Assembly: GCA_903871605.1 (NCBI GenBank)
Contig: CAIQHF010000054.1
Location: 1-52,265, forward strand
Length of the DNA stretch: 52,265 nt
DNA from: an uncultured Sphingomonadaceae bacterium
GTDB lineage: Bacteria; Pseudomonadota; Alphaproteobacteria; Sphingomonadales; Sphingomonadaceae
Direction of reading: 5' to 3'
Program-made: the position numbers and the translations under genes
Notes under the pieces: model-generated
Seen by the model: only the letters and a program-made list of their open reading frames with translations
What the model was told of the DNA's origin: nothing
The model's database searches: none
Shown here: piece after piece, positions 1 through 52,265 of the stretch
How positions within the stretch are numbered: the first letter of the stretch is position 1
Layout of the letters: every line of letters starts with the position of its first letter

Positions 1-39
1 CCCCTCACCCCAACCCTCTCCCCGCTGGGGAGAGGGGGT
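1..39. repeat. Inverted-repeat hairpin downstream of topA (family D-like)
   Basis: A C-rich arm (CCCTCTCCCC) and its complement (GGGGAGAGGG) flank a 3-base loop at about 15-37. It lies just beyond the topA stop codon, so it could end topA transcription or protect its mRNA. It resembles the element at 33242-33345 upstream of hslU. It touches the window edge, so the full element is not visible. Confidence 0.5.
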
Positions 40-54
40 AAATCATTGCCGGCG

Positions 55-2616
55 TCAGGCCTTTGCCACCTTCTTCGCCGGCGCCTTCTTGGCCGCCGGC
101 GCCTTCTTCGCGGCGGCGGGCGGCTTCTTCGCCGCCGCCTTCTTGACCGGCTTCTTGCCCTTCGCCGGCCCCTTGGCGGCGCGCTCGGCCAACAGGATCA
201 CCGCCTCGTCGAGCGTCAGCGCCTTGGGATCGGCCGCCTTGGGCAGCGTCGCGTTGGTCGTGCCGTCGGTGACATAGGCGCCGAAGCGGCCCTCCATCAC
301 CTTGACCTCGGCACCGCCCTCGGGATGCGCGCCCAGCACCGCGATCGGCTCGCGCGCGGCACCGCGCCGCCCGCCGCCCGCCGCCGCCTCGGCAAGCTTG
401 ACCACCGCCGTGTTCATGCCCGTCTCGAACACGTCGGCGGTCGAGCTCAGCCGCGCATATTTGCCGTCGTGCATCAGATAGGGCCCGTAGCGACCGATCG
501 AGGCGGTGATGTCCTTGCCGCTCTCGGGATGCGGCCCGATCGTGCGCGGCAGCGACAGCAGCCGCAGCGCGAGCTCGAGCGTCAGCTCGCCCGCATCCTT
601 GGGGATCGACGCGCGCTTGGCCTCCTTGCCCTCGCCAAGCTGGATATAGGGGCCGAAGCGCCCGGCCTTGCGCTCGACGGGAAGGCCGGTCTCGGGGTCG
701 GTGCCGAGCGTCTCGGGGCCCGCATCGGCGCCGTCGGCGCCGCCGCCGGGCTGCGCAAAGCGGCGGGTATATTTGCACTCGGGATAGTTGGAGCAGGCGA
801 TGAACGCGCCGAAGCGGCCGCCGCGCAGCGCCAGCTTGCCCTCGTGGCAATTGGGGCAGAGCCGCGGGTCGGTGCCGTCGCCCTTGTCGGGGAACAGGAA
901 GGGCGCGAGGAAGGTGTCGAGCGCGGCGGTCACCTCGGACGGCTTCTGCTCCATCACTTCCGCGGTCTTGGGCTTGAAGTCGCGCCAGAACGCCTCGAGC
1001 ACCGCCTGCCACTGCGCGCGGCCGCCCGAGATGTCGTCGAGCTCTTCCTCGAGCTCGGCGGTGAAGTCGAAGCTTACATATTTCTCGAAGAAGCGCTCGA
1101 GAAACGCCGTCACCAGCCGGCCGCTCTCCTCGGCGAAGAAGCGGTTCTTCTCGATCCGGACGTAATCGCGATCCTTGAGCGTCTGCAGCGTCGAGGCGTA
1201 GGTCGAGGGCCGGCCGATGCCGAGCTCCTCCATCTTCTTGACGAGGCTCGCCTCGGAGAAGCGCGGCGGCGGCTGGGTGAAATGCTGCTCGGCGCGCACC
1301 GCCTTCACCGCCGGGCTGTCGCCCTCCTTCATCCGCGGCAGGCGGCGGCTCTCCTCGTCGCCCTCGTCATCGCGGCCCTCCTCGTAGAGCGCGAGATAGC
1401 CGGGGAAGAGGACGACCTGGCCCGTCGCGCGCAGGCCGAGCGTGCCGGTGCCGTCGCTCAAGTCGACCGTGGTGCGCTCGAGCCTGGCCGACGCCATCTG
1501 GCTCGCGGTCGCGCGCTTGAAGACGAGTTCGTAGAGCCGCGCATGATCGCCCGATCCCGCCTTCTCGCGCGAGAAATCGGTGGGGCGGATCGCCTCATGC
1601 GCTTCCTGCGCGTTCTTCGCCTTGGTCTGGTAGATGCGCGGCTTGTCGGGGACGTAGCCGCCGTCATAGCGCTCGGCGATCGCCTTGCGCGCGGCCGAGA
1701 TCGCGCTCTCGTCCATCTGCACGCCGTCGGTGCGCATATAGGTGATCAGCCCGTCCTCGTAGAGCGACTGCGCGATCCGCATCGTGTGGCTCGCCGAGAA
1801 GCCGAGCTTGCGCGCCGCCTCCTGCTGCAAGGTCGAGGTGGTGAAGGGCGGCGGCGGATTGCGCGTCAGCGGCTTGGTCTCGACCGACGAGACGCTGAGC
1901 CGCGCGGCCTCGACATCGGCCTTGGCGGCCTGCGCGTCGCCCTCCTTGCCGATCGTCAGGCGATCGATCCTGTCGCCCTTCCACTTCACCAAGCGCGCGA
2001 CGAACGGCACCGCATCCTGCTCGAGGTCTGCTGCGACCGACCAATATTCCTGCGGCCGGAACGCCTCGATCTCGCGCTCGCGATCGACGACGAGACGCAG
2101 CGCGACCGACTGCACGCGCCCCGCCGACTTGGCGCCGGGCAGCTTGCGCCACAGCACCGGCGACAGCGTGAAGCCAACCAGATAGTCGAGCGCGCGGCGC
2201 GCCCGGTACGCATCGATCAGATCCTCGTCGAGCGCGCGCGGCTCGGCCATCGCTTTCAGCACCGCCGCCTTGGTGATCGCGTTGAAGGTGACGCGCACCG
2301 TGTCGGCGGGGAGCGCCTTGCGCTTCCTGAGCACCTCCTGGACGTGCCACGAGATCGCCTCGCCCTCGCGATCGGGATCGGTCGCGAGGATCAGGCCGTC
2401 GGCGCTCTTGGCCTCGTCGGTGATCGCCTTCAGCTGCCGCGTCTTGTCGGCATAATTCTCCCACTCCATCGAAAAGCCGTCATCGGGGTTCACCGAGCCG
2501 TCCTTGGCGGGCAGATCGCGGACGTGGCCGTAGGAGGCGAGCACCTTGAACCCGGGGCCGAGATATTTCTCGATGGTCTTGGCCTTGGCGGGGGATTCGA
2601 CGACGACGAGCTTCAT
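55..2616 (-). CDS. topA: DNA topoisomerase I (type IA)
   Basis: Relaxes negatively supercoiled DNA through a transient 5'-phosphotyrosine link. The 853-residue product opens with a TOPRIM domain (Glu7 in VVESPAKAK and the acidic DPDREGE motif at 80-86). The catalytic tyrosine is Tyr293 in ITYMRTDG. A four-cysteine zinc module (CPNC...CSNYPEC) lies near residue 600. Repeats of the KxGRFGxY type follow, and the tail is rich in Lys/Ala/Pro, typical of alphaproteobacterial TopA and probably DNA-binding. It is the last gene of a minus-strand run plsY-dprA-topA, separated from dprA by 192 bases. That gap holds a GTACGCGTAC palindrome but no recognisable gene. Confidence 0.97.
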   Translation of the reverse strand: MKLVVVESPAKAKTIEKYLGPGFKVLASYGHVRDLPAKDGSVNPDDGFSMEWENYADKTRQLKAITDEAKSADGLILATDPDREGEAISWHVQEVLRKRKALPADTVRVTFNAITKAAVLKAMAEPRALDEDLIDAYRARRALDYLVGFTLSPVLWRKLPGAKSAGRVQSVALRLVVDREREIEAFRPQEYWSVAADLEQDAVPFVARLVKWKGDRIDRLTIGKEGDAQAAKADVEAARLSVSSVETKPLTRNPPPPFTTSTLQQEAARKLGFSASHTMRIAQSLYEDGLITYMRTDGVQMDESAISAARKAIAERYDGGYVPDKPRIYQTKAKNAQEAHEAIRPTDFSREKAGSGDHARLYELVFKRATASQMASARLERTTVDLSDGTGTLGLRATGQVVLFPGYLALYEEGRDDEGDEESRRLPRMKEGDSPAVKAVRAEQHFTQPPPRFSEASLVKKMEELGIGRPSTYASTLQTLKDRDYVRIEKNRFFAEESGRLVTAFLERFFEKYVSFDFTAELEEELDDISGGRAQWQAVLEAFWRDFKPKTAEVMEQKPSEVTAALDTFLAPFLFPDKGDGTDPRLCPNCHEGKLALRGGRFGAFIACSNYPECKYTRRFAQPGGGADGADAGPETLGTDPETGLPVERKAGRFGPYIQLGEGKEAKRASIPKDAGELTLELALRLLSLPRTIGPHPESGKDITASIGRYGPYLMHDGKYARLSSTADVFETGMNTAVVKLAEAAAGGGRRGAAREPIAVLGAHPEGGAEVKVMEGRFGAYVTDGTTNATLPKAADPKALTLDEAVILLAERAAKGPAKGKKPVKKAAAKKPPAAAKKAPAAKKAPAKKVAKA

Positions 2617-2808
2617 AAGTGACGCAGTCCTTCACGTGTACGCGTACGAGGGTGGGAAGCTTGATCGCGGTTAGTCAAGCCGCCGTTGTGCCGCCACGGT
2701 ATCTTGGCCGGCGGCTGGTGCGCCTGCCTCGGCAGCGATCCAGTGAAGCGAGCGCGACGCGCGAAGCCCCGGTGCCCCTGCCTTGACGGAGCACGGCGCC
2801 GCCCGACG

Positions 2809-3969
2809 CTATGCGAGGCTCACCTGCCCGCCGGCATGGCGCTCGAGCCGCCCGGCCAGCTCGAGCTCGAGCAGCACGGTCTGCACGATCGCGGGCGCGC
2901 GGCCCGACAGCCGCACGATCTCGTCGACCGGCACCGGCGAGGGCCCCAGCAGATCGCCGACCGCGCGGCGATCCGCATCCTGCGCGTCGGCGACGACCCG
3001 CGGGCCGCCATAGCCGCCGATTCCCGGCTCCCCCAGCGTCGCGCGCGGATCGATCGGGCGCAGCGCCTCGATCACGTCGTCGGCGTTCTGCACCAGCGTC
3101 GCGCCGTCGCGGATCAGCTGGTTGCAGCCCTGCGCGCGCTGGTCGAGCGGCGATCCCGGCACCGCGAGCACCTCGCGGCCATAGTCGCCGGCATAGCGCG
3201 CGGTGATCAGCGATCCCGATCGCGGCGCCGCCTCGATCACCACCACCGCCTGCGCCAGCCCGGCGATGATCCGGTTGCGATAGGGGAAATGGCGCGCGCG
3301 CGGTTCGATGCCGGGGGGCTGCTCGGCGATGAGCAGACCGCGCGCGGCGATCTCGGCCTGCAGCTCGGCATTTTCGGGCGGATAGGCGATGTCGATCCCG
3401 CCGGCGATCACGCCGATCGTGCCGCTGTCGAGCGAGCCCTGATGCGCGGCGGTGTCGATCCCGCGCGCCAGCCCCGAGGCGACCGCGATACCGCGCTCAC
3501 CGAGCTCGGCGGCAAGCCCGCGCGCGAAGCGGCACGCCGTGGCCGAGGCGTTGCGCGCGCCGACCATGCCGACCACCGGGCGATCGGCGAGCGCGCGCGT
3601 GCCCCGCACGATCAGCACCGGGGGCGCACCCGCGACGGCGGCGAGCGGCGCGGGATAGCCGGGCAGACCGAGGAACAGGTAGCGTGCGCCCGCCGCCTCG
3701 ACCGCGGCGACCTCAGCCTCGACGACCGCGCGCGACGCGATCGGGGGCGGCTTGCCACCGCCGCGCCGCGCCAGATCGGGTATCGCCTCGAGCGCCGCCG
3801 CGGCGGTGCCGAAGCGGAGCAGCAGTTGCGCATAGGTGATCGGGCCGACCGTCGGCGTGCGGATCAGCCTGAGCCTGGCGATGCGATCGTCGCGCACCGC
3901 CCCCGGCGATGCGGCCGGCTGTTCGGGAAGCCCCGACCCGTCGACATGCTCGTCGATCGCGCCGGGCAT
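2809..3969 (-). CDS. dprA: DNA-processing protein DprA (natural transformation)
   Basis: Loads RecA on incoming single-stranded DNA during transformation. The 386-residue product has an N-terminal helical region (IRTPTVGPITYAQLL). A Rossmann-like core follows with VGMVGARNAS, GLARGIDTAAH and GSLITARYA, the DprA/Smf signature. A C-terminal winged-helix segment (PVPVDEIVRLSG) completes it. The open frame extends upstream to 4032, but that part overlaps plsY. The ATG at 3969 lies 7 bases after the plsY stop and fits the family better. It is probably cotranscribed with plsY. Confidence 0.94.
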   Translation of the reverse strand: MPGAIDEHVDGSGLPEQPAASPGAVRDDRIARLRLIRTPTVGPITYAQLLLRFGTAAAALEAIPDLARRGGGKPPPIASRAVVEAEVAAVEAAGARYLFLGLPGYPAPLAAVAGAPPVLIVRGTRALADRPVVGMVGARNASATACRFARGLAAELGERGIAVASGLARGIDTAAHQGSLDSGTIGVIAGGIDIAYPPENAELQAEIAARGLLIAEQPPGIEPRARHFPYRNRIIAGLAQAVVVIEAAPRSGSLITARYAGDYGREVLAVPGSPLDQRAQGCNQLIRDGATLVQNADDVIEALRPIDPRATLGEPGIGGYGGPRVVADAQDADRRAVGDLLGPSPVPVDEIVRLSGRAPAIVQTVLLELELAGRLERHAGGQVSLA

Positions 3970-3976
3970 GGCGGCG

Positions 3977-4597
3977 TCAGCCGGCGCCGCCGCCGAAGCG
4001 CGGTTCGGTGCCGTCGAGCAGCCGCTCGACATTGGCGCGATGCTTCCACAGCACGACCAGCGCGAGCAGCAGGAAGACCAGCGTCAGATCGGACCGGTTG
4101 AGGATCGCCGCGGTCACCGGCGTCGCGATCACCGCGCTCATCCCGCCGACCGAGCTGTGCCGGGTCGCCCCGAACGCCACCAGCCAGACCAGCGCGAACA
4201 CCAGCCCGCACGGCCACGACAGCGCGAGCGCGACGCCGAGGAAGGTCGCCACCCCCTTGCCGCCCCTGAAGCGAAGCCAGACCGGATAGACGTGGCCGAG
4301 GAACGCGAAGGCGCCCGCAACGATCGCCGGCAGCGAGGGCGGAAGCGGATCGGGCCAGAGCCGGCCGACGACCAGCACCGCCGCGGCCCCCTTCGCCGCA
4401 TCGAGCAGCAGCGTCAGGATCGCCAGTTCCTTGCGCCCCGTGCGCAGCACGTTGGTGGCGCCGATATTGCCCGAGCCGATCGTGCGCGGATCCGCGGCAC
4501 CGCCGAGACGCGTCACCAGCAGGCCGAACGGGATGGATCCCAGCAGATAGCCGATCAGCGCGGCTGTACCCAGTTCCAGCCAGTTGGTTGCGGTCAC
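3977..4597 (-). CDS. plsY: Acyl-phosphate:glycerol-3-phosphate acyltransferase PlsY
   Basis: Integral membrane enzyme making lysophosphatidic acid from acyl-phosphate, the first step of phospholipid synthesis. The 206-residue product has several membrane helices and the PlsY motifs LGSIPFG, GSGNIGATNVLR (residues 40-51) and RFRGGKGVAT. It is divergent from murI, and the 126-base gap contains an unusually AT-rich patch (about 4620-4675) where promoters for both genes could sit. It is followed at 7 bases by dprA. Confidence 0.96.
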   Translation of the reverse strand: MTATNWLELGTAALIGYLLGSIPFGLLVTRLGGAADPRTIGSGNIGATNVLRTGRKELAILTLLLDAAKGAAAVLVVGRLWPDPLPPSLPAIVAGAFAFLGHVYPVWLRFRGGKGVATFLGVALALSWPCGLVFALVWLVAFGATRHSSVGGMSAVIATPVTAAILNRSDLTLVFLLLALVVLWKHRANVERLLDGTEPRFGGGAG

Positions 4598-4723
4598 CAG
4601 ATACGTCCCCTGCGTGCCGCATCAGCATAATGATCATATCCGCCTGCGCAACAAAATGGATTAGTATTATCGCCGAAACACGCCGGTTGCCGGGGACGCA
4701 CGGCACGCCTAGATCGCTCGGCG

Positions 4724-5518
4724 ATGGATTCCGACCGTCCTCTGCTGGTCTTCGATTCCGGGGTCGGCGGCCTGTCGGTGCTGGCCGCGATCCGCCGCGC
4801 GCTGCCGACCGCGCCGATCGTCTATGTCGCGGATTCGGGTGGTTTTCCCTACGGCACCAAAAGCGAGGCCGAGATCGCGGCGCGCGTCCCGGCGCTGCTC
4901 GGCCGGCTGGTCGAGCGCTACCGGCCGCGGCTCGTCGTGATCGCGTGCAACACCGCCTCGACGATCGCGCTGGCCGCCGTGCGCGCCGCGCTCGATCTGC
5001 CGATCGTCGGCACGGTGCCCGCGATCCGGCCCGCAGCGCTTGTCTCGAAGACGCGCGCGATCGGCGTGCTCGGGACCGACGCGACCGTCCGCCAGCCCTA
5101 TGTCGACCGGCTCGCCGCCGAGTTCGCCGCCGACTGCGTGGTGATCCGCCACGGCTCGGCGCGGCTGGTCGATCTCGCCGAGGCCTCGCTGCGCGGCGAT
5201 CCGGGCGATCCGGCGGACTATGCGGCGGTGATGGCCGGGCTGTTCGGTCAGCCCGGCGGCGACGCGATCGATACCGTCGTGCTCGCCTGCACGCATTTCC
5301 CGCTGGTCGCCGCGCAACTCGCCGCCGCCAGTCCGCGCCCGATCGGCTTCGTCGACGGCGCCGAGGGGATTGCGCGCCGCGTCGGCGTGCTGACGCAGGG
5401 TCAGCCCTGGCCCGCCGCGCCCGCCGCGGGGGTTGCGCTGTTCACCTCCGATGCCGATGTCGGCGCGCTGGCACCCGCGCTCGCTAACCGCGGGTTATTA
5501 CGGATTGAGCGATTGTGA
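4724..5518 (+). CDS. murI: Glutamate racemase
   Basis: Makes D-glutamate for peptidoglycan. The 264-residue product shows the family's cysteine pair in IACNTAS (Cys75) and LACTHFP (Cys189). The N-terminal [12 protein letters not shown] loop and the substrate motif PYGTKSE are also present. Length is typical. The gene stands alone on the plus strand, divergent from plsY, with hemA starting 97 bases downstream. Confidence 0.96.
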
Positions 5519-5615
5519 GACGCGCCCGATGGGGCTGATCGCATTTCCTCCTCGCGGGGGGAGTGGATGTTCGTGGAATGACGCGCTATTGGCGTTCCGC
5601 CCGGGCGGCAGGAGG

Positions 5616-6836
5616 ATGGCTTTGGATTATCAGCGCGTGTTCGCCCAGGCGATCGATCGGCTCCATGCCGAGGGCCGCTACCGGGTGTTCATCGATATCC
5701 TGCGCAACAAGGGCAATTTCCCCAATGCGCGCTGCTTCGCCGGGCATAATGGGCCCAAGCCGATCACGGTGTGGTGCTCGAACGACTATCTCGCCATGGG
5801 CCAGCATCCCAAGGTGATCGCCGCGATGGAGGACGCGCTCCACGACGTCGGCGCGGGCTCGGGCGGCACGCGCAACATCGGCGGCAACACGCACTACCAT
5901 GTCGATCTCGAGGCCGAGCTCGCCGACCTGCACGGCAAGGAGGGCGCGCTGCTGTTCACCAGCGGCTATGTCTCGAACGAGGCGACGCTGGCGACGCTCG
6001 CCAAGGTGCTGCCCGGCTGCATCATCTTCTCGGACGAGCTCAACCACGCCTCGATGATCGCGGGGATCCGCAATTCGGGCTGCGAGAAGCGCGTCTTCCG
6101 CCACAACGACCTCGTCCATCTCGAGGAGCTGCTCGCCGCCGAAGACCCCGATACGCCCAAGCTGATCGCGTTCGAGAGCGTCTATTCGATGGACGGCGAC
6201 ATCGCGCCGATCGCGGCGATCTGCGACCTCGCCGACACCTACAACGCGCTGACCTATTGCGACGAGGTCCATGCGGTCGGCATGTACGGCGCGCGCGGCG
6301 GCGGCATTTCGGAGCGCGACCAGGTCGCCGACCGGATCACGATCATCGAGGGGACGCTGGGCAAGGCGTTCGGCGTGATGGGCGGCTACATCGCCTGCGA
6401 CAGCCAGATCATCGACGTGATCCGCTCCTACGCACCGGGCTTCATCTTCACCACCTCGCTGTCGCCGGTGCTGGTCGCGGGCGTGCTGGCGAGCGTGCGC
6501 CACCTCAAGGCCTCGTCGGTCGAGCGCGAGGGCCAGCAGGCCGCCGCGACGATGCTGAAGACGCTGTTCGCCGATGCCGGGCTTCCCGTGCTGCCGTCGA
6601 CCACGCACATCGTGCCGCTGCACGTCGGCGATCCGGTCAAGGCCAAGAAGATCAGCGACATATTGCTCGCCGAATATGGCGTGTACGTCCAGCCGATCAA
6701 TTATCCGACCGTGCCGCGCGGCACCGAGCGGCTGCGCTTCACGCCGGGGCCGTCGCACAGCGAAGAGATGATGCGCGAGCTGACCGGCGCGCTGGTCGAG
6801 ATCTGGGACCGGATGGCGCTGCGGGTCGCGGCTTAG
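5616..6836 (+). CDS. hemA: 5-aminolevulinate synthase
   Basis: PLP enzyme condensing glycine and succinyl-CoA to 5-aminolevulinate, the alphaproteobacterial entry to heme (Shemin pathway). The 406-residue product starts MALDYQRVF at an ATG directly behind AGGAGG. The frame is open further upstream to 5433, but that part overlaps murI and is not conserved-looking. The glycine-rich segment [11 protein letters not shown] and the PLP lysine Lys250 ([13 protein letters not shown]) are present. A repeat hairpin lies just beyond the stop. Confidence 0.96.
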
Positions 6837-6847
6837 CAGCGCTTCGG

Positions 6848-6924
6848 TGCGCCTGCGACGGCAGGAGCCCAGCTGACGGGCCATGGCGTTTGAAACCCCG
6901 GGCTCCTGCCGTCGCGGGAGCACG
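6848..6924. repeat. Family A hairpin repeat between convergent genes
   Basis: Two hairpins, around GCCTGC-GACG-GCAGG and CTCCTGCCGTCGCGGGAG, are separated by about 45 bases. GAGCCCAG near the left arm pairs with CCGGGCTC near the right. The element fills the gap between hemA (+) and the thioredoxin-domain lipoprotein gene (-). A bidirectional terminator role is an inference from that position. Confidence 0.7.
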
Positions 6925-6948
6925 GCTCGGCATCCAATCGAACCCGCC

Positions 6949-8487
6949 TCACGCCGTCTTGAGCACGTTCCGGCACACCGCGGTCGCATCGCTCGCCGGG
7001 CACACCTGCCCCATTCGCGTGCCCAGCCGCGCCAGCACCGCGCCGCCGTCGTGCTTGCCCGCCCATTCGCGCATCTTCTTGCCCCAATCGTCGGCCTTCT
7101 TGGCGGTGCGCTGCGCATAGTCGCCGCTGTTCTGCGCGAGCGCATCGATCACCATTCCGGCGCTCTGCGCGACCGCGGCCTTGTCCCCGGGCGTCATCCG
7201 CACGACGCCGTCCGAATAGAGGATCGCCCACTGGATCCGCGTCGCCGGGCCCTGCGCGGTCTCGGCGGCCTGCCTGAGCCACCCGATCGCCGCCGGATAA
7301 TCCTTCGCATCCTCCTCCAGCCCGGCAAGATCGACCATGAAATAATAAGGCGCGATCGCGTGCGGCAGTTCGGCCTTCCAGAGCCGCTCCGCGCCCGCCT
7401 TGTCGCCCGCGTCGGCCAGCGCCTGCCCCGCATTCGGCATCACCGCCTGGCGCATCATCGGATCGGTCGCGGCATGATCGGCCAGGGCGACCCGCTCGCG
7501 CACCTTGGCCAGCAGCGCGGGGGCGATCTTGCCGCCGTTCGCCGCCTTCGAGAGCGCGACCTCGGCATTGACCGCGGAGAGCCGGTCGCCGAGCGGCACG
7601 CTCGCGTCCGCCGCCACCTTGTCCATCGCCGCGACCAGCTGCGCCGACAGCGCCTGCCTCTCAGCCGGATCGGGCAGCGCGAGGATCAGCGGCGTGGTGC
7701 CGTAGCTCAGCTCCTGGCGATTGGCCTTCACTTCGGAATAATCCGACAGGATCGCGGGTAGGACCGCGCGCACCTCGGCCTGCTGATCGGCGTTGAGCTC
7801 GGCGACGTCCTTGCCGCCGCCCGCCATGAACAGGCTGGTCAGCGCGAAATGGCGCTTCATGACGGGATCGGGCGCAGCCTCGGCGAGCCTGGCGATGAAG
7901 GCGACCTCCTTCTTCTGGTCGCCGAAATGCTTGGGATCGTCGAGCCAGTCGAAGCTGGCGAGCAGCCGCCAGTCGTCCGCCGCCAGCGTCGAAGGATCGT
8001 CCGCGCGCTTGAGCAGATCCTCGGTCGAGCCGGCGTGTGTGGCGGCGACGCGCAGCACCTCGGCAAGCGCGCCGGCGGTCGACCCGCCCGACAGTCGCGT
8101 GATCTCGCTGTGATCGGGGCGCAGCAGGATGACGGTCGGATAGCCCTGGATGCCGAACTTCTCGCCCCAGCTCTGCGCGCCCTTGGCGTCGCCGTCGAGG
8201 TGGACGGGGATGAACGCGCGGGTCTGCGCGACGAAGGCCGGGTCCTTGAACAGCGTCGATCTCATCGCATTGCACGGCGGGCACCATTTGGCGCCCCAAT
8301 AGAGCAGCACCGGCTTGTTCGCCTCCTTGGCCTCGGCGAAGGCGTCGTCGACATCGCCCTCGCGCCAGGCGATCTGCTGCACGGCCGCGGACGGTTGCGC
8401 CGCGGCCTGCTGCCGGTCCGGCCTGCGGTGGCAGCCGGTCGCCACCAGCGCCGCGCCCATCATCAATCCGCCGATCGCGCGCCGCAT
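6949..8487 (-). CDS. Thioredoxin-domain lipoprotein with long helical C-terminus
   Basis: The 512-residue product begins with a lipoprotein signal (h-region GGLMMGAALVA, then TGC, lipidated Cys19). It is therefore predicted to be anchored in an envelope membrane facing the periplasm. A thioredoxin-like domain follows, with the redox motif WCPPC (Cys69/Cys72) in LLYWGAKWCPPCNAM and a cis-Pro region (GIQGYPTVILL). After residue 150 or so comes an Ala-rich, probably helical repeat-like region of more than 300 residues. The frame is open upstream to 8832, but that part overlaps the next gene and lacks a signal peptide. Role unknown; disulfide reduction or exchange is an inference from the motif. 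Confidence 0.85.
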   Translation of the reverse strand: MRRAIGGLMMGAALVATGCHRRPDRQQAAAQPSAAVQQIAWREGDVDDAFAEAKEANKPVLLYWGAKWCPPCNAMRSTLFKDPAFVAQTRAFIPVHLDGDAKGAQSWGEKFGIQGYPTVILLRPDHSEITRLSGGSTAGALAEVLRVAATHAGSTEDLLKRADDPSTLAADDWRLLASFDWLDDPKHFGDQKKEVAFIARLAEAAPDPVMKRHFALTSLFMAGGGKDVAELNADQQAEVRAVLPAILSDYSEVKANRQELSYGTTPLILALPDPAERQALSAQLVAAMDKVAADASVPLGDRLSAVNAEVALSKAANGGKIAPALLAKVRERVALADHAATDPMMRQAVMPNAGQALADAGDKAGAERLWKAELPHAIAPYYFMVDLAGLEEDAKDYPAAIGWLRQAAETAQGPATRIQWAILYSDGVVRMTPGDKAAVAQSAGMVIDALAQNSGDYAQRTAKKADDWGKKMREWAGKHDGGAVLARLGTRMGQVCPASDATAVCRNVLKTA

Positions 8488-8552
8488 TCCACCCGCCCCG
8501 TCATTGCCCCATCGGGGGATGATACGCGGATTCGGCGCGCCGCCAAGCGCGA

Positions 8553-9044
8553 TCAGGCGAGCGAAAATCCCAGCCCGAGCGTCAGCGCACCGAGCGCGAG
8601 CGACAGCGGCAGGCGCAGCTTCATCCACCAGGCCGGCACCAGCCCGTGCCGCGCCAGCCAGCGATCGACCAACGGGGTGAGCGCGATCGTCACGCCCAGC
8701 GTCGTCGAGGCGGTCGCGGGAAAGTCCCATGCCAGCCCGACCACCAGCCACGCCACCAGCGACGGCACGATCGCGATGCCCATCAGCCGCGGCATCTGCT
8801 CGGGCGTCGCGCGCGTCGCCGCCACGCCCCACCAGATTCCGCCCAAAAAGCTCAGGATCAGCGCCGCATAGCTCAGCGCGAGGCCGCCGAGCACGATCGG
8901 GACCGGCGTATCGGGATAGACCCCGCTCGCCAGCCGGATGAACAGCGCGAGGATCAGCGGCAGCAGCCCCGCCGCGCCGAGCATCGCCGCCGCCAGAGGC
9001 ACGCGCTCGACGTCGACGCGATCCTCCACCCTGTCATCGCCCAT
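8553..9044 (-). CDS. DUF3429-like membrane protein
   Basis: The 163-residue protein has about five hydrophobic segments, including PLAAAMLGAAGLLPLILALF, a GGIWWGVAA turn and a C-terminal PLSLALGALTLGLGFSLA. This looks like the DUF3429 inner-membrane family, whose function is unknown. I chose the ATG at 9044 (MGDDRVED); the frame runs open to 9167 without membrane features. It is upstream of the thioredoxin lipoprotein gene on the same strand with a 65-base gap. Confidence 0.8.
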   Translation of the reverse strand: MGDDRVEDRVDVERVPLAAAMLGAAGLLPLILALFIRLASGVYPDTPVPIVLGGLALSYAALILSFLGGIWWGVAATRATPEQMPRLMGIAIVPSLVAWLVVGLAWDFPATASTTLGVTIALTPLVDRWLARHGLVPAWWMKLRLPLSLALGALTLGLGFSLA

Positions 9045-9124
9045 CGTTCGTCCTCTTGCCCGCTTCCCGATCACGTCTTCTTGCCAGCCTTGCGTCAATG
9101 GACCGCTAACATGGCGATGCACCG

Positions 9125-9634
9125 TCAGTCGCGGCAATAGCCCTCGCCGGGCTTGACGGTCAGGCAATCACTCTTGCCGGCGAGATATTTGAGCCCGGTC
9201 GCTTTGCCGTCGGTCGCGCGCAGCACCTGCTGTCCGTCGGGGCGGGTGAAGACGATCGTGTCGCCCGTGGCGACGCCGTCGAACACGCCGTTGTCGTCGA
9301 GCGTGTAGCGATCGGTGAGCCGATAATGGCCGGGCCGCCTGGCGGGATCGGCGGCGATCGTCAGCGTCAGCCCCTCGACGCCCTTCCAGCGCCCGATCCA
9401 GCCATCGGCGGCGGGCGGATCGACGAGGCCGGCCATGCGGTTGTCGAGCCCCGCGATCCGGCGTTGCGTGGTGTCGCTCGCCGCATCGACGCGGTTCGAC
9501 GCGGCGTCGCCCCAATTGTCGACCGAATCGGCGAGGCTGTCGGCATGGTTGGCGAGATTGCTGGTCGTTGTCTGCGCGCCGTGGCAACCGCCCAGCATGG
9601 CGAGCGCGGCGACGGCGATGATCGGCATGCGCAT
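9125..9634 (-). CDS. Small predicted lipoprotein, unknown function
   Basis: The 169-residue product has a lipoprotein signal (AVAALAMLGGC, Cys17). A polar, probably coiled helical stretch follows (about residues 20-70, many D/N/A), and then a compact C-terminal domain with a Cys pair (SDCLTVKPGEGYC). The C-terminal part reads like a small beta domain (GRWKGVEGLTLTI, GHYRLTDRYTL). I do not recognise a named family. Divergent from rpiB. Confidence 0.8.
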   Translation of the reverse strand: MRMPIIAVAALAMLGGCHGAQTTTSNLANHADSLADSVDNWGDAASNRVDAASDTTQRRIAGLDNRMAGLVDPPAADGWIGRWKGVEGLTLTIAADPARRPGHYRLTDRYTLDDNGVFDGVATGDTIVFTRPDGQQVLRATDGKATGLKYLAGKSDCLTVKPGEGYCRD

Positions 9635-9716
9635 GGGTCAAAATCCTATTCCGGCCTAGCCTATCGGCGGCCACGCCCGTAGAGAGACGCCGATCCGACT
9701 CAACAGGTTCCCGGAC

Positions 9717-10187
9717 ATGGCCCACAGCATCGCGATTGCCTCCGATCACGCCGCCTTCGCGATGAAGGCCGAACTGGCCTCGTGGCTGCGCGCGGAGGGA
9801 CATGAGGTGCTCGATCTCGGCCCCGCGAGCGACGCGCGCGTCGACTATCCCGATTATGGCTATGCGCTCGCCGAGGCGGTCGCCGACGGCCGCGCGGCAT
9901 GCGGAATCGCGCTGTGCGGATCGGGGATCGGCATCTCGATCGCGGTCAACCGCCATCCCCGCCTGCGCTGCGCGCTCGTCTCCGAGCCGCTGTCGGCGAC
10001 GCTCGCGCGCGAGCATAACGACGCCAATGCGATCGCGCTTGGGGCACGCCTGATCGGGATCGAGCAGGCCAAGGCGTGCATCGCCGCGTTTCTCTCCACC
10101 GATTTCGCGGGCGGGCGCCACGCCGGCCGCGTCGACAAGCTCACCCACCCCATTTTTGGCCCTCGCCTCGAGAAGGAGCCCGCATGA
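9717..10187 (+). CDS. rpiB: Ribose-5-phosphate isomerase B
   Basis: Interconverts ribose-5-phosphate and ribulose-5-phosphate. The 156-residue product begins [15 protein letters not shown]. It carries the RpiB active-site loop [13 protein letters not shown] with the catalytic Cys, and [13 protein letters not shown]. Its stop overlaps the glyA start (ATGA at 10184), which implies translational coupling with serine hydroxymethyltransferase, an arrangement common in alphaproteobacteria. Confidence 0.95.
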
Positions 10188-11488
10188 GCACGCAGCCCAA
10201 CGCCCTCGCCGACATCCGCAAGGACGGCTTCTTCACGCAGACGCTCGCCGACTCCGATCCCGCGGTGTTCGCCGGCGTCGAACAGGAGCTCGATCGCGAA
10301 CGCCACCAGATCGAGCTGATCGCCTCCGAGAACATCGTCTCCAAGGCGGTGCTCGAGGCGCAGGGCTCGGTGTTCACCAACAAATATGCCGAAGGCTATC
10401 CGGGCAAGCGCTATTATCAGGGCTGCGCGCCGTCGGACGTCGTCGAGCAACTCGCGATCGACCGCGCGAAACAGCTGTTCGGCTGCGGCTTCGCCAACGT
10501 CCAGCCGCATTCGGGCGCGCAGGCCAACGGCGCCGTCATGCTCGCGCTCACAAAGCCCGGCGACACGATCATGGGGCTCAGCCTCGATGCCGGCGGCCAT
10601 CTGACGCACGGCGCGCGCGCGGCGCTGTCGGGCAAATGGTATAATGCCGTGCAATATGGCGTGAAGCCCGACACGCACCTGATCGACTATGACCAGGTCG
10701 AGGCGCTCGCGCGCGCGCACAAGCCGACGCTGATCATCACCGGCGGCTCGGCCTATCCGCGCCACATCGACTTCGCGCGCTTCCGCGCGATTGCCGACGA
10801 GGTCGGCGCGATCTTCATGGTCGACATGGCACATTTCGCGGGACTGGTTGCAGGCGGCGTCCACCCAACTCCGTTCGGCCACGCGCATGTCGTCACCACG
10901 ACGACGCACAAGACGCTGCGCGGCCCGCGCGGCGGGATGATCATGACCGACGACGAGGCGATCGCCAAGAAGATCAACTCGGCGGTGTTCCCAGGGCTGC
11001 AGGGCGGCCCGCTGATGCACGTCATCGCCGCCAAGGCGGTCGCGTTCGGCGAGGCGCTGAGCCCCGAGTTCAAGACCTATTCGGCCGCGGTCGTCGCCAA
11101 CGCCAAGGCGCTCGCCTCGCGCTTGAAGGAGCGCGGCGCCGATCTGGTCTCGGGCGGCACCGACACGCATCTGGCGCTCGTCGATCTCACCCCCTTGGGC
11201 GTCACCGGCAAGGATGCCGACGAGGCGCTCGAGCGCTCGGGGATCACCTGCAACAAGAACGGCATCCCGTTCGATCCGCTGCCGCCGGTCAAGACCAGCG
11301 GTATCCGTGTGGGAAGCCCCGCGGGGACCACGCGTGGCTTCGGCATCGCCGAGTTCCGCGACATCGCCGACATGATCGCCGACGTGCTCGAGGGGCTGCG
11401 TTCGAAGGGCGAGCACGGCGATCCGCAGGTCGAGGCGGCGGTGCGGCTGCGCGTGCGCGCGCTGTGCGAGCGTTTCCCGATTTACTAA
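10184..11488 (+). CDS. glyA: Serine hydroxymethyltransferase
   Basis: PLP enzyme converting serine and tetrahydrofolate to glycine and methylene-THF. The 434-residue product shows [30 protein letters not shown] and the PLP lysine in [13 protein letters not shown]. The start [10 protein letters not shown] at 10184 overlaps the rpiB stop and has AGAAGGAG upstream. It provides glycine, the substrate of the gcv system located 12-16 kb downstream. Confidence 0.97.
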
Positions 11489-11501
11489 CGCATTCCCACA
11501 T

Positions 11502-11573
11502 CCGTTCGCACTGAGCGCAGGCGAAGTGCCGCCACCGTATCGCGTGGCCTTCGACTGCGCTCAGGCCGAACGG
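11502..11573. repeat. Family B paired inverted repeat (short form)
   Basis: Two 26-bp half-sites in inverted orientation, at 11502-11527 (CCGTTCGCACTGAGCGCAG...) and 11548-11573 (CCTTCGACTGCGCTCAG...), are separated by 20 bases. It sits between glyA and nrdR. The same half-site borders the GIY-YIG gene at 12084-12437. Confidence 0.85.
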
Positions 11574-11596
11574 GTCGGGGAGGACAGGACATAAAA

Positions 11597-12061
11597 ATGC
11601 GCTGCCCGTTCTGCGGCCACGAAGACAGCCAGGTGAAGGACAGCCGTCCGTCCGAGGACGCCGCCTCGATCCGCAGGCGGCGCCAGTGCGAGGGCTGCGG
11701 CGGGCGCTTCACCACCTTCGAGCGCGTCCAGTTGCGCGAGGTGACCGTGGTCAAGTCGGGGGGCGCCAAGCGCGAGCCGTTCGAACGCGGCAAGCTCGAG
11801 CGCTCGATCGAGATCGCCTGCCGCAAGCGCGGAATCTCGGCCGAGCGGATCGACCGGCTGGTCTCGGGGATCCAGCGTCAGCTCGAGACCTCGGGCGACC
11901 AGGAGGTCGAGGCGGCGCGGATCGGCGAGCTGGTGATGGACGGGCTGAAAGGGCTCGATCCGGTCGCCTACATCCGCTTCGCGAGCGTCTATAAGGATTT
12001 CACCGAGGCGCGCGACTTCGAGGCGTTCGCGGGCAATGTGAGCGAAGTGGGCAAGGGATGA
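11597..12061 (+). CDS. nrdR: Transcriptional repressor NrdR
   Basis: ATP/dATP-sensing repressor of ribonucleotide reductase genes. The 154-residue product has the N-terminal zinc ribbon with Cys3, Cys6, Cys31 and Cys34 (MRCPFCG...QCEGCGGRF). An ATP-cone domain follows ([20 protein letters not shown]). Length and layout match the family. In many alphaproteobacteria nrdR follows glyA; here a family B repeat pair lies between them. Confidence 0.96.
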
Positions 12062-12083
12062 CTGACGACGCGCTCTCCCACCC

Positions 12084-12109
12084 CCGTTCGTCCTGAGCGC
12101 AGTCGAAGG
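12084..12109 (+). repeat. Left terminal inverted repeat of candidate GIY-YIG element
   Basis: A 26-bp half-site starting CCGTTCGTCCTGAGC and ending GTCGAAGG, 6 bases before the ATG of the GIY-YIG ORF. Its reverse complement matches 12412-12437 at 25 of 26 positions (T versus C at position 8). Confidence 0.85.
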
Positions 12110-12437
12110 ACAGCCATGAGCTTCGCCACCTATATGCTCCGCTGTTCGGACGGCAGCTTCTACGTTGGCCACACCGACGATCTCGAGACACGGATCGCGC
12201 AGCATCATGCGGGCGCATTGCCAGGCTATACGCATGACCGTCGCCCGCTCGAACTGGTGTGGCGCGAGAGCTTCGGGTCGCGCGACGAGGCACTGTCGGC
12301 GGAACGCCAAATCAAGGGCTGGTCGCGTGCCAAGAAGGAGGCGCTGATCCGCGGCGACTGGGACGCGGTCAGCGCGGCGGCGATCCCGCCTGCCGAGCGG
12401 GAGGCGCGTGCCCTTCGACTGCGCTCAGGGCGAACGG
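12084..12437 (+). mobile_element. Candidate mobile element: inverted repeats around a GIY-YIG nuclease gene
   Basis: This 354-base segment is bounded by near-perfect 26-bp inverted repeats and contains only a small GIY-YIG nuclease ORF. It lies between nrdR and the trmJ-like coding sequence. The same half-sites occur as short pairs without a gene at 11502-11573, 25246-25328 and 47905-47987. That pattern resembles an autonomous element with internally deleted derivatives. Mobility is an inference; no target-site duplication is claimed. Confidence 0.45.
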
Positions 12438-13228
12438 AGGGGGGGGATGATGGTCCCCCGCCCCCGGAGCCCCCCCACCCCGTTCGTGCTGAGCGCAGTC
12501 GAAGCACCGCCACCCAGCCTCCCCTCATCGTCCTCGTCCGCCCGCAGCTCGGGCAGAACATCGGCAAGGCCGCACGCGCGATGCTCAATTTCGGGCTGAC
12601 CGAACTGCGCATCGTGGCGCCGCGCGACGGCTGGCCCAATCCCGAGGCCGCGCCCGCCGCCTCGGGCGCCGATCGCGTGCTCGACGAGGCGCGGATCTTC
12701 GACAGCGTCGCCGAGGCGGTCGCCGACTGCAGCCACGTCTATGCGACCACGGTGCGGCGCCGCGGCGTCACCAAGCCGGTGGTGACGCCGGAAGCGGCGG
12801 CCGCCGAGATCCACGCCGCGACCGGCCGCTCGGCAATCCTGTTCGGCCCCGAGCGGGCGGGGCTCGAGACCGACGACGTCGCGCTGGCGCGGAAAATCGT
12901 GACGGTGCCGATCAACCCCGAATTCGGCTCGCTCAACCTCGCGCAGGCGGTGATCCTCGTCGCCTATGAATGGTCGAAGCGGCAGGCGCTGGTCCAGCCC
13001 TCGATGACCGACATCGAGCCGCCCGCCTCGCAGTTCGAGCTCGACGGGATGATCGCGCAACTGGACGCGATGCTCGACGCAGCGGGCTATTTCTTCCCGC
13101 CCGACCGGCGCGTGACGACGACGCGGATGCTGCGCACGCTGCTCACCAAGCCCGCCTGGACGAGCCAGGAGGTGCGCACCGTGCGCGGCGTGCTGACGAC
13201 GCTCGCCAAGCCGCATCCGCGAGACTAG
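12116..13228 (+). CDS. GIY-YIG nuclease domain fused to TrmJ-type tRNA methyltransferase
   Basis: A 370-residue ORF with two unrelated parts. Residues 1-85 form a compact GIY-YIG nuclease of the COG2827 type: Tyr6-Met-Leu, Tyr16-Val-Gly18, Arg26, and Glu63 in SAERQIKGW. Residues 97-134 are a low-complexity linker encoded by family B repeats. Residues 135-370 are a SPOUT methyltransferase like TrmJ (ribose 2'-O methylation of tRNA position 32), with LVRPQLGQNIGKAARAMLNFGL, ILFGPERAGL and INPEFGSLNLAQAV. The nuclease has no stop codon. The methyltransferase has no in-frame ATG, GTG or TTG before its first conserved motif; the next ATG (residue 156) would delete it. Either the fusion is real, or an indel in the G8 tract (12439-12446) hides the true boundary. 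Confidence 0.85.
   Translation: MSFATYMLRCSDGSFYVGHTDDLETRIAQHHAGALPGYTHDRRPLELVWRESFGSRDEALSAERQIKGWSRAKKEALIRGDWDAVSAAAIPPAEREARALRLRSGRTEGGDDGPPPPEPPHPVRAERSRSTATQPPLIVLVRPQLGQNIGKAARAMLNFGLTELRIVAPRDGWPNPEAAPAASGADRVLDEARIFDSVAEAVADCSHVYATTVRRRGVTKPVVTPEAAAAEIHAATGRSAILFGPERAGLETDDVALARKIVTVPINPEFGSLNLAQAVILVAYEWSKRQALVQPSMTDIEPPASQFELDGMIAQLDAMLDAAGYFFPPDRRVTTTRMLRTLLTKPAWTSQEVRTVRGVLTTLAKPHPRD
12412..12505. repeat. Family B half-sites inside coding sequence (linker of the fusion)
   Basis: A half-site at 12412-12437 (right inverted repeat of the candidate element) and another in opposite orientation at 12480-12505 (CCGTTCGTGCTGAGC...) flank a G8/C-rich hairpin-forming stretch. Translated in frame they give the linker residues RLRSGRTEGG and HPVRAERSRS between the nuclease and methyltransferase domains. 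Confidence 0.85.
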
Positions 13229-13251
13229 GGCGACCACCCTTCAAACACTCT

Positions 13252-13330
13252 TGTTCTCCCGCGAAAGCGGGAGTCCAGGGCTTCAAGCGCTGCGGCTCCT
13301 CACCTGGGCTCCTGCCTACGCAGGAGCACA
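13252..13330. repeat. Family A hairpin repeat between convergent genes
   Basis: Hairpins CTCCCGC-GAAA-GCGGGAG and CTCCTGC-CTAC-GCAGGAG, with CCAGG/CCTGG inner arms. It lies in the gap between the GIY-YIG/TrmJ ORF (+) and the chorismate mutase gene (-), so it probably ends transcription from both sides. Confidence 0.8.
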
Positions 13331-13337
13331 TGAGCGC

Positions 13338-13652
13338 TTACTTCGCGTCGAACTGCGCCAGCTCATAGGCAATCGACGCCTCGACCAGCGCCTCCCACAA
13401 GGCGGCCGCGACCTCCTCGGGCCAATCGCCGTCGCGCGCATCCGCCACCATGTTGGCGATCACCTCGGCCTTGCGCGCCTCGTCGCGGACATGGCTTCGC
13501 GCGGGCTTGATCCGCGCCGCTGCACGCATGTAGCCGAACCGTGTGGCGAGCAGCGCGCCGATCGCGCGGTCGGTCGCATCGACCCCGGCGCGGACTTCGG
13601 TCATGGTGGTGCAGACTTCGGGTGACGGGAAGGATGTCATGACCGTCGCCAT
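13338..13652 (-). CDS. Chorismate mutase, monofunctional AroQ type
   Basis: Converts chorismate to prephenate for Phe/Tyr synthesis. The 104-residue, all-helical product has the AroQ pattern: an Arg in helix 1 (EVRAGVDATDRAIGALLATRFGYM) and Lys/Arg in AARIKPARSHVRDEARKAEVI. It resembles PchB-like and alphaproteobacterial chorismate mutases. I chose the ATG at 13652, which has GGGAAG about 4 bases upstream; an ATG at 13640 is the alternative. The frame stays open much further upstream but that is antisense to the next gene. Confidence 0.85.
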   Translation of the reverse strand: MATVMTSFPSPEVCTTMTEVRAGVDATDRAIGALLATRFGYMRAAARIKPARSHVRDEARKAEVIANMVADARDGDWPEEVAAALWEALVEASIAYELAQFDAK

Positions 13653-13739
13653 AGCTTCCCAAGCGGAGGGGGCAAGCGTGCTGTCTTTCTTTGCAAGTCG
13701 ATCGCTCTTAGGGTTGATGACGCAAAGAAGGAGTGTTCC

Positions 13740-14003
13740 ATGCGTCGCCTCGTATCCGTGTCCGCCCTGCTCACCGTGCTCGCTGCCACGTCCCTGCATG
13801 CGCAGAATGTCGCGGCGACCGCCGACGTCCCCGCCGCGACCGCCAAGCCGGCCAAGGTCAAGAAGGTCTGCCGCTCCGAGAGCGTGATTGGCAGCAACAT
13901 TCCCGCAACAACATGCCATACCCAGGACGAATGGGTGGCGATCGATAATGCCACTCGCGCAAATGCACGTGAAATGATGAACCACAACCCGCAGCGGCGA
14001 TAG
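13740..14003 (+). CDS. Small secreted protein with a conserved-looking Cys pair
   Basis: The 87-residue product has a clear signal peptide (MRRLVSVSALLTVLAATSLHA, cleavage near AQN). An Ala/Pro/Lys linker and a short C-terminal part follow, with two cysteines (KVCRSESVIGSN...TTCHTQDEWV) that could form a disulfide. AAGGAG lies 7 bases before the ATG. Similar small periplasmic proteins with Cys-x-Thr-x2-Glu-Trp occur in sphingomonads, as far as I recall; no function is known. It is divergent from the chorismate mutase gene. Confidence 0.75.
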   Translation: MRRLVSVSALLTVLAATSLHAQNVAATADVPAATAKPAKVKKVCRSESVIGSNIPATTCHTQDEWVAIDNATRANAREMMNHNPQRR

Positions 14004-14191
14004 TTCGACAACCCTCTTCGCCTTGACGCGGGCGCGATGTTCTGCGACAGGCGCGCCCTCGCAATTGGCCCCGCACGCTCGGTGAAGCGGGTGCCCTGCC
14101 GGACTGATTCTGCGAATCAGCGTCGCGCCAGAGCGGTTCCGGGCATTTTCCGCGACCCCTCGGGATCGCCAACGCAATTGAAGGACGTCTT

Positions 14192-14806
14192 ATGTCGAAG
14201 CGCCATAGCGCCAAGTACAAGCTCGATCGCCGCATGGGCGAGAACATCTGGGGTCGCCCCAAGTCGCCGGTCAACAAGCGCGAATACGGCCCCGGCCAGC
14301 ATGGCCAGCGCCGCAAGGGCAAGGCCACCGATTTCGGCATCCAGCTGCGCGCCAAGCAGAAGCTCAAGGGCTATTATGGCGACGTCACCGAGAAGCAGTT
14401 CAAGAAGGCCTATTTCGAGGCCGACCGGATCAAGGGCGATACCTCGCAGAACCTGATCGGCCTGCTCGAGCGCCGCCTCGACGCGGTGGTCTACCGCGCC
14501 AAGTTCGCGCCCACCGTGTTCTCGTCGCGCCAGCTGGTCAGCCACGGCCATGTCCGCGTCAACGGCGTCAAGTGCAACATCGCGTCGCGCCAGATCAAGA
14601 TCGGCGACGTCGTCGAGCTCAGCGCCAAGGCGCAGGAGATGGCGCTGGTGATCGAAGCACAGGGCCTCTCCGAGCGCGAAGTGCCCGACTATCTGGCACA
14701 GGACGGCGCCTCGAAGGTCACCTTCCAGCGCATCCCGACGCTCGACGAGGTGCCCTATCCGGTCAAGATGGAGCCGAACCTGGTCGTCGAGTTCTACTCG
14801 CGCTGA
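14192..14806 (+). CDS. rpsD: 30S ribosomal protein S4
   Basis: Primary 16S rRNA-binding protein of the 30S body. The 204-residue product has the S4 N-terminal region ([16 protein letters not shown]). The S4 RNA-binding domain follows ([33 protein letters not shown]), ending NLVVEFYSR. Monocistronic here, with a 188-base leader that holds no gene, and a hairpin terminator at 14836-14870. Confidence 0.98.
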
Positions 14807-14835
14807 CCACTCGGCATCGATAGCGATGAAGACAT

Positions 14836-14870
14836 GGGGCGGTTCCTTCGCGGGAGCCGCCCCTTTCCTT
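14836..14870 (+). terminator. Rho-independent terminator after rpsD
   Basis: GGGGCGGTTCC and GGGAGCCGCCCC form a GC-rich stem with a short loop, followed by TTTCCTTT. It lies 29 bases after the rpsD stop and just before the convergent S9 peptidase stop at 14877, so it may work in both directions. Confidence 0.75.
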
Positions 14871-14876
14871 TGACGC

Positions 14877-16928
14877 TCAGTTCGCGAGATGCAGCGAGGC
14901 GCGAAGAAACGCGTCGGAACGGCGCAGCATGTCGGCACGTATTTCGCTGCTCGGCAGCTGATGGTCGAGACCGGGATAGATGATCGCCTGACTCTGCTTG
15001 CCCGCCGCGCGCAGGCGATCGTTCATCGATCGGGTCTCCGCGACGCCGACATTCATGTCCAACGTGCCGTGAAACATCAGGACCGGCGCTTCGAACACCG
15101 CTGCGTGGCGAGCAGGCGAGGCCGCGTCGGTGTCGATATTGCCGATATAGTTTCTCGCCAGTGCGTCGTTGGTGAACCGGCTCGACTCGGCCTTCAATGC
15201 GTCCAGGTCGGTCACCGGCGCGATCGCCACGACGGCCTTGAAGAGCTTCGGATCGAGTACCTGCGATTCCAGCGCCGCATAGCCGCCATAGGACCAGCCG
15301 ACGATCGCCAGCTTCTGCGGATCGGCGATTCCCTGCGCGACCAGCCAGCGGCCCGCATCGACGACATCGCCGATCGCGACGCGCCAGGACTTGAAGCCGT
15401 TCTGCATCTGCCAGGCGTCGCCATAGCCGGTAGATCCGCGATATTCCGGCTGCAACACCGCAAAACCGCGCGCTGTGTAGAATTGGACGAGCCAGTCGAA
15501 GCCCCAGTCGTCGTGCGACGCAGGACCACCATGCGGCATGACGATCGCGGGACGACCTTTGGTCGGTCCGCCGGGCGGCAGCGACAGAAACGCCGGAATT
15601 GCCGTTCCGTCCGCCGCTGTGTAGCTGACCGACTTCATCGTCGAGAGCGCGGCATGTTCGAGCCTCGGCCGCGTCAGCATCAGCTCGTTGAGATGCTTGG
15701 TCTGGCGATCGAAGACATAGTAGCGGCCCGGATCGATGTCGCTACCTGCAAACAGGAGCAGCTTCGATTCGTCGGCGCTTGCGCTGACGAAGTTGACGAT
15801 CGGGAAGTGTGGCAGAGCCTTGGATAGCGCCTTCGAAAGCGCGGCATAATCGGAATCGAAATAGGTCGCATTGGCGGTGTCGGCGGTGATCTTGACGCCG
15901 ATGAGCCGCGCCTCTCGTCCTACCCGGATCGTATCTTCCACATCGACATGCGGGTCGGCATAGACCGGGTCGGTCTTCATCGAGCCGTCGAGCGAAACAC
16001 GATATAGCGCATCTCGCCCGTCCTTCTTCATCAGGCAGTAGGCGACGTTCGCCCTGCCATCGACCGAGATCGGGCGAAGCCCTTGGTCATTCTCGGTCAC
16101 CGTAGAGAATGGCCGCCAGGTGCGATCGCCCAGGATGCGATAGGCCCAATGCTCGTTGGGCCGCAGAATGCCCAATCCATTGGACTCGCGATTGGACTTC
16201 ATCCGCACGACACCCATGCCATCGGAAAGGAATGACGAAGCGGTGGGATCCGCCTGCTCGACCTTGCTCGCGGCGAGGCTCCGGGTATCGACGAGATCGA
16301 CCCCGTAGCCGTTGTCCGAGCTGGCCAGATGGGTGCCGAGTTGCTGTTCGGGAACGTGGTCGCGTTCGATCAGCAGCTTGCCGTCCTTGCCCTCACGCCA
16401 ATCGATGACGATGCCATCGTCATTGCTCATGCGCAAACGCGCCGCGATCGACTGACGCTGCCCGAGCGATGCCTGATGCCTGCCGTCGTCATCCAGCGCG
16501 ATGAGCCGTCGCACGCCCAGAAGGGTCACGTCCGCGGTGCCGCTGGTATCGATATCGTAGATCGTACAGACGATCCGATGGTCGTCTGCCCAGTCGCAGT
16601 CCTGCAACTGCGTCGGTATGCCGCTTGCCGACGCGATCGCCTTGGGCGGCGCCGATCCATCCGACGGCGCCACCATGAGACTTTCGCCCGCCGCCGCATC
16701 GGCTGCAAGATAGAGTATCCGGCTGCCGTCGGGTGACAGGGCAGGCGTTCTGACCGCCTCGCGAGCGCCAAATATCGCGGCGATGTCCGGCCCAGCCGCC
16801 GAAGCTTGCGCCACCATCTTGGCGGCGGCGCCAACCGATGCCGGAGCAGCAGCAGCAGCAAAGCACGCGACGCCGGCCAGCAAGCGCCGTCGGCGACCGC
16901 TCGCAAAGATCGTCATATCTACCCCCAA
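14877..16928 (-). CDS. S9-family serine peptidase (prolyl oligopeptidase / acylaminoacyl peptidase type), exported
   Basis: The 683-residue product carries an N-terminal signal (RRRRLLAGVACFAAAAAPASVGA) and a beta-propeller region of about 350 residues. The C-terminal alpha/beta hydrolase domain has the nucleophile in GWSYGGYAAL, an Asp in GTLDMNVGV and a His in YPGLDHQLP. Such enzymes cleave short peptides in the periplasm. Start is MGVDM at 16928, or Met5 at 16916. Codon choice looks less strongly GC-biased than in its neighbours, a possible sign of transfer. It is isolated, convergent with rpsD and divergent from the agmatine deiminase gene. Confidence 0.92.
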   Translation of the reverse strand: MGVDMTIFASGRRRRLLAGVACFAAAAAPASVGAAAKMVAQASAAGPDIAAIFGAREAVRTPALSPDGSRILYLAADAAAGESLMVAPSDGSAPPKAIASASGIPTQLQDCDWADDHRIVCTIYDIDTSGTADVTLLGVRRLIALDDDGRHQASLGQRQSIAARLRMSNDDGIVIDWREGKDGKLLIERDHVPEQQLGTHLASSDNGYGVDLVDTRSLAASKVEQADPTASSFLSDGMGVVRMKSNRESNGLGILRPNEHWAYRILGDRTWRPFSTVTENDQGLRPISVDGRANVAYCLMKKDGRDALYRVSLDGSMKTDPVYADPHVDVEDTIRVGREARLIGVKITADTANATYFDSDYAALSKALSKALPHFPIVNFVSASADESKLLLFAGSDIDPGRYYVFDRQTKHLNELMLTRPRLEHAALSTMKSVSYTAADGTAIPAFLSLPPGGPTKGRPAIVMPHGGPASHDDWGFDWLVQFYTARGFAVLQPEYRGSTGYGDAWQMQNGFKSWRVAIGDVVDAGRWLVAQGIADPQKLAIVGWSYGGYAALESQVLDPKLFKAVVAIAPVTDLDALKAESSRFTNDALARNYIGNIDTDAASPARHAAVFEAPVLMFHGTLDMNVGVAETRSMNDRLRAAGKQSQAIIYPGLDHQLPSSEIRADMLRRSDAFLRASLHLAN

Positions 16929-17035
16929 ATTCTCCCCCGCGGGCAGTCTCCTTTAAAGCGTTGTCGCCGGCAAGAGGCGTTGCGCCAAGATGGGTACGCT
17001 GCCATGGCGCGACTTCTGCCGCCTTAGGAGCGAGT

Positions 17036-18010
17036 ATGTCCCTCCCCCCGCCCGAATGGGCGCCGCACGACGCCGTCTGGATCGGCTTTCCCAGCCATGC
17101 CGAGCTGTGGGAAGGCGATCTCGAGCCCGCCCGCGCGGAGGTGATCGCCTTTGCGCGCGCGGTGTGGGCGGGCGGCAAGGGTGAACGCGTCATCCTCGTC
17201 GCCGCCGACGAGGACGCGGGCGAGGCGGCGCGCACGCTGGCGGGGGGCGACGCCGAGGTGCTGGTGCGCGCGTTCGGCGACGTGTGGCTGCGCGATACCG
17301 GGCCGATCCTCCTGTCCGATGGATCGGCGCGCGACTTCCGCTTCAACTTTTGGGGCAATAAATACGACCTGCCCGGCGACGAGGCGATCGGCGGGCTGCT
17401 CGCCGCGAGCCGCGGGCTGGGCGCGACCGCATGCGACTGGGTGCTCGAAGGCGGCGCGATCGACGGCGACGGCACCGGCTTGCTCGTCACCACCGAACAG
17501 TGCCTGCTCAACCCCAACCGCAATCCCGATCTGTCGCGCGCCGACATCGAAGCGCGGCTCGCGCGCGATCTCGGTATCGAGCGGGTGCTGTGGCTGGGCG
17601 ACGGGCTCGCGCACGACCATACCGACGGGCATGTCGACAATCTCGCGCGCTTCGTCGCACCGGGCCGGCTGGCGATTCCGGTCGCAGCGGACGCCGACGA
17701 TCCCAACGCCGCGGTCTATGTCGACGCCCGCGCGCGCGCCGAGAAATTCGGCGTCGAGGTGGTGGCGATCCCCTCCCCCGGCCGCGTCGAGCGCGATGGC
17801 GAGGTGGTGCCGGCCTCGTACATGAATTTCTATATCGGCAATGCCGCGGTGGTGGTGCCTGTCTACGGCGCGCCCAACGACGCCGCGGCGGTCGCCGCGA
17901 TCGGCGCGCTGTTCCCGGACCGGGCGGCGATCGGCATCCGCGCGGATCATCTGCTCACCGGCGGCGGCTCGCTCCACTGCATCTCGCAGCAGATTCCCGC
18001 CGCGGCCTGA
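17036..18010 (+). CDS. aguA: Agmatine deiminase
   Basis: Hydrolyses agmatine to N-carbamoylputrescine and ammonia. The 324-residue product has the peptidylarginine-deiminase-like fold motifs. These are WLRDTGPILL, NFWGNKYDLP, EGGAIDGDGTG, the His in HDHTDGHVDN, and the nucleophilic Cys in GGGSLHCISQQIP near the C-terminus. The ATG at 17036 is preceded by AGGAG; the longer open frame from 16838 is not needed. The stop overlaps the next ATG (TGATG), and N-carbamoylputrescine amidase follows, so the cluster makes putrescine from agmatine. Confidence 0.95.
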   Translation: MSLPPPEWAPHDAVWIGFPSHAELWEGDLEPARAEVIAFARAVWAGGKGERVILVAADEDAGEAARTLAGGDAEVLVRAFGDVWLRDTGPILLSDGSARDFRFNFWGNKYDLPGDEAIGGLLAASRGLGATACDWVLEGGAIDGDGTGLLVTTEQCLLNPNRNPDLSRADIEARLARDLGIERVLWLGDGLAHDHTDGHVDNLARFVAPGRLAIPVAADADDPNAAVYVDARARAEKFGVEVVAIPSPGRVERDGEVVPASYMNFYIGNAAVVVPVYGAPNDAAAVAAIGALFPDRAAIGIRADHLLTGGGSLHCISQQIPAAA

Positions 18011-18360
18011 TGCTCGCCTTCTGGATCCGCGCGCTGCTTTCCGGGCTGATCGTCGCGGCGGTGTCGACCGTCGCGCGGCGCTATCCCGCAGGCGGCGCGC
18101 TGATCGCCTCGCTTCCGCTGGTGTCGGTGCTCGGGATGATCTGGCTGTGGCACGACCGGCCCGACGCCGAGAACATGGCCGCCCACGCCGAGGCGACCTT
18201 CTGGTACGTGCTGCCGTCGCTCCCGATGTTCCTCGCCATCCCGGCGATGCTGCGGCGGGGGATCGATTTCTGGCCGGCGCTGATTGCGGGTTGCGCGCTG
18301 ACGATCCTCGCCTATCTCGCCACCGTCCTGATCGCCGGACGCTTCGGCGTCCGCCTGTAG
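18010..18360 (+). CDS. Small DUF3147-like membrane protein in the putrescine operon
   Basis: The 116-residue product has about four membrane helices (FWIRALLSGLIVAAVSTVA, GGALIASLPLVSVLGMIWLW, FWYVLPSLPMFLAIPAML, FWPALIAGCALTILAYLATV). It resembles DUF3147 (GlpM-like) proteins of unknown role. The ATG overlaps the agmatine deiminase stop by one base, so translation is probably coupled. Its place between two consecutive enzymes of one pathway suggests a role with agmatine or polyamines, but that is inference only. Confidence 0.85.
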   Translation: MLAFWIRALLSGLIVAAVSTVARRYPAGGALIASLPLVSVLGMIWLWHDRPDAENMAAHAEATFWYVLPSLPMFLAIPAMLRRGIDFWPALIAGCALTILAYLATVLIAGRFGVRL

Positions 18361-18370
18361 AGAGCCCCGC

Positions 18371-19222
18371 ATGACCGAGATCACCGTCGCCGCGATGCAA
18401 TGCGCCTTCTCCGGCGACGAGGCCGCCAATATCGCGCTGGTCTCCGGACTGGTGCGCGAGGCGGCGGCGAGGGGCGCGCAGGTAATCCTCCCGCCCGAGT
18501 TGTTCGAAGGCCCCTATTTCTGCCGCGTCGAGGACGAGGGGCTGTTCGCCGGGGCGCGGCCGACGGGCAAGCATCCCGCGGTGCTGGCGATGCAGACGCT
18601 CGCGAAGGAACTCGGCGTCGCGATCCCGACCAGCTTCTTCGAGGCGGACGGGCCGCACCATTATAACAGCCTGGCGATGATCGGCCCCGACGGGCAGGTG
18701 CGCGGCGTCTATCGCAAGAGCCACATTCCCGACGGTCCGGGCTATGAGGAGAAATTCTATTTCCGTCCGGGCAACACCGGATTCAAGATATGGAACGATG
18801 TCGCACCCACGACGGTCGGCGTCGGCGTGTGCTGGGACCAATGGTATCCCGAGACCGCGCGCGCGATGATGCTGATGGGCGCGGAAGTGCTGTTCTACCC
18901 GACCGCGATCGGCTCCGAGCCGCATGATCCCGGCCTCGACACCTCGCGGCTGTGGCGGCGCGCGATGGTCGGGCATGCGGTATCCAACGTCGTGCCGGTG
19001 GTGGCGTCGAACCGGATCGGCACCGAGGAGGGCCAGCGCTTCTATGGCCACAGCTTCATCTGCGACGAGCGCGGCGACATGCTCGCCGAATTCGGCGCGG
19101 AGGAGACCGGGGTGCTGGTGGCGACGCTCGACATCGACCGCATCAAGCGCCACCGTGCGGCGTTCGGCTTCTTCAGGGACCGGCGGCCCGATCTCTACGG
19201 GCGACTCGCGCAGGATATCTGA
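18371..19222 (+). CDS. aguB: N-carbamoylputrescine amidase
   Basis: Nitrilase-superfamily enzyme releasing putrescine from N-carbamoylputrescine. The 283-residue product shows the Glu-Lys-Cys triad: Glu in PPELFEGPYF, Lys in YRKSHIPDGPGY and Cys in GVGVCWDQWYPE. The PGNTGFKIW stretch matches the AguB subgroup. It starts 10 bases after the small membrane protein stop and closes the three-gene operon. A family A repeat follows. Confidence 0.95.
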   Translation: MTEITVAAMQCAFSGDEAANIALVSGLVREAAARGAQVILPPELFEGPYFCRVEDEGLFAGARPTGKHPAVLAMQTLAKELGVAIPTSFFEADGPHHYNSLAMIGPDGQVRGVYRKSHIPDGPGYEEKFYFRPGNTGFKIWNDVAPTTVGVGVCWDQWYPETARAMMLMGAEVLFYPTAIGSEPHDPGLDTSRLWRRAMVGHAVSNVVPVVASNRIGTEEGQRFYGHSFICDERGDMLAEFGAEETGVLVATLDIDRIKRHRAAFGFFRDRRPDLYGRLAQDI

Positions 19223-19240
19223 ACCGGTGCGAGAGACGAC

Positions 19241-19320
19241 GTGCTCCTCTGCGTAGGCGGGAGCCCAGGTGAAGAGCCGCTCCGCCTGAAGCCCTGGGCT
19301 CCTGCCTGCGCAGGAGCACG
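19241..19320. repeat. Family A hairpin repeat between convergent genes
   Basis: Arms CTCCTCTGCGTAGGCGGGAG and CTCCTGC-CTGC-GCAGGAG with CCCAGG/CCTGGG inner pairs. It lies between aguB (+) and the small membrane protein gene (-). Confidence 0.8.
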
Positions 19321-19364
19321 TGCCACGTGAATCGTCGGCGCTCCTGATCGAATCGCGATCCGAT

Positions 19365-19517
19365 CTACCGCTTGATCAGCTTCCGCACGCCCCACAGCAC
19401 GCCGCCCAGCGCGAACAACCCAAGCAGCACCACGCCGCCCGCCGACGCCGCCGCCCACAGCGCCGCCACGATCAGGATGCGCATGAAGTCGGCGATCGCG
19501 AGCGTCAGGTGGACCAT
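19365..19517 (-). CDS. Small single-pass membrane protein, 50 residues
   Basis: The product starts MVHLTLAIADFMRI and contains one or two hydrophobic stretches (LIVAALWAAASAGGVVLLGLFALGGVLWGV), ending in basic RKLIKR. It starts 8 bases after the stop of the uracil-DNA glycosylase gene on the same strand, so they are probably cotranscribed. No family recognised. Confidence 0.6.
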   Translation of the reverse strand: MVHLTLAIADFMRILIVAALWAAASAGGVVLLGLFALGGVLWGVRKLIKR

Positions 19518-19525
19518 GCCGCTCC

Positions 19526-20215
19526 CTAGCCGCCAGCGCGCAGCGCGAGTGCGCGGGAAAAGACCGCCTCGAACATCGGCGCGGTCAACCGCCCCGTGTT
19601 GGTGTTGTAGCGCGAGCAATGATAGCTATCGACCAGCATCAGCCCCGAGGGCAGCCGGTGCTCGGCGAGGTGCCCGAATCGCATCTTGGGCAGCTTGCCG
19701 CCGAGCGCCTTGACCGCAGACTGGTGCGCGATCTGGCCGAGCGCCACGACCACCTTGAGATGGGGCAGCGCGTGCAGCGGCGGCTCGAGATACTGGCGGC
19801 AGGTGCGGATCTCCTCGGGCGTCGGCTTGTTCTGCGGCGGCACGCAGCGCACCGCGTTGACGATGATCGCGCCGGTGAGGGTCAGCCCGTCGTCGGGCGA
19901 AGCGGCGAACACGCCCTCGGACAGCCCGAACTTGGCGAGCGTGTCGTAGAGCAGCACGCCGGCATAATCGCCCGTGAACGGCCGCCCGGTGCGGTTGGCG
20001 CCCTGCAGGCCGGGGGCGAGCCCGACGATCGCCAGCCAGGCTTGCGGGTCGCCGAAGGCGGGCACCGGCGCGTTGTACCAGTCGGGGTGCGCGACCCGCT
20101 GCTCGTGCCGGAAGGCGGCGAGGCGTGGGCAGAGCGGGCAATCGCGCGACGGTTCGTGCGCGGCGGCGGCATCGGCGGTGCGGTCGACGGCGGGGAGCGG
20201 GCTTCCAAGGTCCAT
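19526..20215 (-). CDS. Uracil-DNA glycosylase, family 5 (UdgB-like)
   Basis: Excises uracil and related lesions from DNA. The 229-residue product has cysteines expected to hold a 4Fe-4S cluster (DCPLCPRLAAFR, NAVRCVPPQ and a later TCRQY). The family 5 motif GLAPGLQGANRTGRPFTGDYAG is present, without the catalytic Asp of family 1. C-terminal motif DSYHCSRYNTNTG. The ATG at 20215 is 23 bases from the divergent folK start; a TTG-started extension to 20251 would overlap folK. Confidence 0.9.
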   Translation of the reverse strand: MDLGSPLPAVDRTADAAAAHEPSRDCPLCPRLAAFRHEQRVAHPDWYNAPVPAFGDPQAWLAIVGLAPGLQGANRTGRPFTGDYAGVLLYDTLAKFGLSEGVFAASPDDGLTLTGAIIVNAVRCVPPQNKPTPEEIRTCRQYLEPPLHALPHLKVVVALGQIAHQSAVKALGGKLPKMRFGHLAEHRLPSGLMLVDSYHCSRYNTNTGRLTAPMFEAVFSRALALRAGG

Positions 20216-20238
20216 GGCGAGGCGATAGGCGGTGCGGC

Positions 20239-20748
20239 ATGGCCACGGCAAGCTACGTCATCGGGATCGGCTCCAACCGCCGCCACGGCCGCCACGGCGC
20301 GCCAGCCGGGGTCGTTGCCGCCGCGATCGCGGCGATGGCCGGGCTGGGCCTCGACATCGCCGCCGTCAGCCGAACGCGGCAGACGCCCGCGCTCGGCCCG
20401 AGCAGCCGCGACTTCGCCAACGCCGCGGTCCTTGCCGGCAGCGCGCTTTCGCCGCCCGCGCTGCTGGCGCTGCTCAAGCGGATCGAGCGCGACTTCGGGC
20501 GGCGGCGGGGGCAGCGCTGGGGCGCGCGCGTGCTCGATCTCGATATTCTGGCGTGGTCCGAGGGCGGCTGGTCCGACCGGACGCTGACCATCCCGCACGC
20601 AGCGCTCGCGCAGCGCGCGTTCGCGATCGGTCCCGCCGCCGAGATCGCCCCCGCCTGGCGTCATCCGCGGCTCCACGCGACCTTCCGCCAGCTCGACATG
20701 CGCCTCGCGGCACCGCGAGCGGTTGACCGTTCGGGCCGCGGCTCATAG
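20239..20748 (+). CDS. folK: 2-amino-4-hydroxy-6-hydroxymethyldihydropteridine diphosphokinase
   Basis: Pyrophosphokinase of folate synthesis. The 169-residue product has YVIGIGSNRRHGRHGAP, an aromatic/Arg loop (FGRRRGQRWGARVLDLDIL) with the two Asp residues that hold Mg-ATP, and IPHAALAQRAFAIGP. This matches HPPK, though the N-terminus is Ala-rich and somewhat divergent. The start codon sits in the narrow divergent gap with the glycosylase gene. tRNA-Lys follows 29 bases after the stop. Confidence 0.9.
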   Translation: MATASYVIGIGSNRRHGRHGAPAGVVAAAIAAMAGLGLDIAAVSRTRQTPALGPSSRDFANAAVLAGSALSPPALLALLKRIERDFGRRRGQRWGARVLDLDILAWSEGGWSDRTLTIPHAALAQRAFAIGPAAEIAPAWRHPRLHATFRQLDMRLAAPRAVDRSGRGS

Positions 20749-20777
20749 GGACGGCGCTCCGGCGGCGCGGCCCCCGA

Positions 20778-20853
<76 letters not shown>

Positions 20854-21052
20854 CCGCGCCGCCGCACCGCCGGGAAAAAACTACACCGCCCCGCGCGTCT
20901 CGTTGCGCCGCCGAATCGGCCTCGTTGCGGCGCTGCAACGGCAATCGTGCCGCATGCTCGACGCTTTTGTCATGGAACCCACCGCCTTCCGCAGGGTTGG
21001 GGCCTCGCGAGAGCAAGACATTCCACTCGTCGAAATCGGTTGGAGAGAAACC

Positions 21053-21418
21053 ATGAAGATGATCCTTTTCGCGTCCGCCCTGGCGCTGAGCACCGCAGCG
21101 ATGGCCCAGGACGCCGCCCCCGCCCCGGCACCGGCAACGGCCCCCGCCGATTCGACGATGCCGGCGACGCCGCCCGCAACGCCCCCCGCAACCCCCGACG
21201 CCTCGACTCCGCCTGCCGCGCCGATGACGCCCGATGCGAGCACCCCGCCCGCGGCGGCGCCGGCGCCGGCGAGCAGCGACACGGGCATGGCCTCGGGCGC
21301 CGCGACCACCGACGACAGCAATCTGCCGATGTGCTCGAAGACGGTGACCGACAAGTGCAAGCAGGGTGGCAAGAGCATGGGCCACGGCCACAAGGCGATG
21401 CACCACAAGAAGAAGTAA
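21053..21418 (+). CDS. Secreted Ala/Pro-rich protein with a His/Lys-rich tail
   Basis: The 121-residue product has a signal peptide (MKMILFASALALSTAAMA, cleavage before QDA). A disordered Ala/Pro/Thr region of about 70 residues with near-repeats (ATPPATPPATPD, DASTPPAA) follows. A short C-terminal part has two cysteines (LPMCSKTVTDKCKQGG) and ends in GHGHKAMHHKKK. GGAGAG precedes the ATG. No family recognised; metal or wall binding by the tail is only a guess. The 199-base stretch between tRNA-Lys and this ATG shows no gene. Confidence 0.8.
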   Translation: MKMILFASALALSTAAMAQDAAPAPAPATAPADSTMPATPPATPPATPDASTPPAAPMTPDASTPPAAAPAPASSDTGMASGAATTDDSNLPMCSKTVTDKCKQGGKSMGHGHKAMHHKKK

Positions 21419-21440
21419 TCCGCCTCTTCGGACGGATCGG

Positions 21441-21477
21441 AACGCCGGGCGGCTCGCGCTGCCCGGCGTTTCTTTTT
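21441..21477. terminator. Rho-independent terminator
   Basis: AACGCCGGGC and GCCCGGCGTT form a 10-bp stem with a 10-base loop, followed by TCTTTTT on the plus strand. It lies between the secreted protein gene (+) and gcvPB (-). Confidence 0.88.
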
Positions 21478-21479
21478 GC

Positions 21480-23111
21480 CTATTCCGCCGCGGCCGCCAG
21501 CGGCGGGTCTCTATAGACCAGCACGGGCTTGCGCGCCGCCGCGGTCTCGTCGAGCCGGCGGCGCGGCGCGTGGATCGGCGCCGCCTTGAGCGCGGGATCG
21601 CCCGCCTTCGCGCGCTCGGCCACCGAGCGCAGCGCGCCGATGAACTGGTCGAGCGCGGCCTTGCTCTCGGTCTCGGTCGGCTCGATCAGCATCGCGCCGT
21701 GGACGACCAGCGGGAAATACATCGTCATCGGGTGGAAGCCCTCGTCGATCAGCCCCTTGGCGATGTCGAGCGTGGTGAAGCCCGCGGCCATCCCGTCGTC
21801 CGAGAACAGCGCCTCGTGCATGCACGGCCCCGACGCCCCGAACGGCGCGTCGAGAACATCCTCGAGGCTGCGCAGGATATAATTGGCCGACAGCACCGCA
21901 TCCTCGCTGACCTGCCTGAGCCCATCGGCGCCGTGGCTCATCATGTAGGCGGCGGCGCGGACGAACATGCCCATCTGGCCATGGAAGGCGACCATCCGCC
22001 CGAACGCCTTCTCGTGATGCTCCTCGGCGACGGTCTCCTCCTCGACCAGCACGAAGGTCTCGCCATGCCGCTCGACGAAGGGCAGCGGCGCGAACGGCGC
22101 GAGCGCTTCCGAGAACACCACCGGCCCCGAGCCCGGCCCGCCGCCGCCATGCGGCGTCGAGAAGGTCTTGTGCAGGTTGATGTGCATCGCATCGACGCCG
22201 AGGTCGCCCGGCCGCACCGAGCCGACGATCGCGTTGAAATTGGCGCCGTCGCAATAGAGATAGGCGCCGACCGCGTGAATCGCCTCGGCGATCTCGATCA
22301 TGTCGCGCTCGAACAGCCCGCAGGTATTGGGGTTGGTGATCATCACGCCGGCGACGTGGCCGCCGAGCTTGGCCTTCAGCGCATCGAGATCGACGCGGCC
22401 TTCGGCGGTCGCCGGGATGCTCTCGACCGCATAGCCCGCGAAGGCAGCGGTGGCGGGGTTGGTGCCATGCGCGCTTTCGGGGACGAGAATGGTGGTGCGC
22501 GCATCGCCCTTCGCCTCATGCGCGGCGCGGATCGCGAGCAGCCCGCAGAGCTCGCCATGCGCGCCCGCCTTGGGGCTCATCGCGATGCCGGGCATGCCGG
22601 TGAGCGTCTTGAGCCATTCGCCGACGAGATGGATCAGCGCGAGCGCGCCCTGCGTGCCGTCGACGGGCGTCAGCGGGTGGAGATCAGCGAAGCCGGGCAG
22701 CCGCGCCATCTTCTCGTTCAAGCGCGGGTTGTGCTTCATCGTGCACGAGCCGAGCGGGAAGAAGCCGAGATCGATCCCGTAATTCTGCCGGCTGAGGCGG
22801 GTGTAATGCCGCACCGCCTCGGGCTCGGACAGGCCGGGCAGACCGATCGGCCTGTTGCGCAGAAGGCCTTCGTTCACCCGCGCAGGCGGGTGCGCAGTGC
22901 CGACGCCGGACGGGGTCCCCGCCTGCGCGGGGACACGGGACATGTCGAGATCGACGCCGGTGCGGTCGATCGACCCGATCTCGAACAGCAGCGCCTCCTC
23001 GAGCATCAACGCCCTATTTCCGGTAAAGGTGTTGCCGGTGAAGGTGGCAGGCACCGCGTCGGCGTCGTTGCTCGGCGCCTCGGGGCGCCAGCCGGATGGA
23101 TTGACGGTCAT
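21480..23111 (-). CDS. gcvPB: Glycine dehydrogenase (decarboxylating), subunit 2
   Basis: C-terminal half of the split P-protein of the glycine cleavage system, carrying the PLP lysine ([16 protein letters not shown]). It forms an alpha2beta2 enzyme with gcvPA. The product has 543 residues. Conserved parts include [16 protein letters not shown] and [14 protein letters not shown]. Residues about 58-87 ([17 protein letters not shown]...) do not look like GcvP and are encoded by a hairpin repeat at 22871-22938. They make the protein longer than the roughly 510-525 residues I expect for the family. Its ATG overlaps the gcvPA stop (ATGA). Confidence 0.96.
22871..22938. repeat. Family A-like hairpin repeat inserted in gcvPB
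   Basis: Two self-complementary arms, CACCCGCGCAGGCGGGTG (22875-22892) and GTCCCCGCCTGCGCGGGGAC (22915-22934), lie inside the gcvPB reading frame. The architecture is the same as the intergenic family A elements. It keeps the frame open and adds a peptide rich in Pro, Ala and Gly. Confidence 0.75.
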
Positions 23112-24472
23112 GCCAGCGCCTCCTCGAGTGCGGCCGCGAGGGCCTGTACGTCTTCCTGCGTGGTCGTCTCGGTGACGGCGACGACCAGCCCCTTTTCGAG
23201 CGCCTCGACGCCGGGATAGAGCCGGCCGAGCGACACGCCGCCGAGCACGCCCTTCGCCGCCATGTCGCGCACGACGGGCCGCGCCTCCTTGGGCAGCTTC
23301 AAGGTGAACTCGTTGAAGAAGCTGTCGCTGCACAGCTCGACGCCGGGCACCTTGGTCAGCACCTCGGCGGCCTCGACCGCAAGCGCGTGGTTGAGCGTCG
23401 CGAGATCGCGCAGCCCCTTTTCGCCGAGCAAGGTCATATGGACCGTGAACGCCAGCGCACAAAGCCCTGAATTGGTGCAGATATTCGACGTCGCCTTCTC
23501 GCGACGGATATGCTGTTCGCGCGTCGACAGCGTCAGCACGAAGCCGCGCTGGCCCGCGGCGTCGACCGTCTCGCCCGCGAGCCGCCCGGGCATCTGGCGG
23601 ACATGCTTGTCGGCGCAGGCGAACAGCCCCACGTAAGGTCCGCCGAAATTGAGCCCGACGCCGATCGACTGGCCCTCGCCGACGACGATGTCCGCGCCCA
23701 TTTCGCCCGGCGACTTGATCAGCCCCAGCGACACCGGCTCGGTCACCACCGCGACGAGCAGCGCGCCCTTGGCGTGGCACGCCGCCGCCAGTTCGGAAAG
23801 GTCGGCGATGCGGCCGAGGATGCCGGGATTCTGCACGACGACGCAACTCGTCTCGCCGTCGACCGCGGCGATCAGCTTGGCCATCTCCTTCTCGGCGCTG
23901 CCCTCGAGGCTGGGCAGCGAGGTCAGCAGTTCGTCACCGGTAAAGCGCGCCATCGTCGTGCACACCGAGACATAATGCGGGTGCAGCCCGCCCGAGAGGA
24001 TCGCCTTGCCGCGCTTGGTGATGCGGCGCGCCATCACGATCGCCTCCCAGCAGGCGGTCGAGCCGTCGTACATCGACGCGTTGGCGACGTCGCAACCGAA
24101 CAGCCGCGCGACCTGCGTCTGGAATTCGAACAGCGCTTGCAATGTCCCCTGCGCGATCTCGGGCTGGTAGGGCGTGTAGCTGGTCAAAAACTCGCCGCGC
24201 TGGATGATGTGGTCGACCGACGCGGGCACATGATGGCGATAGGCGCCCGCCCCCAGGAAGAAGGGTTGGTCGCCCGCCGCCTGGTTCATCCGCGCGAGCT
24301 TGGTCAGCTGGCGTTCGACCGCCTGCTCGCTCTGGTGCATCGGCAGGTCGCGGATCGGGCCGTCGAGCCGGGCGGCGGCGGGCACGTCGACGAACAGATC
24401 GTCGACCGAGCCGGCGCCGATCACGCCGAGCATCGCCTGCCGGTCTTCGGGTTGGAGGGGGAGATAACGCAT
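23108..24472 (-). CDS. gcvPA: Glycine dehydrogenase (decarboxylating), subunit 1
   Basis: N-terminal half of the split P-protein. The 454-residue product starts [15 protein letters not shown]. It shows [50 protein letters not shown] and [11 protein letters not shown], all typical of GcvPA. The start codon overlaps the stop of the upstream methyltransferase gene (TGATG), so the operon is translationally coupled. The open frame beyond 24472 is the shadow of that methyltransferase. Confidence 0.96.
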
Positions 24473-25233
24473 CAAGCGGGTTTCCTCATCGAAAAGCGGA
24501 GGCGGATGTAATCGGCGACCCACGAGCCGTCGGGCTGGCGGAGATCGGGTATCAGGCGACGCTCGACTGCGTCGGCGATCGCCGACTGATCGTCGGGCGA
24601 GAGGCCGAGCTCGGTCATCAGCCCGGTGAAGAAGGTCATGATCCAGCCCGACACGCCGGTGGGCAGCGGCGTCGGGCGCGGGATCAGGCGCGCGTCGATG
24701 TCGCCGAAACCGGCGGCGGTATAGACCGCGGCGAACTCCTCGACGCTCGGGTACCAATGGACATGCGCCCGCGGGAGCGAGAGCCCGCGCGTCGCAAGCT
24801 CCTCGTCCATGCCGCGCCACAACGACGCGCAATTGCCGGCACCACCCATCTCGCCCACGAACCGCCCGCCCGGCCTGAGCGCGGCGAAGACACCGCGCGC
24901 GACACCCGCCGCATCGCGCATCCAGTGCAGCGCCGCGTTGGAGAAGGCAGCATCGAACTCCGGGCCGAACGCCAGCGCCTGCGCGTCGGCGACCTGCGCG
25001 TTGAGCCCGCGCGCCTTGGCGGCGGCGATCATCTCGGGCGAGCCGTCGATGCCGACCACCGTCGCCCCCGCCGCGACGAGCGCTTCGGTCAGCACGCCGT
25101 CGCCGCAGCCGATATCGAGGATGCGCTCGCCCGGCTGCGGCGCGAGCAGATCGACCACGGGCGTCCCCATCGCGGGCACGAAGGCGGCATTCCTGCCGTA
25201 GTCGGTGGCGTTCCAGCGTTGGTTGGTGGTCAT
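24472..25233 (-). CDS. SAM-dependent class I methyltransferase inside the gcv operon
   Basis: The 253-residue product has SAM-binding motif I ([19 protein letters not shown]), the acidic motif II ([11 protein letters not shown]), DAQALAF, and ALHWMRD with [11 protein letters not shown]. It looks like a trans-aconitate methyltransferase/UbiE-type small-molecule enzyme. The gene lies between gcvH and gcvPA, and its stop overlaps the gcvPA start. The substrate cannot be read from sequence. Glycine cleavage feeds one-carbon units to SAM synthesis, so a link to glycine/SAM balance is possible but inferred. The frame extends upstream through a repeat; ATG 25233 is the likely start. Confidence 0.88.
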
Positions 25234-25245
25234 GGGTTCCCCTCC

Positions 25246-25328
25246 CCGTTCGTCCTGAGCGAAGTCGAAGGACGTGCTCCGCATGCTGCGCCCGAAGCCC
25301 GCACTTCGACTTCGCTCAGTGCGAACGG
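25246..25328. repeat. Family B paired inverted repeat (short form)
   Basis: Half-sites at 25246-25271 (CCGTTCGTCCTGAGCGAAG...) and 25303-25328 in inverted orientation, with a 31-base spacer. It lies between gcvH and the methyltransferase gene, inside a transcribed operon. On the minus strand the paired arms could form a long hairpin in the mRNA. Confidence 0.85.
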
Positions 25329-25346
25329 GTTTTTCGTGGCACGGGC

Positions 25347-25721
25347 CTAGAGACTCTCGACGAACGCCTTGTACGCGGCCTCGTCCATCAGCCCGTCGAG
25401 TTCGGACGGGTCCGACAGCGTCAGCTTGAAGAACCAGCCATCCTGTTCGGGCGAGGTGTTGACCAGCGCGGGGTCGGCCTCGAGCGCGGCATTGGCCTCG
25501 GTCACCGTGCCGGTGACCGGCGCATAGACGTCGGACGCCGCCTTGACCGATTCGACGACCGCGGCCTCCTTGCCCTTCTCGAGCGCGGTGCCCGCGGGGG
25601 GCACTTCGGCGAAGACGATGTCGCCGAGTTGCGCCTGCGCATAGTCGGTGATGCCGACGGTCGCGGAGTCGCCCTCGACGACGATCCACTCATGGTCCTT
25701 GGAGAAATAGGTCTGCGCCAT
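25347..25721 (-). CDS. gcvH: Glycine cleavage system H protein
   Basis: Lipoyl carrier shuttling the aminomethyl group between P, T and L proteins. The 124-residue product has the lipoylation site Lys60 in [11 protein letters not shown], plus [16 protein letters not shown] and [17 protein letters not shown]. Length is standard. It begins 3 bases after the gcvT stop. A family B repeat separates it from the next gene of the operon. Confidence 0.97.
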
Positions 25722-25724
25722 GGG

Positions 25725-26900
25725 TCAGGCTCCCTTGCGGTGGTAGCGGTGGGGGACGAAGGGCATCGCCGTCACGATGCCGGTAAAGAGCTTGCCGCGC
25801 TGCTCGAGCGTGATCGCGGTGCCGGGAACCGCCTGCGCGGTCGGCACATAGGCCATCGCGATCGGCTTCTGCAGCGTCGGCGAGAAGCCGCCTGAGGTGA
25901 CGCGGCCGACTTCGCTGCCCTCGCCGTCGAGCACCGGCGCGCCCTCGCGCACCGGCTGGCGGCCCTCGACGATCAGCCCGACGCGCTTGAGGATGGCGCC
26001 CTGCGCGCGCTCGAGCATGATGCGCTCATAGCCCGGGAAACCGCCCTCCTCGCGCCGGCGCTTGGACAGCGCGAAGCCGAGGCTCGCGGCGATCGGCGTC
26101 GTCTCCTCGTCGAGGTCGTGGCCGTAGAGCGGCAGGTCGGCCTCGAGCCGCAGCGAATCGCGCGCGCCGAGACCGATCGGCTTGACCTCGGGTTCGCCGC
26201 ACAGCGCGTCGGCGACCGCCTCGGCAGCGTCGGCGGGGATCGAGATCTCGAACCCGTCCTCGCCGGTATAGCCCGAGCGGGTGATGAACGCATCGACGCC
26301 GCAAATCTCGAAGCGGCCGCCGGTCATGAAGCCGAGCACGTCGAGCGGCCATTCGCCGGTGACGTGGCGCGACAAGGCCGCGAACGCTTCCGGCCCCTGG
26401 AGCGCGAGCAGCGCGCGGTCGTCGAGATGGTTGATCGTGATCTCGTCGGGGAGATGCTCGCGCAGATGCGCAAGGTCGTCATATTTGGTGGCGCCGTTGA
26501 CGACCATGTAGATGCCGCCCGGCCAGCGGCTGAGCATCAGATCGTCGAGGATCCCGCCATTCTCCGCGAGCAGCAGCGAATAGCGCATCTTGCCCAGCGC
26601 GAGCCCCTTCACGTCGGCGGGGACGAGCGCCTCGATCGCCTCGTCGAGGCCCGCATGGCCGTCGTCGGCAGACAGCAGCAGCTGCCCCATGTGGCTGACG
26701 TCGAACAGCCCGGCGTGCGCGCGCACCCAATGATGCTCGGGCATGATGCCCTCATACTGGATCGGCATATGATAGCCGGCGAACTCGACCATCCGCGCGC
26801 CCCTCGCCCTGTGCCACGCGTCGAGCGGCAGCGTATCGGGTCCGGCATCGACCATATCGTCGTCGAGGACGCCGTCATTCTGGGTGGGGGCGTCTGTCAT
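25725..26900 (-). CDS. gcvT: Aminomethyltransferase (glycine cleavage T protein)
   Basis: Transfers the methylene group from aminomethyl-lipoyl-GcvH to tetrahydrofolate. The 391-residue product shows HRARGARMVEFAGYHMPIQY, DVSHMGQLLL, SGYTGEDGFEI and GLGARDSLRLEADLPLYG. I start it at ATG 26900 (MTDAPTQND), with GGAG about 7 bases upstream. It is the first gene of the operon and directly follows a tandem glycine riboswitch. Confidence 0.96.
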   Translation of the reverse strand: MTDAPTQNDGVLDDDMVDAGPDTLPLDAWHRARGARMVEFAGYHMPIQYEGIMPEHHWVRAHAGLFDVSHMGQLLLSADDGHAGLDEAIEALVPADVKGLALGKMRYSLLLAENGGILDDLMLSRWPGGIYMVVNGATKYDDLAHLREHLPDEITINHLDDRALLALQGPEAFAALSRHVTGEWPLDVLGFMTGGRFEICGVDAFITRSGYTGEDGFEISIPADAAEAVADALCGEPEVKPIGLGARDSLRLEADLPLYGHDLDEETTPIAASLGFALSKRRREEGGFPGYERIMLERAQGAILKRVGLIVEGRQPVREGAPVLDGEGSEVGRVTSGGFSPTLQKPIAMAYVPTAQAVPGTAITLEQRGKLFTGIVTAMPFVPHRYHRKGA

Positions 26901-26952
26901 GGAATCTCCGCGGCGGTGACGAGGCGACACGACGGGATTCGTCGCGTGATCC

Positions 26953-27158
26953 TCGCCCCCTCTGTCACGGAACCTGAGAGCTTTCGCGGCCCCTTGGCGA
27001 GCCCGCTTACCCCTTCGGTGGGGCGGCCGGTCGCATGCGCGACCGCCACCCGCTTTCCAGAGTGCTCCTGATCTGCCCGCGCGGTCCCGAGGCCTGAGAG
27101 ATTCCGGGGCGGTTGCTCCTTCGGCGGCGACGGCCCTCGCGGTCCGCCACGCTCTCCC
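26953..27158 (-). promoter_or_regulatory. Tandem glycine riboswitch upstream of gcvT
   Basis: Read on the minus strand, aptamer 1 has CGCCGAAGGAGCAA (about 27113-27126), AATCTCTCAGGC (27092-27103) and CTCTGGAAA (27054-27062). Aptamer 2 has CACCGAAGGGGTAAGC (27005-27020) and GCTCTCAGG...CAGAGGGGG (26956-26981). These are the conserved cores of the two-aptamer glycine riboswitch. About 50 bases remain before the gcvT ATG, with a possible hairpin (GCGACG/CGTCGT) near 26925-26945 as expression platform. Family knowledge says glycine turns such operons on. Confidence 0.95.
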
Positions 27159-27265
27159 GCGCGTGCAGCCGACGGTTGCCCGCCGGAAGCCCTGTCGGAG
27201 TGGCGGAGCCGGCTGTGGGAGTCAATCGCTTAAGCGGCCCCGCCTGCGCCGTTGCGACAAGCGGG

Positions 27266-27943
27266 TTACCGCGTCGCGTTGTACGCCAGCTGCTCCTGCG
27301 TCAGCTGGAAGCCGATCAGCAGATCGAAGCTCGCCTTGGCGAGCGCGGCGCGGACCGAGGGATCGGCCATCGGATCGATCGAGGCGTCCGCGTCGCTCGC
27401 GTTGCGCTTGCGGATCAGGCGGTTGCGGATATTGTCGGGCAGCGTCGCGTCGGCGCGGCTGACGGTGCCCGTCGCCTGGCCGTCGGCCGATGCGGTGAGC
27501 TTGCCGTCGTCGAAATGCACCGAGATGCGGCTGATCGACTTGGAGGCGACCGCGGTGCCGCCGTGCAGCACGACCGCGAAATAGGGCAGCACGACGTCGC
27601 GCGGCCCCTGCGCGCTGCTGCGTCGCGCATCGACGCGGAAGGTGACGTTGCTGGTCAGCGTCGGCGCGTTGGGATCGCTCTCGTCGCACGACGCCTTGAC
27701 GTCGGTGATCGTGGCGACGACGTCGATCGCGCGCGCGTCGCGGCTGGCGGGAGGGTCGAACAGCGTGACGTCGCCGGCATAGGCGGGGACGCCGACCGCG
27801 GGGCAGCTGGTCCGCTGGACCTCCTGGCCGATCGAGCCGCCGATCGCGGTGATCTCATTCTCCTTGGCGCAGCCTGCCAGCAGCCCGGCGAAAACAGGCG
27901 GGGCGAGCAGGAGGGCGAGCGGCAGGCGCTTCGTAATCGACAA
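27266..27943 (-). CDS. Predicted lipoprotein, unknown function
   Basis: The 225-residue product has a lipoprotein signal (KRLPLALLLAPPVFAGLLAGC). A region with a Cys pair follows (RTSCPAVG...KASCDESDP), with alternating beta-like strands (FRVDARRS, VVLPYFAVVLHGG, RISVHFDDG). It ends in a helical DPSVRAALAKASFDLLIGFQL. I prefer a TTG start at 27943 because the basic n-region SITKRL follows directly and AGGA lies upstream; ATG 27985 would add 14 residues. No named family recognised. Divergent from ispH. Confidence 0.75.
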   Translation of the reverse strand: MSITKRLPLALLLAPPVFAGLLAGCAKENEITAIGGSIGQEVQRTSCPAVGVPAYAGDVTLFDPPASRDARAIDVVATITDVKASCDESDPNAPTLTSNVTFRVDARRSSAQGPRDVVLPYFAVVLHGGTAVASKSISRISVHFDDGKLTASADGQATGTVSRADATLPDNIRNRLIRKRNASDADASIDPMADPSVRAALAKASFDLLIGFQLTQEQLAYNATR

Positions 27944-28033
27944 GGGGCGTGTCCTAGAAACGGGGCTGGATGCAGCCGCGATCATAGGAAGCGCCTTCCG
28001 CGCAGGCAAGCAATCGCGTAAGGGCTGCGCGAC

Positions 28034-29011
28034 ATGACCCAGGCTACCGTCGCTTTGCCGCCTGTCGTCGGCGCGCTTCCCCCGCTCGATCTGGTGATCG
28101 CGGCGCCGCGGGGCTTCTGCGCCGGCGTCGATCGTGCGATCCGCATCGTCGAGCTGGCGATCGAGAAATATGGCGCGCCGGTCTATGTCCGCCACGAGAT
28201 CGTGCATAATCGCTACGTCGTCGATGCGCTGAAGGCGCAGGGCGCGATCTTCGTCGAGGAGCTCGACGAGGTGCCCGACGATGCCCCGGTCGTCTTCTCC
28301 GCGCACGGCGTGCCCAAGGCGGTGCCGTTCAAGGCCTCGGAGCGCGGGCTCGAGTGGCTCGACGCGACCTGCCCGCTCGTCTCTAAGGTCCACCGCCAGG
28401 CCGAGCGGCTCGCCGAGCAGGGCCGCCACATCCTGTTCATCGGCCATGACGGCCATCCCGAGGTGATCGGCACGCTCGGCCAGCTGCCCGAGGGTGCGAT
28501 GACGCTGGTCGAGACGGTCGAGGACGTCGCCGCGCTGAGCCCCGCCGATCCCGACAATCTCGCCTTCCTCACGCAGACGACGCTGTCGGTCGACGACACC
28601 GCCGCGATCGTCGCGGCGCTGCGCGCGCGCTTTCCCGCAATCGGCGCGCCGCGCGGCGAGGATATCTGCTACGCCACCTCGAATCGCCAGGCCGCGGTCA
28701 AGATCATCGCGCATGAATGCGACGCGATGCTGGTGATCGGCGCGCCCAATTCGTCCAATTCGGTGCGGCTGGTCGAAGTCGCCGAGCGCGAGGGCACGCG
28801 CGCGATGCTCGTCCAGCGCGGCGACTGCATCGATTTCGGCTGGCTCGCGGGCGTCCGCACGCTGGGGATCACCGCCGGCGCGTCCGCCCCCGAGATCCTC
28901 GTCCGCGAGGTGGTCGACCGGCTGGCGACGCGCTTCACGATCAGCGAGCGCGAGACCGCCGCGACGATCGAGCGGATGACGTTCAAGCTGCCCCGCGGCC
29001 TCGCCGCCTGA
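28034..29011 (+). CDS. ispH: 4-hydroxy-3-methylbut-2-enyl diphosphate reductase
   Basis: Last step of the MEP isoprenoid pathway, an iron-sulfur enzyme. The 325-residue product has the three cluster cysteines in [23 protein letters not shown] and [10 protein letters not shown]. It also has [17 protein letters not shown] and [14 protein letters not shown] short N-terminal extension ([16 protein letters not shown]) precedes the core. It heads an ispH-thrB-rnhA run with gaps of 9 and -4 bases. Confidence 0.97.
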
Positions 29012-29020
29012 CCGCATAGC

Positions 29021-29977
29021 ATGGCGGTCTATACCCATGTTTCCGCCGAGGCGATGGCGGCGTTCCTGACGCGCTACGACTGTGGCGAGCTGGTCTCCGC
29101 CAAGGGAATCGCCGAGGGCGTCGAGAACAGCAATTATCTGGTCGACACGACGACCGGCCGCTTCATCCTGACGCTCTACGAGAAGCGCGTCGCGGCCGGC
29201 GACCTGCCCTTCTTCATCGCGCTGCTCGATCATCTCGCCGGCAAGGGCCTCCCCGTCCCCCCCGCGATCAAGGATCGCGCGGGCGTCGCGATCCAGGAGC
29301 TGGCCGGGCGCCCGGCGTGCCTGATCCAGTTCCTGCCCGGCATCTCGCTGTCGCACCCGACCCCGGCGCAGGCGGTCGCCGCGGGACAGGCGATGGCCGC
29401 GATGCACCGCGCGGTCGCGGACTTCCCGCAGACCCGGCCCAATTCGATGGGGGTCGACAGCTGGCAGCCGCTGTTCGCGCGCTGCGGGCGCAGCCTCGAT
29501 GCGATCGCACCCGGCCTCTACGATTCGCTCGGCTTCGCGATCGATCATGTCGTCGGGGCCTGGCGCCCCGACGATTTCGATCGGGTCGCGATCCACGCCG
29601 ATCTCTTCCCCGACAATGTGCTGATGCGCGGCGACACCGTCTCGGGGCTGATCGACTTCTATTTCGCCTGCACCGACATCCGCGTCTTCGATCTGGCGAT
29701 CATGCACAGCGCCTGGGCGTTCGACGCGACCGGCGCGCGCTACGACGCGACGATCGGCGATGCGCTGATGCGCGGCTATGAGGGTCTCGTCCCGCTGTCG
29801 TCGTTCGAACGCGACCGATTCGCCACGCTGGCGAGCGGCGCGTGCATCCGCTTCGCGCTGTCGCGCGCGTGGGATTGGCTCAACACGCCCGCCGACGCGC
29901 TGGTGACGCGCAAGGATCCGATCGCCTATGTCCGCCGCCTCGGCCACTATGACGCCACGCTGGGGCTGCGCGCATGA
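29021..29977 (+). CDS. thrB: Homoserine kinase (APH-fold ThrB)
   Basis: Phosphorylates homoserine for threonine synthesis. The 318-residue product is the aminoglycoside-phosphotransferase-like ThrB of alpha- and gammaproteobacteria. Features are [24 protein letters not shown], the catalytic loop [13 protein letters not shown] and metal-site GLIDFYFA. Its last bases overlap the rnhA start (ATGA). Confidence 0.95.
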
Positions 29978-30429
29978 CCGACGAGATGCCGCTGGTCGCG
30001 ATCTTCACCGATGGCGCGTGCAAGGGCAATCCCGGTCCCGGCGGCTGGGGCGCGCTGCTGCGCATGGGCGCGACCGAGAAGGAGCTGTCGGGCGGCGAGA
30101 CGCCGACGACCAACAACCGCATGGAGCTGATGGCGGCGATCCGCGCGCTGCAGGCGCTCAAACGCCCCTGCCGCGTGACGCTGACCACCGACAGCCGCTA
30201 TGTGATGGATGGGCTCACCAAGTGGATCAAGGGCTGGCAGAAGAACGGCTGGAAGACCGCCGACAGGAAGCCGGTCAAGAATGCCGATCTGTGGCAGGAA
30301 TTGCTCGACGCCGCGGCGCCGCACCGGATCGACTGGAAATGGGTCAAGGGCCATGCCGGCCACGACGAGAATGAGCGCGTCGACCAGCTGGCATGCGCCG
30401 AGGCAATGAAGTTCCGCGCCAGAGCCTGA
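29974..30429 (+). CDS. rnhA: Ribonuclease HI
   Basis: Degrades RNA in RNA:DNA hybrids. The 151-residue product has the four catalytic acids: Asp in [17 protein letters not shown], Glu in [10 protein letters not shown], Asp in LTTDSRYV and Asp in NERVDQLA. The basic protrusion ([16 protein letters not shown]) is also present. It overlaps thrB by 4 bases, so it is probably coupled. Confidence 0.97.
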
Positions 30430-30535
30430 CCGCTCGAAACCCCGGCCGCCCCAAAGCGCGACCGCGCGACGGCGTCCCTCACGTCTCGGCGTGCGTCTCG
30501 CCGCGCGCGGCTTTGTGTGGGGGGAGAGATGTGCC

Positions 30536-30609
30536 TGGATGCCCCGCGAGGATTCGAACCTCGATAAACGGAATCAGAATCCGTTGTCTTACCTTTAGAC
30601 GACGGGGCA
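30536..30609 (-). tRNA. tRNA-Gln (anticodon CTG)
   Basis: On the minus strand: acceptor TGCCCCG/CGGGGCA, D-arm GTCTAAAGGTAAGAC, anticodon arm ACGGA-TTCTGAT-TCCGT with anticodon CTG, T-arm CGAGG-TTCGAAT-CCTCG. The base after the acceptor is T, followed by an encoded CCA (30536-30538). A T discriminator differs from the G73 preferred by direct glutaminyl-tRNA synthetase. Confidence 0.95.
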
Positions 30610-30751
30610 TCGAAGGCAGACGGGCGCTCTAGTTTTCCCCATCCGGCCTGTCAACGCCGCAGTCTTGCCGCGCGGCCTTCGCGCCTATACCTTGGCGTCA
30701 AGCATCGGCGGGATCATCCGCCGCGACATGGTTTCAGAGGATGTGCGGCCG

Positions 30752-31822
30752 ATGGCGCATGATGCGGCCAGCGTGAGGCCGCGAACCGGGCGTCCGCCCG
30801 GCGCGCAAGGCTCCAAACCCCCGCCCCGGCGGGATGGCGAACGGCGCACCTATGCCGCGCTCGATCTCGGCACCAACAATTGCCGGCTGCTGATCGCGCG
30901 GCCGCAGGACGACGGCTTCGTCATCATCGACGCCTTTTCGCGCATCGTCCGGCTCGGCGAGGGGCTGGCGGCGAGCAACCGGCTGTCGGATGCCGCGATC
31001 GAACGCGCGATCGCGGCGCTGACCATCTGCGCCGACAAGCTCAGGCGCCGCCACGTCACGCTGGTCCGCTCGGTCGCGACCGAGGCGTGCCGCCGCGCCG
31101 AGAACGGCGCCGACTTCGTCCGCCGCGTCCACGCCGAGACGGGCATCCGGCTCGACGTGATCGGCGCGGGCGAAGAGGCGAGACTGGCCGTTCTGGGGTG
31201 CCAGGCGCTGCTGCCGCAGGGCGAAGGGCCCGGCCTGATCTTCGACATCGGCGGGGGATCGACCGAGCTGGTGCTGGTCGAGACGCTTCAGGGCCCCGGC
31301 GCGGATGGCAGCGTGCGTATCCTCGATTGGTTCTCGGCGCCGTGGGGCGTGGTATCGCTCACCGAGGCCGAGGGCGCCGGGCTCGGCTCGAACGACCGCG
31401 ACGCGGCGGCGGCGGGCTATGCGCGGATGAAGGCGCGCGCCGCGAGTGCCTTTGCCGACTTCGCCACGACGCTGCCCAGGCCGACCAGTCCGCCGCGGCT
31501 GCTCGGCACCTCGGGGACGGTGACGACGCTCGCCAGCCTGCATCTCGGGCTCGCCTCCTATGATCGCCGCGCGGTCGACGGGCTCGTCGTGCCGGCGCAC
31601 GACATGCGCGCGATCAGCGCGCGGCTCGCCGGCATGACGATCTCGGAACGCGCGCAGGTGCCGTGCATCGGCCAGGAGCGCGCCGATCTGGTGGTCGCGG
31701 GCTGCGCGATATTGGAGGCGATCATGGACATCTGGCCCGCCGACCGGCTCGGCGTCGCCGACCGCGGCATCCGCGAGGGCATATTGCGCTCGCTCATCGC
31801 ACGCGACGGAGCAGGATCATGA
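30752..31822 (+). CDS. Ppx/GppA-family exopolyphosphatase / pppGpp phosphohydrolase
   Basis: Hydrolyses polyphosphate or pppGpp. The 356-residue product has the actin-like phosphate loops YAALDLGTNNCRLLIA and GLIFDIGGGSTELVLV, RSVATEACRRA, and LLGTSGTVTTLA. It is shorter than two-domain Ppx enzymes and lacks an HD domain. The start is uncertain: ATG 30752 has AGAGG upstream; ATG 30728 is an alternative. The stop overlaps the rlmE start (ATGA), an arrangement common in alphaproteobacteria. Confidence 0.92.
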   Translation: MAHDAASVRPRTGRPPGAQGSKPPPRRDGERRTYAALDLGTNNCRLLIARPQDDGFVIIDAFSRIVRLGEGLAASNRLSDAAIERAIAALTICADKLRRRHVTLVRSVATEACRRAENGADFVRRVHAETGIRLDVIGAGEEARLAVLGCQALLPQGEGPGLIFDIGGGSTELVLVETLQGPGADGSVRILDWFSAPWGVVSLTEAEGAGLGSNDRDAAAAGYARMKARAASAFADFATTLPRPTSPPRLLGTSGTVTTLASLHLGLASYDRRAVDGLVVPAHDMRAISARLAGMTISERAQVPCIGQERADLVVAGCAILEAIMDIWPADRLGVADRGIREGILRSLIARDGAGS

Positions 31823-32520
31823 GCACGACCACCGGCCGCAGCACCGGCCCCGGCGGCCGCCAGCGGGTCAAGACCGCCAAGGGCCGCACCACCGCGTCGG
31901 TGCGCTGGCTCGAGCGACAGCTCAACGACCCCTATGTGCGGCTCGCCAAGGCCGAAGGCTATCGCAGCCGCGCCGCCTACAAGCTGATCGAGCTCGACAC
32001 GCGGTTCAAGTTCCTCAAGGGCGCCAGGCGCGTGATCGATCTCGGCATCGCGCCGGGCGGCTGGTCGCAGGTGGTGCGCAAGGTCTGCCCCAAGGCGCTG
32101 GTCGTCGGGATCGACCTGCTGCCGGTCGACCCGATCGACGGCGTCACCATCTTCGAGATGGATTTCATGTCCGACGCCGCGCCCGGCCTGCTCGCCGAGA
32201 CGCTCGGCGGTCCCGCCGATCTCGTGCTGTCCGACATGGCGGCGAACACCGTCGGCCACCAGCAGACCGACCATCTGCGCACGATGGGTCTGGTCGAGGC
32301 GGGCGCGTTGTTCGCAAGCGAGGTGCTGCGTCCGGGCGGCTGCTTCGTCGCCAAGGTGCTCGCGGGCGGCGCGGATTCGGCGCTGGTCGCGGCGCTGAAG
32401 CGCGACTTCACCACGATCAAGCACGCCAAGCCGCCCGCCAGCCGCAAGGAGTCGAGCGAATGGTATGTGGTCGCGCAGGGGTTCAAGGGGCGGCCCGAGG
32501 CGCCTCCTTCGTCATCCTGA
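31819..32520 (+). CDS. rlmE: 23S rRNA (uridine-2'-O)-methyltransferase RlmE (FtsJ)
   Basis: Methylates U2552 of 23S rRNA during late 50S assembly. The 233-residue product has the K-D-K-E catalytic set: Lys55 in RSRAAYKLIELD, Asp in VLSDMAANTVG, Lys in CFVAKVLAGG, Glu in SSEWYVVA. SAM motif VIDLGIAPGGWSQV. The last residues (APPSSS) and the TGA stop come from a family C repeat that starts at 32509, so the natural C-terminus has probably been replaced. Confidence 0.96.
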   Translation: MSTTTGRSTGPGGRQRVKTAKGRTTASVRWLERQLNDPYVRLAKAEGYRSRAAYKLIELDTRFKFLKGARRVIDLGIAPGGWSQVVRKVCPKALVVGIDLLPVDPIDGVTIFEMDFMSDAAPGLLAETLGGPADLVLSDMAANTVGHQQTDHLRTMGLVEAGALFASEVLRPGGCFVAKVLAGGADSALVAALKRDFTTIKHAKPPASRKESSEWYVVAQGFKGRPEAPPSSS

Positions 32521-32600
32521 ACTTGGTTCAGGATCCAGAGACGCGGCGTATCTTCGTCGGGCGCTACGCGTCTGGATCCTGACCTTCGTCAGGATGACGG
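32509..32600. repeat. Family C inverted repeat at the rlmE 3' end
   Basis: CGTCATCCTGAAC...CAGGATCCAGA on the left pairs with TCTGGATCCTGA...GTCAGGATGACG on the right. It begins inside rlmE and supplies its stop codon. A second copy lies at 34775-34864. Confidence 0.85.
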
Positions 32601-32678
32601 CGGCGGGGGGTAGAGGCCGGGTTATTGCAGCCCCGTTACCACCCCCCATATTCCCGCCAACACAAGAGCGGGACACAT

Positions 32679-33233
32679 ATGAGCGAAGACAAGATTGGCT
32701 GGCACGGCACCACGATCCTTTCGGTGCGGCGTGGCGGCAAGGTTATCATAGCGGGCGACGGGCAGGTCAGCATGGGCAACACCGTGATGAAGCCCAATGC
32801 CAAGAAGGTGCGCCGGATCGGCGACGGCCAAGTCATCGCGGGGTTCGCGGGCGCCACCGCCGACGCGTTCACCTTGTTCGAGCGGCTCGAGGCCAAGCTC
32901 GAGCGGCACCAGGGCCAGCTGATGCGCGCCGCGGTCGAGCTCGCCAAGGACTGGCGCACCGACAAATATCTGCGCAACTTGGAAGCGCTGATGATCGTCG
33001 CCGACAAGGAGGTGACGCTGATCCTCACCGGCAATGGCGACGTGCTCGAGCCCGAGGCGGGGATCGCCGCGATCGGATCGGGCGGCAATTACGCGCTCGC
33101 CGCAGCCCGCGCGCTGGTCGACTACGAGCCCGATGCCGAAACGGTGGCGCGGAAAGCGATGGCGATCGCCGCCGAGGTCTGCGTGTTCACCAACGACCGG
33201 CTGACGATCGAGACGCTGGACAGCGCTTCCTGA
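32679..33233 (+). CDS. hslV: ATP-dependent protease peptidase subunit HslV (ClpQ)
   Basis: Proteasome-like N-terminal threonine peptidase working with HslU. The 184-residue product has the prosegment [10 protein letters not shown] and the nucleophile Thr11 (GTTILSVRR). It then shows [33 protein letters not shown] and [14 protein letters not shown]. It is followed by hslU with a 126-base gap, unusually long for this pair, filled by a family D repeat. Confidence 0.97.
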
Positions 33234-33241
33234 ATTTGAAA

Positions 33242-33345
33242 GCCCCTCCCTGAACGGGAGGGGTTTGGGGTGGGTTCGCCGCCGTACGGCGTAACGCCTG
33301 CCCCATACGAACCCACCCCCGCCCCCTCCCTTTCAGGGGGGGGAG
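33242..33345. repeat. Family D inverted repeat between hslV and hslU
   Basis: CCCCTCCCTGAACGGGAGGGG forms a hairpin. GGGGTGGGTTCG pairs with CGAACCCACCCC. A final CCCCCTCCCTTTCAGGGGGGGG closes the element. It ends just before the hslU ribosome-binding site (GAGAAGGA), so it could alter hslU expression relative to hslV. Confidence 0.8.
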
Positions 33346-33359
33346 AAGGACCGACAACG

Positions 33360-34664
33360 ATGCTCAACTCCCTCACCCCCAAAGCCATCGTCGCGGCGCT
33401 CGACGAGCACATCATCGGCCAGCGCGACGCCAAGCGCGCGGTCGCGGTGGCGCTGCGCAACCGCTGGCGCCGCCAGCAGCTGAACGCCGACCTGCGCGAC
33501 GAGGTCTCCCCCAAGAACATCCTGATGATCGGGCCCACCGGTTGCGGCAAGACCGAGATCAGCCGGCGTCTCGCCAAGCTTGCCGATGCGCCGTTCGTGA
33601 AGGTCGAAGCCACCAAGTTCACCGAGGTCGGCTATGTCGGCCGCGACGTCGAGCAGATCGCGCGCGATCTCGTCGAGGAGGCGATCCGCCTCGAGCGCGA
33701 ACGCCGCCGCGTCGCGGTCAAGGACAAGGCCGAGGAGGCCGCGCTCGGCCGCCTGCTCGATGCGCTGGTCGGCAAGGATGCGTCCGAGGCGACGCGCAGC
33801 TCGTTCACGCAGCGCTTCCGCGACGGCCATCTCGACGACAAGGAGATCGAGATCGAGGTCGAGGACGCCCCGCAAGCCCCGTTCGAGGTGCCCGGCATGG
33901 CCGGCCAGGTCGGCATGATCAACCTGTCCGACATGATGGGCAAGGCGTTCGGCGGCGCCAAGCCGCTCAAGCGCCGCAAGCTCGAGGTGCGCGACGCCTG
34001 GACCAAGCTGGTCGAGGAGGAGAGCGACAAGCGCCTCGACAGCGACGACCTCAACCGCGCCGCGCTCTCCGACGCCGAGCAGAACGGCATCGTCTTCCTC
34101 GACGAGATCGACAAGATCGCGGTGAGCGACGTGCGCGGCGGCTCGGTCTCGCGAGAAGGCGTGCAGCGCGACCTGCTGCCGCTGATCGAGGGCACCACGG
34201 TCGCGACCAAATACGGCCCGATGAAGACCGATCACGTGCTCTTCATCGCGAGCGGAGCGTTCCATGTCGCCAAACCCAGCGACCTGCTCCCCGAGCTGCA
34301 GGGCCGGCTGCCGATCCGCGTCGAGCTGAAGGCGCTGACCGAGGCCGATTTCGTCTCGATCCTCACCGACACGCGCGCCAGCCTGACTCAGCAATATAGC
34401 GCGCTGATCGGCACCGAGGGCGTGACCGTCGCCTTCACCGACGAAGGCATCGCCGCGATCGCCAAGATCGCCGCGCAGGTCAACGACAGCGTCGAGAATA
34501 TCGGCGCGCGGCGGCTGCAGACGGTGATGGAGAAGCTGCTCGAGGAGGTCAGCTTCGAGGCCGAGGATCGCGGCGGGTCGACGGTGACGGTCGATGCGGC
34601 CTATGTCGAGGCGCAGCTGGCGGGGGTGGCGAAGAACACCGATCTGAGCCGGTATATCCTCTAA
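33360..34664 (+). CDS. hslU: ATP-dependent protease ATPase subunit HslU (ClpY)
   Basis: AAA+ unfoldase partner of HslV. The 434-residue product has the N-terminal [17 protein letters not shown], Walker [10 protein letters not shown] and Walker [11 protein letters not shown]. The pore motif GYVGRD, an inserted I-domain at about 110-240, and the C-terminal LSRYIL that docks into HslV are also present. I start it at ATG 33360; the frame is open upstream only through the repeat. Confidence 0.97.
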
Positions 34665-34674
34665 AACGGATCTC

Positions 34675-34751
34675 GTGCTCCTGCGGAGGCAGGAGCCCAG
34701 GTGAAGGGCCATGACGCCCGAAGCCCTGGGCTCCTGCTTTCGCAGGAGAAC
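34675..34751. repeat. Family A hairpin repeat
   Basis: GCTCCTGC-GGAG-GCAGGAGC and CTCCTGC-TTTC-GCAGGAG hairpins, with GCCCAGG/CCTGGGC inner arms. It lies 10 bases after hslU. Confidence 0.8.
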
Positions 34752-34774
34752 GGAGCGCCCGAACATCGAAAATT

Positions 34775-34864
34775 CGTCATCCCGACGACGGTCACGATCC
34801 GGACGCGCCGCGCTCGATAAACGGGCGCCGCGCGTCTGGATCGTGAACCGGGTTCGGGATGACG
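34775..34864. repeat. Family C inverted repeat
   Basis: CGTCATCCCGA and CGGGATGACG outer arms with CACGATCC/GGATCGTG and GACGCG/CGCGTC inner arms. It lies between hslU and the EamA transporter gene, close behind a family A element. Confidence 0.8.
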
Positions 34865-34939
34865 CGGTTGCGCCATCGGTTAGTGCCGAGCATCCTTCCA
34901 CACTCGACATCGCCCACCGCCCCCGCCAAAGCCGCGGCC

Positions 34940-35827
34940 ATGCTCGCCGCGCTCGCCCCGATCCTGTTCGTGTTGATCTGGTCGACCGGCTTCGTCGTCG
35001 CGCGCGCGACCGTGCCGCATGCCGCGCCCGAACTGATCCTGGTCGCGCGGATGCTGCTCACCGCACTGCTGCTCGGCATCCTCGCGGCGATCGCGCGCGA
35101 GACGCTGCCGAGGCCGCGCCAGCTCGCGCGGCACCTGCTCGCCGGCGCGCTGCTCAACGGCATCTATCTGTGCACGAGCTGGTGGGCCGTGCAGCGCGGC
35201 ATGCCCGCGGGCATCATGTCGCTGCTCGGCGCGCTGCAGCCGCTGGTGGTCGCGGTCGCGTCGTTCGGTCTGCTCGGCGAGCGGCTCGCGCGGCACGCCT
35301 GGGCCGGGCTCGGCATCGGGCTGGCGGGCGTCGCGCTGGTGCTGGCGCCGCTGCTGATGCGAGGCGGCCACGCCGGGGTGCCGCCGTTCGTCGCGGCCTG
35401 CGCGACGGCGGCGATCCTGGCGATGGCGGCGGGCACGATGGTACAGCGCGGCGCGATCGGCGGGGACCCGATCCGCGTCTCGGGCGCGGTGCAGAATGTC
35501 GGCGGCGGGCTGGTCGCGATCGTGGCGACGGTAGCGCTGGGCGACTATCATTGGGACGGTTCGGCGACGCTCTGGCTGGGGCTCGGCTGGTCGGTGGTCG
35601 GGTTGTCGGCCGCGGCGCTGTCGCTGCTCGTGTGGATGACCCGCCACCAGGGCGCGACGCGGGTGAGCGCGCTGCTGCTGCTCGTCCCGCCGCTGGCGGC
35701 GATCGAGGCGTGGCTGCTGTTCGGCGAGAGGCTGGTGCCGATCCAGCTCGCCGGCTTCGCGCTGGCGCTGGGCGGCGTGGTGCTCGCGCGGATGAAGACC
35801 AACGCGCCGATTGTCGAGCCGGCATAG
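34940..35827 (+). CDS. EamA/DMT-family transporter
   Basis: The 295-residue inner-membrane protein has about ten helices in two EamA repeats: first ALAPILFVLIWSTGFVVARATVP, second starting near PPFVAACATAAILAMAAGTM. It is probably an exporter of metabolites or amino acids; substrate unknown. I start it at ATG 34940 (MLAALAPILF), which gives a helix at the N-terminus as usual; the frame is open to 34859 within the repeat. Its stop lies inside a short hairpin. Confidence 0.88.
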   Translation: MLAALAPILFVLIWSTGFVVARATVPHAAPELILVARMLLTALLLGILAAIARETLPRPRQLARHLLAGALLNGIYLCTSWWAVQRGMPAGIMSLLGALQPLVVAVASFGLLGERLARHAWAGLGIGLAGVALVLAPLLMRGGHAGVPPFVAACATAAILAMAAGTMVQRGAIGGDPIRVSGAVQNVGGGLVAIVATVALGDYHWDGSATLWLGLGWSVVGLSAAALSLLVWMTRHQGATRVSALLLLVPPLAAIEAWLLFGERLVPIQLAGFALALGGVVLARMKTNAPIVEPA

Positions 35828-35847
35828 CCGGATCAAGTCCGGCATGA
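35819..35847. repeat. Short hairpin repeat over the EamA stop codon
   Basis: GCCGGAT-CAAG-TCCGGC then ATGACGG, resembling half of a family C element. The TAG stop of the EamA gene falls in its left flank. Confidence 0.5.
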
Positions 35848-35911
35848 CGGCAAAAATCTATCCCGTCCGCGCGGATGGACAAACCCCCGCGCCTCCCGCA
35901 AAGCCGGCGCC

Positions 35912-36538
35912 ATGCACGACATCGTAGGACACATCGCCGGCTGGATCGTCTCGGTCATCTCGGATCTGGGTTATGGCGGCGTCGCGCTGCTGATGGGGAT
36001 TGAGAGCGCGTGCATCCCCCTCCCCTCCGAAGTGATCATGCCGTTCGCGGGCTATCTCGTCTCGACCGGGCAGCTGAGCCTGATCGGCGTCGCCACCGCG
36101 GGCGCGATCGGCTGCAATCTGGGGTCGATCCCGGCCTATTATGCGGGGCAATATGGCGGCCGCGCGTTCATCCTGCGCTGGGGCCGGCTGGTGCTGATCG
36201 GCGCGGACGAGCTCGACCGGGCCGAAGCCTTCTTCCAGCGCTTCGGAAGCCTTGCGGTGCTGATCGGGCGGCTGCTGCCGCTGATCCGCTCGTTCATCGC
36301 CTTCCCCGCCGGGATGGCGCGGATGAACCAGTGGAAATTCCACCTCTACACCTTCATCGGCTCGTGGCCGTGGTGCTTCGTGCTCGCGCTGATCGGCAAG
36401 CATCTGGGCGCCGCCTGGGATCATGACCCGCAGCTGCAGGCGGTGATGCACAAGCTCGACGCGGCGGTGGTGATCGCGGGTGTCGCGGCGGTGGCGGTGT
36501 TTATCTGGCACCGCGTTCGGGCGATGCGGCGGGAGTAA
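35912..36538 (+). CDS. DedA-family membrane protein
   Basis: The 208-residue SNARE-associated/DedA protein has the motif ESACIPLPSEVIMPFAG and FGSLAVLIGRLLPLIRSFIAFPAGMARM (Arg and Pro residues that family studies link to flippase activity). It has four to five membrane segments. DedA proteins act in undecaprenyl-phosphate or phospholipid flipping and membrane homeostasis. ATG 35912 gives a standard N-terminus. Confidence 0.93.
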   Translation: MHDIVGHIAGWIVSVISDLGYGGVALLMGIESACIPLPSEVIMPFAGYLVSTGQLSLIGVATAGAIGCNLGSIPAYYAGQYGGRAFILRWGRLVLIGADELDRAEAFFQRFGSLAVLIGRLLPLIRSFIAFPAGMARMNQWKFHLYTFIGSWPWCFVLALIGKHLGAAWDHDPQLQAVMHKLDAAVVIAGVAAVAVFIWHRVRAMRRE

Positions 36539-36554
36539 CAGCGGGAAAGAGAGC

Positions 36555-36653
36555 GTTCCCCGGCGTAGGCCGGGGCCCAGGCCCCACGCAACTCGTTGAG
36601 CGTAGCGCGTATACGAGACGTCGGGCCTGGACCCCGGCTTTCGCCGGGGAACA
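36555..36653. repeat. Family A2 hairpin repeat between convergent genes
   Basis: GTTCCCCGGC-GTAG-GCCGGGG and CCCCGGC-TTTC-GCCGGGGAAC arms, with CCCAGGCC/GGCCTGG inner pairing. Same layout as family A but with a CCCCGGC arm. It lies between the dedA-like gene (+) and the helicase gene (-). Confidence 0.8.
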
Positions 36654-36659
36654 GTTCGA

Positions 36660-38222
36660 TCAGCCCTCGCGGCGCTGGCCGCCGGGGCGGCCGCCGCCAC
36701 GGAAATTGCCACCACCGGGGCGACCCGCCGGACGACCACCCGTCGGGCGATCGCCGTGCGGCCGCGCCGCGCGCTCGCCCTGCGGCGCACGCTCGCCGCC
36801 ACCCTCGACCGGGCTCCAGCCGCCCGGGCGCGGCGCGCCCGAATGGCCGCGACCGCCGAGCGGATTGGCGACGGGCCCGCGCGACGAGGCATCGCGCGAG
36901 GTCTCGCGGTTGACGCCGCCGCGATGGACCTGGCCACCCTGCGGACCGCGACCGCCGCGCGCACCGCCGCGACCGTCGTTGCGGCCGCGCGCACCCAGCG
37001 CATCGCGCTCGCGATCGTCGCGCGAACCCGCCGCCGGCGCCGGCAGGCGCTTGGCTTCGGTCATGAAGTCGGCGGGCAGCGGCAATTCGGTCGGCTTGAC
37101 GCGCGTCAGCTTCTCGACGTCGCGCATCGAGCCGCGCTCCTCGCCCGAGACGAAGGCGAGCGCGATGCCGGTGGCACCCGCGCGCGCCGTCCGGCCGATG
37201 CGGTGGACATATTGTTCGGCGACATCGGGGATGTCGAAGTTGAACACGTGGCTCACGCCATCGACGTCGATGCCGCGCGCCGCGATGTCGGTCGCGACCA
37301 GCACGGGCACCTTGCCGCTGCGGAAGTCGAGCAAGGTGCGCTCGCGCTGCGGCTGGCTCTTATTGCCGTGGATCGCGCCCGCCGAGATGCCGGCGGCGGT
37401 GAGGTGGCGGACGATGCGGTCGGCACCGTGCTTGGTGCGGCTGAACACCAGCGTGCGCGTGATCGTGCCGTCGGCCATGCCCTCGCGCAGCTTGATCGTC
37501 AGCAGCGCCTGCTTCTCGCCCTGGTTGACGTAGGTGACGAACTGCTCGACGCGCTCGGCGGTCGACGACACCGGCGCCACCGACACCTTGACCGGGTTGG
37601 ACAGGAACTTGTCGGCGAGGTCGCCGATCGTCTTGGGCATCGTCGCCGAGAAGAACAGCGACTGGCGCTGCTTGGGCAGCAGCGGCACGATGCGCTTCAA
37701 GGCATGGATGAAGCCCAGGTCGAGCATCTGGTCGGCCTCGTCGAGCACGAAGATCTCGACGTCGCGGAGCGTCAGCGCGCGCTGGTCGATCAGGTCGAGC
37801 AGCCGGCCCGGCGTGGCGACGAGGATGTCGACGCCCGCCTGCAATTGCCGGATCTGGCGGTTGATCGGAACCCCGCCGAACACGGTGATGGCGGAAAGGC
37901 GCAGCCCCTTGCCATAGGTGTTCATGCTCTCGGCAATCTGGCTGGCGAGCTCGCGCGTGGGCGCAAGCACCAGCATGCGGCAACCGCGCGCCGGGCGCGG
38001 CTTGGGGTTCTTCTGGAGATAGTGGAGCGCGGGCAGGCCGAAGGCGGCGGTCTTGCCGGTGCCGGTCTGCGCGATGCCGAGCAGGTCGCGGCCTTCCATC
38101 AGCGCGGGGATGGCCTGCGCCTGGATCGGCGTCGGCTTGGTGTAGCCCGAGGCATTGAGCGCGTCGAGGATCGGGGCAGCGAGGCCCAGGTCGGAGAATT
38201 GAGTCAAAGCGGTATCTTCCAT
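36660..38222 (-). CDS. DEAD-box RNA helicase, RhlE-like
   Basis: The 520-residue product has a RecA-like pair of domains: Q motif FSDLGLAAPILDALNASGYTKPTPIQ, motif I AQTGTGKTAAF, motif II VLDEADQMLDLGF, motif III SATMP, motif VI HRIGRTARAG. The tail of about 130 residues is rich in Gly/Arg/Pro and probably unstructured RNA-binding. Likely role is ribosome assembly or cold adaptation. ATG 38222 (MEDTALTQF) is the natural start. The 299-base gap to the divergent hydroxylase gene shows no gene and may hold a long leader. Confidence 0.93.
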   Translation of the reverse strand: MEDTALTQFSDLGLAAPILDALNASGYTKPTPIQAQAIPALMEGRDLLGIAQTGTGKTAAFGLPALHYLQKNPKPRPARGCRMLVLAPTRELASQIAESMNTYGKGLRLSAITVFGGVPINRQIRQLQAGVDILVATPGRLLDLIDQRALTLRDVEIFVLDEADQMLDLGFIHALKRIVPLLPKQRQSLFFSATMPKTIGDLADKFLSNPVKVSVAPVSSTAERVEQFVTYVNQGEKQALLTIKLREGMADGTITRTLVFSRTKHGADRIVRHLTAAGISAGAIHGNKSQPQRERTLLDFRSGKVPVLVATDIAARGIDVDGVSHVFNFDIPDVAEQYVHRIGRTARAGATGIALAFVSGEERGSMRDVEKLTRVKPTELPLPADFMTEAKRLPAPAAGSRDDRERDALGARGRNDGRGGARGGRGPQGGQVHRGGVNRETSRDASSRGPVANPLGGRGHSGAPRPGGWSPVEGGGERAPQGERAARPHGDRPTGGRPAGRPGGGNFRGGGRPGGQRREG

Positions 38223-38521
38223 GCAAAGGGCACGGCGCGCCCTCTCGCGAAGGCGCGGTGCGGGTTCGATGACGACCCGCGTGAAAAGGGCAGCCTTCTG
38301 GCAATGCGTCATCGCGGGGACCGGGCGCTCGGAGCCGCCATGAGGGAGGCTCGAATCACGCTACGCCGGTCCTGTGACCTCGAAGGCCACTGACGCAGTG
38401 CAGCATATGGCTGGAATCGCGCCGGAAAGCAAGATGACATGGATTTTTCGGCGTGCGCGCGGAAACCAACCGCGCGTTTCGGCTTTGATTCCGATCGGCA
38501 CTCCGAGCGAGAGGACTGATC

Positions 38522-39322
38522 ATGCACGGCAATATCTCCTGCATCGCCGCCGCCGACGCGCCCGCCACCGCGCCGTCGTCCGCGGTGCCGCGCCGTCCGC
38601 TGGTGGTGCGCGTCGGCAAGAAGCTGCGCCGGCATGTCGATTCCCTGGTCGCGCGATCGTCGCTCGTCCCCAATGCGCCGGTGCTCGATCCCGCCGACTT
38701 CGCCTGGACCGCGCGGCTCCGCGACGCCTGGCAGACAGTGCGCGACGAGGCGATCGCGGTGACGCGCAACCCCGATGCGGTGCCCGCGCTTGCGGCGATC
38801 TCGCCCGATCACAAGCGCATCGCGGCGGACGACAAGTGGCGCTCCTTCTTCCTCGTCGGCTACGGCCAGACGATCGCCGACAATGTCGCGCGCTGCCCGC
38901 GCACCGCGGCGCTGCTCGCGCAGATACCGGGGCTCAACAGCGGCTTCTTCTCGATCCTCAAGCCCGGCACGCACATCCCCGCGCATCGCGGCGTCACCAA
39001 GGGGCTGCTCACCTGCCATCTCGGGCTGCAGGTGCCGCGCGGCGACGGCCTGCGGATGCGCGTCGGCGGCGAGACGGTCGGCTGGTCCGAAGGCGGCACG
39101 CTGCTGTTCGACGACACTTATGAACATGAGGTGTGGAACGACACGGACGAGACGCGGATCGTGCTGCTCGTCCAGTTCGAGCGGCCGCTGGCGCAGCCCG
39201 GCCGCGCGGTCGCGCGCGCATTCCTGGGCGGCGTCCGCCGCTCGCCCTTCGTCCGCGAGGCGACCGCCAACATCGCCAGATGGGAGGAGACGATGCGCCG
39301 CGTCGAGGCCACCGCCAACTGA
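38522..39322 (+). CDS. Aspartyl/asparaginyl beta-hydroxylase-domain protein
   Basis: The 266-residue product resembles the Fe(II)/2-oxoglutarate-dependent Asp/Asn hydroxylase domain family (as in LpxO). Features are FFSILKPGTHIPAHRGVTKG, TCHLGLQVP, LFDDTYEHEVWN with a metal His, and IVLLVQFERP with the 2-oxoglutarate Arg. It could hydroxylate lipid A acyl chains or a protein; the sequence does not decide. Start ATG 38522 with GAGAGGA upstream. Confidence 0.87.
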   Translation: MHGNISCIAAADAPATAPSSAVPRRPLVVRVGKKLRRHVDSLVARSSLVPNAPVLDPADFAWTARLRDAWQTVRDEAIAVTRNPDAVPALAAISPDHKRIAADDKWRSFFLVGYGQTIADNVARCPRTAALLAQIPGLNSGFFSILKPGTHIPAHRGVTKGLLTCHLGLQVPRGDGLRMRVGGETVGWSEGGTLLFDDTYEHEVWNDTDETRIVLLVQFERPLAQPGRAVARAFLGGVRRSPFVREATANIARWEETMRRVEATAN

Positions 39323-39330
39323 GCGGCGGC

Positions 39331-39501
39331 TCAGGTCTCGCTGACGTCGGCGACGACGCAGGCGACGCGGGTCCACAGATCGGCCTCGCGGCTCTGCCCG
39401 CGACAGCGCGCCTCGGCCGCGCGCCGCGCCGCCTCGCGCCAGGCGAGGCTGCCGAAGCGCGATCGCGCGCTGTAGGCGAGGGCATCCGCGATCATCGTCA
39501 T
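39331..39501 (-). CDS. Small hypothetical protein, 56 residues
   Basis: A short ORF starting MTMIADALAYSARSRFGSLAWREAARRA, with an amphipathic, Ala/Arg-rich helix pattern and no signal. It is convergent with the hydroxylase gene, only 8 bases away. The composition looks protein-like, but it could also be a chance ORF in GC-rich DNA. Confidence 0.5.
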   Translation of the reverse strand: MTMIADALAYSARSRFGSLAWREAARRAAEARCRGQSREADLWTRVACVVADVSET

Positions 39502-39619
39502 GCAATCAGGATGGCGGCGCGCGTTTAAGCCGGGGCTATGAAACATCGTTAAATATTCGCTTCGCGGGCGATGGCGCGGCGGCTGGCGCGCGCGCGCCGA
39601 CGCGCGTAGAGCGCGGGGC

Positions 39620-40201
39620 ATGAGACCAGCGTTGATGATGATCGCGACCGCCGCCCTCGCGCTGATGCCGACCGCGGGCGGCGCGCAGGCGGGCGCCACG
39701 CAGCCAGGCGCCTCGCAGCCGGGCGGCCCGCCCCCCACGGGCGGGACGATCTCGATCGCCGCCAGCACCGCCGACGGCAACGACGACCCCGCGCTGCCGA
39801 TCTTCGTCGACGCCGTCGAACGCGAGCTGACCGCGCGCGGCTTCACCATGTTCGACGATGCCGGCCACGCGGCGGCGGGGATCGAGCTGGTGCTGAGCCA
39901 CGGCGAGGTCGGGACGGGTCTTGGCCGCGTGCCCGGGCAGCGTTCGGTTTCGCCGTTCGGCACGGGCGTCTCGGTCCCGCTCTCGACGGGCGCGTCCGAT
40001 CTGGTCAGCCTGCGCCGCACGCAGGTGGAGCTGCGCATCCACCGCCGCGGCGAGACCGCCATCGTCTGGCACGCCGCCGCGGTGACCGTCCGCAACAGCG
40101 GTGCGCGCAACGGCTCCGACGCCGCCGTCGCCGCGGACCTCAGTCGCGCGCTGCTCGCCGCCTATCCCGCCATCCCCAGGGATGTCATCGGCATCCCGTG
40201 A
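39620..40201 (+). CDS. Exported protein, DUF4136-like
   Basis: The 193-residue product has a signal peptide (MMIATAALALMPTAGGAQA), then a Gly/Pro/Thr linker. A domain follows with VDAVERELTARGFTMFDD, GIELVLSHGEV, QVELRIHRRGETAIVWHAAA and a C-terminal LLAAYPAIP. This pattern resembles DUF4136 periplasmic proteins, but it lacks a lipobox. Function unknown. Confidence 0.78.
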   Translation: MRPALMMIATAALALMPTAGGAQAGATQPGASQPGGPPPTGGTISIAASTADGNDDPALPIFVDAVERELTARGFTMFDDAGHAAAGIELVLSHGEVGTGLGRVPGQRSVSPFGTGVSVPLSTGASDLVSLRRTQVELRIHRRGETAIVWHAAAVTVRNSGARNGSDAAVAADLSRALLAAYPAIPRDVIGIP

Positions 40202-40267
40202 GGCGCGGCGGACCGGCATGGCCCGCCATCGGTCGTTGCAGCCGGTGCCCGCGACCCGCGTCGGGGG

Positions 40268-40381
40268 TCAGTGCCCGACCGACCGCAACACCACGAAGAG
40301 TGCGGCGATCAGGCCGAGCGCCAATCCGATGAGCGTTCCAGCAGCGACGCCCTTGGTCAGCAGTTTCTGTTCGGCGGTCAT
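40268..40381 (-). CDS. Very small membrane protein, 37 residues
   Basis: A 37-codon ORF starting MTAEQKLLTKGVAAGTL, with one membrane segment (IGLALGLIAALFVVL) and a basic end. GAGGAGGA lies about 8 bases upstream of the ATG, a strong ribosome-binding site. The hydrophobic profile makes a real micro-protein likely. Family unknown. Confidence 0.6.
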   Translation of the reverse strand: MTAEQKLLTKGVAAGTLIGLALGLIAALFVVLRSVGH

Positions 40382-40641
40382 CCGTGTGATCCTCCTCGAT
40401 TGACCCGGCTTACCAGAAACGGCCGCTGCCGCCTATTCGTCCGGTGCCATCGACCCGTGAGGCTCTGCGCGCGAGCAGCACGTCATATCCTGGACAAGCA
40501 GCGGGACCGTTGCCGCGCCAAAAGCGGCGTCATACGGAGCTTGCATCCCGCCCTTTGTTAGCAGACATTTGAGAACCGCCAGCGAGGAGACGCATGGGTT
40601 CGCCCCATTCTCTCCATGGCCTGCATGCGCTGGAGGGCGAC

Positions 40642-41592
40642 ATGATCGGGCGAATGCAAGAAGGAACCATTCGGGCGCTGCGGGTCCTCCTGCTGCTGGG
40701 CGGATTGCTGCCGACCGTGGTCACCGGGCAGCCAGCCCGTCTCGAACACCCTGCCGGACATGCGGCAGGGCGCTCCGTCTTCGATGACTGTTCGGCCGCC
40801 GATTGGTGCCCCAAGATGGTCGCGATCCCGGCCGGTACGTTCCTGATGGGATCGACGACGGTCGAACCGGGTCGATACGAGGACGAAGGCCCCCGGCGAA
40901 GCGTAACCATCCGGCGTTTCGCGGTCGCGGAGTTTCCGGTCACGAGGCGGCAATGGGCCGCTTATGCATCGGCCACGAAGCGCGCCGTCCCCAAAGGCGC
41001 GTGCGATTATGCGCCAAGCCCGAACCCATCATGGAAGGATGTCGGCTTTCCGCAAAGCGACAACGACCCCGTCGTCTGCATCACATGGGGCGAGGCGCAG
41101 GACTATGCGCGCTGGCTGGGCGTCCGCACCGGACATCGCTATCGGCTTTTGACGGAGGCCGAGTGGGAATATGCCGCGCGCGCAGGCTCGACGACCGCAT
41201 TCCCGTGGGGCGCGGCGCCCGACCACGAGCATGCGAACTATGGGCTCGACGAATGCTGCGGACCCCGGACGCTAGGTCGCGACCGCTGGGAGAATACGTC
41301 TCCCGTCGGCTCGTTTCCACCCAATGCCTTCGGCCTCTACGACATGCACGGCAACGTCTTCGAATGGGTTCAGGATTGCCACTCGGATTCGTATGCCGGC
41401 CTAGCGACGGATGGTTCGGCCTTCGAGAAGAAGGGCTGTGCCTCGCGCGTGGCACGCGGTGGGGTCTATGCCGATACATGGAAGGTCATGCGCTCTGCCG
41501 CGCGGAATTATGCGCCGCCCGACGATAAGCAATCGATTGCGACGTATCGAAGCGCGGGATTCGGTTTCCGCGTCGCGCGGGCCTTGCCGTAG
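40642..41592 (+). CDS. Exported SUMF1/FGE-sulfatase-domain protein
   Basis: The 316-residue product has an N-terminal signal (RALRVLLLLGGLLPTVVTG) followed by a formylglycine-generating-enzyme-like domain. Motifs are MVAIPAGTFLMGS, FPVTRRQWAAY, RLLTEAEWEYAARAGSTTAFPWG and GLYDMHGNVFEWVQD. The C-terminus reads GFGFRVARALP, with Val where true FGE enzymes have the catalytic Cys (GFRC), so it is probably not a sulfatase activator. ATG 40594 with GAGGAG is an alternative start. Codon use looks less GC-biased than the neighbours, a possible sign of transfer. Confidence 0.87.
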   Translation: MIGRMQEGTIRALRVLLLLGGLLPTVVTGQPARLEHPAGHAAGRSVFDDCSAADWCPKMVAIPAGTFLMGSTTVEPGRYEDEGPRRSVTIRRFAVAEFPVTRRQWAAYASATKRAVPKGACDYAPSPNPSWKDVGFPQSDNDPVVCITWGEAQDYARWLGVRTGHRYRLLTEAEWEYAARAGSTTAFPWGAAPDHEHANYGLDECCGPRTLGRDRWENTSPVGSFPPNAFGLYDMHGNVFEWVQDCHSDSYAGLATDGSAFEKKGCASRVARGGVYADTWKVMRSAARNYAPPDDKQSIATYRSAGFGFRVARALP

Positions 41593-41797
41593 CGATCGTC
41601 CGCTCGCCTCGTCCATGCCCTGAAAGCCGGCGGAGCATCGTCTATTAATCCACGCCATTGCGTCGCCCGCGCCAGCACGCGAGGGCGAGGCGGCGGAACG
41701 CCCCCCCGCCTTGCTCGACAGTCTCGACCCTCCCGATCGAGTCTTTCGCACGCCCTCTCCCCTTGCGTCGTCGCGCGATCCGTCCCACTTGGGCGGC

Positions 41798-42367
41798 ATG
41801 CTCATCGAGACCGAAACGACGCCCAATCCGTCGACGCTCAAATTCCTCCCCGGCCAGCCGGTGATGGAGGCGGGAACGCGCGACTTCGCATCCCCCGAGG
41901 AGGCCGAGGCCTCGCCGCTCGCCGAGGCGCTGTTCGGTCTGGGCGACGTCGAGGGCGTGTTCTTCGGGCGCGAGTTCATCTCGGTGACGGTGGCGCCGGG
42001 CGGCGACTGGCGTGATCTCAAGCCGCAGGTACTGGGCGTGCTGCTCGATCATTATGCCGGCGGCGCGCCGCTGTTCCGCGCGGGCTCCGCGAGCGACATC
42101 GCGGTCGCCGACGAGGATTATGGCGAGGACCCGGCGGACGCCGACATCGTCGACCAGATCAAGGATCTGATCGCGACGCGCGTCCGCCCCGCGGTCGCCA
42201 GGGACGGCGGCGACATCGTCTATCGCGGCTTCCAGCGCGGCACCGTGTTCCTCGCGATGCACGGCGCCTGCTCGGGCTGCCCGTCGTCGACCGCGACGCT
42301 CAAGCAGGGCATCGAGCAGCTGCTCAAGCACTATGTGCCGGAAGTCACCGACGTCCGCGCGATCTGA
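41798..42367 (+). CDS. Nfu-type iron-sulfur cluster scaffold (NifU C-terminal domain)
   Basis: The 189-residue product has an N-terminal Nfu domain (ETETTPNPSTLKFLPGQPV). The C-terminal NifU-like domain carries Cys158-x2-Cys161 in HGACSGCPSSTATLK. Two-domain Nfu proteins hand 4Fe-4S clusters to target enzymes. It opens a block also seen in other alphaproteobacteria (nfu, nitroreductase, tsaB, rimI, mucR, fur, miaB). Start is ATG 41798; the frame is open to 41711. Confidence 0.93.
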   Translation: MLIETETTPNPSTLKFLPGQPVMEAGTRDFASPEEAEASPLAEALFGLGDVEGVFFGREFISVTVAPGGDWRDLKPQVLGVLLDHYAGGAPLFRAGSASDIAVADEDYGEDPADADIVDQIKDLIATRVRPAVARDGGDIVYRGFQRGTVFLAMHGACSGCPSSTATLKQGIEQLLKHYVPEVTDVRAI

Positions 42368-42396
42368 TCCCCGACCACGACCGCCACGGAGCTCCC

Positions 42397-42987
42397 ATGA
42401 CGACGCGCCTCGACGATGCCGGCCTCGACCTGATCTTCCGCAACGCCCGCAGCTATAACGGCTATACCGACGAGCCTGTCACCACCGCCGAGCTGCATGC
42501 GATCTGGGATCTGGTGAAGATGGGGCCGACCTCGGCCAACATGTCGCCCGCGCGGATCGTCTGGGTGACGAGCGCAGAGGCCAAGGAGAAGCTCGCCGCG
42601 CTCGCCTCCGAGACCAATGCCGCGAAGATCCGCCAGGCGCCGGTCACCGCGATCATCGGGATGGATTATAATTTCGTCGACACGCTGCCCCGGCTCTTCC
42701 CGCATGTCGACGCGCGCCCCTGGTTCGCGGGCAACCAGCCGCTGATCGAGACCTCGGCATTCCGCAATGCGACGCTGCAGGGCGCCTATCTGATCGTCGC
42801 GGCGCGCGCGCTTGGGCTCGACACCGGGCCGATGTCGGGCTTCGACAATGCCGCGGTCGACGCCGCCTTCTTCGCGGGCACGCAGGTCAAGTCCAACTTC
42901 ATCACCACGCTCGGCCATGGCGACCCCGCGACGATCTTCGAGCGGCTGCCGCGGCTTGACTTCGACGAGACGAACACGATCATCTGA
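42397..42987 (+). CDS. Nitroreductase-family malonic semialdehyde reductase (RutE-like)
   Basis: The 196-residue FMN-dependent protein has LIFRNARSYNGYTDEPVT, KMGPTSANMSPARIVWV and AARALGLDTGPMSGFDNAAVD, close to the RutE/HadB-type subgroup. It would reduce 3-oxopropionate or related aldehydes, but no rut genes are nearby, so the substrate is unclear. Seven bases separate it from tsaB. Confidence 0.9.
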   Translation: MTTRLDDAGLDLIFRNARSYNGYTDEPVTTAELHAIWDLVKMGPTSANMSPARIVWVTSAEAKEKLAALASETNAAKIRQAPVTAIIGMDYNFVDTLPRLFPHVDARPWFAGNQPLIETSAFRNATLQGAYLIVAARALGLDTGPMSGFDNAAVDAAFFAGTQVKSNFITTLGHGDPATIFERLPRLDFDETNTII

Positions 42988-42994
42988 CGCCGTC

Positions 42995-43666
42995 ATGCTG
43001 CTGGCGATCGACACGGCGACGGCGGCCTGTTCGGTCGCGCTGATCGAGGACGGGACGGTGCGCCGGTCCGCACGCGCGATCGTGGGGCGCGGCCATGCCG
43101 AGCGGCTGGTGCCGATGATCGCGGCGCTGCTCGCCGAGGCCGGGGGAATAACCCCCGATGCGATCCTGGTCGACTGCGGCCCGGGCAGCTTCACCGGCGT
43201 CCGCGTCGGGCTCGCCGCGGCGATCGGGCTCGGCATGGGCTGGGGCGTGCCGGTCGCGGGCTGCTCGTCGATGGCGCTGATCGCCGCCGCGCGCTTCGCC
43301 GCCGACCCGGCGCTCGATCATTGCGCGGTGGCGCTGACCGGCGGGCATGGCGAGCTGTTCGTCCAGCGCTACGCCGCCCGCCCCTTCGCCGCGCTGGGCG
43401 AGCTCGTCTCGCTGGCGCCTGCCGCGGCGGCCGCAGTGGTGGCTGACGAAATCGTCGCGGGATCGGGCGCCGCCGCGCTGGTTGCCGCGCGCGGATCGGG
43501 CGAGGCGATCGACGCGCTGCCTGACGCCGCCGACGCCGCGCTGCTCGCGCCCGGCTTCCGCGATCTCGCGCCGCGCCCGATCTACGGCCGCGCGCCCGAT
43601 GCCAGGCCCGCCGCCGGCAAGCCCGCCGCCACCACGCCCGCCGATACCGAGACGAGGGCGGCATGA
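42995..43666 (+). CDS. tsaB: tRNA threonylcarbamoyladenosine biosynthesis protein TsaB
   Basis: Scaffold partner of TsaD in t6A37 synthesis. The 223-residue product has LLAIDTATAACSVAL, GRGHAERLVPMI and VDCGPGSFTGVRVGLAAA, all TsaB signatures. The C-terminal 40 residues are Ala/Pro-rich. Its last bases overlap rimI (ATGA at 43663). Confidence 0.94.
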   Translation: MLLAIDTATAACSVALIEDGTVRRSARAIVGRGHAERLVPMIAALLAEAGGITPDAILVDCGPGSFTGVRVGLAAAIGLGMGWGVPVAGCSSMALIAAARFAADPALDHCAVALTGGHGELFVQRYAARPFAALGELVSLAPAAAAAVVADEIVAGSGAAALVAARGSGEAIDALPDAADAALLAPGFRDLAPRPIYGRAPDARPAAGKPAATTPADTETRAA

Positions 43667-44175
43667 GCACGCTGCCCGCCCCCGCGCTGGCGCTCCATCC
43701 GGGCGACGCGACCGATCTCGACGAGGTGATGGCGACGATGGAGGCCGCCTTCGCGCCGTCGTTCGGCGAGGCGTGGACGCGCAGCCAGTGCGCGGGGATC
43801 CTGCACCTGCCCGGCGTCTGGCTGCTGCTCGCGCGGGTCGACGGGCGCCCGGCGGGATTCGCGCTGGCGCGCAGCGTCGTCGACGAGGCCGAGCTGCTGC
43901 TGCTCGCGGTGCCGCCCGCCGAGCGTCGCGGCGGAGTCGGCCGCACGATGCTCGATGCGATCGCCGGCGAGGCGCTCGCGCGCGGCGCGACGCATCTCCA
44001 TCTCGAGATGCGCGACGGCAATCCCGCCGCGCGGCTCTATGCCGGCGCGGGGTTTTGCGAAGTCGGCAGACGGCCGCGCTACTATCGCGGAAGAGACGGG
44101 CGCAGCTTCGATGCGATCACGCTCTCCTGCGCACTGACGAACGACGATGCGAGCGCGGCAAACACGACAAGCTGA
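43663..44175 (+). CDS. rimI: Ribosomal-protein-alanine N-acetyltransferase RimI
   Basis: GNAT-fold acetyltransferase of ribosomal protein S18. The 170-residue product has the acetyl-CoA loop LLAVPPAERRGGVGRTML and the C-terminal LEMRDGNPAARLYAGAGFCEVGRRPRYY. It overlaps tsaB by four bases, the usual tsaB-rimI coupling. Confidence 0.92.
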   Translation: MSTLPAPALALHPGDATDLDEVMATMEAAFAPSFGEAWTRSQCAGILHLPGVWLLLARVDGRPAGFALARSVVDEAELLLLAVPPAERRGGVGRTMLDAIAGEALARGATHLHLEMRDGNPAARLYAGAGFCEVGRRPRYYRGRDGRSFDAITLSCALTNDDASAANTTS

Positions 44176-44275
44176 TTATTGGTGCCTTGCACGATAAGCG
44201 CTCTTGCGACACAGCCGTAACGAGCCATTTTATGGCTGCCGTATAGTAGCGCCAGTTGTTTACGAGGTATTCGCC

Positions 44276-44686
44276 ATGTCCGACGTCATAGATCTGTCAG
44301 AAACGCTGATCACGCTCACCGCCGACATCGTCTCGGCCCATGTCAGCAACAACAATGTCGCCGTCGGCGACGTGCCCAACCTGATCCAGCATGTTCATGG
44401 CGCGCTGACCCAGCTCGGCCAGGCGACCCCCGCCCCCGCCGAGAAGCAGGAGCCCGCGGTCTCGGTGCGCGCGTCGATCAAGCAGGATTACATCGTCTGT
44501 CTCGAGGACGGCAAGAAGCTCAAGATGCTCAAGCGCCACCTGATGACGCATTATGCGCTGACCCCCGAACAGTATCGCACCAAGTGGAACCTGCCCGCCG
44601 ACTATCCGATGGTCGCCCCCGCCTATGCCGAGCAGCGCCGCATGCTCGCCAAGAAGATCGGGCTGGGCACGCGCCCGCGCAAGTAG
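44276..44686 (+). CDS. MucR/Ros-family transcriptional regulator
   Basis: Nucleoid-binding regulator of exopolysaccharide, motility or cell-cycle genes in alphaproteobacteria. The 136-residue product has the MucR core [32 protein letters not shown]. The zinc motif has Cys-x2-Asp instead of Cys-x2-Cys, with His-x3-His kept, a variation known in the family. The start at 44276 (MSDVIDLSE) is typical. The 100 bases upstream are AT-rich for this genome (TTTTATGG, GTATAGTAG) and may hold its promoter and self-binding sites. Confidence 0.93.
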
Positions 44687-44744
44687 CCGACGCGCCGGGA
44701 GGTGCGAGCGTTTCGCGCTTCCCGTCCGCGCCGCGACGTCTTAC

Positions 44745-45179
44745 ATGACGGCGATGCGCAAGATCGATCTTGAGGCGCTCTGCGCCGAAAAGGGGCTCCG
44801 GATCACCGAGCAGCGCCGCGTCATCGCGCGCGTGCTGTCCGAGGCCGAGGACCATCCCGACGTCGAGGAGGTGCACGTCCGCTCGGCGGCGATCGACCCC
44901 GGCATCTCGATCGCGACGGTGTACCGTACCGTGCGGCTTTTCGAGGAGGCAGGAATCCTCGAGCGCCACGATTTCGGCGATGGCCGCTCGCGATACGAGG
45001 CCGCGCCCGATACGCATCACGACCATCTGATCGACGTCGAGAGCGGCCGCGTCATCGAGTTCGTCGACGAGGAGGTCGAGCAGCTCCAGCAGCGCATCGC
45101 CGAGAAGCTGGGCTTCCGCCTCGTCGACCACCGCATGGAGCTCTACGGCGTGCCGCTCAGCCGAGACGCGAAGGTCTGA
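44745..45179 (+). CDS. fur: Fur-family transcriptional regulator
   Basis: Metal-sensing repressor. The 144-residue product has winged helix KGLRITEQRRVIARVLSEAEDHPDVEEVH, ISIATVYRTVRLFEEAGIL, and the metal site DTHHDHLIDVESGRVIEF. It lacks the C-terminal CxxC pairs of zinc-structured Fur, as usual in alphaproteobacterial Fur/Mur proteins, so iron or manganese sensing cannot be told apart here. ATG 44745 or 44754. Confidence 0.92.
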   Translation: MTAMRKIDLEALCAEKGLRITEQRRVIARVLSEAEDHPDVEEVHVRSAAIDPGISIATVYRTVRLFEEAGILERHDFGDGRSRYEAAPDTHHDHLIDVESGRVIEFVDEEVEQLQQRIAEKLGFRLVDHRMELYGVPLSRDAKV

Positions 45180-45186
45180 CCTCGTC

Positions 45187-45287
45187 GTTCCCCGGCGCAC
45201 GCCGGGGTCCAGACCCCACGCATCGCAACGAGAGCCGCGCCCGCCGCAGGCTGCGGGCCTGGGCCCCAGCTTTCGCCGGGGAACGAC
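45187..45287. repeat. Family A2 hairpin repeat between fur and miaB
   Basis: GTTCCCCGGC-GCAC-GCCGGGG and CCCCAGC-TTTC-GCCGGGGAAC arms. It lies between two genes of the same strand, 7 bases after fur. Confidence 0.8.
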
Positions 45288-45334
45288 CACGCTCGCGATT
45301 GAGCAAATGCCCCGCACCTTGTATGGCGCGCGGC

Positions 45335-46678
45335 ATGTCCCTGCCCCGCGCGCTTCCCAAGACCTATGCGGTCAAGTCCTTCGGCTGCCAGATGAACGTC
45401 TATGACGGCGAGCGCATGGCCGAGCTGCTCAGCCATCAGGGGATGACCGTCGCCGCCGACGGCGAGGCGCCCGAGCTGGTCGTGCTCAACACCTGCCATA
45501 TCCGCGAGAAGGCCGCCGAGAAGGTCTATTCGGACATCGGCCGCATCCTCAAGACGGCGCGGGCGTCCGGCGCGGACAAGCCGCTGATCGCGGTCGCCGG
45601 CTGCGTCGCGCAGGCCGAGGGCGCCGAGATCGTCGCGCGCGCGAAGGCGGTCGACATCGTCGTCGGCCCGCAGGCCTATCACCGGTTGCCGGGACTGGTG
45701 GCGGACGCGGCGGCGGGCCGCCCGGCGCTCGACACCGACATGCCCGCCGCCTCCAAGTTCGGCGCGCTCCCCGCACGGCGCAAGGTCGCGCCGAGCGCGT
45801 TCCTGACCGTCCAGGAAGGGTGCGACAAATTCTGCACCTATTGCGTCGTCCCCTATACGCGCGGTGCCGAGATTTCGCGGCCGTGGGGCGATCTGGTCGC
45901 CGAGGCGCGGGCGCTCGTCGAGGCGGGGGCGAGCGAGATCACGCTGCTCGGGCAGAACGTCAACGCCTGGACGGGCGAGGATGAGGCCGGCCGGCCCCAG
46001 GGTCTCGACGGCCTGATCCGCGCGCTCGACCGAATCGACGGGCTCGCGCGGATCCGCTACACGACCAGCCACCCCAACGACATGACGCAGGCGCTGATCG
46101 ACGCGCATGGCGACGTCGCCAAGCTGATGCCCTTCCTCCATTTGCCCGTGCAGGCGGGGTCGGACCGCATCCTCAAGGCGATGAACCGCAGCCACACGAC
46201 CGAGAGCTATCTGCGCGTGATCGAGCGCGTCCGCGCCGCGCGGCCCGACATCGCGCTGTCGGGCGACTTCATCGTCGGCTTCCCCGGCGAGACCGAGGCC
46301 GATTTCCAGGCGACGCTCGATCTGGTCGCGGCGGTCGGCCATGCGCAGGCGTTCAGCTTCAAATACAGCCCGCGCCCCGGCACCCCCGCGGCGACGATGG
46401 CGGACCAGATCGCGCCGGAGGCGATGGACGAGCGGCTCCAGCGCTTGCAGGCGCTGCTCAACGACCAGCAGCACGCGTTCAACATCGCGACGCTCGGCCG
46501 GCGGACGCGCGTGCTGATCGAGCGGACCGCCAAGCTGCCCGGGCAGAAGCTCGGCAAGTCGCCCTGGCTGCAGTCGGTGCATCTGCAGACCGACGCACCG
46601 ATCGGTGCGATGCTCGACGTCGACATCGTCGCGGCGGGCCCGAACAGCGTGAGCGGGATGGCGCTGGTCAGCGCTTGA
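45335..46678 (+). CDS. miaB: tRNA-2-methylthio-N6-dimethylallyladenosine synthase MiaB
   Basis: Radical-SAM methylthiotransferase acting on i6A37 of tRNA. The 447-residue product has the N-terminal cluster cysteines (KSFGCQMN, LNTCHIREKA, AGCVAQAEG) and the radical-SAM CxxxCxxC in QEGCDKFCTYCVVPYTRG. A C-terminal TRAM domain (GRRTRVLIERTAK) follows. Start ATG 45335; ATG 45323 and TTG 45299 are in frame upstream. Confidence 0.96.
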   Translation: MSLPRALPKTYAVKSFGCQMNVYDGERMAELLSHQGMTVAADGEAPELVVLNTCHIREKAAEKVYSDIGRILKTARASGADKPLIAVAGCVAQAEGAEIVARAKAVDIVVGPQAYHRLPGLVADAAAGRPALDTDMPAASKFGALPARRKVAPSAFLTVQEGCDKFCTYCVVPYTRGAEISRPWGDLVAEARALVEAGASEITLLGQNVNAWTGEDEAGRPQGLDGLIRALDRIDGLARIRYTTSHPNDMTQALIDAHGDVAKLMPFLHLPVQAGSDRILKAMNRSHTTESYLRVIERVRAARPDIALSGDFIVGFPGETEADFQATLDLVAAVGHAQAFSFKYSPRPGTPAATMADQIAPEAMDERLQRLQALLNDQQHAFNIATLGRRTRVLIERTAKLPGQKLGKSPWLQSVHLQTDAPIGAMLDVDIVAAGPNSVSGMALVSA

Positions 46679-46689
46679 CCTGCGACTCC

Positions 46690-46767
46690 GTGCTCCTGCG
46701 CAGGCAGGAGCCCAGGGTTTCAGGCGCTGTGGCTCACCACCTGGGCTCCTGCCTACGCAGGAGCACA
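46690..46767. repeat. Family A hairpin repeat between miaB and phoH
   Basis: GTGCTCCTGC-GCAG-GCAGGAG and CTCCTGC-CTAC-GCAGGAGCAC arms with CCCAGG/CCTGGG inner pairs. Confidence 0.82.
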
Positions 46768-46898
46768 TATATTGCCGAACGTCGCACTGTGGCTCCGCTG
46801 CATCGCCCATCCGCCACCGAAATATCGCGCGCAACACACCTAGCTTTTGCCCGCCGCCCGGCCCACCTTGTCGGGTGACTCGCACCTGAAAGGATCGA

Positions 46899-47894
46899 AT
46901 GAGCCGCAAGCCCGTACCCGCGCAGGCCGGTGACAAGGCCCGCATCGAAGTGGTGTTCGACAAGCCCCAGCTGCTCGGCCGACTGTTCGGCGAATATGAC
47001 AAGAATCTGATCGCCATCGAGAGTCGGCTCGGCGTCTATATCTCCGCGCGCGGCAACAAGCTGACGATCGAGGGCTTCGCCGACCAGATCGGCCGCGCGC
47101 GCGACGTGCTGACCGGGCTTTACAACCGCATCGTCCAGGGCCAGGAGATCGACTCGGGCGCGGTGGAAGCCGTGATCGCGATGTCGGCCGAGCCCGTGCT
47201 CGACGGCATCATCCGCCAGGACGTGTCGCAGCCCCCCGCCGTGATGATCCGCACGCGCAAGAAGACGATCGTCCCGCGCTCGGCGACGCAGATCAAATAT
47301 ATGGAGGCGCTGGCGCGCGACGAGATCGTGTTCGCGCTCGGGCCGGCGGGCACGGGCAAGACCTATGTCGCGGTGGCGCAGGCGGTGCAGATGCTGATGG
47401 CGGGGCAGGTCGACCGGCTGATCCTGTCGCGCCCCGCGGTCGAGGCCGGCGAACGACTGGGCTTCCTGCCCGGCGACATGAAGGAGAAGGTCGATCCCTA
47501 TCTCCGCCCCTTGTACGACGCGCTCTACGACATGCTGCCCGCCGAGCAGGTCGAGCGGCGGATGACCTCGGGCGAGATCGAGATCGCGCCGATCGCCTTC
47601 ATGCGCGGGCGCACCTTGTCCGACGCGTTCATCATCCTCGACGAGGCGCAGAACACCACGCCTGCGCAGATGAAGATGTTCCTGACGCGCTTCGGCATGA
47701 ACAGCCGGATGGTGGTGTGCGGCGATCCGCGCCAGATCGATCTGCCCGACATCGGCAAGTCGGGCCTGGCGGACGCGGTCGGCAAGCTGCAGGGCATCCC
47801 GGGGATGACGATGATCCACTTCGGCGCCGCCGACGTGGTGCGGCATCCCTTGGTGGGCCGGATCGTGCAGGCCTATGAGGGACCGGATGAATAA
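46899..47894 (+). CDS. PhoH-family ATPase
   Basis: The 331-residue product has an N-terminal KH-like region (RLFGEYDKNLIAIESRLGVYISARGNKLTI). The PhoH ATPase core follows: Walker A GPAGTGKTYVAVAQ, Walker B AFIILDEAQNTTPAQMKMFLTR, GDPRQIDLP. PhoH with YbeY next door is common and is linked to RNA turnover and ribosome maturation. Confidence 0.95.
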   Translation: MSRKPVPAQAGDKARIEVVFDKPQLLGRLFGEYDKNLIAIESRLGVYISARGNKLTIEGFADQIGRARDVLTGLYNRIVQGQEIDSGAVEAVIAMSAEPVLDGIIRQDVSQPPAVMIRTRKKTIVPRSATQIKYMEALARDEIVFALGPAGTGKTYVAVAQAVQMLMAGQVDRLILSRPAVEAGERLGFLPGDMKEKVDPYLRPLYDALYDMLPAEQVERRMTSGEIEIAPIAFMRGRTLSDAFIILDEAQNTTPAQMKMFLTRFGMNSRMVVCGDPRQIDLPDIGKSGLADAVGKLQGIPGMTMIHFGAADVVRHPLVGRIVQAYEGPDE

Positions 47895-47904
47895 TTACCC
47901 CTCC

Positions 47905-47987
47905 CCGTTCGTCCCGAGCGCAGTCGAGGGACCGGCCCCAAGCGCCGCGCCTGCCTCGCGTACCTCGACGTCGCTCGGCACGAACGG
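47905..47987. repeat. Family B paired inverted repeat (short form)
   Basis: Half-sites at 47905-47930 (CCGTTCGTCCCGAGCGCAG...) and 47963-47987 in inverted orientation, with a 32-base spacer. It lies between phoH and ybeY, ending 12 bases before the ybeY ATG. Confidence 0.85.
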
Positions 47988-47999
47988 TTAAGGATAGCG

Positions 48000-48509
48000 A
48001 TGATCCACGTCGAAACCGATGCCACAGGCTGGCCCGAGCCGGCAAGCTGGGCGTCGCTCGCCGACAAGGCGGTCCGCGCCGCGATCGCGCACAGCCCCGA
48101 GCGACGCTTCCTGACCGAGCCCGCCACCGTCGAGGTCTCGGTCAAATTCACCTCGGACGACGAGGTGCAAAGCCTCAACCGCGACTATCGCCAGAAGGAC
48201 GCGCCGACCAACGTCCTCTCCTTCCCGATGGTGCAGGACGATCTGCTCGACACGGTCGACGCCAATTCGGACGATGGCGAGCTGCTGCTCGGCGACATCG
48301 TCCTCGCGCACGGCGTGTGCACGCGCGAGGCGGGCGAGAAGGGCGTGAGCGTCGAGGCGCATGCGACGCACCTCGTCGTCCACGGCACCTTCCACCTGCT
48401 CGGCTACGACCACATCACCGACCAGGACGCCGAGGAGATGGAGGCCGCCGAGCGCGAGGTGCTCGCGGCGTTGGGGATCGACGATCCCTATGCGGAGATA
48501 AGCGACTGA
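48000..48509 (+). CDS. ybeY: Endoribonuclease YbeY
   Basis: Zinc-dependent RNase of 16S rRNA 3' maturation and 70S quality control. The 169-residue product has LNRDYRQKDAPTNVLSFP and the metal motif HLVVHGTFHLLGYDH. Start ATG 48000 with AAGGATAG upstream, directly behind the repeat. Confidence 0.96.
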   Translation: MIHVETDATGWPEPASWASLADKAVRAAIAHSPERRFLTEPATVEVSVKFTSDDEVQSLNRDYRQKDAPTNVLSFPMVQDDLLDTVDANSDDGELLLGDIVLAHGVCTREAGEKGVSVEAHATHLVVHGTFHLLGYDHITDQDAEEMEAAEREVLAALGIDDPYAEISD

Positions 48510-48510
48510 T

Positions 48511-48588
48511 CGTTCTCCCGCGAAAGCGGGAGCCCAGGGTTGCAGGCGCTGCGTCCGGAGCCCTGGGCTCCTGCTTTCGCAGGAGCAC
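48511..48588. repeat. Family A hairpin repeat between ybeY and corC
   Basis: GTTCTCCCGC-GAAA-GCGGGAG and CTCCTGC-TTTC-GCAGGAGCAC arms, with CCCAGGG/CCCTGGG inner pairing. It starts 1 base after the ybeY stop. Confidence 0.82.
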
Positions 48589-48674
48589 AAGTTTACGCAT
48601 TGCTCCCTCGACTCGCCCCCCCGCCCCCCGGTAGAGTCGCGCGAACGTAACGACAGGGGTCCACCACCACCATC

Positions 48675-49571
48675 ATGCCCGACGATTCCAGTAGAAGCCC
48701 CGCCGGCAGCGGCGGGAACCTGTGGTCTGGTCTGCGCCATCTGCTGTTCGGCGACGATGCCGAGCCGACGCTGCGCGACCAGATCGCCGAGGCGATCGAG
48801 GAGCATGAGGACGACGCCCCCAATGCGCTCGACCTGTCGCCCGCCGAGCGGATCATGCTCAAGAACCTGCTCGATTTCGGCGAGCGCACGGTCCGCGACG
48901 TCGCGGTCACCCGCGGCGACATCATCGCGATCGACGAGGAATCGAGCGTCGACGAGCTCGTCGCGCTGTTCGTCGAGGCGGGCCATTCGCGGCTCCCCGT
49001 CTACCGCGAGACGCTCGATACGGTGATCGGGATGATCCACATCAAGGATGTCTTCCCGATCCTCGCCGGCGCCGCGCCGCGTCCGGACAAGATCACCGAC
49101 CTGATCCGCGAGCCGCTCTACGTCCCCGAGGCGATGGGGGTGATCGACCTGCTCGCCGAGATGCGCGCCAGGCGCACGCATCTCGCCATCGTGGTCGACG
49201 AATATTCGGGCACCGAGGGGCTGGTGACGATCGAGGATCTGGTCGAGGAGATCGTCGGCGACATCGAGGACGAGCATGACGATGCGCCCGTCGCGATGCT
49301 CGTGCCGCTCGACGACGGCGCCTGGGATGCCGATGCGCGCGCCGAGCTGGAGGATGTCGCCGAGACGATCGACCCCAAGCTCGCCGAGACCGACGAGCAT
49401 GTCGACACGCTTGGCGGGCTGGCCTCGTTGATCGCCGACCGCATCCCCAAGGTCGGCGACATGCTGCGCCACCAGAGCGGCTGGACGCTCGAGGTGACCG
49501 ACGGCGATCACCGGCGGGTGACGCGGCTCAGGCTCCATCCGCCGGTAGCGGCGCTCGCCGCCGAGGCATAG
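48675..49571 (+). CDS. CorC/HlyC-family CBS-domain protein
   Basis: The 298-residue soluble protein has LLDFGERTVRDVAVTRGDIIAI, a CBS pair (about 85-205, with HSRLPVYRETLDTVIGMIHIKD and HLAIVVDEYSGTEGLVTIEDL) and a C-terminal CorC_HlyC domain. CorC proteins are associated with Mg/Co homeostasis. It follows ybeY as in many proteobacteria. The lnt gene that often comes next is absent here. Confidence 0.92.
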   Translation: MPDDSSRSPAGSGGNLWSGLRHLLFGDDAEPTLRDQIAEAIEEHEDDAPNALDLSPAERIMLKNLLDFGERTVRDVAVTRGDIIAIDEESSVDELVALFVEAGHSRLPVYRETLDTVIGMIHIKDVFPILAGAAPRPDKITDLIREPLYVPEAMGVIDLLAEMRARRTHLAIVVDEYSGTEGLVTIEDLVEEIVGDIEDEHDDAPVAMLVPLDDGAWDADARAELEDVAETIDPKLAETDEHVDTLGGLASLIADRIPKVGDMLRHQSGWTLEVTDGDHRRVTRLRLHPPVAALAAEA

Positions 49572-49761
49572 CCGGCGCAGAGCCGCCGCCGAATATCCCC
49601 GTCCGCCGGGCGAGGAGGCGCCGCCGTTGCGACGGGCGGCGGCACCCAACCGCAAGGCTGCGCGTTGATCACGCGACTTGCCGGCAGATGAATGCGGCTC
49701 TCAGCGCGCGTTCAGCCGACAGGGCATAGTGGTTGATGGTCAACGACTCAGAGGTGTTGAG

Positions 49762-50073
49762 ATGCGCATAGTCCCGATCGCGATTGCCGCGGCCGCCGCT
49801 CTTGCCGGTGGCGCGCTCGTTTCCACCCCCGCCGCCGCGCGGACCTTCGTGTCGGTCGGCTTCGGCGGCCCCGGTTATTATGGCGGCTATTATCCCGGTT
49901 ATTATCCGGGCTACTATGCGCCGGCCTATTATGGCTATTATGGCCCGCCCGTCGTCTATGGCGGCTGGGGCGGCTATTATGGCGGCGGCTGGCGCGGATA
50001 TCGCGGCGGGTATCGCGGTGGCTGGCACGGCGGCTATCATGGCGGATGGCATGGTGGCGGTCACCGCCGCTGA
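49762..50073 (+). CDS. Secreted Gly/Tyr-rich low-complexity protein
   Basis: The 103-residue product has a signal peptide (IVPIAIAAAAALAGGALVSTPAAA, cleavage before RTF). Then only low-complexity sequence: GYYGGYYPGYYPGYY-type repeats followed by GGWHGGYHGGWHGGGH. Similar short GYY/GGW-rich exported proteins are frequent in sphingomonads and rhizobia and have no known function. A strong terminator follows. Confidence 0.8.
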   Translation: MRIVPIAIAAAAALAGGALVSTPAAARTFVSVGFGGPGYYGGYYPGYYPGYYAPAYYGYYGPPVVYGGWGGYYGGGWRGYRGGYRGGWHGGYHGGWHGGGHRR

Positions 50074-50094
50074 GCCGCATCGCCGATCGCCAAG

Positions 50095-50126
50095 AGGCCG
50101 GGCAGCGATGCCCGGCCTTTTTTTTT
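50095..50126 (+). terminator. Rho-independent terminator
   Basis: AGGCCGGGCA and TGCCCGGCCT form a perfect 10-bp stem with a GCGA loop, followed by a run of eight T. Confidence 0.95.
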
Positions 50127-50210
50127 GTGCGCGCGGCGGGCATGCCACGACCAACCCGCCCCCATGGCGCCGCCGCTGATCGGGATGCGCCTCGCGGCTT
50201 CGGCGCAGAA

Positions 50211-50510
50211 GAGATCGGCTTTGCGGGTCATACCCCAATCCTTCCTAGTTCCCCGGCGAAAGCCGGGGCCCAGGTCTCGCGCGCGACAGGCCTCGGGAGC
50301 CCCATGTCGTGCGGGCCTGGGCCCCGGCGTTCGCCGGGGAACAGGACGGGCCTCGCGGCCGCGGCGCGGACGAGATCGGCTTTGCGGGTCATACCCCATC
50401 CTTCCTGGTTCCCCGGCGAAAGCCGGGGCCAGGGATTCGCGCGCAACAGGCCTCGGGAGCGCCATGTCGTGCGGGGCTGGGCCCCGGCGTTCGCCGGGGA
50501 ACAGGACGGG
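50211..50510. repeat. Tandem duplication of a family A2 repeat unit
   Basis: A unit of about 140 bases (50211-50350) recurs at 50372-50510 with few differences. Each copy starts GAGATCGGCTTTGCGGGTCA and contains a full A2 element (GTTCCCCGGC-GAAA-GCCGGGG ... CCCCGGC-GTTC-GCCGGGGAAC). Each ends ACAGGACGGG. Flanking non-repeat sequence is duplicated with the element, so this is a local duplication rather than two independent insertions. Confidence 0.88.
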
Positions 50511-50762
50511 CCCGCTCACGCCGCCTCCAGCACGCGCGCCCTGGCGCGACGCCGAGCAAGTAGCAACCCGCCCCCAATAGCGCACGCGACACAACTCGGC
50601 GGCGATCGTCGCGGCGACCGGCTGACGCGCGGCGGGCCATTCGTCGAGCCCGTCGAACAGACCGCCGCCATGCACGTTGCACGCGCGTGAACAGGCGGAT
50701 CAGCGTCGGTTCACCGGCTCGACCGCACAGTCGGGCGGTCATGTCGACACGAGGAGAGTGCA
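50511..50762. other. Non-coding stretch, nothing recognised
   Basis: No convincing gene. Short minus-strand frames (one of 49 residues ending GGGLLLARRRARVLEAA) lack a clear ribosome-binding site. The last 60 bases probably hold the promoter of the His-rich protein gene, with GAGGAG before its ATG. Confidence 0.4.
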
Positions 50763-51041
50763 ATGAAAATGGGTCTGTTCCTGCTGGCCGCCGCCGCGAC
50801 GCTCGGCACCGCCACGCTGTCCGCGCCCGCTTCCGCGCAGGACTATCACCACCACCACGGCTATCATCACGACGACCGCGGCGACTATCGCGCCCGCAGT
50901 ATCGAGAATGGCCGTCGCGCGCATTGGCGCCACATGCGCGCCGTGCGCCGACACGACGAGCAGGGACGCCGCGCACATTGGCGTCACATGCACGCGGTGG
51001 GCTGGCATCACCATCACGCCGAGCATCATGACGGCCGCTGA
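50763..51041 (+). CDS. Secreted His-rich protein with an internal repeat
   Basis: The 92-residue product has a signal peptide (MGLFLLAAAATLGTATLSAPASA, cleavage before QDY). The mature part of about 67 residues is extremely His-rich (YHHHHGYHHDD, GWHHHHAEHH). It contains two copies of GRRAHWRHM-x-AV. A metal-binding periplasmic role is plausible but inferred. GAGGAG precedes the ATG. Confidence 0.78.
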   Translation: MKMGLFLLAAAATLGTATLSAPASAQDYHHHHGYHHDDRGDYRARSIENGRRAHWRHMRAVRRHDEQGRRAHWRHMHAVGWHHHHAEHHDGR

Positions 51042-51058
51042 TCTGGCGGCGTGAGCCG

Positions 51059-51088
51059 AGCGGCCGGGCGGCGACGTCCGGCCGCTTT
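51059..51088. terminator. Hairpin between convergent genes
   Basis: AGCGGCCGG and CCGGCCGCT pair with a 10-base loop. Only two further T follow, so it is a weak terminator on the plus strand. It lies between the His-rich protein gene and the VOC gene. Confidence 0.5.
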
Positions 51089-51119
51089 GCCGGGCCGCGC
51101 TTGCCACCCTGTCGCCGCC

Positions 51120-51539
51120 TTATGCCGTGGCGAACAGGCTGTCGGGGTCGCGGAACGCCTTGAACTCGAGCGCATTGCCCGACGGATCGCGGAAGAACAT
51201 CGTCGCCTGCTCGCCCGGCTGGCCGACGAAGCGGACATGCGGCGCGATGCCGAAGCGCATCCCCGCCGCCTCGAGCCGCGCGGCGAGCGCGTGCCATTCC
51301 TCCCAACCCAGCACGACGCCGAAATGCGGCACCGGCACGTCATGGCCGTCGACCGGGTTGCTGGTCTCGGCCGGCGTCCGCCCGGCGTCGAGATGCGCGA
51401 CGATCTGGTGGCCATGGAAATCGAAATCGATCCAGCTATCGGCGCTGCGCCCCTCGCTGCAGCCGAGCAGCCCGCCATAGAAGCCGCGCGCCGCGGCGAG
51501 ATCGTGGACGGGAAAGGCGAGGTGGAAGGGCGGTCGCAT
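51120..51539 (-). CDS. VOC-family (glyoxalase/dioxygenase superfamily) protein
   Basis: The 139-residue product has [39 protein letters not shown] and [15 protein letters not shown], giving likely metal ligands His/His/Glu. The substrate is unknown; similar small single proteins are annotated as glyoxalase-like. Confidence 0.87.
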
Positions 51540-51719
51540 CGGGTGCGAGCCTAGGCCGCGGCGACGCGCGCGAAAAGCCCCGGCGCGATCGCTACGTGAA
51601 AACCGTCAAACGCTGATGAGCGGCGTTTTAACCCTCGCCGGCAAGGTCCTGATAACGGCCGGCGCGCACCTTGTCGGCATCGGGGACCCGTGGGGGATCG
51701 CCGTACGGGGAACGGGACG

Positions 51720-52265
51720 ATGGGACATTATCGGAATTGGGCTGCAGCGCTTGCGCTTGCGGCGACGGGGGCGGCCGTGCCGGCGCAGGCAGAGGCGCAG
51801 GGTCATTGCTGGGCGGAGCGCGAGGTCGCCGCCGCGCAGATACGCGAGATGCAGACGATGCTGATGGTCGCGACGCTGCGCTGCCAGGCCGCGCACATCG
51901 ACATCTCGTCGGCCTATAACGGCTTCGTCACCACGCAGAGGGGCGCGCTCGAGCGCGCCGATCTGGTGATCAAGCGGCACTTCGCCGCGAATGGCGGCGC
52001 GCAGACCGACTATGACCGCTTCGCGACCACGCTCGCCAACGGCTTCGGCAGCGATCAGACCAACGAATCGAGCTGCGCCGAGGCGGCCGGGCTCGCGCAC
52101 GACGCGCAGGCCGCGGCACCCGGCGCGATCGAGGCGCTGGCGATGACGCGCGTCTTCCCGGTGGCGCTGCCCGACGGCGGTTGCGCGGCACCCGCTGCCG
52201 AGGCGACTATCGCCGACGCCGCACCGCCCGCTCCGCCCGAGACGACGCTCGCCGACGCCGCGCCG
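51720..52265 (+). CDS. Exported protein, unknown function (cut by window edge)
   Basis: An open frame from ATG 51720 runs off the right edge without a stop; 182 residues are visible. It starts MGHYRNWAAALALAATGAAVPAQA, a signal peptide. An Ala-rich helical domain follows with four cysteines (GHCWAER, LRCQAAHIDISSAYNGF, SSCAEAAGLA, GGCAAP). An Ala/Pro-rich stretch with near-repeats (TIADAAPPA, TLADAAP) begins at the edge. No family recognised. GGGGAACGGGACG precedes the ATG. Confidence 0.75.
   Translation, partial: MGHYRNWAAALALAATGAAVPAQAEAQGHCWAEREVAAAQIREMQTMLMVATLRCQAAHIDISSAYNGFVTTQRGALERADLVIKRHFAANGGAQTDYDRFATTLANGFGSDQTNESSCAEAAGLAHDAQAAAPGAIEALAMTRVFPVALPDGGCAAPAAEATIADAAPPAPPETTLADAAP

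Follow-up and report, generated by a model that had tools for sequence, protein, structure and literature searches.

The closest described counterpart of the locus analysed here is the system of REP or REPIN sequences and their RAYT (TnpA-REP) enzymes. The two share a gene flanked by two inverted REPs, gene-less doublets dispersed elsewhere, few enzyme genes beside many REPs, and an enzyme lineage that matches the REP type. They differ in enzyme and in tag: RAYT proteins carry a Y1_Tnp domain (PF01797), whereas the enzyme here has a GIY-YIG domain (PF01541) whose catalysis on REPs is putative, and RAYT-associated REPs are tagged GTAG, whereas the tags here are CGTC-like or CCGTTCG.

GIY-YIG nucleases use Y, R and E as catalytic residues, and they include homing endonucleases of the I-TevI type, whose mobile genes propagate through cleavage followed by repair. 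The present enzyme belongs to the same catalytic superfamily as these, from which it is set apart by a single Pfam domain, no intron or intein seen, and a gene bordered by dispersed repeats. Its fold and sequence family are those of UPF0213, YhbQ, YazA and the eukaryotic Slx1, from which it differs in that Slx1, a branched-DNA nuclease, works together with Slx4. YhbQ and YazA are placed in the Slx1 family in the accessible part of one study (PMC7017083).

A second group of repeats, the CGTC REP superfamily, has a terminal CGTC tag, a stem of 8-9 bp, a loop of 4-5 nt and a CCA-like tail and, according to the accessible part of the paper describing it, its members "apparently lack a dedicated transposase" (Di Nocera et al. 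2013, PMC3733652). The text of that paper mentions neither GIY-YIG nor COG2827, and the text of a 2025 REP survey contains no GIY, nuclease or transposase. Our literature search covered open-access papers; among the matches listed, no paper linked GIY-YIG nucleases to REPs, and the single one containing both GIY-YIG and RAYT was a pangenome comparison listing.

Our analysis indicates that the nuclease and the repeats probably belong to a single system of REPs and an associated GIY-YIG nuclease, similar in plan to REP/RAYT and built on an unrelated enzyme chemistry. GIY-YIG nucleases are also the best candidate for the missing enzyme partner of the CGTC REPs, a superfamily reported without a dedicated enzyme; with a specific, small and testable enzyme assigned to each type of repeat, it would become possible to study directly how these repeats arose and spread. 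If this holds, GIY-YIG nucleases would be added to the few chemistries by which DNA repeats are dispersed, and a widespread family of small proteins would gain a role.

The nuclease gene and its repeats in the window

The window is the whole stretch of 52,265 nt analysed, contig C54 of a 4.28-Mb genome of an uncultured Sphingomonadaceae bacterium. The gene at 11597..12061 (+ strand), presumably nrdR, a name given from context in the earlier note, is followed by a left REP arm at 12084..12109 (+), an imperfect palindrome around TGAGCGCAGTCGA with its CCGTTCG tag pointing outward. The UPF0213/SLX1-like GIY-YIG nuclease domain (P0003) then spans 12116..12403 (+; PF01541, Pfam, 1.5e-17), and the right arm, an inverted copy, lies at 12412..12437 (-), inside the open frame, where it encodes 10 residues. 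The arms are identical at 25 of 26 positions, and their match can be extended to 39 nt at 87% (12074-12112 and 12409-12447). A GIY-YIG reading frame opening at 12116 between 26-bp inverted repeats, as described in the earlier note, is therefore present, although two features of the proposed 354-bp unit have to be revised. Position 12437 is not a unique right end, because a third REP copy occurs at 12480..12507 (+), immediately 5' of the TrmJ domain and again inside the frame. Nor is the nuclease frame contained in the unit: it runs without a stop codon through both right-hand repeats as a single frame of 370 aa (12116..13228, +) that joins the nuclease, a REP-encoded linker and a SpoU/TrmJ RNA methyltransferase.

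The end sequence recurs, as the earlier note had observed, in gene-less inverted pairs of the window type, one of them REPIN-like and upstream of nrdR (11494..11581) and the other at 25245..25329. Pairs of other types are also found. One at 47915..47977 is of the CGAGC..GTCGAGG variant, which also brackets L002, the other nuclease of subfamily A in this genome, and one at 13253..13329, of the GTTCTCC/GTGCTCC kind, resembles the arms of two further nucleases of the same genome (L005 and L006). Additional gene-less pairs of the CGTC and GTGCTCC kinds, at 32503-32606, 34674-34864, 46690-46766 and 48512-48588, likewise resemble the arms of other nucleases in this genome.

The repeat core TGAGCGCAGTCGAAG (up to two mismatches) occurs eight times in the window, compared with a mean of 0.29 and a maximum of 2 in 100 shuffles, and TGAGCNNAGTCGARGNNC is found 67 times genome-wide against none for the reversed pattern. 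Neighbouring copies within 60 nt are ordered plus then minus in 18 cases, minus then minus in two and minus then plus in none; the 18 inverted pairs fall into two spacings, with starts 34-35 nt (5 pairs) or 43-46 nt (13 pairs) apart. Around 112 subfamily-A nucleases, 178 REP arms within 150 bp have the tag outward and 46 inward. Among 287 distinct arm copies from relatives, the stem covaries within single arms: its positions 1-3 form Watson-Crick pairs in 252, 238 and 226 copies (maxima of 152, 129 and 114 in shuffles that ignore kinship), and the inner stem pair is T-A or C-G in 263. The arm is therefore a conserved imperfect palindrome. Three single window arms have folding energies no better than shuffled sequences, and two window pairs fold strongly (z -7.2 and -7.4), as expected of inverted repeats. 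An Rfam search of positions 11000-13600 returned only microRNA families, which we dismiss as chance matches since their scores lie far below the gathering level. At four loci of relatives (L038, L052, L055 and L097), long nested repeats place an outer CCTGAGTAG- or CCTGAGGAG-type arm around a complete TGAGC..GTCGAAG-like palindrome, an arrangement resembling the insertion of one REP into another.

The nuclease itself is a lone small GIY-YIG domain of about 96 aa, with PF01541 as its only Pfam match and no NCBIfam family at E 0.001; the earlier note described it as COG2827-like. It contains no Y1_Tnp / HuH domain of the kind that defines RAYTs. Y6, Y16 and E63 are invariant and R26 is present in at least 90% of 32 sequences, which agrees with membership of UPF0213. 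The window domain is under purifying selection, with dN/dS of 0.10, 0.18 and 0.15 against three congeners. Its structure model (pLDDT 89) best matches the UPF0213 entries 1zg2 and 1ywl, followed by Slx1 entries; judging from this model, an Slx1-like activity on branched DNA would suit a folded REP as substrate.

Bracketing of nuclease genes by inverted repeats

Seven PF01541 genes were found in the window genome: six small nucleases and a 660-residue frame (L007), presumably UvrC. By eye, repeats flank five of the small nucleases on both sides and the sixth (L003) on one side. They read CCGTTCGTCCTGAGCGCAGTCGAAGGAC in the window, CCGTTCGTCCCGAGCGAAGTCGAGGGAC at L002, CGTCATGCTGACGACGGTCAGCATCCAG at L004, GTTCCCCGGCGAACGCCGGGG at L005 and GTGCTCCGGCGAAGGCCGGAGC at L006, with a CGTC-type repeat containing CCCGGCGAAAGCCGGG at L003. 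In the automatic test, four of the six reached the threshold score of 14 (window 26.5, L002 28, L005 21, L006 23.5), while L004 (12.5) and L003 (6.5) fell below it. The whole window genome has no Y1_Tnp (RAYT-type) gene, which excludes a RAYT as the spreader of its repeats.

For subfamily A, we scanned the best 80 of 576 relatives in species genomes, a sample that leans to Sphingomonadales, for inverted matches of one 120-bp flank to the other that reach a fixed threshold. Such a match was present at 64 of these 80 loci, compared with 1 of 240 sites of the same geometry in the same loci; with 150-bp flanks, the counts were 65 of 80 and 3 of 805 other genes. Grouped by their longest neighbouring frames, the 80 loci represent 41 contexts, in 35 of which the nuclease is bracketed. 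Arms of at least 16 nt bracket 17 of 21 subfamily-A loci made up of L002 and 20 from other members of the family. Loci outside Sphingomonadales that passed are those of Methylobacter and relatives (L070, L089, L101, L108), L071, L105, L112, Dehalococcoidia (L082), Chloroflexi (L110) and Binatia (L106), phyla other than Pseudomonadota being represented by single loci only (L082, L106, L110). Loci of Thiobacillus (L103), Sulfurisoma (L072), Gallionellaceae (L092), Oxalobacteraceae (L113), Solimonas (L116) and L102 were not bracketed.

The window protein has 116 matching places in 59 genomes of the family, 32 in subfamily A and 84 others. Of the latter, 83 were taken in as subfamily B, the remaining one being a piece of a broken G007 gene beside L031. 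Bracketing was observed at 63 of the 83, compared with 2 of 498 control sites (41 of 53 versus 2 of 318 in one batch, 22 of 30 versus 0 of 180 in the other) and with 1 of 177 control genes; the 53 loci of the first batch represent 28 neighbour contexts, 20 of them with a bracketed nuclease. Example arms are CGTCATGCTGAACTTGTTTCAGCATCCAT, CGTCATTCCCGCGAAGGCGGGAATCCAG, CGTCATTGCGAGCGAAGCGAAGCAATCCAG and CGTCACCCCGGACTTGATCCGGGGTCC. A phylum-wide draw of 200 genomes gave 47 with a nuclease match; of the 30 loci listed, two had been counted before and were set aside, while the other 28 included 18 bracketed ones, versus 1 of 168 control sites. Loci without bracketing thus numbered 16 of the best 80 of 576 in subfamily A, 20 of 83 in subfamily B and 10 of 28 in the phylum sample.

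A nuclease gene between two inverted, genome-recurrent REPs is the arrangement that characterises RAYT genes. The earlier note had drawn the analogy that the nuclease is to these repeats what RAYT is to REPs, and had named unbordered copies elsewhere as the result that would defeat it; since bracketing lies far above the controls in both subfamilies, the other copies are bordered more often than expected and the analogy holds more broadly than was claimed. The same gene-boundary controls (3 of 805 and 1 of 177) exclude chance arising from intergenic position. They also contradict, together with the cognate pairing reported below, the view that this is an ordinary YhbQ-like housekeeping gene among common intergenic repeats. 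That view, which we regard as very improbable, can draw on relatives that by eye have no such repeats, namely a Cupriavidus gene, a broken Sphingomonas paeninsulae copy and E. coli yhbQ, which differs in this from the gene described here, and on the preference of REPs for intergenic places (PMC3733652, accessible part).

In the 63 bracketed subfamily-B loci, the terminal CGTC tag is found on at least one arm in 54, on both arms in 38 and on neither in 9. With the tag counted and the stem, short loop and CCA-like tail recognised by eye, subfamily-B repeats correspond to the CGTC superfamily as characterised in the accessible part of its description (PMC3733652). The repeats of the window, and of subfamily A generally, fall outside that superfamily: their constant tag is CCGTTCG-like, their stem is imperfect, and CGTC appears only in variants whose stem base permits it. 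A subfamily-B nuclease of Neisseria gonorrhoeae (L243) sits within a cluster of ATTCCCGC..GCGGGAAT repeats, which we take to be dRS3; the PLSDB gene table, which is incomplete, has no feature at this nuclease. Because such clusters are common in Neisseria, where dRS3 repeats are classed as CGTC-1 (PMC3733652, accessible part), this case carries little weight.

The contexts also bear on whether the nuclease could be a caretaker that cuts REP cruciforms or REP-bearing RNA and relieves problems of damage or expression, retained where its type of REP is plentiful but with no part in spreading it. Its SLX1-like fold, the purifying selection on it, its stable position and fusion at trmJ, and the annotation of its E. 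coli relative as a DNA damage response nuclease are all in keeping with such a function. However, caretaking gives no reason for the gene to lie between inverted copies of its own REPs in 35 of 41 and 20 of 28 contexts, and we consider it improbable. A single system of nuclease and repeats accounts for this arrangement as a gene occupying the spacer of an inverted REP pair with tags outward, of which the gene-less pairs would be the form with a short spacer.

Cognate pairing, copy number and a proposed route of spread

REP types were assigned by regular expressions picked after inspection of the repeats. In 59 genomes from 58 genera, the nearest nuclease in another genome had the same REP type at 40 of 45 typed subfamily-B loci (of 53). 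For genomes with more than one REP type, agreement was 31 of 35, compared with a mean of 10.9 and a maximum of 22 in 2000 within-genome shuffles, which exclude host relatedness as the cause of the pairing. When more loci were included (104 of 112 typed in A and 62 of 81 in B), pairing was also seen below 70% nuclease identity, in B at 43 of 62 (shuffled maximum 23) and in A at 63 of 104 (maximum 53); below 60%, both values (16 of 62 and 34 of 104) lay inside the shuffled range. The association of nuclease and REPs and their cognate pairing are near certain. Within subfamily B, three nucleases with ATTGCGAG-type repeats (L030, L120, L151) have KAGSRxKK where the other aligned sequences mostly have KxWxRxWK, and from this alignment the motif is a candidate recognition determinant.

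REP copy number follows the nuclease as well; because the genomes are related, the p-values given here serve as guides only. Genomes that have an A nuclease (21) contain a median of 78 A-REPs (3-nt and 2-nt variants summed), compared with 9 in those that lack it (38; p 3.7e-7). Y1_Tnp genes, present in 12 of the 59 genomes, make no clear difference to A-REP copies (28 vs 14, p 0.26), and the effect of the A nuclease persists in Y1_Tnp-free genomes (16 vs 31 genomes, p 3.5e-5). Exceptions occur in both directions: nine genomes have at least 20 A-REPs but lack the A nuclease, and three that possess it have fewer than 20. CGTC REPs of types T1 (15 vs 44 genomes, p 2e-7) and T3 (5 vs 54 genomes, p 9.6e-7) track their own nucleases, also after subtraction of up to four flank copies per genome (p 4e-4 and 1e-4), with one exception, G021, which has 20 T3 copies and no T3-flanked nuclease.

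Copy number is relevant to a further alternative, in which REPs are landing sites and the nuclease gene homes into the spacer of pairs spread by something else. The unit does have the plan of a REP pair whose spacer holds a gene, cognate pairing would also follow from target specificity, and insertion sequences that target REPs offer a precedent (PMC1525189, accessible part). Nevertheless, this alternative is unlikely: REP copy number tracks the presence of the nuclease, Y1_Tnp, the only other spreader sought, is absent from the window genome, and no genome among the 59 has more than three subfamily-A nuclease genes, unlike homing into dozens of sites.

In the favoured reading, a single nuclease-REP system, every lineage of the nuclease is paired with a REP type of its own, and we propose that the enzyme would bind and cut the folded REP, as a hairpin or cruciform, near the tag. 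Such cutting is likely to be structure- and sequence-specific because the enzyme is SLX1/UPF0213-like. We know of no GIY-YIG enzyme that joins strands, so spread would have to go through repair, which after the cut may copy or relocate REP pairs in trans, while the whole nuclease unit would move only rarely. The idea that the nuclease mobilises the repeats, put forward in the earlier note, stands as far as association and pairing are concerned, and mobilisation itself is likely on these grounds. In its widest form, towards which we lean with less assurance than for the single system, SLX1/UPF0213-like GIY-YIG nucleases would be an unrecognised class of repeat-dispersal enzymes, each lineage driving its own CGTC- or CCGTTCG-type REPs, among them the CGTC repeats that abound in Alphaproteobacteria and Neisseria, through cleavage of folded REPs and copying by repair, with no covalent transposase chemistry.

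The nrdR-trmJ site in congeners and the TrmJ fusion

Ten genomes of the genus were compared at the nrdR-trmJ site, and all but G064 could be scored. The nuclease is present there in four (the window genome, G066, G065 and G062, of which G062 lacks the left arm), G059, G061 and G043 have an empty junction of 1-17 nt, G060 has 94 nt of other DNA and G063 a decayed remnant. The gene is thus not a fixed ortholog between nrdR and trmJ. The insertion seems to have displaced the native start of trmJ, which in G059 directly adjoins or overlaps the stop codon of nrdR. The alignment suggested in the earlier note accordingly yielded filled and empty sites, which were too diverged for an exact insertion border or a target duplication to be obtained; the one 4-bp overlap, GTGA, between G059 and G061 may simply represent a stop codon that overlaps a start codon. 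Recent insertion of a self-contained 354-bp element between nrdR and trmJ is not supported, given that adjacency to trmJ recurs across many genera.

Neighbouring REP pairs also differ among congeners. In the gap before nrdR, an A-type pair is found in the window genome, G065 and G059, CGTC-type pairs in G061 and in G066, which is 89% identical to the window genome in this comparison, a long inverted repeat, GC-rich and of a different kind, in G062 (L168), and no repeat in G043, G060 and G063. In the gap after trmJ (the 13253-13329 site), G066 carries a different REP type, and G061 and G062 carry no REP. The site at 25245 could be scored in all but G061 and G063: the pair is common to the window genome and G066, G059 and G062 have other variants of it, G060 and G065 lack it, and other DNA takes its place in G043 and G064. 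At these fixed sites, REP pairs have thus turned over.

Of the 112 subfamily-A nucleases, 31, from many genera, have a TrmJ motif no more than 1.5 kb downstream. The trmJ-adjacent copies do not form one clean clade, because this placement changes state at least 10 times on the tree. All 31 nucleases are open in frame into TrmJ, and in 11 of them no ATG, GTG or TTG occurs between the two. From these reading frames, nuclease and TrmJ may be made as one genuine bifunctional protein whose linker comes from the repeats. In Sphingomonas parapaucimobilis (L241, outside the set of 112), the nuclease and TrmJ are annotated as separate, overlapping genes.
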